A DNA stretch of 64,000 nt from Burkholderiales bacterium RIFCSPHIGHO2_12_FULL_69_20 (GCA_001770815.1 MESD01000167.1:1-64000); one strand, 5' to 3'; shown: positions 1-64,000, numbered from the stretch's first letter. Program-made: numbers and translations. The notes: generated by a model from the letters alone, not told the origin.

Positions 1-89
1 TCCTGCACGGTGAACGCCGGGATGCCGCGTGGCACCGGCACGCCGAACTGGCGCAGGATCTCTTTGGCCTGGTATTCGTGGATCTTCAT
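1..89 (-). CDS. sucC: Succinyl-CoA synthetase beta subunit, N-terminal fragment running off the window edge
   Basis: Reverse complement reads [29 protein letters not shown], the characteristic SucC N-terminus. Confidence 0.9.
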
Positions 90-294
90 GAAGGGGCTCG
101 CTGCAAAGTGGGGGAGGGGCAGATCGGTGGGCCGGGCCGGCGGGCTGTGGGGCGAAACGGCCATCGGACCTGCGAGCCAGCCGGTGAAACGCCGGCCGGG
201 ATCGGCCAGCCAAGTCAGCCGTTGACGGCGTGCAAACCCCTGCAATTTAGCATGCTGCGCTGCGGGAAAACCCGCCTCGCCCGCCGCGGGCCGC

Positions 295-891
295 TCAGGT
301 GTCGTTGAATTCCGCGTCGTCTGCGGGGTGGGCGCCGCGGGTGACCACGCGCCGGATCACGTCCATCGAGAACCCGCGGCCCGCCAGAAAACGCATCTGC
401 CGCAGGCGGGCGGCGGCATCGGGGGCTGGCGCCTCGAACTTGCGCCGCCACACTTCGCAGGCGCGGTGAAACTCGGTCTGCTTCAGCGCCTGCTGGGCAT
501 CGGCGTCTAGCGTGACGCCGTGCTGCTGCAGTTCTTGCCGGATGCGCAGGTTGCCGTAACGCGACTGGCGCGCATGCACGCGGCTTTCGACAAAGCGGGC
601 TTGCGACAGGTAGCCATGGGCTTCCAGCCACTGCAGCAAGTTTTCGACCTCGGCGGCGGCATCTGCCCGGCAGGGCGGCTCGACCGCAGGCGCGTTGGAA
701 GGGCCTGCTGCCGGATCGGCTGCGTCGCCATCGCCATCGGCGTCTGCGTCTGCCGTTGCGTTGGCGGTCTCACGCCGAGCACGGTCTTGCAGCAGTCGCA
801 GCAACTTGTCGCGCAACTCGTTGCGGCTGTGTTCACGCTGCGCCAGCCATTGCAGCGCGCGCATCTTCAGCGAAGCAGGTCGGGGCGTCAT
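295..891 (-). CDS. recX: Regulatory protein RecX
   Basis: [34 protein letters not shown]...[34 protein letters not shown]; directly downstream of recA; start placed at the internal ATG at 891. Confidence 0.9.
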
Positions 892-931
892 GCGGCCAAG
901 GGCCCTGCCAGCCGACCCGGCAGCGGCGACC

Positions 932-1981
<1,050 letters not shown>

Positions 1982-2005
1982 GCGGCTCTCCTGTTGCGAG
2001 CGCCG

Positions 2006-2035
2006 ATTATGTTGATGAGCTGGATGTTTGTACAG
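2006..2035 (-). promoter_or_regulatory. recA promoter with overlapping LexA (SOS) box
   Basis: Minus strand CTGTACAAACATCCAG (2020-2035) fits CTG-N10-CAG; TGTACA(-35)-N17-CATAAT(-10) overlaps it. Confidence 0.7.
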
Positions 2036-2168
2036 TACTTTTTGCCGCGGTACTCAGGGCAATCACGCCCCATGGCCGCAGGGTGGTCGGGTCGTCGCGG
2101 GGATTGAACTGCCTAGAATGAATTCTTACAGGCGCTTCGAACAGGCGTCGGCCAGGCGGAGACAAACG

Positions 2169-2840
2169 ATGCGGATTCTGATTGCGGAAGACGACCAGGT
2201 GCTGGCCGACGGATTGTTGCGCGCCTTGCGCGCCTCGGGTTATGCGGTCGATCAGGTGGGCAGCGGCAGCGAGGCCGATGCGGCGCTGGCCTCGCATGAG
2301 TTCGACTGCCTGATCCTCGACCTGGGCCTGCCCAAGATGCACGGCTTCGACGTGCTGCGCAAGCTGCGCGGTCGCGGCTCGTCGGTGCCGGTGCTGATCC
2401 TCACCGCGGCCGACAGCGTGGAGCAGCGCGTCAAGGGGCTCGACCTGGGCGCCGACGACTACATGGCCAAGCCGTTCTCGCTGCAGGAGCTGGAAGCGCG
2501 TGTGCGCGCGCTCACCCGCCGTGGCCTCGGCACCGCCAGCAGCGTGATCAAGCACGGGCCGCTGACCTTCGACGCCACCGGCCGGGTGGCCTACATCAGC
2601 GACCAGATGATCGAGCTGTCGGCGCGTGAGCTGAGCCTGCTGGAGGTGCTGCTGCAGCGCGCCGGCCGGCTGGTGAGCAAGGATCAGCTGGTCGAGCGGC
2701 TGTGCGAGTGGGGCGAAGAGGTGAGCAACAACGCCATCGAGGTGTACATCCACCGCCTGCGCAAGAAGATCGAGCAGGGGCCGATCCGCATCGCCACGGT
2801 GCGTGGGCTGGGCTACTGCCTGGAGAAGATCCCCGGTTGA
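2169..2840 (+). CDS. OmpR-family response regulator (TctD/QseB-like)
   Basis: MRILIAEDDQVLADGLLRAL...LILDLGLPKMHG...GLDLGADDYMAKPF plus winged helix YIHRLRKKIEQ. Confidence 0.95.
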   Translation: MRILIAEDDQVLADGLLRALRASGYAVDQVGSGSEADAALASHEFDCLILDLGLPKMHGFDVLRKLRGRGSSVPVLILTAADSVEQRVKGLDLGADDYMAKPFSLQELEARVRALTRRGLGTASSVIKHGPLTFDATGRVAYISDQMIELSARELSLLEVLLQRAGRLVSKDQLVERLCEWGEEVSNNAIEVYIHRLRKKIEQGPIRIATVRGLGYCLEKIPG

Positions 2841-2843
2841 ACC

Positions 2844-2915
2844 CACCCCCGTAGCGCCGTCGGCGCTCCCCCTCAAGGGGGGCCACGCCAGTGGCCCGGC
2901 GCAGCCGGCTCCACG
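2844..2915. repeat. GC-rich intergenic repeat-like element containing CCCCCTCAAGGGGGG
   Basis: Palindromic CCCCCT-CA-AGGGGGG core; similar elements near 8514 and 60190. Confidence 0.4.
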
Positions 2916-2977
2916 GCGTGTGCTGGGCTGAACTGAAGAGCGGCTTTGCCACAGGCACCGTATCCTTGCAGCCTGCC

Positions 2978-4522
2978 ATGGATGCCCAACCCGCCCGCGA
3001 ACAGCGATCGCTGTTCGGCGAGATCCTCGACTGGATGCTCGCCCCGCTGCTGCTGCTGTGGCCGATGAGCGTGGCGCTGACCTGGCTGGTGGCGCAGAGC
3101 ATCGCCAGCCGCCCGTTCGACCGCGACCTGGCCGAGATGGCGCGCACCGTGGCGCGCCAGGTGGTGGTGGTGCCGGGCAGCGTCGAGCAACCCAGTGCCG
3201 TGCGTCTGCGCCTGCCCGAGGTGGCCAGCGAGGTGCTGCGCGCCGACGATGCCGACAAGGTCTATTTCCAGCTGCTGGGCGCGCGCGGCGAGTTCATCGC
3301 CGGTGACCGCGCGCTGCCGGTGCCCGAGGAAACGCCGCTGGCGCCGCAGGCGCTGAAGTTCCGCGACGACGAGGTGCACGCCGATGCGGTGCGGGTGGCC
3401 TACCTGTGGCTGCCGCCCACCGGCGTGCCGGGCGAAAGCCCGCCGCTGGTGCAGGTGGCCGAGACGCTGGACAAGCGTGCGCGCCTGGCGACCGAGATCA
3501 TCAAGGGCGTGATCGTGCCGCAGTTCGTGGTGCTGCCGCTGGCGGTGCTGCTGGTGTGGTTTGCGCTGGCGCGTGGCATCAAGCCGCTCAACGAGTTGCA
3601 GCAGCGCATCCGCCTGCGCGAAAGCCACGACCTGAGCCCGCTGGCCGAGCGCGACGTGCCCGAGGAGGTGGCGCCGCTGGTGGGCGCCATCAACGATTTG
3701 CTCGGCCGGCTGGACCAGTCGATGAGTGCGCAGAAGCACTTCCTGGCCGATGCGGCGCACCAGCTGAAGACGCCGCTGGCGGGCCTGCGCATGCAGGCCG
3801 AGCTGGCGCAGCGCGAGATCGATGCCGGCCAGCAGGACCCCAAGGCGCTGAAGCAGAGCCTGCAGTACATCGCCCACTCCAGCGAGCGCGCGGCGCACAT
3901 GGTCAACCAGCTGCTGGCAATGGCCCGCGCCGAGGCCAAGACGTTGGCGCGGCCGCCCGAACCGGTGGACCTGGCGGCGCTGGCGCGCGAGACGGTGCGC
4001 GACTTCGTGCCCAAGGCCATGGACAAGCGCATCGACCTGGGCTACGAAGGCCCCGAGGATGCGCGGGCGCTGAAGGGGCGGCTGAAGGGCCGGCTGATGG
4101 GCCAGCCGCTGCTGGTGCGCGAGCTGGTGCGCAACCTGGTGGACAACGCGCTGCAGTACACGCCGGCCGGTGGCACGGTGACCGCGCGCGTGATGGACGA
4201 CCCTTTCGGCCAGGTCGTGGTGCTGCAGGTGGAAGACACCGGCCCGGGCATCCCCGAGGCCGAGCGCTCGCTGGTGCTGCAGCCTTTCTACCGTGCGCTG
4301 GGCACCAACGCCGATGGCAGCGGCCTGGGGCTGGCCATCGTCAACGAGATCGTGCAGCAGCATGGCGCCGAGCTGGCCATCGCCGATGCGCGCCCGCGTG
4401 CCAGCGCCGCGGCCCAGGGCATGGGCCCGGGCACCTTGTTCACGGTGCGCTTTGCGCTGAGCCGGGCGCCGGTGGATCCGGCGGCACCGGCGCACGATGG
4501 GCCGCCTGCCACTGGCGGCTGA
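2978..4522 (+). CDS. Sensor histidine kinase (TctE/QseC-like)
   Basis: H-box HQLKTPLAGLRMQ, N-box RNLVDNALQYTP, G-boxes DTGPGIP and GSGLGLAIV; follows the response regulator. Confidence 0.93.
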   Translation: MDAQPAREQRSLFGEILDWMLAPLLLLWPMSVALTWLVAQSIASRPFDRDLAEMARTVARQVVVVPGSVEQPSAVRLRLPEVASEVLRADDADKVYFQLLGARGEFIAGDRALPVPEETPLAPQALKFRDDEVHADAVRVAYLWLPPTGVPGESPPLVQVAETLDKRARLATEIIKGVIVPQFVVLPLAVLLVWFALARGIKPLNELQQRIRLRESHDLSPLAERDVPEEVAPLVGAINDLLGRLDQSMSAQKHFLADAAHQLKTPLAGLRMQAELAQREIDAGQQDPKALKQSLQYIAHSSERAAHMVNQLLAMARAEAKTLARPPEPVDLAALARETVRDFVPKAMDKRIDLGYEGPEDARALKGRLKGRLMGQPLLVRELVRNLVDNALQYTPAGGTVTARVMDDPFGQVVVLQVEDTGPGIPEAERSLVLQPFYRALGTNADGSGLGLAIVNEIVQQHGAELAIADARPRASAAAQGMGPGTLFTVRFALSRAPVDPAAPAHDGPPATGG

Positions 4523-5390
4523 CCAGGCTCAGCAGCCGCGCGTCGTCGTCGCCGCCATAACCCGCCGCCAGCGCGGCCTGGAACATCGCCGCCGCCTGCG
4601 CGCCCAGCACCGGCCTGACGCTGGCCTGCGCGGCCATCGCCAGCGCCAATGATGAATCCTTGGCCAGCAACGTGGTGTGGGCGCGTGGCGCGAAGTCGCC
4701 GGCCAGCGCGCGGGCCATGCGGTCGGCGCCGATCCAGCTGTGGCCGCTGGATTGCGTGATCACCGCCAGCGTCAACGCGCCGTCCAGCCCCAGGTGCTGG
4801 GCCAGCGCGATGGCCTCGGCCGCGGCGGCCAGATTGGTGGCGGCCAGCAGGTTGTTGACCAGCTTGGTGCGCGCGCCGTCGCCCGGGCGCTGGCCGACAT
4901 GGAACAACCGGGCCGCCAGATGGCGCAGCAACGGCGCATGGGTGGCGAAGAGGGCCGACGGGGCTGCCACCATCAGGCTCATGCTGCCGTCGCGCGCCCG
5001 TGCCGGGCCGCCCGACATCGGCGCGTCCAGGCAGCCCAGGCTGGCGGTGGCCAGGCGTTGCGCCAGCCGCTCGACATCCGCCGGCGCGATGGTGGGGCAC
5101 AGCATCACCGTGGCGCCGGCCGGCAGCTCGGCGGCGGCGCCGGCCGGGCCGAACAACACGACCTCGGTCTGCGCCGCATCGACCACCGCGACGATCAGCA
5201 GCGCGCAGCCAGCGGCCGCGGCGGCCGGTGAATCGGCGAGCTCGGCACCGGCCGCCGCGGCCAGCGCGTGGCGTGTGAGGTCGATGTCGTGCACCCGCAC
5301 CGCCTGGCCGGCATCGCGCAGGCGCAGCGCCATCGCCAGCCCCATGTTGCCGATGCCGATGACCGCGACAGGGGTGTGCAGCAGGGTCAT
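4440..5390 (-). CDS. NAD(P)-dependent beta-hydroxyacid dehydrogenase (3-hydroxyisobutyrate dehydrogenase family)
   Basis: MTLLHTPVAVIGIGNMGLAMALRLRDAGQAVRVHD...LDAPMSGGPARARDGSMSLMV...KLVNNLLAATNLAAAAEAIAL. Confidence 0.9.
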   Translation of the reverse strand: MTLLHTPVAVIGIGNMGLAMALRLRDAGQAVRVHDIDLTRHALAAAAGAELADSPAAAAAGCALLIVAVVDAAQTEVVLFGPAGAAAELPAGATVMLCPTIAPADVERLAQRLATASLGCLDAPMSGGPARARDGSMSLMVAAPSALFATHAPLLRHLAARLFHVGQRPGDGARTKLVNNLLAATNLAAAAEAIALAQHLGLDGALTLAVITQSSGHSWIGADRMARALAGDFAPRAHTTLLAKDSSLALAMAAQASVRPVLGAQAAAMFQAALAAGYGGDDDARLLSLVSRQWQAAHRAPVPPDPPAPGSAQSAP

Positions 5391-6541
5391 CTCTGCATCA
5401 GGCCGCGGCTGCGGGCAATCGACATCAGCATGCCCAGCGCCACGCCCAGCGTGACCATCGCCGTGCCGCCGTAGCTGACGAAGGGCAGCGGCACGCCCAC
5501 CACCGGCAGGATGCCGCTGACCATGCCCATGTTGACGAAGGCGTAGGTGAAGAAGCTCAGGCTCAGCGCGCCGGCCAGCAGCCGCGAGAACACCGTGGGG
5601 GCCTGCGCCGCGATCCACAGCCCGCGCAGGATCAGCACGCAAAAACCCAGCACCAGGCCGATCACGCCGAGCAGGCCGAACTCCTCGGAGAAGGCGGCGA
5701 AGATGAAGTCGGTGGTGCGTTCGGGGATGAACTCCAGGTGCGTCTGCGTGCCGCTCATGAAGCCCTTGCCGGTGACGCCGCCCGAGCCGATGGCGATCAT
5801 GCCCTGGATGATGTGGAAGCCCTTGCCCAGCGGGTCGCGGGTAGGGTCGAGCAGGGTGCACACCCGCTGCTTCTGGTAGTCGCGCAACACCTGCCAGTCG
5901 ACGTCGGGCTGGCAAAGCGCATCGCCGCTGATGACGATGGCGACCAACCCCAGGCCGGCGGCCAGCAGCAGCGGCACGATCAGGCGCCACGACAGGCCGG
6001 CGAAGAAGATCACGTACAGCCCGCCGGCCAGCACCAGCAGCGCCGTACCCAGGTCGGGCTGCTTGGCCACCAGCCCCACCGGCAGCAGCAGCAGCAACGC
6101 GGCGAAGCCGAAATCCAGCGCCCGCAGCTGGCCTTCGCGCTTCTGGAACCACCACGCCAGCATCAGCGGCGTGGCCAGCTTGAGCAGCTCGCTGGGCTGG
6201 ATCACCACGCCCACATTGAGCCAGCGGGTGGCGCCCTTCTTGGTGATGCCGAACAGCGCGGTGGACACCAGCAGCAACACGCCCACGGTGTAGAGCGGCA
6301 CGGCCAGCGCCATCAGCCGCTGCGGCGGCACCTGCGCCACCAGGAACATCAGCCCCGCGGCCAGCAGCATGTTGCGGCCATGGTCGACGAAGCGCGTGCC
6401 GTGGTCGTAGCCCACCGAGTACATCGTCACCATGCCCAGCGCGGCCAGCGCGCACACCACCAGCAGCAGCGGCGCGTCGAAGCCGGCCAGCACCGGCCGC
6501 AGCCGCAGCCACAACGACGGGCGGTCGTAGACGGCGTTCAC
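5387..6541 (-). CDS. rodA: Rod shape-determining protein RodA (SEDS family)
   Basis: 12-TM SEDS protein, e.g. HLEFIPERTTDFIFAAFSEEFGLLG and GILPVVGVPLPFVSYGGTAM; GTG start at 6541 just after mrdA. Confidence 0.95.
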   Translation of the reverse strand: MNAVYDRPSLWLRLRPVLAGFDAPLLLVVCALAALGMVTMYSVGYDHGTRFVDHGRNMLLAAGLMFLVAQVPPQRLMALAVPLYTVGVLLLVSTALFGITKKGATRWLNVGVVIQPSELLKLATPLMLAWWFQKREGQLRALDFGFAALLLLLPVGLVAKQPDLGTALLVLAGGLYVIFFAGLSWRLIVPLLLAAGLGLVAIVISGDALCQPDVDWQVLRDYQKQRVCTLLDPTRDPLGKGFHIIQGMIAIGSGGVTGKGFMSGTQTHLEFIPERTTDFIFAAFSEEFGLLGVIGLVLGFCVLILRGLWIAAQAPTVFSRLLAGALSLSFFTYAFVNMGMVSGILPVVGVPLPFVSYGGTAMVTLGVALGMLMSIARSRGLMQR

Positions 6542-8508
6542 GGCGCGCCGCCCAGGCCGAGTTCGGTCAAAGTCACCTCGTCGGCGCGGCGCGGCGTGCC
6601 CGTCGGCGCCACGCTGCGGCCTTCGCGGGTGGCGGCCATGTCCTCGTCGCTGGGCCACTGGCCGGCCAGCAGGTAGTCGAACACCCGGCGGGCGATGGGC
6701 GCGGCGGCGGTGGCGCCGAAGCCGGCGTTCTCGACCACCACCGCCAGCGCGATGCGGGGTGATTCAAGCGGCGCAAAGGCGGTGTAGAGCGAGTGATCGC
6801 GCTGGAACTCCGACAGCCGCGCGGCGTTGTACTTCTCGTTGGCGCGCACGCCCACGGCCTGCGCGGTGCCGGTCTTGCCGCCGGTCTTGTAGGGTGCGCC
6901 GGCAAAGATGCGGGTCGAGGTGCCCTCCTGCGTGACGCCGTGCATCGCGCTGGCGATCAGCGCCACGTGCTCGGGCTTGAGCGGCAGCGGCGCCAGGGCC
7001 TCGCCGGACACCGGCATCGCCACCTGGCTGACCACGTTGCGGATCTCGCGCACCAGCCGCGGCTCGAAGCGCTGGCCGCCCGACACCAGCGTGGCGGTGG
7101 CGCTGGCCAGCTGCAGCATGGTGAAGTTGTTGTAACCCTGGCCGATGCCCAGCGAGATGGTCTCGCCGGCGTACCACTTCTGCTGCTCGGGTTTCTTGTA
7201 GGCGCGCTTCTTCCAGGCGGTGGACGGCAGCAGGCCGGTCACCTCGCCGTCGAGGTCGATGCCGGTCTTGCGGCCGAAGCCGAAGGGCAGCAGCTGCTCG
7301 TGCATCAGGTCCACGCCCAGCTCGTTGGCCAGCGAGTAGTAGTAGACGTTGCTCGACGCGACGATCGAGCGGCGCATGTCCACCGGCCCGAGGCCGTGGT
7401 CGCCGTGGCTGCGAAAGACATGGCCGCCGAAGTTGTAGCTGCCGCCATCGTGCACGATGGTGCCGGGCCCGCGCTTGCCGGTGTTGAGCGCGGCGATGGC
7501 CATGAACGGCTTGAAGGTGCTGCCCGGCGGGTAGGTGCCGCGCAGCGCGCGGTTGAGCAGCGGCTTGTCCAGGCTCTCGTTGAGGCCGCGCCAGCTCTCG
7601 ACGTCGATGCCGTCGACGAACAGGTTGGGGTCGAAGGCGGGCTTGCTGACGAAGGCCAGCACCTCGCCGTTGCGTGGATCAATCGCCACCAGCGCGCCGC
7701 GCCGGTTGCCGAAGAGCTGCTCGACCAGCGCCTGCAGCTTGATGTCGATGGACAGCACCAGCGTATTGCCGGGCGTGGCCGGGTGGCTGTTGAGCCGGCG
7801 CACCGCGCGTCCGCCGGCCGAGGTCTCCACCTGCTCGAAGCCGGTGGTGCCGTGCAGCTGCTGCTCGTAGCGCTGCTCCAGCCCCAGCTTGCCGATGACC
7901 TCGGTGCCGCGGTAGTTGGCCAGCACTTCGTCGTCCCAATCCTCCATCGCCTTCTGCTCGGCGCTGTTGATGCGGCCGATGTAGCCGATCAGGTGGCTGC
8001 CCACCTCGCCGGCCGGGTAGCTGCGGAACAGGCGCGCACGCACGTCCACGCCGGGAAAGCGGTAGCGCTGCGCCATGAAGCGCGCCACCTCCTCGTCGCT
8101 GAGCTTGGTGCGGATGGGCAGCGACTCGAAGCGCTTGCTCTCATCCTGCAGGCGCTTGAAGCGGCGGCGGTCGCGCTGCTCGATGCGCAGCACCTGGGCC
8201 AGGCTGTCGATCACCGCGTCGAGCTCGCCGCTCACCCGCGACGGCGTGATCTCCAGCGTGTAGGCCGAGTAGTTGGTGGCCAGCACCACGCCGTTGCGGT
8301 CGAGGATCAGGCCGCGGTTGGGCACCACCGGCACCACCGCGGTGCGGTTGGATTCGGCCCGCTCGGCCAGCTCGTCGTGCCGCACCACCTGCAGCACCAC
8401 CAGCCGCCAGCCCAGCAGGCCGAAGCACAGCAGCACGAAAAACGCAGCGGCCAGCAACCGGGTGTTGAACCGGTCGAGTTCGCGCTCGAGGTCTCGGAGC
8501 TCGGTCAC
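6538..8508 (-). CDS. mrdA: Penicillin-binding protein 2
   Basis: PBP dimerization and transpeptidase domains, YPPGSTFKPF (SxxK) and KTGGKTGTAQ; GTG start at 8508. Confidence 0.95.
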   Translation of the reverse strand: MTELRDLERELDRFNTRLLAAAFFVLLCFGLLGWRLVVLQVVRHDELAERAESNRTAVVPVVPNRGLILDRNGVVLATNYSAYTLEITPSRVSGELDAVIDSLAQVLRIEQRDRRRFKRLQDESKRFESLPIRTKLSDEEVARFMAQRYRFPGVDVRARLFRSYPAGEVGSHLIGYIGRINSAEQKAMEDWDDEVLANYRGTEVIGKLGLEQRYEQQLHGTTGFEQVETSAGGRAVRRLNSHPATPGNTLVLSIDIKLQALVEQLFGNRRGALVAIDPRNGEVLAFVSKPAFDPNLFVDGIDVESWRGLNESLDKPLLNRALRGTYPPGSTFKPFMAIAALNTGKRGPGTIVHDGGSYNFGGHVFRSHGDHGLGPVDMRRSIVASSNVYYYSLANELGVDLMHEQLLPFGFGRKTGIDLDGEVTGLLPSTAWKKRAYKKPEQQKWYAGETISLGIGQGYNNFTMLQLASATATLVSGGQRFEPRLVREIRNVVSQVAMPVSGEALAPLPLKPEHVALIASAMHGVTQEGTSTRIFAGAPYKTGGKTGTAQAVGVRANEKYNAARLSEFQRDHSLYTAFAPLESPRIALAVVVENAGFGATAAAPIARRVFDYLLAGQWPSDEDMAATREGRSVAPTGTPRRADEVTLTELGLGGAP

Positions 8509-8513
8509 TGGCG

Positions 8514-8590
8514 CCCCCCGCTCGGCGCGCACGCCGAACGACCCCCCAAGGGGGTGCGGGGCCGCTTGGGAGCGGCCCGGTGCTGGCCCC
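8514..8590. repeat. GC-rich intergenic repeat-like element containing CCCCCCAAGGGGGT
   Basis: Palindromic C-run/AAG-run core with adjacent GGCCGCTTGGGAGCGGCC hairpin; resembles elements near 2844 and 60190. Confidence 0.4.
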
Positions 8591-8620
8591 GCTGGGCTTC
8601 GATCTGCGCATCTGCAGTCA

Positions 8621-9142
8621 TCACAGAGGTCTATTTTCGTCTGGGTCGGGCGCACGGCGCTGCGGCGCCAGCAGCAGCAGCACCACCACCGGCCACAGCA
8701 GCGCCTCGAACAGCGGCGCCAGCAGGATCGCCCAACCCGGGAACATGCCGCCGGCGATCAACCGCGCCAGCATCGACACGGCGTGCGCGGCAAAGAACAC
8801 CGGCAGCACGTGCAGCGCCTGGGACGGCAGGCTGAACCACAGCACCCGGCGGTGCACGGAAATGGCCAGGTAGCTCAGCAGCGTGTAGGCCAGTGCATGC
8901 TGGCCCAACACGGCGCCTTGGTGCACGTCCATCACCAGGCCGAAAGCGAACGCGAAGCCCACGCCCACGCGGCGCGGCTGGTGCACGTTCCAGAACACCA
9001 GCACCAGCGCCAGCAGGTCGGGCGCGGCCGGGTGGCGGCCGTTGGGCAGCATCTCCAGCACCATCGCCCCCAGCAGCGTGAAGCCGATGAAGAGCGGGTT
9101 GACCGGCAGCAGCAGCTGGTCCGAGCCACGCGGCATGATCAT
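8621..9142 (-). CDS. mreD: Rod shape-determining protein MreD
   Basis: Small hydrophobic protein between mreC and mrdA, LPVNPLFIGFTLLGAMVLEMLP. Confidence 0.9.
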   Translation of the reverse strand: MIMPRGSDQLLLPVNPLFIGFTLLGAMVLEMLPNGRHPAAPDLLALVLVFWNVHQPRRVGVGFAFAFGLVMDVHQGAVLGQHALAYTLLSYLAISVHRRVLWFSLPSQALHVLPVFFAAHAVSMLARLIAGGMFPGWAILLAPLFEALLWPVVVLLLLAPQRRAPDPDENRPL

Positions 9143-10122
9143 CTCGACAGCTCCTGCCCACTGGCGGCCACGCCGGGCCGGCCCACCGCGCTGGCGCGTC
9201 CTGCGGCCTTCTCGGCGGCTTGGGCGGCGGCCTTGTCCAGCACCGGCGCCTCGGGTCGCGGCGGCATCTGGGCGGCCAGCGGCTCCAGCACCAGCAAATG
9301 GCGCAGGTTGTCCAGGTTGGCCACCGGCAGCAGCACGATGCGGGCAAAGCCGGCGTCGGAGCGGCGGTCGACGCGCGCCACCTTGGCCACCGGCAGGCCG
9401 GGCGGGTAGACGCCGTCGACGCCGCTGGTGGTCAACAGGTCGCCCGCCTGCACGTCGGCATTGCCGGCCATGAAGCGCAGCTCCATCGCGCTGCCGCCCT
9501 CGGCGCCGCCGAAGGCCGCGCCACGCTGCTGGCTGCGGGTGTTGAGCACCGGAATGGCCGCATCGCGGTCGATCAGCAGCGTGACCACCGCCGACAGCGG
9601 GTAGACCTCGGTCACCTGGCCCAGCACGCCGGCCTCGTTGATCACCGGCGCGCCGGCCACCACACCTTGGGTGGCGCCGCGGTTGATGAAGATCTTGCGC
9701 GAGTACGGATCACCGGCCTCGTACAGCAGTTCGGCGGCCACGGTCTTGACCTGCAGCGCCGGCGGCAGCTCGAGCAGCGCGCGCAGCCGCGCATTCTCGG
9801 CGGCCAGCTGCTCGGTGCGGGCGGCGCGCTCGCTCTGGCGCGCCAGCTGCGCGCGGGCGGCGGCCTCGGCGCCCTGCGCCTCCTTGATGCCCTGCAGGTA
9901 GCTCATGCCGTTGCTGATCAGCGCCACCGGCACCTGCAGCCCCTGCTGCACCGGCAGCAGCGCGGTGGCCAGCGCCGAACGCATCGGCAAGGTCAAGCTC
10001 CAGCGGCTGTCGGCGGCCATCAGAAACACCGCCAGCGCCGAGAACAGCGCCAGCTTGGTCAGCGCAGACGGGCCCTGCCTGAAGAAGGGCGGCGGCGTGC
10101 GGTCGATCGTGCCCAGCGTCAT
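9139..10122 (-). CDS. mreC: Rod shape-determining protein MreC
   Basis: Single TM plus coiled coil plus INRGATQGVVAGAPVINEAGVLGQVTEV. Confidence 0.95.
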   Translation of the reverse strand: MTLGTIDRTPPPFFRQGPSALTKLALFSALAVFLMAADSRWSLTLPMRSALATALLPVQQGLQVPVALISNGMSYLQGIKEAQGAEAAARAQLARQSERAARTEQLAAENARLRALLELPPALQVKTVAAELLYEAGDPYSRKIFINRGATQGVVAGAPVINEAGVLGQVTEVYPLSAVVTLLIDRDAAIPVLNTRSQQRGAAFGGAEGGSAMELRFMAGNADVQAGDLLTTSGVDGVYPPGLPVAKVARVDRRSDAGFARIVLLPVANLDNLRHLLVLEPLAAQMPPRPEAPVLDKAAAQAAEKAAGRASAVGRPGVAASGQELSR

Positions 10123-10159
10123 GGCAATTCAGCGCGAACCCGGGGCTTCAGAATGCTGA

Positions 10160-10189
10160 AAGCCGGCAGCGTGGGACACGCGCCGGCTT
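10160..10189 (-). terminator. Hairpin in the mreB-mreC intergenic region (possible attenuator/terminator)
   Basis: AAGCCGGC-ag-CGTG-gga-CACG-c-GCCGGCTT, followed on the minus strand by TTTC. Confidence 0.5.
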
Positions 10190-10215
10190 CGGTGGCCGCA
10201 TGGCCGCATGGCCGC

Positions 10216-11274
<1,059 letters not shown>

Positions 11275-11579
11275 TCAGGACAACCGGCCCGCTGGGGGCC
11301 GCTGCACAGTGGAAGGCGGCCGGCAGGCTTGGCCGGGGTCGGTGTTCTGGGGCGGGCAACGCAGGCACCGGCGGGCCGGTCTGCAGGGTTGGGCGTGAGG
11401 ATTTAAGACCACACCCCTGAGGCTGTTGCCGGTCTCTGATCGGGCTGAACGCGGGGTGAGCGCGAGGCGATCGATCAGCGCGCGGCAGCTTGCGCAAGGG
11501 CTCATGGATAACCATAGATAATACCCCATCACCCCGGTGTTTCTTCGTTGCGAAACCCGTTGCAGGACACCTTCTCCCC

Positions 11580-11879
11580 ATGGCCTTGACCCCGCAGGAC
11601 GCCAGCCGCATCGCGCATCTGGCCCGACTCGAACTTTCTCCCGACGAGGCGCCGCACATGCTGGCGCAGCTCAACGGATTCTTCCGCATCGTCGAGCAGA
11701 TGAGTGCGGTCGACACCGCCGGCATCGAGCCGCTCTACACCCCGCTGTCGGCGATCCAGGCGGTGCACTTGCGCCTGCGCGACGACGTGGTGACCGAAGC
11801 CAACCAGCGCGAGGCCAACCAGCGCAGCGCCCCGGCCGTCGAAGACGGCCTGTTCCTCGTGCCCAAGGTGATCGAATGA
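11580..11879 (+). CDS. gatC: Asp/Glu-tRNA(Asn/Gln) amidotransferase subunit C
   Basis: [32 protein letters not shown]; followed by gatA and gatB. Confidence 0.95.
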
Positions 11880-13390
11880 GCGCGCCCGCCCTGCACGACC
11901 TGGGCGTGGCCGATCTGTCGCGCGCGTTGGCGGCCAAGACGGTCTCCAGCGAAGAAGTCACCGCCCACCTGCTGGGCCGCATCACACAGCAGCAGGCGCT
12001 GGGCGCCTTCCTGCAGGTCGATGCCGACGGAGCCACCGCCGCCGCGCGTGCGGCCGATGCCCGGCGTGCCGCGGGCCAGGATCTGGCCAGCGCCCCGCTG
12101 CTGGGCGTGCCGATCGCCCACAAGGACATCTTCGTCACCGCGGGTCTGCCCACCACCGCTGGCTCGAAGATGCTGGCCGGCTATCGCAGCCCCTTCGATG
12201 CCACCGTGGTGGCGCGGCTGGCGCAGGCGGGCGCGATCAGCCTGGGCAAGCTCAACTGCGACGAGTTCGCGATGGGCTCGGCCAACGAGAACTCGGCCTT
12301 CGGGCCGGTGCACAACCCCTGGGATCGGTCGCGCGTGCCCGGTGGCTCGTCGGGCGGCTCGGCTGCCGCGGTGGCCGCACGCCTGCTGCCCGCGGCCACC
12401 GGCACCGACACCGGCGGCTCGATCCGCCAGCCGGCCAGCTTCACCGGCGTCACCGGCATCAAGCCCACCTACGGCGTCTGCAGCCGCTACGGCATGATCG
12501 CCTTCGCCTCCAGCCTCGACCAGGCCGGCCCGATGGCGCGCAGCGCCGAAGATTGCGCGCTGCTGCTGTCGGCGATGAGCGGCTTCGATGAGCGCGACAG
12601 CACCAGCGCCCAGCGAGCGCCGCAAGACTTCCACGCGCAGATGCTGCAGCCGCGTGAAAGCGCCACGGCGGCGCGTCCGCTGGCCGGCCTGCGCATCGGC
12701 CTGCCCAAGGAGTTCTTCCCGGCCGGGCTGTCGGCCGATGTGCATGCCGCCGTGCGCCACGCGCTGGCCGAACTGGAAAAGCTCGGCGCCACGCTGGTCG
12801 ACGTGAGCCTGCCGCGCACCGAGCTGTCGATCCCCGTCTACTACATCATCGCGCCGGCCGAGGCCAGCTCGAACCTGTCGCGCTTCGATGGCGTCAAGTT
12901 CGGCCACCGCGCGGCGCAGTACACGGATCTGATGGATCTGTACAAGAAGAGCCGCGCCGAAGGGTTCGGTGCCGAGGTCAAGCGCCGCATCATGATCGGC
13001 ACCTATGTGCTCAGCCATGGCTATTACGACGCCTACTACCTGCAGGCGCAGAAGCTGCGCCGCATGATCGCGGACGACTTTCAAACCTGCTTCACGCAGT
13101 GCGACCTGATCGCCGGCCCGGTGGCGCCCAGCGTGGCCTGGAAGCTCGGTGAACAGGGCGACGACCCGCTGCAGGCCTACCTGGCCGACATCTTCACCCT
13201 GCCCGCCAGCCTGGCCGGCCTGCCCGGCATGAGCGTGCCGGCCGGCCTGGGCGGGTCTGGCGAAAGTGCGGGCATGCCGGTGGGGCTGCAGCTGATCGGC
13301 AACTACTTCGCCGAAGGCCAGTTGCTGCACGCCGCGCACGCGTTGCAGCAGGCCACCGACTGGCACCAACGCGCCCCGGCGGGGATCTGA
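11876..13390 (+). CDS. gatA: Asp/Glu-tRNA amidotransferase subunit A
   Basis: Amidase signature [34 protein letters not shown]. Confidence 0.97.
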
Positions 13391-13391
13391 C

Positions 13392-14855
<1,464 letters not shown>

Positions 14856-15544
14856 GCGCCGCCACCGGCGGCAGCGAGCCCGGTGCCGCGCCGGCCCACA
14901 GGCGGCGCAGGCGGTCGAGCTCGACGTCGTAGAGCCGGTTGATGCGCACCAGCTCACCTTCCTGGGTGGTGGTGGCCTGCTTCTGCGCGGCCACGCCGGC
15001 GTCGTTGGCGTCGAGTTGCTGCTTCAACCGCGTCGGCAACTGCCGGCCGCGGTAGAACTCGGTCTCGTCCAGCAGCGGCTTGCGTTCGGCAGCCAGTTCA
15101 CGCAGGCGCAGTTCGGTGGCTTTCATCGCCAGGCGCACGGTGTCCAGCGCCGCCTCGCGCGCCTTGGCGTGCGCCGCCTCGTTGGGAAAGCGCGCCATCA
15201 GGTTGCGGTCGCGCCGCACCGCGTCGGCCTGGGCCGCGCGCGCCAACTCGGCCCGGCGCTCGGCGGCATCGCGCTCGGCACGCTCTTCGGCGGTGAGGGT
15301 GGGCGGGATGATCCGCTGCACCGAGCCGTCGCGGTTGAGCACCCGCTGCTCGCGGCTGCTGCAGTCGGGGATGGGCCGGTCGGAGGTGAGCCGGCGGCCC
15401 TTGCCATCCACGCAGGTGTAGATGCCGGTGGACGAGGCACCACCGGCCTGGGCCCACGACGACGCGGCGGTGGCCAGCACGGTCAGCGCCAGCAGCGCCA
15501 ACCTTGCCACACCCGACGACCTGCACCGCTGGACCAGGCTCAAT

Positions 15545-16246
15545 TCATACTCCGTATCGATCCCGGTAGGCGACCACGCGTGGCAGGTGTTGGGCCAGCT
15601 CGGCCGCACCGGAGGACTGCAGATACTGCAGCAGGTCCTGCAGCGTCGCAATCGCCGCAACATCCAGTTTCAGTTGATCCCGCACGTACTGCACGGCCGA
15701 CCAGGCCATGTCCGTGCCACCTTCGCTGGCTTTCTCCTGCCGGTCGAGTGCGATGGCCACGCCGCAGGGGGTGGCGCCGGCCGCGCCGATCATCGCGATC
15801 GACTCGCGCACCGAGGTGCCGGCCGAGATCACGTCGTCGATGATCAGCACCCGCCCGCGCACCGGCGCACCCACCAGCGTGCCGCCCTCGCCGTGGTCCT
15901 TGGCCTCCTTGCGGTTGTAGGCGAAGGGCACGTTGCGGCCCAGCCGCGCCAGCTCGATGGCTACCGCCGCGGCCAGCGGGATGCCCTTGTAGGCGGGGCC
16001 GAACAGCATGTCGAAGGGCAGGTCCGAATCGAGCAGGCGCCGTGCATAGAATCCCGCGAGGCGGCCCAGCTTGGCGCCGTCGTCGAACAAGCCGGCGTTG
16101 AAGAAGTACGGCGACAGCCGCCCGGCCTTGGTCTTGAATTCACCAAAGCACAGCACGCCCGCTTCGACGGCGAATTGCACGAAGTCCTGCGCCAGCGGGC
16201 TGCTGGCCACGCTGGTGGTGGGTGTTGAATTGGCGCTCATGTTCAT
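15545..16246 (-). CDS. pyrE: Orotate phosphoribosyltransferase
   Basis: MLFGPAYKGIPLAAAVAIEL and PRPP loop VLIIDDVISAGTSVRES. Confidence 0.97.
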   Translation of the reverse strand: MNMSANSTPTTSVASSPLAQDFVQFAVEAGVLCFGEFKTKAGRLSPYFFNAGLFDDGAKLGRLAGFYARRLLDSDLPFDMLFGPAYKGIPLAAAVAIELARLGRNVPFAYNRKEAKDHGEGGTLVGAPVRGRVLIIDDVISAGTSVRESIAMIGAAGATPCGVAIALDRQEKASEGGTDMAWSAVQYVRDQLKLDVAAIATLQDLLQYLQSSGAAELAQHLPRVVAYRDRYGV

Positions 16247-16255
16247 GGAGATCCC

Positions 16256-17044
16256 TTGGCTTTTCGACTCATCACGCTCAACCTGAATGGCATCCGTTCA
16301 GCGGCCAACAAGGGCTTCGTGGAATGGGCCGCGCAAACGGGCGCGGATTGTATGGGCGTGCAGGAGGTCAAGGCCCAGGCCGCCGACCTGGCCGACCGCT
16401 TCGAGACGGTGGCCGGCATGCCGGGCTATTTTCACTTCGCCGAGAAGAAGGGCTATTCGGGCGTGGGCCTGTACAGCCGCAAGGCCCCCAGCGAGGTGAT
16501 TGTGGGGCTGGGCAACGCTGAATTCGACGCCGAGGGTCGTTATGTGGAAACCCGCTACGACACGGCAAAGCGCAAGTTCAGCGTGATCAGCTGCTACTTT
16601 CCCAGCGGCTCGTCGGGTGAGGAGCGGCAGGCGGCCAAGTTCCGCTTCCTCGGCGTGCTCTACCCGCACCTGGTGGCGCTGAAGGCCGCGCGCGAGTTCA
16701 TCCTGGTGGGCGACGTCAACATCGCGCACCAGAACATCGACCTGAAGAACTGGCGCAGCAACCAGAAGAACTCGGGCTTCACGCCCGAAGAGCGCGCCTG
16801 GATGACCCGGCTGCTGGCCGAGGCGGGGCTGGTGGACGTGTTCCGCACCCTCAACCCGCACCCCGAGCAATACACCTGGTGGAGCAACCGCGGCCAGGCC
16901 TGGGCCAACAACGTGGGCTGGCGGCTGGACTACCACCTGGCCACGCCTGCCACCGCCGCGCTGGCCCGGCGCGAGGCGATCTATCTCGACCAGCGCTTCA
17001 GCGACCACGCGCCGCTGACCATCGATTACGACTTCGAGCTTTGA
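16256..17044 (+). CDS. xth: Exodeoxyribonuclease III
   Basis: ITLNLNGIRSAANKGFVEW...QEVKAQ...GDVNIAH...LDYHLATP...SDHAPLTIDY. Confidence 0.95.
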   Translation: MAFRLITLNLNGIRSAANKGFVEWAAQTGADCMGVQEVKAQAADLADRFETVAGMPGYFHFAEKKGYSGVGLYSRKAPSEVIVGLGNAEFDAEGRYVETRYDTAKRKFSVISCYFPSGSSGEERQAAKFRFLGVLYPHLVALKAAREFILVGDVNIAHQNIDLKNWRSNQKNSGFTPEERAWMTRLLAEAGLVDVFRTLNPHPEQYTWWSNRGQAWANNVGWRLDYHLATPATAALARREAIYLDQRFSDHAPLTIDYDFEL

Positions 17045-17223
17045 GTGGCTTGTGGGCTCGTGAACGCCCGCAGTCTGATGCCAAGGGCGCTGGCGAACGC
17101 CGGAACGCACCAAGCCGCAGCGACGAGTTCACCTTTCTCGCGGGCGTACCAGTTGGTGACTGCCGCACTGTGCGGCGCGTTCAGAAACAACGGCACGAGT
17201 ACGCCGGTGTCGACATAAACCAT
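17026..17223 (-). pseudogene. Truncated PIN-domain (VapC-like) toxin remnant
   Basis: MVYVDTGVLVPLFLNAPHSAAVTNWYAREKGELVAAAWCVPAFASALGIRLRA resembles the first ~50 aa of PIN toxins, then stops; overlaps the xth 3' end. Confidence 0.6.
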
Positions 17224-17517
17224 GTCAGTACCGCGCCCGCCGCGCAGTTCCTCCATCACGGGCGTGCTCATGGGCATGGCACTGCGGGCCGCGGTCAACT
17301 CGAGCGCGAATGCCTGGCGATTCCACTGTGCCGGCCGAATCGACAGGCTACCGCTCCTGTCAGGATCCGAGACACCGCCTTCAGGCGACGGCGGTGAGTG
17401 GGTTGGTTGGGGTGCCGCCGCGGGCGATAACATTCTGCGGTCGCCGGATTCGAAAGCACGCATCATCGCCCACCCCCTGGCCCGGCGCCTGCCCGAGGCG
17501 CCGCACCACCGCCCGGC

Positions 17518-18921
17518 TTGCGCCGCGCCATGCGCCCGTTTGACCGGCCGACGGGCGCAGGTCGTGGTGCGGTGCCCGGAAGTACCCCGGTGAGCCGCAG
17601 GCTGTCGCACCCGGCGGCGGTGGTCGCCCTGTCCTTCCTGGCGGCCATCGGCATCGGCACCATCGTGCTGCTGCTGCCCTGGGCCACGGCCGACGGTAGC
17701 CGCGCGGGGCTGCTGACGGCCCTGTTCACGGCCACCTCGGCGGTTTGTGTCACGGGCCTGGTGGTGGTCGACACCGGCACCTACTGGTCGGGTTTCGGGC
17801 AGACCGTGATCCTGGTGCTGTTCCAGCTCGGCGGCTTCGGCATGATGGCGGCGGCCACCTCGCTCGGGCTGGTGGTCAGCCGGCAGTTGCGGCTGAGCAC
17901 GCGCCTGGTGCTGCAGGCTGAAACCCATTCGCTGGCGTTGGGCGATGTGCGCAGCATCGCCAAGCTGATTCTGGTGGTGACGCTGGTGGTCGAGGCCCTG
18001 GTCACGGTGCTGTTGGCGCTGCGTTTTGCGTTCGGCCATGGCATGGGCTGGGGCGATGCGGCCTGGCACGGACTGTTCCACGCGGTATCGGCCTACAACA
18101 ACGCCGGCTTCTCGACCTGGGGCGACAGCGTGACACGCTTTGCCGCCGACGGCTGGGTGCTTGCGCCACTGATGGCCGCGATCGTCATCGGCGGGCTGGG
18201 TTTTCCGGTTCTGCACGAGCTGGTGCTGCGCCGCAAGGCACATGCCCGGGCCAGCATGCACACGGTGCTGACGCTGTGGGGATCGGCGGTGCTGCTGGCC
18301 GGCGGTGCGCTGATCTTCCTGCTCGCCGAATCGGGCAACGCCCGCACGCTGGGCCCGATGGGCTGGGGCGAGCGTGTGCTGGCGGCTGCGTTCGCGTCCG
18401 TCTCGGCGCGCACCGCCGGCTTCAACGCCCTGGACATCGGCGCCCTCAGCACTGAATCGCTGGCCTTGCACTACGTGCTGATGTTCATCGGCGGTGGCAG
18501 CGCGGGCACGGCGGGCGGTGTGAAGGTGACCACCTTCTTCCTGCTGCTGCTGATCGTGTGGAACGAGATCCGCGGCCACCGCGACGTGGAGTTCCGCGGG
18601 CGGCGCATCGAGTCGGCGGTGCAGCGCCAGGCCCTGACGGTGCTGGTGCTCAGTGCCGGCGTGGTGGTGGTCGCGGTGCTGCTGCTGCTGCCGATGACCG
18701 CATTGCCGATGGAGAAGGTGGTGTTCGAGGTGGTCTCCGCCTTTGCCACGGTGGGCCTGTCCACCGGCATCACCGCCGAGTTGCCCGCGGCCGGCCAGCT
18801 CGTCCTGGTCGTGCTGATGTTCGTCGGTCGGGTGGGTGTGGTCACACTGGCCGCTGCGCTGGCGATGAACCATGGCCGTCGCAGCTACCGTTACCCAGAG
18901 GAGAAACCCATTGTCGGATAA
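17518..18921 (+). CDS. TrkH/KtrB-family potassium uptake channel subunit
   Basis: Membrane protein with TATSAVCVTGLVVVDTGTYWS, SAYNNAGFSTWGD, FASVSARTAGFN and GGGSAGTAGGVKVTTF pore loops; start may be GTG 17590. Confidence 0.9.
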   Translation: MRRAMRPFDRPTGAGRGAVPGSTPVSRRLSHPAAVVALSFLAAIGIGTIVLLLPWATADGSRAGLLTALFTATSAVCVTGLVVVDTGTYWSGFGQTVILVLFQLGGFGMMAAATSLGLVVSRQLRLSTRLVLQAETHSLALGDVRSIAKLILVVTLVVEALVTVLLALRFAFGHGMGWGDAAWHGLFHAVSAYNNAGFSTWGDSVTRFAADGWVLAPLMAAIVIGGLGFPVLHELVLRRKAHARASMHTVLTLWGSAVLLAGGALIFLLAESGNARTLGPMGWGERVLAAAFASVSARTAGFNALDIGALSTESLALHYVLMFIGGGSAGTAGGVKVTTFFLLLLIVWNEIRGHRDVEFRGRRIESAVQRQALTVLVLSAGVVVVAVLLLLPMTALPMEKVVFEVVSAFATVGLSTGITAELPAAGQLVLVVLMFVGRVGVVTLAAALAMNHGRRSYRYPEEKPIVG

Positions 18922-19585
18922 GGCACAGCCCAAGGGCTCGGACAGCGTGGTGGTCATCGGCCTGGGGCGCTTCGGCGCCAGCGTGGCCGAGGCCTTGGTG
19001 CAGCTGGGTCACGACGTACTGGCCATCGACAGCGTGCCCGACACCGTGCAGACGCTGTCGGGCACGCTGCCCCATGTGGTGCAGGCCGACGCCACCGACG
19101 CCGAGTCCTTGAAGCAGCTGGGTGTGGGCGACTTCGCGCACGCCGTGGTCAGCATCGGGCAGAACCTGGAGGCCAGTGTGCTGACCGTGCTGAACCTCAG
19201 CCAGATGGGCATGAAGGACATCTGGGTCAAGGCCAACAACCGGCCGCACGGGCGCATCGCCGAGCGCATCGGTGCGCACCACGTGGTCTACCCGGAAGCC
19301 GACATGGGCGAGCGCGTGGCGCACCTGGTGACGGGCAAGATGATCGATTTCATCGAGTTCGACGATGGCTTTTCCATCGCCAAGACCCGGGCCCCGCGTG
19401 AGACCGTGGGCAAGACGCTGGCCGATTCGGCGGTGCGCCAGCGCCACGCGGTCACCGTGGTGGGCATCAAGCGGCGGCACCAGGACTTCATCTACGCCAA
19501 GCCCGACACCGTGGTGCAGCCGGGCGACTTGCTGATCGTGGCCGGCTCGACACGCGAGGTCGAGCGCTTCGCGGCGCGGGTCTGA
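18911..19585 (+). CDS. TrkA/KtrA-family potassium uptake regulatory subunit (RCK domains)
   Basis: VVVIGLGRFGASVAEALVQLGHDVLAID plus C-terminal TrkA_C; TTG start overlapping the trkH-like 3' end. Confidence 0.9.
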   Translation: MSDKAQPKGSDSVVVIGLGRFGASVAEALVQLGHDVLAIDSVPDTVQTLSGTLPHVVQADATDAESLKQLGVGDFAHAVVSIGQNLEASVLTVLNLSQMGMKDIWVKANNRPHGRIAERIGAHHVVYPEADMGERVAHLVTGKMIDFIEFDDGFSIAKTRAPRETVGKTLADSAVRQRHAVTVVGIKRRHQDFIYAKPDTVVQPGDLLIVAGSTREVERFAARV

Positions 19586-19614
19586 CCGCACGGGTCGCCG
19601 CGCCGGAGTGTGGT

Positions 19615-19646
19615 GATCACTGCTCGACGATCACTGCCCGACGATC
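19615..19646. repeat. 14-bp tandem duplication spanning the HD-GYP gene stop codon
   Basis: gatcactgctcgac|gatcactgcccgac|gatc. Confidence 0.8.
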
Positions 19647-20773
19647 AGCCCGGCCACCCGCTCGTCGGACAGGCGCATCGGCATCGCCTGCGCCGACAGC
19701 AGTGCCACCACCGCATGCTCTTCGCGGGCGGTGTCGCGTATCAGCGACGTCAGGCGGGGCACGCCGGCGTTGTTGGTCAGCGTGGCCACCAGCGGGTGGT
19801 GGGCCTTCTCGCCGTTGCGCACCACCACGCCCAGTTCGCCCGAGGCCAGTTTGACCATGCTGCCCGGCGGAAAGACCCCGAAGGCCTTGATCAGCGCCGC
19901 GGCCAGCGGGTTGGAGTCGCCCATCTGGTGCAGCTCGCGCCCGGCCTGTTGTGCACTCATCGCCGGCCGGTTGGCACGGCTGCTGAGCCGAGCGGTATAG
20001 ACGTCCGCAAAGCGCAGCATCTCGGTCAGCGCCCCCACCTCGGTCAAGCCCCGGGGATAGCCCGAACCGTCGGGGGCCTCGTGGTGCTCGCGCACGGCGT
20101 CGAGCCAGACGGCGTCGGTGACGCCGGCTTCGCCCAGCATCTCGGCGCTGCGCGTCGGGTGCGCGTGGATGGCCTCGCGCTGTTTGGTGGTCAGCGGCGA
20201 CACCTGCGTGGCCAGCCGCGCCTGCAGGTCGAGCATGCCCAGGTTCATCGTCAGGGCGGCCTGGAACGCGCGGCGCTGCTCGTCGGCGCTCCAGCCCAGG
20301 AAACGCGCCGCCGCGTGGCAGGCGGTGGCGGCGTGGATCGAGTGGGTCACGCCGTAGTGGCCGGCGCCGGCGTCCGGTCGGCGCACCACCTGCGACAGCG
20401 CCACGTCGGGTGCGCATTGGATCAGTGACAGCAGCAGGTCGGTGGCACTGTGGATGGCGCCGGCCATCGTTGTCGGCGGCGCCGTGAGCGCTTGCTGCAC
20501 ATCGCCGGTGGCGCGCTCCCAATCGGCCGCCAGACGGTCGATGCGCGGTGCCGGCGCTTCGCGGCGCACCGGCGGGTCGAGCTCGGCGAGCAGGGCGATC
20601 TCGTCAGCCTCGACCTGCGCGCCGCGCTTGAACAAGGCCTGCAGCTGCGGCTCGTCGACGATGATCTGGCCGCGCGCCAGCAGCAGCATGCCCACCGCGT
20701 CACGCACGCTGAACAGCAGCGGTTCACCGAGCACGATGCGATTCTTGACCGATGAGAGCGAACAGACGCGCAT
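19631..20773 (-). CDS. HD-GYP-like signalling protein with degenerate HD motif
   Basis: HHEAPDGSGYPRGL GYP motif and HAHPTRSAEML; HDIGK position reads MNLGM. Confidence 0.85.
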   Translation of the reverse strand: MRVCSLSSVKNRIVLGEPLLFSVRDAVGMLLLARGQIIVDEPQLQALFKRGAQVEADEIALLAELDPPVRREAPAPRIDRLAADWERATGDVQQALTAPPTTMAGAIHSATDLLLSLIQCAPDVALSQVVRRPDAGAGHYGVTHSIHAATACHAAARFLGWSADEQRRAFQAALTMNLGMLDLQARLATQVSPLTTKQREAIHAHPTRSAEMLGEAGVTDAVWLDAVREHHEAPDGSGYPRGLTEVGALTEMLRFADVYTARLSSRANRPAMSAQQAGRELHQMGDSNPLAAALIKAFGVFPPGSMVKLASGELGVVVRNGEKAHHPLVATLTNNAGVPRLTSLIRDTAREEHAVVALLSAQAMPMRLSDERVAGLIVGQ

Positions 20774-20905
20774 GACCACCTGTGGAGGGAACAACGCCCG
20801 GCCCGCCGATGTGCGGGCCTGACTGCAGCTTGATCGGTTGCGCGGGCCGCAAACTTGAGCGCCGGCCCGGCTGCTTGTGGCAAGCCCGGGGTCGGCGTGC
20901 GCGAT

Positions 20906-21619
20906 TCAGCGCGCGAGCGACACCAGCGCACCGGCATTCACCGCACGGCAGCGCGCGATGTCGCAGGCGGTGGGCAGCAGCGCGCGGTAGTCGGTGCGGC
21001 CCGCGGGCACGCGGCCGTCCCGGGTGAAGCAGCGCTCGCCCTTGCCGTTGTCGTAGTAGCTCATCACGTCGACGCAGCGCCGCGAATGCGCCATCAGCCC
21101 GAAGAAGTGCCCCATCTCATGCGACAGCACCATCTGCAGCGTGTCCTGCGCCGGATGGGCGGGATTGCGGCGGTTGAGCAGGGCAAACGCGGCCGGCCCC
21201 AGCGCCAGCGTGCGGTGGCGCAGGTTGGCCAGGCCGAAGTGGCCGGCGGCGCGCTCGTCGCTCCACAGCACCTGCACCGCGCCGTCGGGCATCGCCGCGC
21301 CGGGCGGCAGGGCCTGCACCTGCACGCCGATGCCGCAGGCCGCCCACGATTGCGCCGCGCGGTCGACCATCGCCAGCACCTGCCCTGCGCCAAACCAGGC
21401 CGGCGCGCCATCGTGCCGCACCACCAGGCGCAGCGCCGCCACGCCGGCCGGGCGGTCGCTGCCGTCGGTCCAGGTGGCCACCTCCTGCGGCAGGCAGGAG
21501 GCGATCTCCTGCTCGCGCACGCTGCCGGCGGCAAACGCGCCGAGGCCAGCGATGGCCAGGCCCACGCCCAGCAAGCGCGACAGACGACTCAGTAAGGTTC
21601 GCAGGGACATGGCGTGCAC
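20906..21619 (-). CDS. Secreted matrixin-like zinc metalloprotease
   Basis: Signal peptide; [13 protein letters not shown] zinc motif and VMSYYDN Met-turn. Confidence 0.75.
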
Positions 21620-21774
21620 GCTCGGGCCGCGGACGGCGGCCCCTGCACCGTTGTCGGCCGCAGCTCGCGCGGCTTGAGCGCGGCCCGAGCGCGGGTTTGT
21701 CCCGGCGGGACGCCCTCCTATACTGGCCAGCCGGTCGCTGCCGCGGCCCCGTCGACGCCCCCAGATCGCCCCTC

Positions 21775-22968
21775 ATGCAACCCGTGATCCACAGCCTGCT
21801 GGAGACCGATCTCTACAAGTTCACGATGTGGCAGGCGATGCTGCACCGGCACCCGCAGACGCAGACCGAGTACGTCTTCATCTGCCGCAATGCGCGCGAC
21901 TACCCGCTGACGCACCTGATTGCCGAGCTCAACGAGCAGCTCGACCACCTCTGCACCCTGCGCTTCCAGCCCGACGAACTGGCCTACCTGCGTGGCCTGC
22001 GCTTCATGAAGAGCGACTTCGTCGACTTCCTGCGCATCTTCCAGTTCCAGCGCGATTTCATCGAGGTGCGCAACAACGGGGGCACGCTCGAGATCGTGGC
22101 GCGCGGGCCGCAGGTGCACGTGATGGCCTTCGAGATCCACGTGCTGGCCATCGTCAACGAGCTGTACTTCCGCCGCTTCGAGCAGGCGCCGGCGCTGGCC
22201 GAGGGCCGCCGGCGGCTGGCCGAGAAGGTGCAGATGCTGCGCGACTTCGCCCGCGAGCCCCAGCGCCGCAACCCGTTCGAGTTCTTCGACTTCGGCGTGC
22301 GGCGGCGTTTTTCGGGTGCCTGGCACCGCGAGGTGGTGGCCACGCTGGCGCGTGAGCTGCCCGATTACTTCAAGGGCACCTCCTGCGTGCTGCTGGCGCG
22401 CGATCTGGGCCTGGTGCCGATCGGCACCATGGCGCACGAGTTCCTGCAGACCTACCAGGCGCTGGGCGTGCGGCTGCGTGACTTCCAGACGGCCGCGCTC
22501 GAGGCCTGGGTGCAGGAGTACCGCGGCGACCTGGGCGTGGCACTGACCGACGTGGTCGGCATGGATGCCTTTCTGGCCGACTTCGACCTGTACTTCGCCA
22601 AGCTGTTCGACGGCCTGCGCCACGATTCGGGCGATCCGGTGGTGTGGGGCGAAAAGGCGCTGGCCTACTACCAGCGCATGCGCATCGACGCACACACCAA
22701 GCGGCTGGTGTTCTCCGACAGCCTGAACCTGCCCCGGGCCTTCGAGTTGTACCGGCACTTTGCCGACCGCACGCAGCTGGGTTTCGGCATCGGCACCAAC
22801 CTGACCAACGACATGGGCCTGCACACGCTGCACATCGTGATGAAGCTCACCCAGTGCAATGGTCAGCCGGTGGCCAAGCTGTCGGACTCACCCGGCAAGA
22901 TCCTGTGCGACGACCAGACCTTCCTGGCCTACCTGCGCCAGGTGTTCAACGTGCCGGTCATCGACTGA
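21775..22968 (+). CDS. pncB: Nicotinate phosphoribosyltransferase
   Basis: [32 protein letters not shown]...[19 protein letters not shown]. Confidence 0.97.
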
Positions 22969-23183
22969 AGGCCGGGCAGCGGCAGTCCGGCCGTCGGGCT
23001 GATGGCGTGCAGCGGGCCGGTCGCCCGCTTCGGCAGACGCTAACCAGCCCTTCCAGGAATCAAGGGCATGCCCGGCCGCCACCGCCGCCTGTCGCGGGCT
23101 AGGATGCGCACCCGGGTGCTGCCGGCTGGCCGGCGCGCGATCCTCACCTCCGCCATCGGCTGCGCAAGCGGCCCGCGTGCCCC

Positions 23184-23951
23184 ATGAGCTTCTTCGCCAT
23201 CGACATCGGCAACACCCGCCTGAAATGGGCGCAATACGCGTCGCCCCAGCCCGGTGCGGCGGTGCTGGCGCAGGGGGCGGTGTTCCTGGAGAACATCGAC
23301 GCGCTGGCCGAGACCGAATGGAAGCAGCTGCCGGTGCCCGGCTCCATCCTGGGCTGCAACGTGGCCGGCGACGCGGTGCGCCGCCGGGTGGAAGAGCAGC
23401 TCGAGCTGTGGGACCTGGCGCCGCGCTGGGTGGTCAGCGCCGCGCAGGGCGGCGGCGTCAGCAACGGCTACGACCACCCCGGCCGGCTGGGCACCGACCG
23501 CTTCGTGGCGCAGATCGGCGGGCGCCACCATGTGCTGGCGCGCGGCCGGGCGCGGCCGGTGCTGGTGGTGATGGTGGGCACGGCGGTGACCGTGGACGCG
23601 CTCGACACCGAGGGCAAGTTCCTGGGCGGACTGATCCTGCCGGGCCACGGCATCATGCTGCGCGCGCTGGAAGGCGGCACCGCCGGCCTGCGGGTGCCCA
23701 CCGGCGAGGTGGTCGACTTTCCCACCAACACCAGCGACGCCCTGACCAGCGGCGGCACCTACGCCATCACCGGGGCGATGGAGCGTTTGCACCGCCACCT
23801 CGGCGCGCGCTGCGGCGAGCCGCCGCTGACGCTGATGACCGGCGGCGCCGCCTGGAAGGTGGCGCCCTGGCTGCCGATCGAGCACGAGCTGATCGATTCG
23901 CTGATCTTCGACGGGCTGCTGGCGCTGCAGTCGCACCGGCTCGCGCTGTGA
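23184..23951 (+). CDS. coaX: Type III pantothenate kinase
   Basis: [16 protein letters not shown]...[11 protein letters not shown]...[10 protein letters not shown]...[12 protein letters not shown]. Confidence 0.95.
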
Positions 23952-24022
23952 GCTGCCGTACCGGCTGATCGCCTCGCCCGCCCGGGTGAGGCGGCCGGCC
24001 ACCGCGCCAGGCGGCGGAACTT

Positions 24023-24051
24023 AAGGCCCGTCCGGCACCCGAACGGGCCTT
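24023..24051. terminator. Stem-loop between coaX and the next gene
   Basis: AAGGCCCGT-ccggcacccga-ACGGGCCTT perfect 9-bp inverted repeat; no long T tract. Confidence 0.6.
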
Positions 24052-24071
24052 CGTCGATACCAGGACTCCCC

Positions 24072-25049
24072 GTGACCGAATCCGAAACCCGCGCCATCCT
24101 CACCGTCAGCCTGCTGGCCGCGTTTGCCGATGGCCAGAAGCACGCGCGTGAGCGCGACGAGCTCAAGCGCATCGCCGACGGGCTGTCGCAGGCCGATGGC
24201 GTGCACCTGCCCGGGCTGGTGCAGGACGTGTTGATGAAGCGCGTGTCACTGGCCACCGCGGTGCCGGGACTGACGAGCGCCGACGCCCGGTTGCTGGCCT
24301 ACGAGATGGCGGTGTGCGTGTGCGATGCCGATGGCGCGCAGTCGCCCACCGAACGCGACTTTCTGGCGCAGCTCGACAGCCTGCTGCAACTGGACGGATC
24401 GGTGGCCAGCGACTTCAACCAGCAGGCAGAGGCGCTGGCCTGCGCCGCACCTGCAGCCGCAGCCGCACCCACCGACGGCGCGCCGCTGGCAGCGCCTGCG
24501 CCGGTGCCGGTGCAGGCGGGCACGCCCGGGGTGGACCACGCGGGCCTGGATGCCGCGATCCTGGACGCGGCCATCCTGAACGGCGCACTGGAGCTGCTGC
24601 CGGAGAACCTGTCCACGCTGGCCATCATCCCGTTGCAGATGAAGCTGGTCTACCGCATCGGCCAGGCCCACGGCTACCAGCTCGACAGCGGCCACGTGAA
24701 GGACTTCCTGGCCACGGCCGGCGTGGGCCTCACGTCGCAATACCTGGAACAGGCCGGCCGCAAGCTGCTGGGTGGGCTGCTGGGCAAGGTGGGCGGGCGA
24801 TTGCTGGGCGGGCTGGGTCGACAGGCGGTGAGTTCGGGCATGAGCTTTGCCGCCACCTATGCCCTGGGCCATGTGGCCAAGCGTTACTACGCTGGCGGGC
24901 GGGTGCTGTCCACGCAGGTGCTCAAGGACGCCTATGCCAGCACCCTGCAGCAGGCGCAGGGCCTGCAGTCGCAGTACCTGCCGGCGATGCGCGAGCAGGC
25001 ACGCAGCATCGACACTGGCAAGCTGCTGGCGATGGTGCGCGGCCGCTGA
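24072..25049 (+). CDS. TerB-like N-terminus with YcjF/DUF697-like C-terminal region, unknown function
   Basis: TESETRAILTVSLLAAFADGQKHARERDELKRIADGL and IIPLQMKLVYRIGQAHGYQLDSGHVKDFLATAGVGL; GTG start. Confidence 0.65.
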   Translation: MTESETRAILTVSLLAAFADGQKHARERDELKRIADGLSQADGVHLPGLVQDVLMKRVSLATAVPGLTSADARLLAYEMAVCVCDADGAQSPTERDFLAQLDSLLQLDGSVASDFNQQAEALACAAPAAAAAPTDGAPLAAPAPVPVQAGTPGVDHAGLDAAILDAAILNGALELLPENLSTLAIIPLQMKLVYRIGQAHGYQLDSGHVKDFLATAGVGLTSQYLEQAGRKLLGGLLGKVGGRLLGGLGRQAVSSGMSFAATYALGHVAKRYYAGGRVLSTQVLKDAYASTLQQAQGLQSQYLPAMREQARSIDTGKLLAMVRGR

Positions 25050-25071
25050 GCCGTCCCCGCGCGGCCAGGCG

Positions 25072-26412
25072 CTACAGGATGTAGCGCGACAGGTCTTCGT
25101 TCCTGGCCAGCTCGGCCAGCTTGGCGTCCACTGCGGCGGTGTCGATGCGCACCGTCTGCCCGCTGCGGTTGGGCGCGTCGAAGCTCACCTCGTCGAGCAG
25201 CCGCTCCATCACCGTGGCCAGGCGGCGTGCGCCGATGTTCTCGGTGCGCTCGTTGACGTCGAAGGCGATTTGCGCCAGTCGGCGAACGCCATCCGGCGCG
25301 ATCTCCAGCGTCACGCCCTCGGTGGCCAGCAGTGCCTGGTACTGCTTGATCAGGCTGGCGTGGGTGCTGGTGAGGATGGCCTCGAAGTCGTCCACGCTCA
25401 GCGGGCCCAGCTCGACGCGGATCGGGAAGCGGCCCTGCAGCTCGGGGATCAGGTCGCTGGGCTTGGCCAGGTGGAAGGCGCCCGAGGCGATGAACAGGAT
25501 GTGGTCGGTCTTGACCAGGCCATGCTTGGTGGTCACGGTGGTGCCTTCGACCAGCGGCAGCAGGTCGCGCTGCACGCCCTGGCGCGACACCTCGGCGCCG
25601 CTGCCCTCGCTGCGCGAGCAGACCTTGTCGATCTCGTCGATGAAGACGATGCCGTTCTGCTCGGCATTGGCCAGCGCCTGGGTCTTGATGTCCTCGTCGT
25701 TGACCAGCTTGGCGGCCTCTTCGTCGACCAGCAGCTTCTGCGCCTCGGCGATCTTGAGCTTGCGTGTGCGGGACTTGCCCTGGCCCATCTGCGAGAACAG
25801 GCCCTTGAGCTGCTCGGCCATCTCCTCCATGCCGGGCGGCGTCATGATGTCGACGTTGCCACGCGGCTCGGCCAGGTCGAGCTCGATCTCCTTGTCGGCC
25901 AGCGCGCCTTCACGCAGGCGCTTGCGCATCACCTGGCGGGCGGTGTTGTCCTTCGTTTCACTGCCGCCGCTGCTGCCGCCGAAGCCCAGTTCGGCACGCG
26001 GCGGTGGTACCAGCACATCGAGGATGCGTTCTTCGGCGGCATCCTCGGCGCGCACGCGCTGGCGCTTCATCGCGGCCTCGTGCTCCTGCTTGACGGCCAT
26101 GTCGACCAGATCGCGGATGATGGTGTCCACGTCCTTGCCCACGTAGCCCACCTCGGTGAACTTGGTCGCCTCGACCTTGATGAACGGCGCGTCGGCCAGC
26201 CGCGCCAGGCGGCGCGCGATCTCGGTCTTGCCCACGCCGGTGGGGCCGATCATCAGGATGTTCTTGGGCGTGATCTCCATGCGCAGCTTGTCCTCGACCT
26301 GCTGGCGCCGCCAGCGGTTGCGCAGCGCGATCGCCACCGCGCGTTTGGCCGCATGCTGGCCGACGATGTGGCGATCCAGCTCCGAAACGATCTCCTGCGG
26401 GGTCATGCTCAT
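25072..26412 (-). CDS. hslU: ATP-dependent protease ATPase subunit HslU
   Basis: [34 protein letters not shown]...[17 protein letters not shown]. Confidence 0.98.
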
Positions 26413-26957
26413 TCAAGAACCTCGATGGTGTGGTTCTGGTTCGTATAGATGCACAGGTCGCCGGCGATCACCAGGCTCTGCTTGACGATGTCGGCCGCGC
26501 TCAGCGTGGTGTGCTGCAGCAGCGCGCGCGCCGCGGCCTGGGCATAGGCGCCGCCCGAACCGATGCTGACGATGCCCAGCTCGGGCTCCAGCACGTCGCC
26601 GTTGCCGGTGATGATCAGGCTGGCCTCGCGGTCGGCCACCGCCAGCATCGCCTCCAGCCGGCGCAGCACACGGTCGGTACGCCAATCCTTGGTCAGCTCG
26701 ATGGCCGAACGCACCAGATGGCCCTGGTGTTTCTCGAGCTTGGCCTCGAAGCGCTCGAACAGCGTGAAGGCGTCGGCCGTGGCGCCAGCAAAGCCGGCCA
26801 GCACGGTGTCGCGGTGCAGCTTGCGCACCTTGCGTGCGCTGGCCTTGACGACGATGTGGCCCAGGGTGACCTGGCCGTCGCCGCCCAGCGCCACCTGCCA
26901 GCCCTGCGGGGTCTGGCGGCGCACGCTGATGATGGTGGTGCCGTGGAAGGGTTCCAT
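26409..26957 (-). CDS. hslV: ATP-dependent protease peptidase subunit HslV
   Basis: [33 protein letters not shown]...[24 protein letters not shown]. Confidence 0.98.
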
Positions 26958-27011
26958 GCAAATCCGTTCAGGGGGAGCGTGGGCGGCCCGCAGCGGCACC
27001 GCCCGGGGGCG

Positions 27012-28883
27012 TCAATCGCGCGGCACCAGCACGCGGGCGTGCTCGTTGATGCCCATCGCGCCGAAGAACAGCGCTACCAGGCGGTGCGCGTCGACGAAGG
27101 TGATGCCGCGGTTCTCGGTCTGCTTGGCCAGCACCCAGTTCAGCAGGTCGCCGGCGGCGATGAAGTCGACCCGGATCAACCGCGCGCACGACACGTGCAC
27201 CAGCGCGGCGTTGCCCAGCTTGCGGTCGATCTGCTGCAGCGTGCCGCTGATGTCGCCGGCCAGCTGGCCCGACAGCTCGACCGTGGACACCTGCTGAGCG
27301 CCGTGGCCGTCGTCGAGCAGGCCCGATTCGAGGAAGCTGGACGACACCTCGCTGACGGCCGACATCGACGGCGTGGTGGTCGATTGCGTGGCGTTGCTGG
27401 CGCGCACCTGGCAGCGTGCACGCTCCCAGGACGGTGGCGACACCTCGTAGGTGACGCAGTAGTCGATCGCGATCTCGTCGAACTGGTCGGGCCGGTTGGC
27501 CAGGCGCAGCGCCTCCAGCCGGGCCATCCAGAAGGCCGGATCGGCGTCGCGCACGCCGGTGGGCGCGGCTTCCTGCAGCGCGCCCAGCAGGTGCTCGGCG
27601 GCGATCCAGCGCATGTCGATCGGCTGCGGCGCCCATTGGCGCAGCAGCACGTTCAGCTGCGAAGCGGCCTCCACCTCCACCCGTTCGAGCGCGGTCCAGT
27701 CCAGCACCCAGGGCAGCGGCAGCTGCAGCGTGGCCGAGCGCAGCCGGGCCACCGCGTCGACATCGAGCACCGCCGGGCTGACCCAGCCGATGTCGCCCTT
27801 CAGGCCACGCGTGTCGGGCCGCTCGTCGGCAACCGCATCGGCCACCCGGCGCGGCAGCGAATACCACTGCGGCGATGATTTGCCGAACAGGTTGGCGAAC
27901 TCCAGCGACAGGTTCTCGAACTTCTGCTGTTGCCCGGTGGCGCGGTACAGGTCGAACAGCACCAGCCAGGTCTCGGCATGGCCGGCGCGCAGCGCGTTCG
28001 GCCGGCACAGGTTGGTCAGCGCTTGTTCGCTTTGGTTGAAATCGGCATTGGCAAAGGCGATGACGGCCTCGTCGAGCTCGGGGTCGTGCACCACTTCGTT
28101 GACCTCGACCGCAAAGCGGCTGTTCGGGTCGAAGCTGGCGTCCACCTTGGGCAGGCCGCCGGCCGGCATGGTCGAGGACGGGGCCGGTGTGCTGTCAACC
28201 GGGCTGCGGGCGGCGGGCCTGGGCGGTGTCCAGGTGCTGACCACCCCGGGCGGCGGCGGGCGCAGCGGGGCCATGCCGGCCGCCCGCGACACCGGCGCCG
28301 AAGCGGCATCGCCCGGAAACTCGCTGTCGTGCAGCGGGGGCAGCGGCGGCAGGTCGTCCAGCGACGAATGCAGCGACGCCTGCGCCGATGCCGGTGTCGG
28401 CGAGCGGCCCGCATCGAAGGCCACCGGCTCGGTCGGCGCGGTGTAGAAATCCGACGGATGCTGCGGCGCGGCCGGCGGGCGGCGGGGCGCCGGCATCTGC
28501 CGGCGCATCGGCACATCGCGCGGGCCGGTCTCGCCGACCATCTGCTGCTCGATCTCGTCGATCTTGGCCTTCACGCCGATGTCCACGCGGGCGCCACCAT
28601 CGACCAGCCGCACCTCGGAATCGTCCACCTTGGACGAGCCGCCCAGCGCGGCCAGCTGCTCGGGCGACAGGCCTTCGCGGCGCAGCTTGCGCAGCGTGTC
28701 GAACTCGCGCTTGCGCACAAAATCGTTGCGGCGCTTGCGCTCGACCATGGCCTTGAGCTCGGATTTCTCAAGCGCCTGCGTCTCGTCCACGCGGGTGGCC
28801 ACCTCCGACCACTCGGTGGCCGGGTTGGACACAAAACGCACCACCTTGCGGAAGAAGCCGGCGCCTTGCTTGGGATCGGCCAT
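27012..28883 (-). CDS. STAS-domain-containing protein with proline-rich linker
   Basis: N-terminal MADPKQGAGFFRKVVRFVSNPATEW; C-terminal STAS-like region ending NRGITFVDAHRLVALFFGAMGINEHARVLVPRD. Confidence 0.7.
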   Translation of the reverse strand: MADPKQGAGFFRKVVRFVSNPATEWSEVATRVDETQALEKSELKAMVERKRRNDFVRKREFDTLRKLRREGLSPEQLAALGGSSKVDDSEVRLVDGGARVDIGVKAKIDEIEQQMVGETGPRDVPMRRQMPAPRRPPAAPQHPSDFYTAPTEPVAFDAGRSPTPASAQASLHSSLDDLPPLPPLHDSEFPGDAASAPVSRAAGMAPLRPPPPGVVSTWTPPRPAARSPVDSTPAPSSTMPAGGLPKVDASFDPNSRFAVEVNEVVHDPELDEAVIAFANADFNQSEQALTNLCRPNALRAGHAETWLVLFDLYRATGQQQKFENLSLEFANLFGKSSPQWYSLPRRVADAVADERPDTRGLKGDIGWVSPAVLDVDAVARLRSATLQLPLPWVLDWTALERVEVEAASQLNVLLRQWAPQPIDMRWIAAEHLLGALQEAAPTGVRDADPAFWMARLEALRLANRPDQFDEIAIDYCVTYEVSPPSWERARCQVRASNATQSTTTPSMSAVSEVSSSFLESGLLDDGHGAQQVSTVELSGQLAGDISGTLQQIDRKLGNAALVHVSCARLIRVDFIAAGDLLNWVLAKQTENRGITFVDAHRLVALFFGAMGINEHARVLVPRD

Positions 28884-28950
28884 GCGAATCAGTCAGCCGG
28901 TGCAGACTGGCCATGCGTGCAGAAGATCGGCCCGGACGACAGGAACAAGC

Positions 28951-29709
28951 TCAATCCCCGAACATCTTCTGCTTGAGCTCGCGGCGTTGCTGCGCCTCGA
29001 GCGACAGCGTGGCCGTGGGCCGCGCCAGCAGCCGGCCCAGGCCGATGGGCTCGCCGGTTTCGTCGCAGAAGCCGTAGTCGTTGGCGTCGATGCGCACGAT
29101 CGACTGCGAGATCTTCTTCAGCAGCTTGCGCTCGCGATCGCGGGTGCGCAGTTCCAGCGCGTGCTCTTCTTCGATGGTGGCACGGTCGGCCGGGTCGGGC
29201 ACGATGGAGGTGTCCTCGCGCAGGTGCTCGGTGGTTTCGCCGGCGTTCGACAGCAGGTCGTCCTTGAGGGCCTGCAGCCGGGCACGGAAGAACTCCAGCT
29301 GCTTGTCGTTCATGTACTCCGACTCGGGCATGGCCTGCAATTCGGCCTCGGTCAGGTCCTTGCCGGCCTTGGTCTTCCAGGCGTTGACCAGCTTCGGGTC
29401 CGCCTTGTGGGCGGTTTTCACAATATCCATTGGTTCGGGGTATCCACGGGCGGGAGGCTTGGGAGGGGCAAAACGCTCGGCGAAGCGGCTGGTGGCCGGT
29501 GCCGGCGCTGGAACCGGCTTGGGCACGGCAGCGGCCTTGGCGGCGGCCGCCTTGCTGGTGGGTTTGGTGGGCTTGGGGGCGGCCGCCGCTGGCGCGGATG
29601 CAGCGCCGGTGGTGGGCTTGGGGGTGGCTGGGGTTGAAGCCGGCGCTTTGACCGTGGTTTTGCTCACTTCGGGACTCCTCGCAGTGGCGTTATACCTGTT
29701 GTCCGCCAC
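28951..29709 (-). CDS. dksA: DksA-family RNA polymerase-binding factor, cysteine-poor, with Ala/Lys/Pro-rich N-terminal extension
   Basis: DADRATIEEEHALELRTRDRERKLLKKISQSIVRIDANDYGFCDETGEPIGLGRLLARPTATLSLEAQQRRELKQKM-type DksA core (exact residues DPADRATIEEEHALEL...). Confidence 0.93.
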   Translation of the reverse strand: MADNRYNATARSPEVSKTTVKAPASTPATPKPTTGAASAPAAAAPKPTKPTSKAAAAKAAAVPKPVPAPAPATSRFAERFAPPKPPARGYPEPMDIVKTAHKADPKLVNAWKTKAGKDLTEAELQAMPESEYMNDKQLEFFRARLQALKDDLLSNAGETTEHLREDTSIVPDPADRATIEEEHALELRTRDRERKLLKKISQSIVRIDANDYGFCDETGEPIGLGRLLARPTATLSLEAQQRRELKQKMFGD

Positions 29710-29778
29710 GGCCTGTGAATCTGCCGCGTCGCTTGAGGCGCGCGGATTGTAGCCACGCCCGCAGGCGGTTTCCGGTGC

Positions 29779-30840
29779 TCAGACCAGGCAGCCCTCCAAG
29801 CCTTGCAGCAGGATGTCACGCGGCAGGTCGATGCCGATGAACACCATCTTGCTCATCTTCTTCTCGCCCGGCACCCATTTGGGCCCCAGATCGCTGCCCA
29901 TCAGCTGGTGCACGCCCTGGAACACCACCTTGCGCTCGCTGCCCTTCATGTGGAGCACGCCCTTGTAGCGCAACATCTTGGGGCCGTAGACCTGCACGAT
30001 CGAGCCGAGAAAGTCTTCCAGTTTGGCGGCATTGAACGGCCGCTCGGCGCGAAAGACGAAGGACTTGACGTCGTCGTCGTGCGCATGGTGGGCCGGGTGA
30101 TCGCAGTGCTCGCCGTGCTCATGGTCGTGGGCGTGATCATGGCCATGGGCATGGTGGTCGTGCGCATGGGCGTCGTCGGCGGCCAGAAACTCGGGGTCGA
30201 TCTCCAGCTTGGCGTTGAGGTTGAAGCCCTTCAGGTCGAACACGCTGGTGATCGGCACCTCGCCGAAATGCACCTTGTGCTGCGGCGCGCGCGGGTTCAT
30301 GTGCTTGATGCGATGCGCCAGCGCGTCGACCGCGGCGGGGTCGGCCAGGTCGGTCTTGCTGATGAAGATCTGGTCGGCGAAGCCCACCTGGCGGCGCGCC
30401 TCCTGGCGGGCGTCGAGTTGCTGCTCGGCATGCACCGCGTCGACCAGCGTCAGGATCGAGTCGAGCAGGTAGCTCTCGGCGATCTCGTCGTCCATGAAGA
30501 AGGTCTGCGCCACCGGGCCCGGGTCGGCCAGGCCGGTGGTCTCGATCACCACCCGGTCGAACTGCAGCTCGCCCTTGCGGCGCTTTTCGGCCAGCTCGCT
30601 CAGCGTGGTGCGCAGGTCTTCGCGGATGGTGCAGCAGACGCAGCCGTTGCTCATCTGGATGATCTGCTCGTTGGTGTCGGCCACCAGGATGTCGTTGTCG
30701 ATGTTCTCCTCGCCGAACTCGTTCTCGATCACGGCGATCTTCTGGCCGTGCGATTCGCTGAGCACGCGCTTGAGCAGCGTGGTCTTGCCCGAGCCGAGAA
30801 AGCCCGTCAGGATGGTGGCGGGGATCAGACCTTGAGACAT
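29779..30840 (-). CDS. COG0523 (CobW/YjiA family) metal-binding GTPase
   Basis: [15 protein letters not shown] Walker [11 protein letters not shown] metal motif, His-rich [28 protein letters not shown]. Confidence 0.95.
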
Positions 30841-31027
30841 GGAAACTCCGGAACGGATGGGGCGGCGGCGGCAAGCGAGCCGTCAACCCGGGTAGCTGGG
30901 GGCGGCGAACTGTGTTGCAAGGCCGCGGCGGTGTCAAGGCGCAGTGTCGCCCGCTGCGCGGGCGTGCACGCCGGGTGAGCAAAAGCACTTCGGTTATTCT
31001 CGACCATCACCCACTCTGACACCCGCT

Positions 31028-31918
31028 GTGTCTGAACCTCCTTCGAGTCGGCCGCCCCACCGTGCGGCGGCCGCCCCTGCCGACAAGCGCGGCCTGTTCG
31101 AGCGCCTGGTCGAGTTTCTCTCGCCCGGCCCCGATTCCACCGACGAGCTGATGGCCACGCTGGCCGATGCCGAACAACGCGAGCTGATCGCGCCGGAGAG
31201 CCGCGTCATGCTCGAAGGCGTGCTGCGCATGGCCGACATGAGCGCGGGCGACGTCATGGTGGCGGCCCCGCGCATGGACCTGCTCGACATCGCGGCGCCC
31301 TACGACGAGCAGCTGGCCAACGTGATCGCCACCGGCCATTCGCGCTTCCCGGTCTACGAGGGCACGCGCGAGAACGTCATCGGCATCTTGATGGCCAAGG
31401 ACCTGCTCAAGCTGCAGCGCTCGCCCGACCTGAACCTGCGCACCCTGCTGCGCCCGGCGGTGTTCGTGCCCGAGAGCAAGGGCCTGAACGAGTTGCTGCG
31501 TGATTTCCGCGCCAACCGCAACCACCTGGCCATGGTGATCGACGAATTCGGCAACACCGCCGGGCTGCTCACCATCGAAGACGTGCTCGAAGAGATCGTC
31601 GGCGAGATCGAGGACGAGTTCGACGAGACCGCCACCGCCGCCGAGAACGGCATCTACACCCTGGCCGACGGCAGCCACCGGGTGGCCGGCGACACCGACA
31701 TCAGCGCGGTCAACCAGGTCTTCGGCACCGATTTCCCCGAGGATGAATTCGACACCATCGGCGGGCTGATCGCGCACCAACTGGGCCATGTGCCGCGCCG
31801 CGGCGAGGCGAGCGAGGCCGGCGGGCTGCAGTTCCAGGTGATGATCACCCGCGGCGGCGCGGTGCGCTGGTTCCGGGTGGCACGCCAGACCGTCCCGCCG
31901 GCGGGCGCGCGCGATTGA
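31028..31918 (+). CDS. corC: CorC/HlyC-family CBS-domain transporter-associated protein
   Basis: CBS pair FPVYEGTRENVIGILMAKDLL...MVIDEFGNTAGLLTIEDVLEEIVGEIEDEFD; GTG start. Confidence 0.9.
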   Translation: MSEPPSSRPPHRAAAAPADKRGLFERLVEFLSPGPDSTDELMATLADAEQRELIAPESRVMLEGVLRMADMSAGDVMVAAPRMDLLDIAAPYDEQLANVIATGHSRFPVYEGTRENVIGILMAKDLLKLQRSPDLNLRTLLRPAVFVPESKGLNELLRDFRANRNHLAMVIDEFGNTAGLLTIEDVLEEIVGEIEDEFDETATAAENGIYTLADGSHRVAGDTDISAVNQVFGTDFPEDEFDTIGGLIAHQLGHVPRRGEASEAGGLQFQVMITRGGAVRWFRVARQTVPPAGARD

Positions 31919-33543
31919 GCGCGGCCGGGGCCGGCGCGGCGGGGGCTGACCGCCTGCTGCCCGGCTTGGCGCTGGCCGCCGCCGCTGGCGCGCTGCAGAC
32001 GCTGGCCTGCATCCACACCGCCGCCTGGCCCTTGCCGCTGGCGGCCATCGCGCTGCTGGCCTGGGGGGTGGCCGGCGCCACGCCGCGCCGCGCCGCCGCG
32101 CTGGGCTGGGCCTTCGGCTGTGCCTGGCTGGGGGCGGCCACCTGGTGGTTGTTCATCAGCCTGCACCGTTATGGCGGCCTGCCCGCACCGCTGGCGGTGA
32201 CGGCAGTGGCGCTGTTGTCGGCGGCGCTGTCCATCTACCTGGGCGCGGCGATGGCCTGGGTGGCGCGGCGCCACAGTAGCCGCCCGCTGGTCGATGCCAG
32301 CCGCTTTGCCGCGGCCTGGCTGGCGGCCGAGCTGGCGCGCGGCGTGTTCTTCACCGGCTTCCCCTGGGCGGCCAGTGGCTACACGCAGGTCGACGGCCCG
32401 CTGGCGTTGCTGGCGCCGTGGCTGGGCGTTTACGCCATCGGCGCGCTGCTGGCCTGGGCCGGCGCGGCGCTGGGGTTCGCGCTGCGCGCGGCGCGCACCC
32501 GGGGGGTTGACGGCGGCATCGGCATGCCTTCGGCGCCGCCGGTCTGGACCGCCGTGGCTGTCGCCGTGGCCTTGTTCGCCGGGCCGGCGGCCTGGGGCCT
32601 CTGGCGTGGTGCGCCCGAGTTCACCCGCCCCGGCCAGACGCTGCAGGTGGCGCTGCTGCAGACCAACGTGGCGCAGGACGAGAAATTCGCTGTCGACCGG
32701 CTGCCCGACGCGCTGGCCTGGGTGGCGCAGGCGCTGACCGACGCGCGCGCTGACCTGGTGATCACGCCCGAGACCGCGGTGCCGCTGCTGCCCGACCAGC
32801 TGGCCGAGCTGGTGCCCGGTTACTGGGCCGGGCTGCAGCAGCACTTCGGCCGCGCCGACGGGCCCGCGGCGCTGGTGGGCGTGCCGCTGGGCAGCTACGA
32901 GCAGGGCTATACCAACTCGGTGGTCGGCCTGTCGGCGGCGTTTGCCAACGCTGCGCCCGGTGCCGGCTACCGCTACGACAAGACCCACCTGGTGCCCTTC
33001 GGCGAGTTCATCCCCACCGGCTTTCGCTGGTTCACCGAGCTGATGAACATCCCGCTGGGTGACTTCAACCGCGGCCCGCGCCACCCGCCCTCGTTCGTGG
33101 TGCGCGGCGCGCGGGTGGCGCCCAACATCTGCTACGAAGACCTGTTCGGCGAAGAGCTGGCGCGGCGCTTCACCGACGAGCGCAGCGCGCCCACGATCCT
33201 GGCCAACATCAGCAACATCGGCTGGTTCGGCGACAGCATCGCCATCCCGCAGCACCTGAACCTTTCGCGCTTTCGCAGCCTGGAGCTGCAGCGCCCGATG
33301 CTGCGCGCCACCAACACCGGCGCCACCGCGGTGATCGACCATCGCGGCGTGGTCACCGCGCAGCTGCCGCCGTTCACCCGCGGCGTGCTGCAGGCCGCGG
33401 TGCAGGGCCGCGAGGGCCTGACGCCGTTTGCGCGCTGGGCGGGCGCAGCCGGGCTGTGGCCGCTGTGGGCGCTGGCGGTGGTGGGCCTGCTGCTGCCGGC
33501 GCGGCGGCGGATCGGTGCCTGGCGGTCTGTGACGGCCCGGTAA
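31915..33543 (+). CDS. lnt: Apolipoprotein N-acyltransferase
   Basis: CN-hydrolase domain with [21 protein letters not shown] and [14 protein letters not shown] start overlapping the corC stop. Confidence 0.95.
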
Positions 33544-33635
33544 ACTCGCCGGCTGACTCCGCCTCCAAATCCGCCCTAAAAGCGCACGGCGAGGGTGCGC
33601 CGCCCGGCGGCACCCGCTGCCTGCGGCCTGCCGCC

Positions 33636-34556
33636 ATGCTCACCTTCCAGCAACTGATCCTCCGCCTGCAAGACTATTGGGGCCAGCAGGGCTGCGCGCT
33701 GCTGCAGCCCTACGACATGGAAGTGGGCGCCGGCACCAGCCACACCGCCACCTTCCTGCGCGCGCTGGGCCCCGAGCCCTGGAAGGCCGGCTACGTGCAG
33801 CCCAGCCGCCGCCCCAAGGACGGCCGCTACGGCGACAACCCCAACCGCCTGCAGCACTATTACCAGTACCAGGTGGTGCTGAAACCCGCTCCGGCCAACA
33901 TCCTGGAGCTGTACCTGGGCTCGCTGGAGGCGGTGGGCTTCGACCTGAAGGCCAACGACATCCGCTTCGTCGAGGACGACTGGGAGAACCCCACGCTGGG
34001 CTGCTGGGGCCTGGGCTGGGAGGTCTGGCTCAACGGCATGGAGGTGACGCAGTTCACCTACTTCCAGCAGGTGGGCGGCATCGACTGCAAGCCCATCACC
34101 GGCGAGATCACCTACGGCCTGGAGCGGCTGGCGATGTACCTGCAGGGTGTCGACAACGTCTACGACCTGGTCTACACGGATGGCCTGAAATACGGGGACG
34201 TCTTTCACCAGAACGAGGTGGAGCAGAGCACCTACAACTTCGAGCACAGCGATGTCGATTTCCTGCTGCAGGCCTTTGCCGCGCATGAGCGGCAGAGCCA
34301 GCACCTGATGCAGCAATCGCTGGCGCTGCCGGCCTACGAGCAGCTGCTGAAGGCCGGCCACAGCTTCAACCTGCTGGACGCGCGCGGCGCGATCAGCGTC
34401 ACCGAGCGCGCGGCCTACATCGGCCGCATCCGCAACCTGGCGCGGGCGGTGGCGCAGAGTTACCTGGACAGCCGTGCGCGGCTGGGCTTCCCGATGGCGC
34501 CCAAGGACTGGGCCGACGAAGTGCTGGCGCAGATCGCCCAGAAGAAAGCGGCCTGA
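33636..34556 (+). CDS. glyQ: Glycyl-tRNA synthetase alpha subunit
   Basis: [49 protein letters not shown]. Confidence 0.99.
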
Positions 34557-34559
34557 ACC

Positions 34560-36743
34560 ATGAGCACCGTCGTGAAGAACCTGCTGGTCGAACTGTTCGT
34601 CGAAGAGCTGCCGCCCAAGGCGCTGAAGAAGCTGGGCGAGGCGTTTGCCACCGGCCTGTCCGCGGGGCTGAAGGCGCAAGGGCTGCTGGGCGAGGCCTCG
34701 GTGGTGACGCCGTTCGCCTCGCCGCGCCGGCTGGCGGCGCACGTCACCGCGGTGGCATCCAAAGCCGCCGACCGCTCGGTGCTGCAGAAGCTGATGCCGG
34801 TGACCGTGGCGCTGGACGCCGCCGGCCAGCCCACGCCCGCGCTGCTGAAGAAACTGGCCGCGCTGGGCGCCGATGTGTCCGCCGTGCCCGGCCTCAAGCG
34901 CGCACCCGACGGCAAGGCCGAGGCGCTGTTCCTCGACAGCCTGGTGCCCGGTGCCACGCTGGCCGAGGGTCTGCAGAAGGCGCTGGCCGAGACGCTGGCC
35001 AAGTTGCCGATCCCCAAGGTGATGAGCTACCAGCTCGAGACCGGCACCGAGGCCGACTTCCGCCCGGGCTGGACGACGGTGCACTTCGTGCGTCCGGCCC
35101 ACGGCCTGGTGGCGCTGCACGGCGACGCGGTGGTGCCGGTCACGGCGCTGGGCCTGCAGGCCGGGCGCTTGACCCACGGCCACCGCTTCGAGGCGGCGAT
35201 CAGCCCGGTGGTGCTGCACGATGCCGACCACTACGCCGAGCAGCTGGCCGACGAAGGCGCGGTGATCGCCAGCTTTGCCGAACGCCGCGCCGAGATCACG
35301 CGCCAGCTGGCGGCGGTGGCGGCCGGCGCCGGTGCGGGCCTCAAGCCGATAGCCGACGACGCGCTGCTCGACGAGGTGACGGCGCTGGTCGAGCGGCCCA
35401 ACGTGCTGCTGTGCCAGTTCGAGCCCGAGTTCCTGGCCGTGCCGCCCGAGTGCCTGATCCTGACGATGAAGGCCAACCAGAAGTACTTTCCGCTGCTCGA
35501 TGCGGCCGGCAAGCTGACGCACCGCTTCCTGGTGGTCAGCAACATCCGCCCGGCCGATGCCAGCGCGGTGGTTGGCGGCAACGAGCGCGTGGTGCGCCCG
35601 CGCCTGGCCGATGCCAAGTTCTTCTTCGACCAGGACCGCAAGAAGACGCTGGAGTCGCGCGTGGCCGGCCTGGCCAAGGTGGTCTACCACGGCAAGCTGG
35701 GCAGCCAGGGTGAGCGTGCCGAGCGGGTGCGCGCGATCGCGCATGCCATCGTCAACCAGCTGCGCGAGCACACCCTGCCGTACACGGTGGAGGCCAAGGA
35801 CGAGTTCGACATGCTCGACCACAAGGCCAGCCAGGCCGCACGCCTGGCCAAGACCGACCTGCTGACCGACATGGTGGGCGAGTTTCCCGAGCTGCAGGGC
35901 ATCATGGGTGGCTACTACGCCCGCCACGAGGGCCTGCGCGACGGCGTGGCCATCGCCATCGAAGACCACTACAAGCCACGCTTTGCCGGTGACGCGCTGC
36001 CGCGCAACCACACCGGCACGGTGCTGGCGCTGGCCGACAAACTGGAGACGCTGGTGGGCCTGTTCGGCATCGGCGCGCTGCCCACCGGCGACAAAGACCC
36101 GTTTGCGCTGCGCCGCCATGCGCTGGGCGTGATCCGCATCCTGATCGAGAAGAACCTGCCGCTGCAGCTCGACGAGCTGATCGCCGCCGCGCAGGGCGTC
36201 TTCGCGCCCGAGCACCAGAGCGTGCCAGTGGCCGAGCCGCTGGCCGGCTTCCTGACCGACCGGCTGGCGGTGGCGCTGCGCGAGCAGGGCTACAGCGCGC
36301 AGGAGGTGGATGCGGTGCTGGCGCTGTGCCCCACGCGTCTGGGCGAGGTGCCGCGCAGGCTGGCGGCGGTGCGCACCTTCGCCGCGCTGCCCGAGGCCGC
36401 GCCGCTGGCCGCGGCCAACAAGCGCGTCGGCAACATCCTGAAGAAGAGCGAGGGCGGTGCCGCCGCGCAGGTGGACGTGGCGCTGCTGGTCGAGCCGGCC
36501 GAGGCCGCGCTGCAGGCCGCGCTGGCCTCGCTGGCGCCGGTGGCCGATGCGGTGTTCGAGAGCGGCGACTATGCCGCATCGCTGCAGGTGCTGGCCGGGC
36601 TGAAGGTGCCGGTCGATGCCTTCTTCGACGGCGTGATGGTCAATGCCGACGACCCGGCGCTGCGCGCCAATCGGCTGGCGCTGCTGGCCGCGCTGCACGC
36701 GGCGATGAACCGGGTCGCCGATCTGGCGCGATTGGCGTCCTGA
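34560..36743 (+). CDS. glyS: Glycyl-tRNA synthetase beta subunit
   Basis: KNLLVELFVEELPPKALKKLGEAFA; follows glyQ. Confidence 0.98.
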   Translation: MSTVVKNLLVELFVEELPPKALKKLGEAFATGLSAGLKAQGLLGEASVVTPFASPRRLAAHVTAVASKAADRSVLQKLMPVTVALDAAGQPTPALLKKLAALGADVSAVPGLKRAPDGKAEALFLDSLVPGATLAEGLQKALAETLAKLPIPKVMSYQLETGTEADFRPGWTTVHFVRPAHGLVALHGDAVVPVTALGLQAGRLTHGHRFEAAISPVVLHDADHYAEQLADEGAVIASFAERRAEITRQLAAVAAGAGAGLKPIADDALLDEVTALVERPNVLLCQFEPEFLAVPPECLILTMKANQKYFPLLDAAGKLTHRFLVVSNIRPADASAVVGGNERVVRPRLADAKFFFDQDRKKTLESRVAGLAKVVYHGKLGSQGERAERVRAIAHAIVNQLREHTLPYTVEAKDEFDMLDHKASQAARLAKTDLLTDMVGEFPELQGIMGGYYARHEGLRDGVAIAIEDHYKPRFAGDALPRNHTGTVLALADKLETLVGLFGIGALPTGDKDPFALRRHALGVIRILIEKNLPLQLDELIAAAQGVFAPEHQSVPVAEPLAGFLTDRLAVALREQGYSAQEVDAVLALCPTRLGEVPRRLAAVRTFAALPEAAPLAAANKRVGNILKKSEGGAAAQVDVALLVEPAEAALQAALASLAPVADAVFESGDYAASLQVLAGLKVPVDAFFDGVMVNADDPALRANRLALLAALHAAMNRVADLARLAS

Positions 36744-36780
36744 TCCACCTGTTCCAACTGACCAACGCCAAGCCACCACC

Positions 36781-37356
36781 ATGCAACACGTCGTCAAGCT
36801 CGTGATCCTCGGCCGCGACGGCATCCTCAACGACTTTCGCGACGACCACGTCAAGGCGCCCGAGGAGTGGTACCCCATCCCCGGCGCACTCGAGGCGGTG
36901 GCGCGCATGAACCACGCCGGCTGGCATGCGGTGGTGGCCACCAACCAGTCGGGCATCGGCCGCGGCATGATCGACATGGCCTCGGTCAATGCCGTGCATG
37001 CCCACATGCTGAAGTGCCTGATGGCGGTGGGCGGGCGCATCGACGCGGTGTTCTTCTGCCCGCACACGCCCGAAGACGGCTGCGACTGCCGCAAGCCCCA
37101 GCCCGGCCTGATGCGCGACATCGGCAAGCGCTACGGCATCGACCTGAAACAGGTGCCGATGGTGGCCGACACGCTGCGTGATCTGCAGGCCGCGCACGCC
37201 GCCGGCTGCGAGCCGCACCTGGTGCTGACCGGCCGCGCCGCCGGGCTGGACGCCCAGCAGGTGCAGCAGCTGGCCGGTCAGGTGCCCGGCACCCGGGTGC
37301 ACGACGACCTGCCCGCCTTTGCCGAATACCTGCTGTCGCGCGGCGCCGCCGCCTGA
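36781..37356 (+). CDS. gmhB: D-glycero-beta-D-manno-heptose 1,7-bisphosphate 7-phosphatase
   Basis: HAD phosphatase LVILGRDGILNDF...CPHTPEDGCDCRKPQPGLM. Confidence 0.9.
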   Translation: MQHVVKLVILGRDGILNDFRDDHVKAPEEWYPIPGALEAVARMNHAGWHAVVATNQSGIGRGMIDMASVNAVHAHMLKCLMAVGGRIDAVFFCPHTPEDGCDCRKPQPGLMRDIGKRYGIDLKQVPMVADTLRDLQAAHAAGCEPHLVLTGRAAGLDAQQVQQLAGQVPGTRVHDDLPAFAEYLLSRGAAA

Positions 37357-37374
37357 CGCCAACGAGCCCACCGA

Positions 37375-38142
37375 ATGATCTACCTGCGCAGTGCGCTCTA
37401 CATCGTGTACCTGCTGGTCACGCTGATCCCCTGGGCGCTGGTGGCCGTGGTGTTCTCGATCTTCCAGCGCGGCGCGCCGATGTACTGGCTGTGCGCCGGC
37501 TGGCTGAAGGCCAGCATCTGGGGCGCCAAGCTGATCTGCGGCGTCGACTACCGCGTGACGGGCCTGGCGCACCTGCCCAGCGCGGCCGACGCCAACGCCG
37601 CCGTGCTGCTGGCGCCCAAGCACCAGAGCACCTGGGAGACCTTTGCCTTCCCGGCGATCATGCCGCACCCGCTGGCCTACGTCTTCAAGCGCGAGCTGCT
37701 GTGGGTGCCGTTCTTCGGCTGGGCGATCGGCCGCATGGACATGATCCACATCGACCGCAGCCGCCGCACCGAGGCCTGGGCCAAGGTGCAGGCGCAGGGC
37801 AAGCGGCTGATGGCCCAGGGCAACTGGGTGATCATGTTCCCCGAGGGCACGCGCATCGCCCGCGGCGAGAGCGGCGACTACCAGTCCGGCGCTGCGCGCC
37901 TGGCCATCACCACCGGCACGCCCATCGTGCCGATCGCCGTCACCTCGGCGCGCTGCTGGCCGCGCAAGAGCTGGCTGTTGCGGCCCGGGCTGATCGAGGT
38001 GTCGATTGGCCGGCCGATCCCGGTGGCAGGCCGCCGCCCCGTCGAGCTGACGCGTGAGGTCGAGGCCTGGATCGAGGCCGAGATGCGCCGCCTCGACCCC
38101 GACGCCTACCCCACGCCCACCGAGGCGGCGGCGCGTTCGTAG
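37375..38142 (+). CDS. plsC: 1-acyl-sn-glycerol-3-phosphate acyltransferase
   Basis: KHQSTWETFAFP (HX4D-like box) and FPEGTRIARGE. Confidence 0.92.
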   Translation: MIYLRSALYIVYLLVTLIPWALVAVVFSIFQRGAPMYWLCAGWLKASIWGAKLICGVDYRVTGLAHLPSAADANAAVLLAPKHQSTWETFAFPAIMPHPLAYVFKRELLWVPFFGWAIGRMDMIHIDRSRRTEAWAKVQAQGKRLMAQGNWVIMFPEGTRIARGESGDYQSGAARLAITTGTPIVPIAVTSARCWPRKSWLLRPGLIEVSIGRPIPVAGRRPVELTREVEAWIEAEMRRLDPDAYPTPTEAAARS

Positions 38143-38153
38143 AATGCGCGGCC

Positions 38154-39056
38154 ATGGGTTCCCCCGGCCGCCCCGACGACGCGCAGCAGCTTTCGCTGTT
38201 CGATGCACCGGCGCCGGCTGCAGCCGAGCTGCCGCCATCGCACCGCGCCCGGCCTGACCCGGTGCCCGCGGCCCCGCCGCCCGGCCCGACCCCGGCCCCG
38301 CGCTTCCAGCACCCGCGTGCGCAGCGCAGAGTGGCGCTCGCCGGTCACCTGGTGGGCTATGAATTCCGCCGCGCGCGCCGCAGCAGCATCGGCTTCGTGG
38401 TCGGCGTCGAGGGCCTGAGCGTCAGCGCGCCGCGCTGGGTGGCGGTGGCCGAGGTCGAGCAGGCGCTGCAGGCCAAGGCCGCGTGGATCCTGCGCAAGCT
38501 GCACGAGCAGCACGAGCGCGCCCAGCGCCTGCAGGCCGCCAAGGTGGTGTGGCAGGACGGCACCTCGTTGCCCTTCCTGGGCGAGACGGTGATCGTGCTG
38601 CTCGATGCGCGTGTCACCGGCGCGCAGCTCAACAGCGAGGCAATGGCGCTGCCCGGCGTGCCGCGGCTCACGCTGCACCTGGGCCTGCCGCAGACGGCCG
38701 CGCAGGCGCAGATCCGCGACGCGGTGCAGAGCTGGCTGCAGCGCCAGGCCCGGCGCGTGTTCGAAGAGCGCTGCCAGCACTTCGCGCCGCGGCTGGGCGT
38801 GCACATCAAGCGGTTGTCGCTCAGCTCGGCCGCCACCCGCTGGGGCAGTGCCAGCGCCGACGGCTCGGTGCGGCTGAACTGGCGGCTGATCCACTTTGCG
38901 CTGCCGGTGATTGACTACGTCGTCACCCACGAACTGGCCCACCTGCGCGAGATGAACCACAGCGCGGCCTTCTGGGAGGTGGTGCGCTCGGTGCTGCCGG
39001 ATTTCGAGCGCCACCGTGGCGCGCTGCGCACCGAGGTGCTGCCGGCACTTGATTGA
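38154..39056 (+). CDS. YgjP-like M48-type metallopeptidase (DUF45)
   Basis: RWGSASADGSVRLNWRLIHFALPVIDYVVTHELAHLREMNHSAAFWEVV. Confidence 0.9.
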   Translation: MGSPGRPDDAQQLSLFDAPAPAAAELPPSHRARPDPVPAAPPPGPTPAPRFQHPRAQRRVALAGHLVGYEFRRARRSSIGFVVGVEGLSVSAPRWVAVAEVEQALQAKAAWILRKLHEQHERAQRLQAAKVVWQDGTSLPFLGETVIVLLDARVTGAQLNSEAMALPGVPRLTLHLGLPQTAAQAQIRDAVQSWLQRQARRVFEERCQHFAPRLGVHIKRLSLSSAATRWGSASADGSVRLNWRLIHFALPVIDYVVTHELAHLREMNHSAAFWEVVRSVLPDFERHRGALRTEVLPALD

Positions 39057-39099
39057 GGGGGTCTCCCCCCGCATTCCCACCTAAGGGGGGGGCGGTCGA

Positions 39100-39239
39100 T
39101 GGCGCCGGCCGGGCAAACTCAAGGCAACTGCTGTCGTCAGGCAACGCAGGGAGGAAACAGGCGCGGCGGCCCCCGGGGCGGTCAGCAAGCCAGGGATGGA
39201 AAAGCGGTGGTGGGCTGGCAACGGCCCACCACCGTTTTT
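39100..39239 (+). ncRNA. Candidate intergenic small RNA or 3'UTR-derived transcript (speculative)
   Basis: ORF-poor region ending in a strong intrinsic terminator; two unpaired-looking GGA motifs (cagGGAgg, cagGGAtgg). Confidence 0.3.
39205..39239 (+). terminator. Rho-independent terminator
   Basis: CGGTGGTGGGC-tggcaacg-GCCCACCACCG perfect 11-bp stem followed by TTTTT. Confidence 0.9.
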
Positions 39240-39323
39240 GCGTTCACCACCACCGGTCGGCACATCGCCACCATGCCGCCGCGGCGCCGCCACCACATCG
39301 CCATCGCCGGGGCGTGGGCTACA

Positions 39324-39339
39324 TTGACGTGCACGTCAA
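39324..39339. promoter_or_regulatory. Perfect palindrome TTGACGTGCACGTCAA upstream of the MerR-family gene, probable autoregulatory operator
   Basis: 16-bp perfect palindrome, 37 bp upstream of the regulator start. Confidence 0.75.
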
Positions 39340-39375
39340 CCGCCGATCCCGGCCCGCGCTGCCCACGCCGCCCCC

Positions 39376-39789
39376 ATGACCACCACCGCCCGCCCCGGCA
39401 AGACCTTCACCATCACCGAGCTGGCGCACGAGTTCGACGTCACGCCACGCGCGATCCGCTTCTACGAGGACCTGGGCCTGCTGTCACCGGCGCGTGTGGG
39501 CCGCAACCGCGTCTACGGCGGGCGCGACCGCACCCGGCTCAAGCTCACGCTGCGCGGCAAGCGGCTGGGTTTCTCGCTGCAGGAGATCAAGCAGCTGGTG
39601 ACGATGTACGACACCGAGAGCGACACCGCGCCGCAGCTCGACGCCTTTCTCGGCGCGCTGGCGGCACACCGCCAGCAGCTCGAGCAGCAGCTCGACGACA
39701 TCCGGATCACGCTCGACGAGCTGGCGCTGCACGAGGCGCGCTGCCGCCAGCTGCTGGCCACGGCCCAGAAGCGGCGCACCAAGCCCTGA
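39376..39789 (+). CDS. liuR: MerR-family regulator, LiuR-like (branched-chain amino acid/acyl-CoA catabolism)
   Basis: FTITELAHEFDVTPRAIRFYEDLGLLSPARVGRNRVYGGRDRTRLKLTLRGKRLGFSLQEIKQL; upstream of isovaleryl-CoA dehydrogenase. Confidence 0.85.
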   Translation: MTTTARPGKTFTITELAHEFDVTPRAIRFYEDLGLLSPARVGRNRVYGGRDRTRLKLTLRGKRLGFSLQEIKQLVTMYDTESDTAPQLDAFLGALAAHRQQLEQQLDDIRITLDELALHEARCRQLLATAQKRRTKP

Positions 39790-39853
39790 CGCAGCGATGC
39801 CCTGCGGTGCGTCGCCCGCCGCGCCGGCCGAACCGGCGGTGGTCTGGTTATCA

Positions 39854-39875
39854 TTGACGTTTACGTAAACGTCAA
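39854..39875. promoter_or_regulatory. Perfect palindrome TTGACGTTTACGTAAACGTCAA, probable LiuR operator for the downstream catabolic genes
   Basis: 22-bp perfect palindrome between the regulator and isovaleryl-CoA dehydrogenase; shares TTGACGTnnACGTnAA with 39324-39339. Confidence 0.8.
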
Positions 39876-40081
39876 GTTGATTGCCGATGACGGATCTGCC
39901 GAGCCTTGTCTTCGAGCCCCTGCCGCCGACGGCCTGGCGTGGCAGGATGGCGCCGATGGCCGGCCGCAGCGTGTGGTCACCTTGAGTGCCACGCTGATGT
40001 GCATCACCGGCCGCGCCAACGTGCGCCACTGAATCACCGCCCCTCAGCCCTTCCGCCCGCGAACCCCACCAAGGAGACCCC

Positions 40082-41263
40082 ATGAGCCAACTGCCCGGAC
40101 TCGACTTCCAGCTCGGTGAAGACATCGACGCCCTGCGCGACGCGGTGCAGGCCTTTGCCGCCGCCGAGATCGCCCCGCGTGCCGCCGAGATCGATCGCAA
40201 CGACCAGTTCCCGATGGACCTGTGGCGCAAGATGGGCGAGTTGGGCGTGCTGGGCATCACCGTGCCCGAGCAGTACGGCGGCGCCAACATGGGCTACCTG
40301 GCGCACATGGTGGCGATGGAGGAGATCAGCCGCGCCAGCGCGTCGGTGGGCCTGTCCTACGGCGCGCACAGCAACCTGTGCGTCAACCAGATCAAGCGCA
40401 ACGGCACCGAGGCGCAGCGCGCCAAGTACCTGCCCAAGCTGATCAGCGGCGAGCATGTGGGCGCGCTGGCGATGAGCGAGCCCGGCGCCGGCTCGGATGT
40501 CATCAGCATGAAGTTGAAGGCCGAAGACAAGGGCGGCTACTACGTCCTCAACGGCAGCAAGATGTGGATCACCAACGGCCCGGATGCCGACACGCTGGTG
40601 GTCTATGCCAAGACCGAGCCCGAGCTGGGTGCGAGGGGTGTCACCGCCCTCCTGATCGAGAAGACGATGAAGGGCTTCAGCGTGGCGCAGAAGCTCGACA
40701 AGCTGGGCATGCGCGGCAGCCACACCGGCGAGCTGGTGTTCAACAACGTCGAGGTGCCGGCGCAGAACGTGCTGGGCCAGGTGGGCGGCGGCGCGCGGGT
40801 GCTGATGAGCGGGCTGGACTACGAGCGCGCGGTGCTCACCGGCGGTCCGCTGGGCATCATGCAGAGCGTGATGGACAGCGTGGTGCCCTACATCCACGAC
40901 CGCAAGCAGTTCGGCCAGAGCATCGGCGAGTTCCAGCTGATCCAGGGCAAGGTGGCCGACATGTACACCGTGCTGCAGGCCGGCCGCAGCTTTGCCTACA
41001 CCGTGGCCAAGAACCTCGACAAATTGGGGGTCGAGCATGTGCGCCAGATCCGCAAGGACTGCGCCAGCGTGATCCTGTGGTGCGCCGAGAAGGCCACCTG
41101 GATGGCCGGCGAGGGCGTGCAGATCTTCGGCGGCAACGGCTACATCAACGACTACCCGCTGGGCCGCTTGTGGCGCGACGCCAAGCTCTACGAGATCGGC
41201 GCGGGCACCTCCGAGATCCGCCGCATGCTGATCGGCCGCGAGCTGTTTGCCGAGACCATGTAG
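40082..41263 (+). CDS. liuA: Isovaleryl-CoA dehydrogenase
   Basis: Acyl-CoA dehydrogenase with [21 protein letters not shown] and [42 protein letters not shown]. Confidence 0.92.
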
Positions 41264-41349
41264 CCAGCGCGCCGGTCGCGCGGTTGCGCGGTAGCGCTCG
41301 CAGGCCCTGCTTAAACTGTGCGCTGCAACATCAACACCGATCGCACCCC

Positions 41350-42018
41350 ATGAGCGCTGAACTGCACGACCTGTTCGACAACAACCGCCGGTGGGCTGAA
41401 CGCACCAAGGCCCGCGAGCCCGACTTCTTCAGCCGCCTGGCGCAGCAGCAGAGCCCGCGCTACATGTGGATAGGCTGCGCCGACAGCCGCGTGCCGGCCA
41501 ACGAGATCCTGGGCCTCGACCCGGGCGAGGTGTTCGTGCACCGCAACGTGGCCAACGTGGTGGTGCACTCCGACCTGAACGCGCTGTCCACGTTGCAGTT
41601 CGCGGTGGAGCACCTGCGTGTCGAGCACATCATGGTGGTAGGCCACTACGGCTGCGCCGGCGTGCGCGCGGCGCTGCGCGGCATCCGCGTGGGCCTGGCC
41701 GACAACTGGCTGCGCCATGTGCAGGACGTGCGCCTGCGCCACCGCAAGCGGCTGCTGCACCTGCCCGCCGACGAGCAGGAAGACATCCTGTGCGAGATGA
41801 ACGTGATCGAGCAGGTCGGCAACGTGGCCCTGTCCACCGTGCTGCAGGACGCCTGGGCGCGGGGCCAGCCCGTGGCCGTGCACGGCTGGGTCTATGGCCT
41901 GCGCGACGGCCTGCTGAAGAACCTGGGCGTGACCATGGATCGATCCGAGTCGGTGATCCAGGTGTTTGCCGCGGCGATCAAGCGTTATCCCCGAGGTTTG
42001 GCCATCGACCAGGAGTGA
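41350..42018 (+). CDS. can: Beta-class carbonic anhydrase
   Basis: [35 protein letters not shown]...[14 protein letters not shown]. Confidence 0.96.
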
Positions 42019-42026
42019 GCCGCGTC

Positions 42027-43799
42027 ATGTTTCCCCATCGCCTGACGGACAGCCGCGCCTACAGCATCGCCGAAGTGATGCTCGACGGCTTCAACCGCCA
42101 TTACCGGCTGTTCTCCGAGACCAATCGCGAGGCCAAGCGCCGCTTCGAGCAGGCCGACTGGCACGGCCAGCAGCGCGCCCAGCGCGAGCGCATCGAGTTC
42201 TACGACACGCGGGTGGACGAGGCCGTCGAGCGGCTGCAAAACGAGTTCGACATCGCCAGCCTGTCGGACGACACCTGGCAGCAGATCAAGCTGCACTACA
42301 TCGGCCTGCTGGTCAACCACCACCAGCCCGAGCTGGCCGAGACCTTCTTCAACTCGGTCACCACCAAGATCCTGCACCACAGCTATTTCCGCAACGATTT
42401 CATCTTCGTGCGGCCGGCCGTCAGCACCGAGTACATCGAGAACGACGAGCCGGCCTCGCTGCCCACCTACCGCGCCTACTACCCCACGCGCGACACGCTG
42501 GCCGACACGCTGCTGCGCATCGTCGACAACTTCCAGCTGCAGCGGCCTTTTGAGGATCTGCCGCGCGACATCGCCGCGGTGCTCGACAAGCTGTACCGCC
42601 ATGTCGGCGACAAGGTGCGGCTGCGCGCCAACTTCCAGATCCAGGTGCTGTCGTCGATGTTCTTCCGCAACAAGGGCGGCTACATCATCGGCAAGATCGT
42701 CAACGGCTTCTCCGAGACGCCCTTCGTGCTGCCGGTGCTGCACAACGACCGCGGCCACCTCTACATCGACGCCGCGCTGTTTGCCGAGGACGACCTGCTG
42801 ATGGTGTTCAGCTTCGCGCGGGCCTACTTCATGGTCGACATGGAGATCCCGTCGGCCTATGTGCAGTTCTTGCGCTCGCTGATGCCACGCAAGCCGCGCA
42901 ACGAGATCTATTCGGCGCTGGGCCTGCAGAAGCAGGGCAAGAACAACTTCTACCGCGACTTCCTCTACCACCTGCGCCACAGCAGCGACCAGTTCGGCAT
43001 CGCCCCCGGCATCAAGGGCATGGTGATGCTGGTGTTCGACCTGCCCTCGTTCCCCTACGTGTTCAAGGTGATCAAGGATTTCTACCCGCCGCAGAAGGAC
43101 ACCAGCCGCGAGCTGATCAAGAGCAAGTACCTGCTGGTCAAGACGCACGACCGCGTGGGCCGCATGGCCGATACGCTGGAGTACACCAGCGTGGCCTTCC
43201 CGCGCTCGCGTGTCAGCGACGAGCTGCTGGCCGAGCTGCAGCACTTCTGCCCCAGCCAGATCGAGTTCGACGACGAGGCGCTGGTGATCCGGCACGTCTA
43301 CATCGAGCGCCGCATGATCCCGCTCAACATCTACCTGCAGGACGCCACGCCCGAGCAGATGGCGCATGCGGTGGTCGAATACGGCAACGCCATCAAGGAC
43401 CTGGTGGCGGCCAACATCTTTCCCGGCGACATGCTGTGGAAGAACTTCGGCGTCACCCGCCACGGCAAGGTGGTGTTCTACGACTACGACGAGATCGAAT
43501 ACATCACCGACTGCAACTTCCGCAAGGTGCCCAACCCGCGCAACGAGGAAGAAGAGATGTCGGGCGAGGTCTGGTACACGGTCGGCCCCAAGGACGTGTT
43601 CCCCGAGACCTTCGGCCCCTTTCTGCTGGGCAACGACGCGGTGCGCCAGGTCTTCATGAAGCACCACGCCGACCTGCTGGAAGCCTCGTTCTGGCAAGGC
43701 CACAAAGAGCGCATCAAGGCCGGCCATGTGCACGACGTGTTTCCGTACGACGCGCACAAGCGCTTTGCCCACACCCGCGCCGCGTCGCACGCGCCCTGA
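42027..43799 (+). CDS. aceK: Isocitrate dehydrogenase kinase/phosphatase
   Basis: Full-length AceK including [43 protein letters not shown] and [14 protein letters not shown]. Confidence 0.97.
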
Positions 43800-43848
43800 C
43801 GGCGCCGCTGCCTGCTGCGCCCTCTCTCTCCCACATCAGGAGCTTCTC

Positions 43849-45027
43849 ATGGCCGAATCCATCGTCATCGTCTCTGCCGCCCGCACGCCCATCGGTGGCC
43901 TGCTGGGTGATTTTTCGTCGCTCGCCGCGTGGGAATTGGGCGCGGTCGCCATCAAGGCCGCGGTCGAGCGCGCCGGCGTGCCCGGCAGCGCGATCGACGA
44001 GGTGCTGATGGGCAACTGCCTGATGGCCGGCCAGGGCCAGGCGCCCGCGCGCCAGGCCATGCGCCGCGCCGGCCTGCCCGACTCGGCCGGTGCGGTGACC
44101 CTGAGCAAGATGTGCGGCAGCGGCATGCGCGCGATGATGTTTGCCAACGACATGCTGATGACCGGCAGCGCCAACGTGATGGTGGCCGGTGGCATGGAGA
44201 GCATGACCAACGCGCCGCACCTGATGTTTGCGCGCAAGGGCGTGAAGTACGGCGCCGCGCAGCTGTTCGACCACATGGCGATGGACGGCCTGGAAGACGC
44301 CTACGAGCGAGGCAAGGCGATGGGCGTGTTTGCCGAGCAGTGCGTCGACAAGTACCAATTCAGCCGCGAGGCGCAAGACCAGTTCGCGATCACCTCCACC
44401 ACCCGTGCGCGCAGCGCCAACGAGGACGGCAGTTTTGCCTGGGAGATGGCGCCGGTCACGCTGGCGGGCAAGGCTGGCGATACGCTGATCGCGCAGGACG
44501 AGCAGCCGCGCAAGGCCAAGCTCGACAAGATCCCGGGTCTGAAACCGGCGTTCAAGAAGGACGGCACCATCACCGCCGCCAACGCCAGCAGCATCAGCGA
44601 CGGCGCCGCCGCGCTGGTGCTGATGCGTGAATCCACCGCCCGCCAGATGGGTGCCACGCCGATCGCCCGCATCGTGGCGCATGCGGTGCATGCGCAGGCG
44701 CCCGAGTGGTTTGCCACCGCGCCGGCCGGCGCCATCAACAAGGTGCTCAAGCAGGCCGGCTGGGACGCCAAGAGCGTCAACCTGTGGGAGGTCAACGAGG
44801 CCTTTGCCGCGGTGACCATGGCCGCGATGCGCGAGTTCGACCTGCCGCACGACATCGTCAACGTGCATGGCGGTGCTTGCGCGCTGGGCCACCCGATCGG
44901 CGCCTCGGGTGCACGCATCGTCGTCACGCTGCTGGGCGCGCTGCGCAAGCAGGGCTTGAAGCGCGGCGTGGCCGCGCTGTGCATCGGCGGCGGCGAGGCC
45001 ACCGCGCTGGCCGTCGAGATGCTCTGA
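43849..45027 (+). CDS. Acetyl-CoA C-acyltransferase (thiolase)
   Basis: SIVIVSAARTPIGGL...LSKMCGSGMRAM...NVHGGACALGHPIGASGARI...CIGGGEATALAVE. Confidence 0.95.
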   Translation: MAESIVIVSAARTPIGGLLGDFSSLAAWELGAVAIKAAVERAGVPGSAIDEVLMGNCLMAGQGQAPARQAMRRAGLPDSAGAVTLSKMCGSGMRAMMFANDMLMTGSANVMVAGGMESMTNAPHLMFARKGVKYGAAQLFDHMAMDGLEDAYERGKAMGVFAEQCVDKYQFSREAQDQFAITSTTRARSANEDGSFAWEMAPVTLAGKAGDTLIAQDEQPRKAKLDKIPGLKPAFKKDGTITAANASSISDGAAALVLMRESTARQMGATPIARIVAHAVHAQAPEWFATAPAGAINKVLKQAGWDAKSVNLWEVNEAFAAVTMAAMREFDLPHDIVNVHGGACALGHPIGASGARIVVTLLGALRKQGLKRGVAALCIGGGEATALAVEML

Positions 45028-45060
45028 CCCCTGTCCACTGATCCCCCGGAGACCCCCCCC

Positions 45061-46215
45061 ATGCTGCTCAGCGACGACCACCGCGCGGTGCAAGAGGCCG
45101 TGCGCCAGTACGTGCAGGCCGAGATCGCGCCGCATGCCGCGGCGTGGGACAAGAGCGGCGTTTTCCCCCAGGCCCAGCTGCGGGGCCTGGCCGCGCTGGG
45201 CTGCTACGGCGTGGCCGTGCCCACCGAGCTGGACGGCGCCGGACTGGATTACCTGGCGCTGGCGCTGATCCTCGAGGAGATCGCCGCCGGCGATGGCGCC
45301 ACCAGCACCATCGTCAGCGTCACCAACTGCCCCGTCAACTCGATCCTGATGGCCTTCGGCAACGCCGACCAGCAGCAGCGCTTTCTCAAGCCGCTGGCGC
45401 GCGGCGACATGCTGGGCGCCTTCTGCCTGACCGAGCCGCATGTGGGCAGCGAGGCGGGTGGGCTGAAGACCACCGCCGTGCTCGACAAGCGCGGCGACGG
45501 CGACCACTACGTGATCAACGGCGTCAAGCAGTTCATCACCAGCGGCAAGAACGGTGACGTGGCGATCGTGATGGCGGTCACCGACAAGGCCGCCGGCAAG
45601 CGTGGCATCAGCGCCTTCCTGGTGCCCACGTCCACGCCGGGTTATGTGGTGGCGCGGCTCGAGGACAAGATGGGCCAGCACGCCAGCGATACCGCGCAGA
45701 TCCTGTTCGAGAACTGCCGCGTGCCGGTGGCCAACCGGCTGGGCGACGAGGGCCAGGGCCTGAAGATTGCGCTGTCGGGGCTGGAGGGCGGGCGTATCGG
45801 CATCGCCAGCCAGGCAGTGGGCATGGCGCGCGCGGCGTTTGAATGCGCGCTGGCCTACAGCAAGGAGCGCAAGGCCTTCGGCGTGCCGATCTTCGAGCAC
45901 CAGGCGGTGCAGTTCAAGCTGGCCGACATGGCCACCAGGATCGAAGCGGCACGCCAGTTGATCTGGCATGCGGCCACGCTGAAGGATGCCGGCCTGCCCT
46001 GCCTGAAAGAGGCGGCCATGGCCAAGCTGATGGCCAGCGAGATGGCCGAAGCCGTGTGCTCGGCCGCCATCCAGGTGCTGGGCGGTTATGGCTACGTCAG
46101 CGACTTCCCGGTCGAGCGCATCTACCGCGACGTGCGCGTCTGCCAGATCTACGAAGGCACGTCCGAGGTGCAGAAGATCCTGATCGGCCGCGCGCTGGCG
46201 CAGGCCACGGGCTGA
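45061..46215 (+). CDS. Acyl-CoA dehydrogenase
   Basis: AFCLTEPHVGSEAGGLKTTA and QVLGGYGYVSDFPVERIYRDVRVCQIYEGTSEVQKILIGRALA. Confidence 0.93.
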   Translation: MLLSDDHRAVQEAVRQYVQAEIAPHAAAWDKSGVFPQAQLRGLAALGCYGVAVPTELDGAGLDYLALALILEEIAAGDGATSTIVSVTNCPVNSILMAFGNADQQQRFLKPLARGDMLGAFCLTEPHVGSEAGGLKTTAVLDKRGDGDHYVINGVKQFITSGKNGDVAIVMAVTDKAAGKRGISAFLVPTSTPGYVVARLEDKMGQHASDTAQILFENCRVPVANRLGDEGQGLKIALSGLEGGRIGIASQAVGMARAAFECALAYSKERKAFGVPIFEHQAVQFKLADMATRIEAARQLIWHAATLKDAGLPCLKEAAMAKLMASEMAEAVCSAAIQVLGGYGYVSDFPVERIYRDVRVCQIYEGTSEVQKILIGRALAQATG

Positions 46216-46230
46216 CCGGGGCGTCCGGCC

Positions 46231-46857
46231 TCAATCCTTGGGCAGATACAGGCGGTCGGAGTAGGTGGCCAGCCACTCGGGCCGGAAGGCCACGAAGATC
46301 GCCGTCAGCATGCCGGTGAGGAAGGCCTCGCCCGAGGCGGTGAGAAAGCGCGCCAGCAGCAGGTCGCCGGTGTCGGTGCCGCGGGGTGCATCCACCAGCA
46401 CCAGCGCCAGCGCGCCGGCGGTGGCGGCGGCGATCCAGGTGATGAAGAAGCCGCGGCCCATGATGTAGATGAACAGGTGGTTGGGCAGCCAGCGCCGCAG
46501 CGCTGCGCCCAGCGCCATGGCCAGCGTGGCCGGCACCAGGCCCAGCCACACCAGCCGGTGCAGCGCCTCGGGCCAGTCCAGCCCACCCACCGCCACCATC
46601 ACGCCGGCCAGCGGCAGCAGGGCCAGCACCGTCAGCGGCCAGCCGGCCAGCAGCACCAGCAAGGCCGCCCCCGACAGCGGCTGGATGATCGGCGCCGAGG
46701 CGATCTTGTCGGCGCCCCAGAACAGCGGCAGCACCGCCCACCAGGCCAGCCACGGCCAGGGCGGACCGGCCAAGCCCAGGCTGCGCCAGGGCCGCAGCGC
46801 CAGCGCCAGACCCAGCATGGCCAGCAGCATCAAGGTGTTGAGCATCATCGACCGCAT
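46231..46857 (-). CDS. COG3235-like membrane protein (energy-coupling factor permease-like)
   Basis: Multi-TM; PNHLFIYIMGRGFFITWIAAATAGALALVL and ASGEAFLTGMLTAIFVAFRPEWLATYSDRLYL. Confidence 0.7.
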   Translation of the reverse strand: MRSMMLNTLMLLAMLGLALALRPWRSLGLAGPPWPWLAWWAVLPLFWGADKIASAPIIQPLSGAALLVLLAGWPLTVLALLPLAGVMVAVGGLDWPEALHRLVWLGLVPATLAMALGAALRRWLPNHLFIYIMGRGFFITWIAAATAGALALVLVDAPRGTDTGDLLLARFLTASGEAFLTGMLTAIFVAFRPEWLATYSDRLYLPKD

Positions 46858-46951
46858 TCTGCGGGGCGGCCCGGCGCGCCGAATGCGCAGGGTCATGCGG
46901 CGCCACGCGGTCGGCCCGGTGGTGCGCGGGCTGGCCGGCGAGAATCGGGCT

Positions 46952-48118
46952 ATGACTGATTCGAGCGGCGCGCCCCAGCCCCTGGTCCACTGGACCGACG
47001 ACGATGGCACGCCGCAGCAGGCGCGCTGGCGCTCGCTGGCCGGGCATCCCCCGCCGCCACAGCTGGTGCTGGCCGACGATGCGCTGGGCGCCGACGCGGC
47101 CTACCGCCTGCTGAACGCGGGCACCGCCATCCTGTGGCTGGGCGACTACCAAAATGCACGCCACCTGCTGCAGGCGCTGGGCCGGCGGCTGGACAAGCGG
47201 CTGCAGCGGCCGGGCCGCCCCCACCACCACCCCACCGCGTCGCTGACCGAGGCCTTCCACACCCAGCGCCGGGCCCAGGCCGAGCGTGCCCGCATCCTGG
47301 GTGGGCTGCTGCTGCCCTTCGATGCCGACCACGGTGTGCCGCTGCGCCGCGCGCCCGACCTGCGTGCCGCCGGCGCGCAGGCGCATGGCCCGGTGGCCGC
47401 GCATTACGTGCAATCGCTGCGTGAGCTGCTGGGGCTGGTGGGCGCGTTCGAGTGGCGCCGCAAGGGCGTGATGATCCCGGCGCTGGGCGCGGCGGTCCAC
47501 CCGCACCACGGTGTGTTTTCGCCGGTGCGCGGCGAGTACGTCGATCTGGTGGCGCAGGCGCCGCTGCCAGCGGCCGCCGAGGATCAGGGCGCCTTCGACA
47601 TCGGCACCGGCACCGGCGTGCTGGCGGCGGTGCTGGCCCAGCGCGGCCTGCGCGTGGTGGCCACCGATCTGTCGGATGCTGCCTTGGCCTGCGCGGACGA
47701 CAACCTGCGGCGCCTGGGCCGGCAGCGGATGGTCTCGCTGCAGTCGGTCGATCTGTTTCCCGAGGGCCGGGCGGGGCTGGTGGTGTGCAACCCACCCTGG
47801 GTGCCGGCGCCGGCCGGCTCGGCGCTGGAGGCCGCGATCTACGACCCCGACAGCCGCATGCTGCGCGGCTTTCTGGCCGGGCTGGCGGCGCACCTGGCAC
47901 CGGGCGGCGAGGGCTGGCTGATCCTGTCGGACCTGGCCGAGCACCTGGGCCTGCGTTCACGCGATCAGCTGCTGGGCTGGATCGCCGCGGCGGGGCTGCA
48001 GGTGCTGGGCCGGCTGGACACCCGGCCGCGCCACGGCAAGTCGGCCGACGCCAGCGATCCGCTGCATGCCGCACGGTCGGCCGAAGTCACGTCGCTGTGG
48101 CGCCTGGGCGCGGCCTGA
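46952..48118 (+). CDS. SAM-dependent methyltransferase (PrmC/HemK-like)
   Basis: FDIGTGTGVLAAVLAQRGLRVVATDLSDAAL and VVCNPPWVPAPA. Confidence 0.85.
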   Translation: MTDSSGAPQPLVHWTDDDGTPQQARWRSLAGHPPPPQLVLADDALGADAAYRLLNAGTAILWLGDYQNARHLLQALGRRLDKRLQRPGRPHHHPTASLTEAFHTQRRAQAERARILGGLLLPFDADHGVPLRRAPDLRAAGAQAHGPVAAHYVQSLRELLGLVGAFEWRRKGVMIPALGAAVHPHHGVFSPVRGEYVDLVAQAPLPAAAEDQGAFDIGTGTGVLAAVLAQRGLRVVATDLSDAALACADDNLRRLGRQRMVSLQSVDLFPEGRAGLVVCNPPWVPAPAGSALEAAIYDPDSRMLRGFLAGLAAHLAPGGEGWLILSDLAEHLGLRSRDQLLGWIAAAGLQVLGRLDTRPRHGKSADASDPLHAARSAEVTSLWRLGAA

Positions 48119-48152
48119 AGCCGGCGCCCTGAAGGCCGCGATCGATCGCAGG

Positions 48153-48196
48153 TCAGCCGCGTATCAGCCGCGTATCAGCCGGGTATCAGCCGCGTT
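48153..48196. repeat. Four tandem copies of an 11-bp unit (tcagccgcgta)
   Basis: tcagccgcgta|tcagccgcgta|tcagccgggta|tcagccgcgtt, spanning the stop of the small minus-strand ORF. Confidence 0.9.
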
Positions 48197-48374
48197 GGGC
48201 CGCGGTGGCCGCGCTGGCCTGCGCTTGCTGGGCGGCGGCGGCCTTGGCCATCACGGTGGCGGCATGCTGCTCGGTGGCCAGGTGGTTCAGACTGCCCAGC
48301 GTGGCCAGCGTGAACATCAGCGCCAGGCCCAGGGTGGTGGTGCGGGCGGTGAAGGTGGTGGTGGTGGTGTTCAT
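48186..48374 (-). CDS. Small hypothetical protein, 62 aa, one predicted TM/signal-like segment
   Basis: MNTTTTTFTARTTTLGLALMFTLATLGSLNHLATEQHAATVMAKAAAAQQAQASAATAAQRG. Confidence 0.5.
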   Translation of the reverse strand: MNTTTTTFTARTTTLGLALMFTLATLGSLNHLATEQHAATVMAKAAAAQQAQASAATAAQRG

Positions 48375-48509
48375 GCTGCGCTCCGGTGAGGGCTTCGGGG
48401 TGTCGATGGCCTGAACTCTAGGCACCCGCCCCCTGGTCTGCACGCGGCTTGCGACGAACCGTCCGCCGCGCCAGATCAAACGTGAAAAGCCGCGACGAGC
48501 CGATCGGCG

Positions 48510-49832
48510 TCAAGCCGCGGTGTCGTCGCGCCGACCGTAGGCCGGATCGATGTGCAGCAGCGCGGCGGCGATGAACGACGGCAGCGTGGCCACGCACACC
48601 CAGACGAAGAAGCCGGTGTAGCCCAGCTGGCTCTGCAGCCAGCCCGCGGCCATGCCCGGCAGCATCATGCCCAGCGCCATGAAGCCGGTGCAGATCGCGT
48701 AGTGCGCGGTCTTGTGGGGGTTCTCGCCGCCGCCGCCGGGCCGGCTGCCTTCGGCCACCATCAGCATGAACACCATGTAGGCGGTGAAGCCGAAGCCGTA
48801 GCCGAACTGCTCGGCCGCCAGTGCGGTGCTGACCAGCCACAGGTCTTGCGGCTGCCACACCGCCATCGCCACGAACAGGCCGTTGGGCAGGTGCATGCAC
48901 AACATCAGCGGCCACAGCAGGCGCTTGAGTCCGCCGCGCGAGATCACCCAGCCGCCCAGCAGCCCGCCCAGCGTCAGCGCGGCCACGCCCACCGTGCCGT
49001 AGGCCAGCCCCACGGCCTGAGTGCCCAGTGCCAGGCCGCCGGCCGCGCGCGCATCCAGCAGGAAGGGCGTGACCAGCTTCAGGGCCTGCGCCTCGGCAAA
49101 GCGGTACAGCAGCAGGAAGGCCAGGATGCGACCGATGTCGGGCCGGCGGAAGAAGGCCGCGAACACCGCCAGCGCCTCGCGCGCCAGCGCGGCCTGGCGC
49201 GGTGCGGCCACGTCGGCGGCCGGTCGTGGCAGCGCCCAGGCGTGCCACGCCGCAGCCACGACGAAGCCGCCGGCCAGCAGCCAGAAGACCAGGCGCCACG
49301 AGTCGACCACCGCCGCCGGCGTGCCGCCGTGGCGCTGTTGCAGCCAGCCGGCCAGCATCACCAGGCCACCCTGGCCGGCGATCATCGCCAGCCGGTAGAA
49401 GGTGCTGCGCACGCCGACGAAGGCCGCCTGTGTGCGCTGCGGCAGCGCCAGCATGTAGAAGCCATCGGCGGCGATGTCGTGCGTGGCCGAGGCAAAGGCC
49501 ATCAGCCAGAACACCGCCAGGCTGGCCTGCCAGAAGCCGGCCAGCGGCAAGGTCAGCGCCACCAGCGCCAGCGCCGCGCCCAGCGTGAACTGCAGCCCCA
49601 CGATCCAGCCGCGCTTGCGGCCCAGCAGATCGACCAGCGGGCTCCACAGCGGCTTGATCACCCAGGGCAGGTACAGCCAGCTGGTGTAGAGCGCGATGTC
49701 GGTGTTGCTGACGCCGAGGTTCTTGTAGAGCACCACCGACAGCGTCATCACCACCACGTAGGGGATGCCCTGGCCGAAGTACAGCGTCGGTATCCAGCGC
49801 CAGGGCGTGGGCGCGCTGCTCACGCCGGGCAC
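48510..49832 (-). CDS. MFS permease, AmpG-like
   Basis: PTLYFGQGIPYVVVMTLSVVLYKNLGVSNTDIALYTSWLYLPWVIKPLWSPLVDLLGRKRGWIV. Confidence 0.8.
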   Translation of the reverse strand: MPGVSSAPTPWRWIPTLYFGQGIPYVVVMTLSVVLYKNLGVSNTDIALYTSWLYLPWVIKPLWSPLVDLLGRKRGWIVGLQFTLGAALALVALTLPLAGFWQASLAVFWLMAFASATHDIAADGFYMLALPQRTQAAFVGVRSTFYRLAMIAGQGGLVMLAGWLQQRHGGTPAAVVDSWRLVFWLLAGGFVVAAAWHAWALPRPAADVAAPRQAALAREALAVFAAFFRRPDIGRILAFLLLYRFAEAQALKLVTPFLLDARAAGGLALGTQAVGLAYGTVGVAALTLGGLLGGWVISRGGLKRLLWPLMLCMHLPNGLFVAMAVWQPQDLWLVSTALAAEQFGYGFGFTAYMVFMLMVAEGSRPGGGGENPHKTAHYAICTGFMALGMMLPGMAAGWLQSQLGYTGFFVWVCVATLPSFIAAALLHIDPAYGRRDDTAA

Positions 49833-49917
49833 CGAAACGGGGGAGGTGCGTCGGATTCAAACCACATCGACGGCACTTTACAGGCCATGGCAGGGCTCAC
49901 TCCAGATTACACCTGCG

Positions 49918-49945
49918 TTACACACGCGAGTCGGTACGGTAAAGT
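49918..49945 (+). promoter_or_regulatory. Putative sigma-70-type promoter for the TonB-dependent receptor gene
   Basis: TTACAC-N16-TAAAGT, about 110 bp upstream of the start codon. Confidence 0.4.
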
Positions 49946-50053
49946 GATTTGAAGATTTGCTGCTTCGAGGCCTGCGCAGGCTCATCGGGCCCCGGCCCGG
50001 CAGCAAGGATCAACAACGGGATGCAAGCGGCCGAGGCCGGAGGAGTGCTGGAT

Positions 50054-52855
50054 ATGAAGCTCAAGTCGATCGTTCGGGCCATTGCCCTGCTGAGTGTGGC
50101 CGCGCCGGTGCTGGCGCAAACCACCCCCGCGGTGCAGCGGGTGGAGATCACCGGGTCCAGCATCAAGCGTTTCGCCAAGGAGGGGGCGCTGCCGGTGCAG
50201 GTGATCCGCGCGGCCGATCTTCAGCAACTGGGCATCGTCACCGCCGAGCAGCTGCTCGACCAGGTGGGCGCCAACGCCGCCAGTGTCGACAACGCCACCT
50301 CGCGCAACAACGTCTTCGGCGCCGAGCAGGACCGGCTGACAGGCGGCTCGACCTTCGCCAACCTGCGCGGCCTGGGCCCCACCGGCACGCTGGTGCTGCT
50401 CAACGGCCGGCGCGTGTCCACCCACGGCATGAGCGGCGGCGCCGTTGACCTCAACGCCATTCCGATGGCCGCCGTCGATCGCATCGAGATCCTGAAAGAT
50501 GGCGCCTCGGCCATCTATGGCACCGACGCGATCGGCGGCGTCATCAACTTCATCCTGAAGACCGACTTCACCGGCGTCAGCGTGGGCGCCACCTACAGCC
50601 AGCCGCTGGCCTCGGGCGGTGGCGCCAAGCGGCGTGCCCAGATCACGGCGGGCATGGGCTCGCTGGACAAGGAGGGCTTCAACCTGATGGCCAGCCTGAC
50701 GGCCGACAAGAACGACATCCTGCGTGGCATCGACCGCGACTGGGCGACTGGCTTCCAGCCGGCGCGCGGCCTGTCGCCCGACACCACCAGCGCACCGCAT
50801 GCCAACGTCCTGGGCTCGGGCACCGGCACGACGGCGCTGGATGCCGCGGGCTCCACCGTCGGCCCCACCGATCCGCTGAAGTACACCAACCTCAACCTGC
50901 TGGCGATCCAGAACCAGTGCGACGGACTGCCCTTCGGTGTGCCTCTGGCCCCCAACATCCAGCTGTGGGACAAGTTCGGCTACACCGCGGCCAACAGCAC
51001 CTACCGTTGCGCCACGGACTACGGCCGGCAGTTTATGCTGGCGCCGCCTGTCGATGCCTACAACCTGGTGGCGCGCGGCACCTTCAAATTGTCCGGCGCG
51101 CACACCGCTTTCGTTGAGTTGGTGGGCTCGCGCACCGAGGTATTGGCCGAGTTCACGCCCTACCAGTTCAGCACCACCTCCAACGCCGCCACGCACTATC
51201 CGGTGGGCGGCCCGCACTACCTGAACCTGCTGAACTACGGCGCCAACCAGTTCGATCCGACCAAGCCCATTGCCTACCGCCTGCGTATGGCCGATTGGGG
51301 CTACCGCACGCTGGAGAACACCTCTGACAACGTGCGCCTGGCTGCCGGCCTGGACGGCGAGATCGGTGCCTACAACTACAAGTTGGGCCTGTCTACCGGG
51401 CGTGCCGAGGGCGAGTCGGGCATGGTCGACGGTTATGCCGATACCAACAAACTGATCGCCGCATTGGCCACCGGCTTGATCAATCCGTTCCTGATGCCCG
51501 GCCAGCAGCAGACGCAGGCCGCCAAGGACCTGATCGAATCGACCAAGGTCCGTGGCCGGCTGTTCGGTGGCAAGACCGAGCTGATGCAGTTCGACGGCAC
51601 GCTGTCGGGCGAGCTGATGAAGATGCCGGCCGGCCCGCTGGAGTTCGCGGTCGGCTTCGACCTGCGCCGCGAGTCCTACGACTTTTCCGGCTCCCAGGGC
51701 TTCACCTGCGTCAGCACCTTCACGGTGACCAATGCCGCGTTGCCCAATTCGGTGATGGGCTGTCCGGGCAACCCTTCGTCGCCCGACAAGTCGCGCGACG
51801 TGAAGGCCGTGTTCGGCGAGCTGATCGTGCCGGTGCTCAAGAACCTGGAAGTTCAACTGGCCGTGCGCCACGACGAGTACTCGCAGGTGGGCGGCACCAC
51901 CAACCCGAAGGTGGCGTTCCGCTTCCAGCCGATCGACAGCCTGGTGCTGCGTGGTTCGGTGAACACCGGCTTCCGCGCACCCACGGTGCAGCAGCTCAAC
52001 CTGGGCGTGGTCGAACTGGCGCTGACCGGCAACTTCAGCGACCCCGAGCGCTGCGCGATCGATCCGGCGCAATGCGCCCGTGTCAGCCTGCCCTACCGCG
52101 CCGGCGGCAACCCGACGCTCAAGCCCGAGACCTCCAAGCAGGCGTCGCTGGGCCTGGCGTTCCAGCCGATGCCCGCGCTGCAGCTGACGGCCGACTACTG
52201 GCAGGTCAAGCTCAACGACCGCATTCGCTCGCTGTCACCGGCCTTCATGATCACGAACTACGCGCTGTTCAAGGACAGCTTCATCCGCGATGCGCAGGGC
52301 AACGTGAGCTACATCCAGGCCGGCTGGGTGAACGCAGCCGAAAGCGAGACCAAGGGCCTGGATCTGGGCATGACCCACAGTGCCAATCTGTTCGGCGGCA
52401 AGCTGAGCACCACGCTGACCGCCACCAAGATGATCAGCCACAAGGAGCGGTTGATCGAAACCGCCCCGCTGAAACAGTACGTGGGCGAATGGAGCGGCAC
52501 CACGCTGTACCTGCCCTGGAAGGCGTCCGGCAGCGCCGGCTTCAAGACCGGCCCCTGGAACACCACCCTGTCGATCAACTACAAGTCGAGCTACAACGAC
52601 GAGAACATGTTGGGCTACGACAGCACGCCGCTGCCGGCGCGCAAGGTGTCCGACTACACCACCTTCAACCTGTTCAGCACCTACACCGGGATCAAGAACC
52701 TGACGTTGTCGGCCGGCATCATCAACCTGTTTGACAAGGAACCGCCGTTCACGTGGCACAACGTCGACGGCGTGGTGGGCGCGGGTTGGGACCCCCGTGT
52801 GGCCGATCCGCGCGGCCGCACCGTGCAGCTGTCGGTGAGCTACGACTTCAAGTAA
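50054..52855 (+). CDS. TonB-dependent outer membrane receptor
   Basis: Signal peptide, plug VEITGSSIKR...GPTGTLVLLNGRRVSTHG...VDRIEILKDGASAIYGTDAIGGVINFILK and terminal beta-signal VQLSVSYDFK. Confidence 0.96.
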   Translation: MKLKSIVRAIALLSVAAPVLAQTTPAVQRVEITGSSIKRFAKEGALPVQVIRAADLQQLGIVTAEQLLDQVGANAASVDNATSRNNVFGAEQDRLTGGSTFANLRGLGPTGTLVLLNGRRVSTHGMSGGAVDLNAIPMAAVDRIEILKDGASAIYGTDAIGGVINFILKTDFTGVSVGATYSQPLASGGGAKRRAQITAGMGSLDKEGFNLMASLTADKNDILRGIDRDWATGFQPARGLSPDTTSAPHANVLGSGTGTTALDAAGSTVGPTDPLKYTNLNLLAIQNQCDGLPFGVPLAPNIQLWDKFGYTAANSTYRCATDYGRQFMLAPPVDAYNLVARGTFKLSGAHTAFVELVGSRTEVLAEFTPYQFSTTSNAATHYPVGGPHYLNLLNYGANQFDPTKPIAYRLRMADWGYRTLENTSDNVRLAAGLDGEIGAYNYKLGLSTGRAEGESGMVDGYADTNKLIAALATGLINPFLMPGQQQTQAAKDLIESTKVRGRLFGGKTELMQFDGTLSGELMKMPAGPLEFAVGFDLRRESYDFSGSQGFTCVSTFTVTNAALPNSVMGCPGNPSSPDKSRDVKAVFGELIVPVLKNLEVQLAVRHDEYSQVGGTTNPKVAFRFQPIDSLVLRGSVNTGFRAPTVQQLNLGVVELALTGNFSDPERCAIDPAQCARVSLPYRAGGNPTLKPETSKQASLGLAFQPMPALQLTADYWQVKLNDRIRSLSPAFMITNYALFKDSFIRDAQGNVSYIQAGWVNAAESETKGLDLGMTHSANLFGGKLSTTLTATKMISHKERLIETAPLKQYVGEWSGTTLYLPWKASGSAGFKTGPWNTTLSINYKSSYNDENMLGYDSTPLPARKVSDYTTFNLFSTYTGIKNLTLSAGIINLFDKEPPFTWHNVDGVVGAGWDPRVADPRGRTVQLSVSYDFK

Positions 52856-52868
52856 GGGCCTGGACGGG

Positions 52869-53495
52869 GTGGACGCGCTGAATCTTCAGACGCCGGTGCG
52901 CGTCGAAGACATCGCCACGCACCCCGATTTCCGCCCGCTGGCCGGGCTGGTGGGTGTCGCGTTTGACCTGCGTTATGCCGGCAGCAACAACTTTGCCGGC
53001 AAGGTGCTTGACCAAGGGCTCGATTGCGCCTGGCTGCGCCGCGAGGCGGCGGCCGGCGTCGAGGCCGCCGCGGCCTGGCTGGCGCAGGCGCGGCCGGGTT
53101 GGCGGCTGCTGGTGCTCGATGCCTTGCGCCCGCACCGCGTGCAGCAAGCGATCTGGGCCGACGTGGCCGGCACGCCGGCGCAGGCCTACTTTGCCGATCC
53201 GGCGCGCGGCTCGATCCACTCCTTCGGCATGGCGGTGGACGTGACGCTGATCGACGCCCACGGCCGCGAGAGCGACATGGGCAGCGGCTACGACGAGATG
53301 ACGCTGCGCTCGCACCCGATGCTCGACGCCGAGCACCTGGCGCTGGGCGTGCTGAGCGCCGCGCAGGTGGCCGAGCGGGGCTGGCTGCACGCGGCGATGG
53401 CGCGCGGTGGTTTCCGCGCCATCGCCACCGAGTGGTGGCACTTCGATTTCGGCGACCGCGACGCGGTGCGGCGCGATCTGCCGCGGGTGGATTGA
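52869..53495 (+). CDS. D-alanyl-D-alanine dipeptidase (DdpX/VanX family, M15D)
   Basis: LLVLDALRPHRVQQAIW, GSIHSFGMAVDVTLID zinc motif and ATEWWHFDF. Confidence 0.92.
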   Translation: MDALNLQTPVRVEDIATHPDFRPLAGLVGVAFDLRYAGSNNFAGKVLDQGLDCAWLRREAAAGVEAAAAWLAQARPGWRLLVLDALRPHRVQQAIWADVAGTPAQAYFADPARGSIHSFGMAVDVTLIDAHGRESDMGSGYDEMTLRSHPMLDAEHLALGVLSAAQVAERGWLHAAMARGGFRAIATEWWHFDFGDRDAVRRDLPRVD

Positions 53496-53508
53496 GCGGG
53501 GGCCGGCG

Positions 53509-54576
53509 ATGACCGCAACCCTGCGCCGACGCGCGCTTCTCAGACAAGGCGTCACGCTGACCGGCGCCACGCTGCTGCCTTGGGGCGCCGCGCCGGCGAT
53601 GGCGCAAACCGCCGTCACCCGGTTGCCGGTGCTGCGCGCACCGCGCCTGAAGCCGGGCGACACCATCGGCCTGTTCAGCCCGTCGGGCGCCACCTACGAG
53701 CGCGCGCCGTTCGAGCAGGCCGCCGAGGTGCTGGCGGCGCTGGGTTTCCAGGCGCGCGAGGCGCCCAACGCGCGTGCGCGCCGCGGCCAACATGCCGGCA
53801 GCGCCGAGCAGCGCGCGGCCGACCTCAATGGCCTGATCGCCGACCCATCGGTGCACGGCCTGCTGGCGGTCACCGGCGGCTCGGGCGCCAACCGCATGCT
53901 GCCGCTGATCGACTACGCGGCGATACAGCGCCAGCCGAAGGTCATCGCCGGCTTCAGCGACGTGACGGCGCTGCTCAATGCGGTGACCGCGCGCACCGGG
54001 CTGGTCACCTTCCATGCGCCGGTGGCGGTGTCGGAGTGGAACGCCTTCAGCGTGGCCGAGTTTCGCGCGGTGCTGATCGACGCCGAGGCGCGCACGCTGC
54101 GCAATGCCGAGGACAGGGGCGACCACCTGATCGTCAAGGCGCACCGCATCCAGACGCTGCGCCCGGGCACCGCGCGCGGCCCGCTGGTGGGCGGCAACCT
54201 GGCGGTGCTGACCTCGATGGCCGGCTCGGCCTACCTGCCCAGTTTCGACGGCGCGATCCTGTTCCTCGAAGAGATCAACGAGTACATCTACCGCGTCGAC
54301 CGCATGCTGTCCACGCTCAAGCTGATGGGCGCGCTCGACCGCCTGGCCGGCGTGGTGATCGGCGCCTTCAGCAACTGCGGGCCGGGCGACGGCAACTACG
54401 GCACGCTGACGCTCGACGAGGTGTTCGACGACTGGTTCGGCGCGCTGGGCGTGCCGGTGTACCGCGGCGCGATGATCGGCCACATCCGCAAGAAGTTCAC
54501 CGTGCCGGTGGGCTTGCCGGTGGAGATGGATGCCGGCGCCGGCACGATCCGGCTGCTGACGCCGGCGGTGCGCTGA
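53509..54576 (+). CDS. LD-carboxypeptidase (LdcA/MccF family, S66), exported
   Basis: RRRALLRQGVTLTGATLLPWGAAPAMAQ twin-arginine-like leader; VTGGSGANRMLPLIDY and GFSDVTALLNAV. Confidence 0.9.
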   Translation: MTATLRRRALLRQGVTLTGATLLPWGAAPAMAQTAVTRLPVLRAPRLKPGDTIGLFSPSGATYERAPFEQAAEVLAALGFQAREAPNARARRGQHAGSAEQRAADLNGLIADPSVHGLLAVTGGSGANRMLPLIDYAAIQRQPKVIAGFSDVTALLNAVTARTGLVTFHAPVAVSEWNAFSVAEFRAVLIDAEARTLRNAEDRGDHLIVKAHRIQTLRPGTARGPLVGGNLAVLTSMAGSAYLPSFDGAILFLEEINEYIYRVDRMLSTLKLMGALDRLAGVVIGAFSNCGPGDGNYGTLTLDEVFDDWFGALGVPVYRGAMIGHIRKKFTVPVGLPVEMDAGAGTIRLLTPAVR

Positions 54577-54612
54577 CCGGCTGGGTTGGGGTGTTGGCGG
54601 CGGCTGCCGGCG

Positions 54613-57189
54613 TCAATGCAGCGGCTGCTGCGGCGCGGTGTGCTTCACCAGCCACGCCGTGGCCTCGGCGGCCGACAGTGGCCGGCCGAGGTGGAAGCCC
54701 TGGCCGAAGCCGCAGCCCATGCGGCGCAGCTGGTCGGCCTGGTCCAGCGTCTCGATGCCCTCGGCCACCACCTGCTTGCCCAGCGCGCCGCCCAGTGTCA
54801 GCACGGCCTGCACCACGGCGGCCTCGTGGTTGCCTTCGGCCAGGTCGTGCACGAAGCTGCGGTCGATCTTCAGGCTGTCGATCGGCAGGCGCGCCAGCCG
54901 CGCCAGTGACGAGTAACCGGTGCCGAAATCGTCCACCGACAGGTGCACACCCAGCGCGCGCAAGGCCTGCAGGTTGGCCGTGGCGGCATCCAGGCGCGTC
55001 ATCACCGCGTCTTCGGTCAGCTCCAGCACCAGGTGGCGCGGCGCCAGGCCGGCGGCAGTCAGCGCATCGCCGACACGGCCCACCACGCCGCGGCTGGTGA
55101 TGTCGTGGCCCGAGAGGTTGACGCTGACCGTCAGCTCGGCCCAGGCCGGGTTCATGCGCTGCCAGCGCACCAGCTGGGCGCAGGCGCTGTGCAGCACGAA
55201 GTCCGACAGCACGGTGATCAGCCCGGTCTCCTCGGCCATCGGGATGAAGGCCTCGGGCCGGATCGCGCCCTGCTGTGGGTGCTGCCAGCGCACCAGCGCC
55301 TCGAAGCCACCGGCGCGGCCGGTGGCCAGCTCGATCTGCGGCTGGTAGGCCAGCGTCAGTGCGCCGTCGGCCAGCGCGTGGCGCAGATCGCTCTCGAGCT
55401 GCACGCGCTGCGTCACCGCGGCATGCAGGCCGGGCTCGAACAGCGCGTAGCGCCCCTTGCCCAGCGCCTTGGCCTGGTACATCGCGGTGTCGGCGTCGCG
55501 CAGCACCTCGTCGGGCGAGGTGTAGCCGAAGCGGCTGAAGGTGATGCCGATGCTGGCCCCCGCGTACAGCGCCTGGCCGGCCACCTCGAACGGCTCGCGC
55601 ATCGCCTCGACCAGCCGCTCGGCCAGCAGCAGCGCGTCGTGCTCGGCCTGCAGGCGCGGCAGCAGCACCGCGAACTCGTCGCCGCCCAGCCGTGCCACCA
55701 CGTCGCTGGGGCGCAGGTTGTCCTGCACGCGGCGCGCCAGCTGCACCAGCAGGCTGTCGCCAGCGTTGTGGCCCAGGCTGTCGTTGACCAGCTTGAAGCG
55801 GTCGAAGTCGAGGTACATCACCGCGTACGACGCACCGGCATCGCTGCGGTGGCGCTCGACGGCATCGGCCAGGCTGTCGAGGAACTGGCGCCGGTTGGGC
55901 AGGCCGGTCAGGCTGTCGTGGAAGGCCAGCCGGTGCAGGCCGGCCTCGGCCTGGCGCCGCGCGCTGATGTCCAGCAGCTGCAGGATCAGGCAGGGTGCGC
56001 CGGCCTGCGGCTCGGTGAACTGGCCACCGTGGGCCAGCACCCACACCAGGTGGCCATCGGCACGGCGGCAGCGCAGCTCGAGCTGGAACGAGCCCGCGGC
56101 GCCAGCCACCGCCGGCTCGCCGGCGCGCAGCCGGGCATCGAGCAAGTCGCGGTCGGCGCCCTCGAGCACATCCTGAAAGTGCAGCGGCAGCGTTTCGTCC
56201 TCGGCCAGCCCGAGCAGGCTGCGCAGTGCCGGGTTGGCCTGCAGCAGCCGGCCGTCGAAATCCACCAGCGCCATGCCGATCGCGGCATGGGTGAAGGCAC
56301 CGTGAAAGCGTTGCTCGCTGGCCTGCAGCGCATGCAGGTGCCGCTCGGCTTGCGCCGCCGCGCGCTCGGCGGCGCCCTGCATGGCCAGGCTGGCTTCCTG
56401 CTGCAGAAAGTAGTAGTGCAGCGCCACGATCAGCAGCACCAGCACGGGCAGCACCACCAGCAGCACGCCGCTGCCCGACTGGCGGTAGCTGAGGTACAGC
56501 AGCGAGGCCATCACCGCACTGCCCAGGTAGGCCAGGCCCACCCAGCGGAAATCACGCAGCAGCGCGGCCCACTGGAAGAAGGGTTCGTCGCGCTTGAGGC
56601 GCGGCACGCCGGCAACCATCTGCACGGTGAACAGCGCGTTGGCCGCAGCGAACAGCAGCATCACCGCCACCAGCATGGCCGGGTGGTCGAGCCGGCCCAG
56701 GTGCGGCGCCAGCGCACCGGGCAGGCTGCCGGCCAGGTTCATCGACAGCACCGCCACCGCCGGGCTGTACAGACGGCTGGTCCAGCGCCGCGAGCTGCGC
56801 CACGAGCCGACCATGGCCTCGATGCCGGCGGCCAGCGCAGCGGCCGCCGGGCCCTGCATCAGCAGCAGCAGGAAGATGAAGATGTCGCCGGCCACGAACG
56901 ACTGCTTGGTGCCCGGCAGGCGCACCGGAAACAGCCCCAGCAGGATGGCGAAGCCGGCGCCGGCGGCGATCTGCAGGGCCTCCTGCAGCGTCCAGCCACG
57001 CAGGCTGCCGAGGTTGGTGATCAGCCCCGCCGCGCCCAGCCCCACCACCGTCCACCAGAAGGTGGTGGCCGGGCGGTTGTAGTCGGGCATCAGCGCGCCG
57101 TGCAGGCGCTGCCACCAGGGTGGGCGTGAGGGCGGTTGGCGGGGGGTGGTCAAGGCCGGGTCCTGGGCAGGTGGCGCACCGGCCGGCAC
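54613..57189 (-). CDS. Membrane-anchored PAS-GGDEF-EAL c-di-GMP signalling protein
   Basis: RLGGDEFAVLL and GGFEALVRWQHP motifs, PAS region, multi-TM N-terminus. Confidence 0.93.
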   Translation of the reverse strand: MPAGAPPAQDPALTTPRQPPSRPPWWQRLHGALMPDYNRPATTFWWTVVGLGAAGLITNLGSLRGWTLQEALQIAAGAGFAILLGLFPVRLPGTKQSFVAGDIFIFLLLLMQGPAAAALAAGIEAMVGSWRSSRRWTSRLYSPAVAVLSMNLAGSLPGALAPHLGRLDHPAMLVAVMLLFAAANALFTVQMVAGVPRLKRDEPFFQWAALLRDFRWVGLAYLGSAVMASLLYLSYRQSGSGVLLVVLPVLVLLIVALHYYFLQQEASLAMQGAAERAAAQAERHLHALQASEQRFHGAFTHAAIGMALVDFDGRLLQANPALRSLLGLAEDETLPLHFQDVLEGADRDLLDARLRAGEPAVAGAAGSFQLELRCRRADGHLVWVLAHGGQFTEPQAGAPCLILQLLDISARRQAEAGLHRLAFHDSLTGLPNRRQFLDSLADAVERHRSDAGASYAVMYLDFDRFKLVNDSLGHNAGDSLLVQLARRVQDNLRPSDVVARLGGDEFAVLLPRLQAEHDALLLAERLVEAMREPFEVAGQALYAGASIGITFSRFGYTSPDEVLRDADTAMYQAKALGKGRYALFEPGLHAAVTQRVQLESDLRHALADGALTLAYQPQIELATGRAGGFEALVRWQHPQQGAIRPEAFIPMAEETGLITVLSDFVLHSACAQLVRWQRMNPAWAELTVSVNLSGHDITSRGVVGRVGDALTAAGLAPRHLVLELTEDAVMTRLDAATANLQALRALGVHLSVDDFGTGYSSLARLARLPIDSLKIDRSFVHDLAEGNHEAAVVQAVLTLGGALGKQVVAEGIETLDQADQLRRMGCGFGQGFHLGRPLSAAEATAWLVKHTAPQQPLH

Positions 57190-57196
57190 CCGGGGC

Positions 57197-57892
57197 TCAA
57201 GCCCTTGCGCGGCTGCCGAAGATGGCGGTACCCACGCGCACCATTGTCGCGCCCTCGGCGATGGCGGCTTCCAGGTCGGCGCTCATGCCCATCGACAGCG
57301 TGTCCAGCGTCAGGCCCTGTGCGTTCAGCGTGGCCAGCAGGTCGCGCAGCGCCCGGTGCGGCGCCCGCTGCGCCGCCTCGTCGCCCGCGGGTTCGGGGAT
57401 GGCCATCAGCCCGCGCAGGCGCACCCGCGGCAGCGCCGCGACGGCGCGCGCCACGGCCGGCACCTCGGCGGGTGCCAGGCCGCTCTTGCTGGCCTCGCCG
57501 CTGATGTTGACCTGCAGGCACAGCTGCAGCGGCGCCAGCCCGGCCGGGCGCTGCTCGCTCAGGCGCTGCGCGATCTTCAGCCGGTCGATCGAGTGCACCC
57601 AGTCGAAGGCCTCAGCCACCGGCCGCGTCTTGTTGCTTTGCAGCGGGCCGATCAGATGCCATTCGATCTGGCGGCGCAGATCGGCCAGCGTGGTGATCTT
57701 GTCCAGCGCCTCCTGCACGTAGTTCTCGCCGAAGGCCCGCTGGCCGGCGGCAAAGGCGGCGCGCACCGCGTCGGGTGATTGCGTCTTGCTCACCGCCAGC
57801 AGCGTGACGCTGTCCACGACACGGCCCGCCGCGGTGCAGGCGCGCGCGATGCGGCTGTGGACTTGCTGCAGGTTGCCGATAACGGTCGTCAT
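57197..57892 (-). CDS. yggS: YggS-family pyridoxal phosphate homeostasis protein
   Basis: LLAVSKTQSPDAVRAAFAAGQRAFGENYVQEALDK...WHLIGPLQSNKTR...LSMGMSADLEAAIAEGATMVRVGTAIFG. Confidence 0.95.
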   Translation of the reverse strand: MTTVIGNLQQVHSRIARACTAAGRVVDSVTLLAVSKTQSPDAVRAAFAAGQRAFGENYVQEALDKITTLADLRRQIEWHLIGPLQSNKTRPVAEAFDWVHSIDRLKIAQRLSEQRPAGLAPLQLCLQVNISGEASKSGLAPAEVPAVARAVAALPRVRLRGLMAIPEPAGDEAAQRAPHRALRDLLATLNAQGLTLDTLSMGMSADLEAAIAEGATMVRVGTAIFGSRARA

Positions 57893-57919
57893 AATGTTGC
57901 GAGCCTAACCCGAGCCACC

Positions 57920-58963
<1,044 letters not shown>

Positions 58964-59040
58964 TCCCAGCGCTTGAACGGGCCGGGGGGTAACACCCGGC
59001 TGCGACACCATCAAAACAAAGTACCCGGGAGTGAAGCACC

Positions 59041-60177
59041 ATGGAACGCGACCAGGCCTCCAAGTTCATCAACGACCTGCTGCGGCTGATGGCCACGCGC
59101 GGCGGCTCGGACCTGTTCCTCACCGCTGAATTTCCGCCCGCCATCAAGGTGGACGGCAAGGTGACCCGGGTGTCGCCGCAGCCGCTGACCGGCCAGCACA
59201 CGCTGGCGCTGGCGCGCTCGGTGATGAACGAGCGCCAGGCGGCCGAGTTCGAGCGCACCAAGGAGTGCAACTTCGCCATCTCGCCGCAGGGCATCGGGCG
59301 CTTCCGCGTCAACGCCTTCATGCAGCAGGGCCACGTGGGCATGGTGATGCGCACCATCCCGCAGGTGCTGCCCACCATCGACGGGCTGGGCCTGCCGCCG
59401 GTGATGAAGGAGATCGCGATGACCAAGCGCGGTCTGGTCATCATGGTGGGCGCCACCGGCTCGGGCAAGAGCACCACGCTGGCGGCAATGGTGGACCACC
59501 GCAACGAGAACAGCTTCGGCCACATCATCACCATCGAAGACCCGGTCGAGTTTGTGCATCCGCACAAGAACTGCATCGTCACCCAGCGCGAGGTGGGCAT
59601 CGACACCGACGGCTGGGAGGCGGCGCTGAAGAACACGCTGCGCCAGGCGCCCGACGTGATCCTGATGGGCGAGATCCGCGACCGCGAGACCATGGAGCAT
59701 GCGGTGGCCTTTGCCGAGACCGGCCATCTGTGCATCACCACGCTGCATGCCAACAGCGCCAACCAGGCGCTCGACCGCATCATCAACCTGTTTCCCGAAG
59801 AGCGCCGCCAGCAGCTGCTGATGGACTTGTCGCTGAACCTGAAGAGCATCGTCTCGCAGCGGTTGCTGCCGCGCCAGGAAGGCAAGGGCCGCATCGCCGC
59901 GGTGGAGATCCTGCTGAACACGCCGCTGATCAGCGAGCTGATCTTCAAGGGCGAGGTGGCCGAGATGAAGGACCTGATGAAGCGCAGCCGTGAGCTGGGC
60001 ATGCAGACCTTCGACCAGGCGCTATTCGACCTGTACGAGGGCAACGAGATCACGCTGGAAGACGCGCTGCGCAACGCCGACTCGGTCAACGACCTGCGCC
60101 TGCAGGTCAAGCTGCACAGCCACCGCGCGCGCAACCGCGACCTGTCCGCCGGCACGGAACACATGAGCATCATGTGA
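59041..60177 (+). CDS. pilU: Type IV pilus ATPase PilU
   Basis: PilT paralogue with GATGSGKSTTLAAMVDHRN and LLNTPLISELIFKGEVAEMKDLMKRS; follows pilT. Confidence 0.96.
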   Translation: MERDQASKFINDLLRLMATRGGSDLFLTAEFPPAIKVDGKVTRVSPQPLTGQHTLALARSVMNERQAAEFERTKECNFAISPQGIGRFRVNAFMQQGHVGMVMRTIPQVLPTIDGLGLPPVMKEIAMTKRGLVIMVGATGSGKSTTLAAMVDHRNENSFGHIITIEDPVEFVHPHKNCIVTQREVGIDTDGWEAALKNTLRQAPDVILMGEIRDRETMEHAVAFAETGHLCITTLHANSANQALDRIINLFPEERRQQLLMDLSLNLKSIVSQRLLPRQEGKGRIAAVEILLNTPLISELIFKGEVAEMKDLMKRSRELGMQTFDQALFDLYEGNEITLEDALRNADSVNDLRLQVKLHSHRARNRDLSAGTEHMSIM

Positions 60178-60189
60178 CCGCTTGAGCCC

Positions 60190-60320
60190 CCGGGTGCCTG
60201 GCGCCCGCCCCCTAGGGGCTGCGGAACGCGGCCGGGCAACCCGTCGGCATTCCGGGCGTATCTTCGGCACCGCACCCCCTGGCCGCCTGCGGCGACCTGT
60301 CCCTGTGGGGGAAAATGCGC
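60190..60320. repeat. GC-rich intergenic repeat-like region containing GCCCCCTAGGGGC
   Basis: gccccctaggggc palindromic core and gccgcctgcggcgac palindrome between pilU and the dehydrogenase. Confidence 0.35.
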
Positions 60321-60352
60321 GTCTGCCCAATACCTCTCGTCGAGACATCACC

Positions 60353-61240
60353 ATGAAGACCTACGAAGCTACTCCTGCCCGCCGCGTGGCCTTTCTCGGC
60401 CTGGGCGTGATGGGCCATCCGATGGCCGGGCACCTGGCGCGTGCCGGGCACCAGGTCACGGTCTACAACCGCACCGCCGCCAAGGCGCAGGCCTGGGCCG
60501 CCGAGTACGGTGGCCGGGCTGCCGCCACGCCGCGCGAGGCGGCCACTGGCGCTGATTTCGTATTCGCCTGCGTCGGCAACGACGACGACCTGCGTGCCGT
60601 GGTGCTGGGCGCCGATGGTGCGCTGGCCGGCATGGCGCCGGGCGCGGTGTTCGTCGACCACACCACCGCCTCGGCCGAAGTGGCGCGTGAGCTGTATGGC
60701 GCGGCTCGCACGCTGGGCATCAAGTTCATCGATGCACCGGTCTCGGGCGGCCAGGCCGGTGCCGTCAACGGCGCGCTGACGGTGATGTGCGGCGGCGACG
60801 CCGAGCCGTTTGCCGCGATGCAGCCGGTGGCGCTGGCGTTCTCGCGCGCGGTCACGCTGGTGGGCGGGTCGGGCGCCGGTCAGCTGGCCAAGATGGTCAA
60901 CCAGATCTGCATCGCCGGGCTGGTGCAAGGCCTGTCCGAGGGCATCGCCTTCGGCCAGAAGGCCGGGCTGGACATGAAGCAGGTGCTCGACGTGATCGGC
61001 AAGGGCGCCGCGCAGAGCTGGCAGATGGACAACCGCGGCAAGACCATGGTCGACGACCAGTTCAACTTCGGCTTTGCCGTCGACTGGATGCGCAAGGACC
61101 TGGGCCTGGTGCTCGACGAGGCGCGCCGCAACGGCGCGCGCGTGCCGGTCACGGCCCTGGTCGACCAGTTCTACGCCGACGTGCAGGCGGCCGGCGGCAA
61201 CCGCTGGGACACGTCAAGCCTGATCACCCGCCTGAAGTGA
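60353..61240 (+). CDS. NAD(P)-dependent beta-hydroxyacid dehydrogenase
   Basis: VAFLGLGVMGHPMAGHLARAGHQVTVYNRT...DAPVSGGQAGAVNGALTVMCGG...KMVNQICIAGLVQGLSEG. Confidence 0.93.
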   Translation: MKTYEATPARRVAFLGLGVMGHPMAGHLARAGHQVTVYNRTAAKAQAWAAEYGGRAAATPREAATGADFVFACVGNDDDLRAVVLGADGALAGMAPGAVFVDHTTASAEVARELYGAARTLGIKFIDAPVSGGQAGAVNGALTVMCGGDAEPFAAMQPVALAFSRAVTLVGGSGAGQLAKMVNQICIAGLVQGLSEGIAFGQKAGLDMKQVLDVIGKGAAQSWQMDNRGKTMVDDQFNFGFAVDWMRKDLGLVLDEARRNGARVPVTALVDQFYADVQAAGGNRWDTSSLITRLK

Positions 61241-61261
61241 GCGCACCGCGCGCCAGTGCGA

Positions 61262-61879
61262 TCACCGGGTTTGAAGTGCGGCCAGTTCGGCCTCGCTGAT
61301 CACCTCGAACACCTTCACCACCTTGCCCACGCCGCTGACCCCCCGGGCCAACTCGGTGGCGCGGTTGGCTTCGCGCTCGGTGACACGCCCCAGCAGGTAG
61401 ACGGTGCCACGCTCGGCCACCACCTTGATGGCGTTGGCCTGCAGATCCTTGGCGTCGATGTACGAGGCCTTGACCTTGCTGGTGATGATGGCGTCGCTGC
61501 TGCGCGCGGTGAGCGAGCTGTTGCCCATCACCGCCAGCTCGTTGACGGTGGCGCGCACGTTCTCGATGCGGGTGATGGCCTGCTCGGCGGCACTGCGGTC
61601 GGCCTCGGTGGGCACCTCGCCGGTCAGCAGCGCCGTGCGGTTGTAGCTGGTGATGTTGATGTGGCCACGGTCGCCCACCGCGTCGCGCAGCCGGTTGATG
61701 GCCTTGAGCTCGATGCCCTCGTCCTCGAGCTGCGTGCCCGAGGTGCGGCGGTCGGTGATCGAGAGCGCCGTGCCCACCATCGCACCGCCGACGATCAGCG
61801 GGGCGCAGGCGCCCAGCAGCGTGGTGGCGGCCAGTGCGGCGGCCAGCAGGGCCGTGCGGGGCACGGTGATGAATTTCAT
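61262..61879 (-). CDS. BON-domain lipoprotein (DolP/YraP-like)
   Basis: Lipobox LLGAC; two BON domains, NITSYNRTALLTGEV and VYLLGRVTEREANRA. Confidence 0.88.
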   Translation of the reverse strand: MKFITVPRTALLAAALAATTLLGACAPLIVGGAMVGTALSITDRRTSGTQLEDEGIELKAINRLRDAVGDRGHINITSYNRTALLTGEVPTEADRSAAEQAITRIENVRATVNELAVMGNSSLTARSSDAIITSKVKASYIDAKDLQANAIKVVAERGTVYLLGRVTEREANRATELARGVSGVGKVVKVFEVISEAELAALQTR

Positions 61880-61884
61880 GGGGG

Positions 61885-62502
61885 TCATGCAGGATCCTGT
61901 TCGCCCAGCAGTTGCAGATCGATCGCGTCACACAGGCAGTGCAGCACCAGCAGGTGGGTTTCGAGCACCCGCACGCGGCGGTCGTGGGGCACGGCCACCA
62001 GCACATCGGTTTCGCTCAACACACCGCGCAGCGCGCCGCCGGTGCGCCCGGTGAGCGCGATCACGGTCATGTCCTTGCCCTGCGCGGCCACCGCGGCGGC
62101 CAGCAGGGCGGGGTGGTCACCGACGCTGTCAATCAGCAGCAGCAGATCGCCCGGCTGGCCCAGCGTCTCGACCTGGCGCGCCAGCACCGTGTCGAAGCCG
62201 CCGGCCGACGGCAGCGCCGCCAGCGCCGACAGCACCGGGCCGTCCACCCCCAGCGCCAGCGCGGCCAGGCCCGGCCGCTCTCGCTCGAAGCAACCCATCA
62301 GTTCGGCCGCCACCAGTTGCGCCAGGCTGGCCGATGCGCCCAGACCGGCCACCAGCAGCCGGCCACCGGCGGTGAGGCCGGCCACCAGCGCGGCTGCCGC
62401 CTGTTCGATCGGACGGCCCAGCACCTCGGCCGCCTGGTACTTGAGGTCGGCGCTTTCGAAGAATTGTTGCTGGATGCGCTGTTCGAGCATGGACATCATC
62501 AT
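61885..62502 (-). CDS. SIS-domain protein (DiaA/GmhA-like)
   Basis: EQRIQQQFFESADLKYQAAEVLGRPIEQAA...GRLLVAGLGASASLAQLVAAELMG. Confidence 0.88.
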   Translation of the reverse strand: MMMSMLEQRIQQQFFESADLKYQAAEVLGRPIEQAAAALVAGLTAGGRLLVAGLGASASLAQLVAAELMGCFERERPGLAALALGVDGPVLSALAALPSAGGFDTVLARQVETLGQPGDLLLLIDSVGDHPALLAAAVAAQGKDMTVIALTGRTGGALRGVLSETDVLVAVPHDRRVRVLETHLLVLHCLCDAIDLQLLGEQDPA

Positions 62503-62550
62503 AGGACAGCGCCTCGGCGCGGCAGTTCCGCGGCCGGGGTGCCGCCGGGT

Positions 62551-62979
62551 TCAACCGCCCCCGGCGTCGAAGGCCCCGGGCAGCCACTGCAGCTGGTCGC
62601 CGTCGATGGCCACCACGTCGAAGCGGCAGGGCGGCAGCACGGCCAGCCCCATCAGGTAATGCTGCGCGGCGCGCACGAGGCGCCGCTGCTTGGCCGCCGA
62701 CACGCTGCCGGCCGCGCCGCCGTGCGAGGTTTCGCGCCGGCTGCGCACCTCCACGAACACCAGCGTGCCGTCGGGCGTGCGCAGGATCAGGTCGATCTCG
62801 CCGGCGCGCTGGCGCGGGCCACCGGCCAGCCGATAATTGCGCTGCACCAGCCGCAGGCCCTGCTGCTGCAGAAACGCCAGCGCCCGGTCTTCGCCGCTGT
62901 CGCCCACCGCCTTGGTGCTGGGGCTCGATGGCCCCAGCCCGCCCAACCCGCCACGCGAGCGGCCCCAGCCCTTGAACAT
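62551..62979 (-). CDS. yraN: YraN-family (UPF0102) endonuclease-fold protein
   Basis: GEDRALAFLQQQGLRLVQRNYRLAGG...GEIDLILRTPDGTLVFVEVRSR. Confidence 0.93.
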   Translation of the reverse strand: MFKGWGRSRGGLGGLGPSSPSTKAVGDSGEDRALAFLQQQGLRLVQRNYRLAGGPRQRAGEIDLILRTPDGTLVFVEVRSRRETSHGGAAGSVSAAKQRRLVRAAQHYLMGLAVLPPCRFDVVAIDGDQLQWLPGAFDAGGG

Positions 62980-63940
62980 CGTTTCCCCACTGCTGCAACA
63001 GGCCGCGGCCGCCGCCACCGGCGGCCAGCACCACCCGGCGGGCTCACTGTACGTGGTGGCCACGCCCATCGGCAACCTGGCCGACATCACGCTGCGCGCG
63101 GTGTTTGTGCTGGGGCTGGTGGACGCGGTGGCCTGCGAGGACACACGCATCACCGGCCAGTTGCTGCGCCACCTGGGGCTGGACAAGCCGCTGATCGCGC
63201 TGCATCAGCACAACGAGCAGGCCGCCGCGCGCGGCGTGGTCGAGCGGCTGGCGTTGGGCCAGCGCGTGGCCTATGCCAGCGATGCCGGCACGCCGGCGAT
63301 CAGCGACCCCGGCGCCTTGTTGGTGGCCGCGGTGGCCGCCGCCGGCCACCGCGTGCTGCCCATCCCCGGCGCCAGCAGCGCGGTGGCTGCGCTCAGCGCC
63401 GCAGGTGATACCTTGGCGCAAGGCTTCACCTTCATCGGCTTTGCGCCGGCCAAGGGCGCCGAGCGCCGCGGCTGGCTGCAGGCGGCGGCGGCCGCGCCGG
63501 GCTGCCAGGTGATGTTCGAGGCGCCGCACCGCATCGAGGCGCTGGTCACCAGCCTGGCCGAAGCTGCACCGCAGCGCCGCATCACGCTGTGCCGTGAGCT
63601 GACCAAGCAGTTCGAGACCATCGCCACGATGGCCGCGGCCGCGCTGCCGGCCTGGCTGGCCGCCGATGCCAACCGCGCGCGCGGCGAGTTCGTGCTGGTG
63701 CTGCATGCACTGCCGGCGGCGGTGGTGGCCGATGACCACGGCCTGCCGCCCGAGGCCGAACGGCTGCTGGGCCCGCTGCTGCGGGAGCTGCCGCTGAAAC
63801 AGGCGGTGGCGCTGGCCGCCGAGTTGAGCGGCGCGCCGCGCAATGCCATCTACCAGCGTGCGTTGGCGCTGCGGCGCGCAGCCGAGGCATCTGCCGGCGA
63901 CGGTGACGATGGCGAGCCGCAGGACACCGACTCGGCCTGA
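62972..63940 (+). CDS. rsmI: 16S rRNA (cytidine(1402)-2'-O)-methyltransferase
   Basis: GSLYVVATPIGNLADITLRAVFVLGLVDAVACEDTRITGQLL...ASDAGTPAISDPGALLV; TTG start proposed. Confidence 0.95.
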   Translation: MNIVSPLLQQAAAAATGGQHHPAGSLYVVATPIGNLADITLRAVFVLGLVDAVACEDTRITGQLLRHLGLDKPLIALHQHNEQAAARGVVERLALGQRVAYASDAGTPAISDPGALLVAAVAAAGHRVLPIPGASSAVAALSAAGDTLAQGFTFIGFAPAKGAERRGWLQAAAAAPGCQVMFEAPHRIEALVTSLAEAAPQRRITLCRELTKQFETIATMAAAALPAWLAADANRARGEFVLVLHALPAAVVADDHGLPPEAERLLGPLLRELPLKQAVALAAELSGAPRNAIYQRALALRRAAEASAGDGDDGEPQDTDSA

Positions 63941-64000
63941 ACAGCGCCCATCAGCGGCGGTTTGCGGAGGTGAAACCCGCCCCCCTGCGCGGAGACCCCC

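Follow-up and report, generated by a model that had tools for sequence, protein, structure and literature searches.

A candidate peptidoglycan-fragment uptake and catabolism locus with a putative dedicated TonB-dependent receptor in a Burkholderiales genome

Could a TonB-dependent receptor carry peptidoglycan fragments across the outer membrane? The question is raised by four genes in the window, i.e., the whole 64,000-nucleotide stretch of Burkholderiales bacterium RIFCSPHIGHO2_12_FULL_69_20 that was analysed here. Peptidoglycan recycling is usually framed as a matter of the inner membrane (AmpG, Opp-MppA, YejBEF-YepA); to our knowledge, crossing of the outer membrane by released or foreign muropeptides is rarely addressed. 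In the window, the gene for an AmpG-like MFS permease (48510-49832, minus strand; GTG start, 440 aa) is oriented divergently from that for a TonB-dependent outer-membrane receptor (50054-52855, plus strand; 933 aa, with signal peptide, plug and barrel according to Pfam). The latter is followed, also on the plus strand, by genes for a DdpX/VanX-type M15 D-Ala-D-Ala dipeptidase (52869-53495; GTG start, 208 aa; PF01427, 93 bits) and for an S66 peptidase of the LdcA/MccF superfamily (53509-54576; 355 aa; both S66 domains, PF02016 and PF17676). All four ORFs lie exactly where a previous, sequence-only reading of this DNA had placed them; the gaps between receptor and DdpX and between DdpX and S66 are indeed 13 bp each, and the divergent gap between permease and receptor genes, put at ~220 bp in that reading, measures 221 bp. 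No terminator-like site was found in the gaps between the genes, and the receptor, DdpX and S66 genes may well be co-transcribed. In a sister species (G012), two tested genes flanking the locus fall on different contigs.

Co-occurrence of the proteins was determined in 201 sampled genomes from the family to which the window belongs, each of which was searched with each protein. Receptor orthologues were taken from a band of at least 505 bits (paralogues scored 454 at most) and MFS orthologues from one of at least about 495 bits (paralogues, about 300 at most), plus two fragmented genes. The receptor was present in 24 of the 201 genomes, and every one of these also held DdpX and MFS orthologues; the MFS permease was present in 28 genomes, 25 of which held DdpX. 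The corresponding hypergeometric p values, not corrected for shared ancestry, were between about 1e-21 and 1e-27. The genomes sampled are phylogenetically uneven. Gene order varied by genus: DdpX-S66 lay upstream of the receptor in some and downstream in others, and the MFS gene of relatives adjoined the receptor, lay about 10-40 kb off, or was located on another contig. Thus, the association outlasts rearrangement of the gene order between genera. Two genomes of the same genus as the window were examined, and both were devoid of receptor and DdpX orthologues, which indicates that the module is dispensable.

When public genomes beyond the family were scanned with the receptor alignment, 80 loci were recovered (from Burkholderiales, Alteromonadales, Lysobacterales, sphingomonads and Opitutales). 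The surroundings of each receptor gene were scored for nine families of peptidoglycan genes; as controls, we used 20 loci that encode paralogous receptors and come from the genome sample described above. Where receptor identity was at least 40%, 32 of 33 loci contained at least one, and 30 at least two, of these families. Peptidoglycan genes were found at 15 of 26 loci with receptor identity between 37 and 40%, and at 4 of 21 below 37%. None of the 20 control loci contained any of the nine families (Fisher p 1e-13). An independent genome from a lake metagenome (locus L108) had the order of the window, a divergent MFS gene and then receptor, DdpX and S66, without any change. Several distant loci without any of the nine families nevertheless had peptidoglycan genes of other kinds: distant members from Rheinheimera, Alishewanella and Luteimonas lay near an NlpC/P60 endopeptidase and an enolase of the dipeptide-epimerase type, and an S13 peptidase was found in Novosphingobium. 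In Pseudoalteromonas, the receptor lay near an amidase-beta-lactamase fusion. With such families added, the count rose to 60 of 80 versus 0 of 20 controls, which is partly circular because the extra queries were chosen from the same loci; the other 20 receptor homologues, nearly all of them below 40% identity, had no recognised peptidoglycan neighbour. The gene-neighbourhood comparison that the sequence-only reading had named as a check was therefore strongly positive, with synteny reaching well beyond this genome and into many genera.

In the relatives, the genes are part of a larger cluster. Two of its further products have a lipobox, namely a PBP4/DacB-type D,D-peptidase and an AmpD-type amidase, the latter with a peptidoglycan-binding domain as well. 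The cluster also encodes a GHL10 glycosidase, a SIS protein of the MurQ type, a kinase of the BadF type that distantly resembles NagK, and a membrane protein of the NagX/HGSNAT type. Further members are two dehydrogenases, one for D-amino acids (DadA) and one of the ornithine-cyclodeaminase type, a binding protein of the DppA type along with the Dpp ABC transporter (DppBCDF), a LysR regulator and a protein resembling class A beta-lactamases; a second S66 gene is frequently present, too. Together, these proteins make up a nearly complete set for degrading peptidoglycan as far as D-alanine and amino sugars. In the genome of the window, the genes for DacB, the AmpD-type amidase, GHL10 and MurQ are adjacent to each other on a different contig (C19); no NagX homologue turned up in this genome, where the BadF kinase had only a weak match (38% identity).

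The plug and barrel domains of the receptor scored far over the Pfam cut-offs, and its AlphaFold model (pLDDT 83.4) forms a good TonB-receptor barrel, with TonB receptors as Foldseek matches. Against the NCBIfam subfamily models for siderophore, haem, B12 and SusC receptors, every score was under the cut-off, the best being 120 bits for TIGR01785 (cut-off 317). Among receptors of solved structure, those closest to it in sequence or in fold are receptors for siderophores, B12, haem and colicins, with 9-17% identity. Prediction of a ligand from the structure, likewise proposed beforehand, came to nothing, as the fold is generic and matches of such low identity are uninformative. In the phylogenetic tree, all 20 control paralogues fell outside the receptor clade (SH-aLRT 100), and the receptor of the window grouped with those of L103 (74% identity) and L108 (72%). 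Sub-cut-off scores for siderophore, haem and B12 receptors, together with a clade apart from the 20 paralogues, speak against a receptor type of known ligand, which had been considered as a possible refutation. The genes of this clade adjoin peptidoglycan genes, and on balance we favour the view, with some reserve, that the receptor represents a family of TonB-dependent importers of peptidoglycan fragments that has so far gone unrecognised and is distributed over Burkholderiales, Alteromonadales, Lysobacterales, sphingomonads and Opitutales.

For the permease, the nearest NCBIfam model was TIGR00901 (AmpG family), with 163.6 bits (under the cut-off of 350) versus 85.7 bits for the RhtX/FptX model, and all four of its PDB matches were AmpG or muropeptide permeases (E about 1e-15 to 1e-19). 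The same genome encodes a canonical AmpG (G000:C61:32472-33959; 448 bits). Its presence and the sub-cut-off TIGR00901 score indicate that the permease belongs to a second, distinct AmpG-like family. Its only solved homologues are AmpG permeases, but the protein is not AmpG proper, which is encoded elsewhere. In relatives, orthologues of the permease lie within MurQ-MFS-NagX-GHL10 gene strings.

DdpX scored below the cut-offs of both NCBIfam equivalogs, DdpX (129.8 bits; cut-off 176) and VanX (52.6 bits; cut-off 320). Residues R87, H117, D124, E188 and H191 are invariant across the alignment of its orthologues, and DdpX also aligns with VanX; judged from this alignment, the M15 zinc ligands and catalytic residues of DdpX are intact. 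No signal peptide was found on DdpX, neither in the window nor at the N-termini of the orthologues checked, which argues for action in the cytoplasm, and the enzyme is predicted, very probably correctly, to be cytoplasmic. In contrast, the S66 peptidase carries a twin-arginine-like signal (RRRALLRQG...), which is kept in almost all orthologues whose N-termini were checked, and is predicted to be periplasmic. Its score against the LdcA (muramoyltetrapeptide carboxypeptidase) equivalog was 167.3 bits, under the cut-off of 378. The motifs GFSD, LEEINE and GH, which we take to provide the Ser-Glu-His triad, align with MccF structures; the protein scored 146 bits against MccF and 111 bits against LdcA structures, and its substrate specificity may be of either type. 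Processing in the periplasm, as initially proposed, would therefore not involve DdpX; it rests on the S66 peptidase, to which the lipoprotein DacB and the amidase are added in relatives.

The locus is probably a module for the uptake and catabolism of peptidoglycan fragments (muropeptides or stem peptides). Synteny, receptor scores and the tree sustain the earlier notion of peptidoglycan uptake and processing with entry via TonB, whereas the location of DdpX and the identity of the AmpG-like protein had to be revised. The receptor would bring soluble peptidoglycan fragments, whether released by dead neighbours or lost to the medium during the cell's own turnover, inward over the outer membrane at the expense of TonB-transmitted energy. 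The S66 peptidase, being exported, would trim the stem peptide in the periplasm, as its domains suggest, presumably helped by lipoprotein PBP4/DacB, the AmpD-type amidase and the GHL10 glycosidase from the second locus. The AmpG-like MFS permease could then carry the product, be it muropeptide, sugar or peptide, to the cytoplasm, as could Dpp in relatives. There, DdpX would split D-Ala-D-Ala and MurQ would funnel MurNAc-6-P to GlcNAc-6-P, both in keeping with their families. The regular occurrence of peptidases beside the receptor favours peptide-bearing fragments as the putative ligand. The locus may serve either the scavenging of foreign cell walls or the recapture of own fragments; the sequence fits both.

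The same pathway could also operate with a receptor that takes up not a peptide-bearing fragment but an amino sugar in free form or a glycan (MurNAc, GlcNAc, denuded glycan or a chitin-like oligosaccharide); the peptidases would then share the regulon since the sugar naturally comes from peptidoglycan. This is a possibility to be entertained only tentatively. It would agree with the MFS gene of relatives lying directly between the genes for MurQ and NagX/GHL10, all of them sugar-related, and with the known TonB receptor for GlcNAc of Caulobacter (PMC13046382). However, the most consistent neighbours of the receptor are peptidases (S66, DdpX, DacB), even at loci without a sugar gene, and the NlpC/P60 and dipeptide-epimerase-type genes that adjoin its distant members act on stem peptides. 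We regard it as improbable that the locus deals with a peptide or nucleotide-peptide antibiotic, for which the receptor would be the importer or the target, and which the MccF-like S66 peptidase and DdpX would detoxify. DdpX/VanX-type dipeptidases are also found in glycopeptide resistance, and the S66 peptidase scored somewhat higher against MccF than against LdcA structures; still, the loci read contained no recognisable gene for biosynthesis, for a ligase or otherwise of the VanA/VanH type, and the genes that regularly accompany the locus are those of peptidoglycan catabolism (AmpD, MurQ, DacB, DadA). In view of this cluster content, antibiotic processing, which the sequence-only reading had offered as its alternative, is disfavoured, although it is conceivable for the S66 peptidase.

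Very unlikely is an iron-siderophore pair made up of the TonB receptor and an RhtX/FptX-like MFS permease, with unrelated hydrolases beside them. The score of the permease against RhtX/FptX and the weak matches of the receptor to siderophore and haem models would point that way, but all of these are far under the curated cut-offs, and against the AmpG family the permease reached twice the RhtX/FptX score; moreover, no siderophore gene was seen, and peptidoglycan genes were linked to 32 of the 33 close receptor homologues. Sub-cut-off scores and neighbourhood thus led us to reject this candidate. That common families came to lie next to each other by chance in a GC-rich genome is hardly credible: each family is common when taken alone, and both same-genus genomes examined are without receptor and DdpX, but the co-occurrence and neighbourhood statistics, the identical order in L108 and the complete absence from the control loci contradict it.

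How does the proposed peptidoglycan module relate to known systems? Classical Gram-negative recycling (AmpG, LdcA, AmpD, NagZ, MurQ) deals with the cell's own periplasmic fragments, employs a cytoplasmic LdcA and requires no outer-membrane receptor. An AmpG-like permease, a member of the L,D-carboxypeptidase family, an amidase and MurQ are shared with it, whereas here the S66 peptidase is exported and the permease, a divergent homologue, comes in addition to the canonical AmpG encoded elsewhere. The E. coli ddpXABCDF operon serves D-Ala-D-Ala utilisation; its DdpX is cytoplasmic, and it includes neither a TonB receptor nor an S66 or AmpG-like gene. As in that operon, DdpX of relatives also adjoins Dpp-type ABC transporter genes. 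The closest system among the publications consulted is the ampG-murTKQ operon of Tannerella forsythia, a member of the Bacteroidota. It salvages the peptidoglycan of other bacteria and places an AmpG homologue beside genes for a MurNAc kinase and a MurQ etherase; TonB is not mentioned and no DdpX or S66 partner is reported for it (PMC5388701, PMC7670621), whereas DdpX, the S66 peptidase and the TonB receptor are core members here. Comparable salvage content (AmpG-type permease, MurQ, kinase) was found in relatives as MurQ-MFS-(NagX)-GHL10-BadF kinase-AmpD, and in the genome of the window MurQ is apart from the permease, on another contig. The GlcNAc clusters of Caulobacter likewise combine a TonB receptor, an inner-membrane transporter and amino-sugar catabolism, but, as described, they import GlcNAc via a PTS and contain no peptidases; the study on Caulobacter recycling names TonB receptors for GlcNAc only (PMC13046382). 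YejBEF-YepA of Agrobacterium is an alternative route for muropeptides at the inner membrane as well, but is an ABC importer instead of an MFS permease, and the abstract of that source names no outer-membrane receptor (PMC9790009).

In the literature searched, the coverage of which is incomplete so that novelty is unproven, no TonB receptor for peptidoglycan fragments was described, and the TonB systems tied to cell-wall sugars were receptors for GlcNAc only. On our best reading, the new part is the dedicated TonB receptor; the enzymes are of known kinds, and the whole amounts to peptidoglycan salvage plus that receptor family. If this is true, many Gram-negatives actively import wall fragments through the outer membrane, beyond diffusion via porins. 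The receptor family would then make the outer-membrane step directly testable, would explain how some bacteria feed on the wall debris of dead neighbours, and would suggest an entry port for muropeptide-drug conjugates.

Regulation of the locus would presumably proceed from the divergent intergenic region (49833-50053, not assigned to a strand), which has putative promoters; a promoter scan of this region returned no match to the sigma-70 consensus. Its alignment gave a single short block in common, with one genus only. The block TACGGTAAAGTGAT (49935-49948) recurs in the equivalent intergenic region of genome G054 (locus L032).

Flanking the receptor locus is a PilT/PilU-like pair of type II/IV secretion ATPase genes that lie side by side (57779-60177). 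The second gene of this pair is 95% identical in one same-genus genome, which places the locus within ordinary chromosome. Orthologues of the receptor and of DdpX are absent from two same-genus genomes. In the divergent intergenic region between the MFS permease and receptor genes, one block (TACGGTAAAGTGAT, 49935-49948) is common to the window and genome G054 (locus L032), and the remainder of the region showed no conservation. An AstE/AspA-type metallopeptidase gene repeatedly adjoins the cluster in several genera (L032:2781-5001; L045:18383-19354). In two MFS orthologues of the 201-genome sample (G117:C194:7908-9164 and G145:C31:52686-53960), an in-frame TGA is reported, possibly reflecting a pseudogene or a sequencing error.

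On a contig labeled Brevundimonas, part of a metagenome genome assigned to the Alphaproteobacteria, the MFS gene (76%) and the receptor gene (74%) are closest to the burkholderial counterparts of the window (L103:8500-13000), which would reflect either mis-binning or horizontal transfer. An Opitutia (Verrucomicrobiota) metagenome contig encodes a receptor, DacB-like and NagX-like proteins, GHL10, and an AmpG-like MFS permease (L173:2000-17500). The best segment of the latter is 68% identical to the MFS permease of the window, which, together with this gene set, suggests that the putative peptidoglycan pathway crosses phyla.

The receptor clade has distant members in Rheinheimera, Alishewanella, and Luteimonas (L132, L137, L139, L144, L147, and L161) whose neighborhoods include genes for an NlpC/P60-SH3 endopeptidase and a dipeptide-epimerase-type enolase-superfamily protein; in Rheinheimera L132, the receptor gene is directly divergent from both. 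In Pseudoalteromonas neustonica (L138:9986-16920), two genes come after the receptor gene: one of the tryptophan-halogenase family, and one whose product joins an N-acetylmuramoyl-L-alanine amidase to a serine beta-lactamase domain in a single protein.
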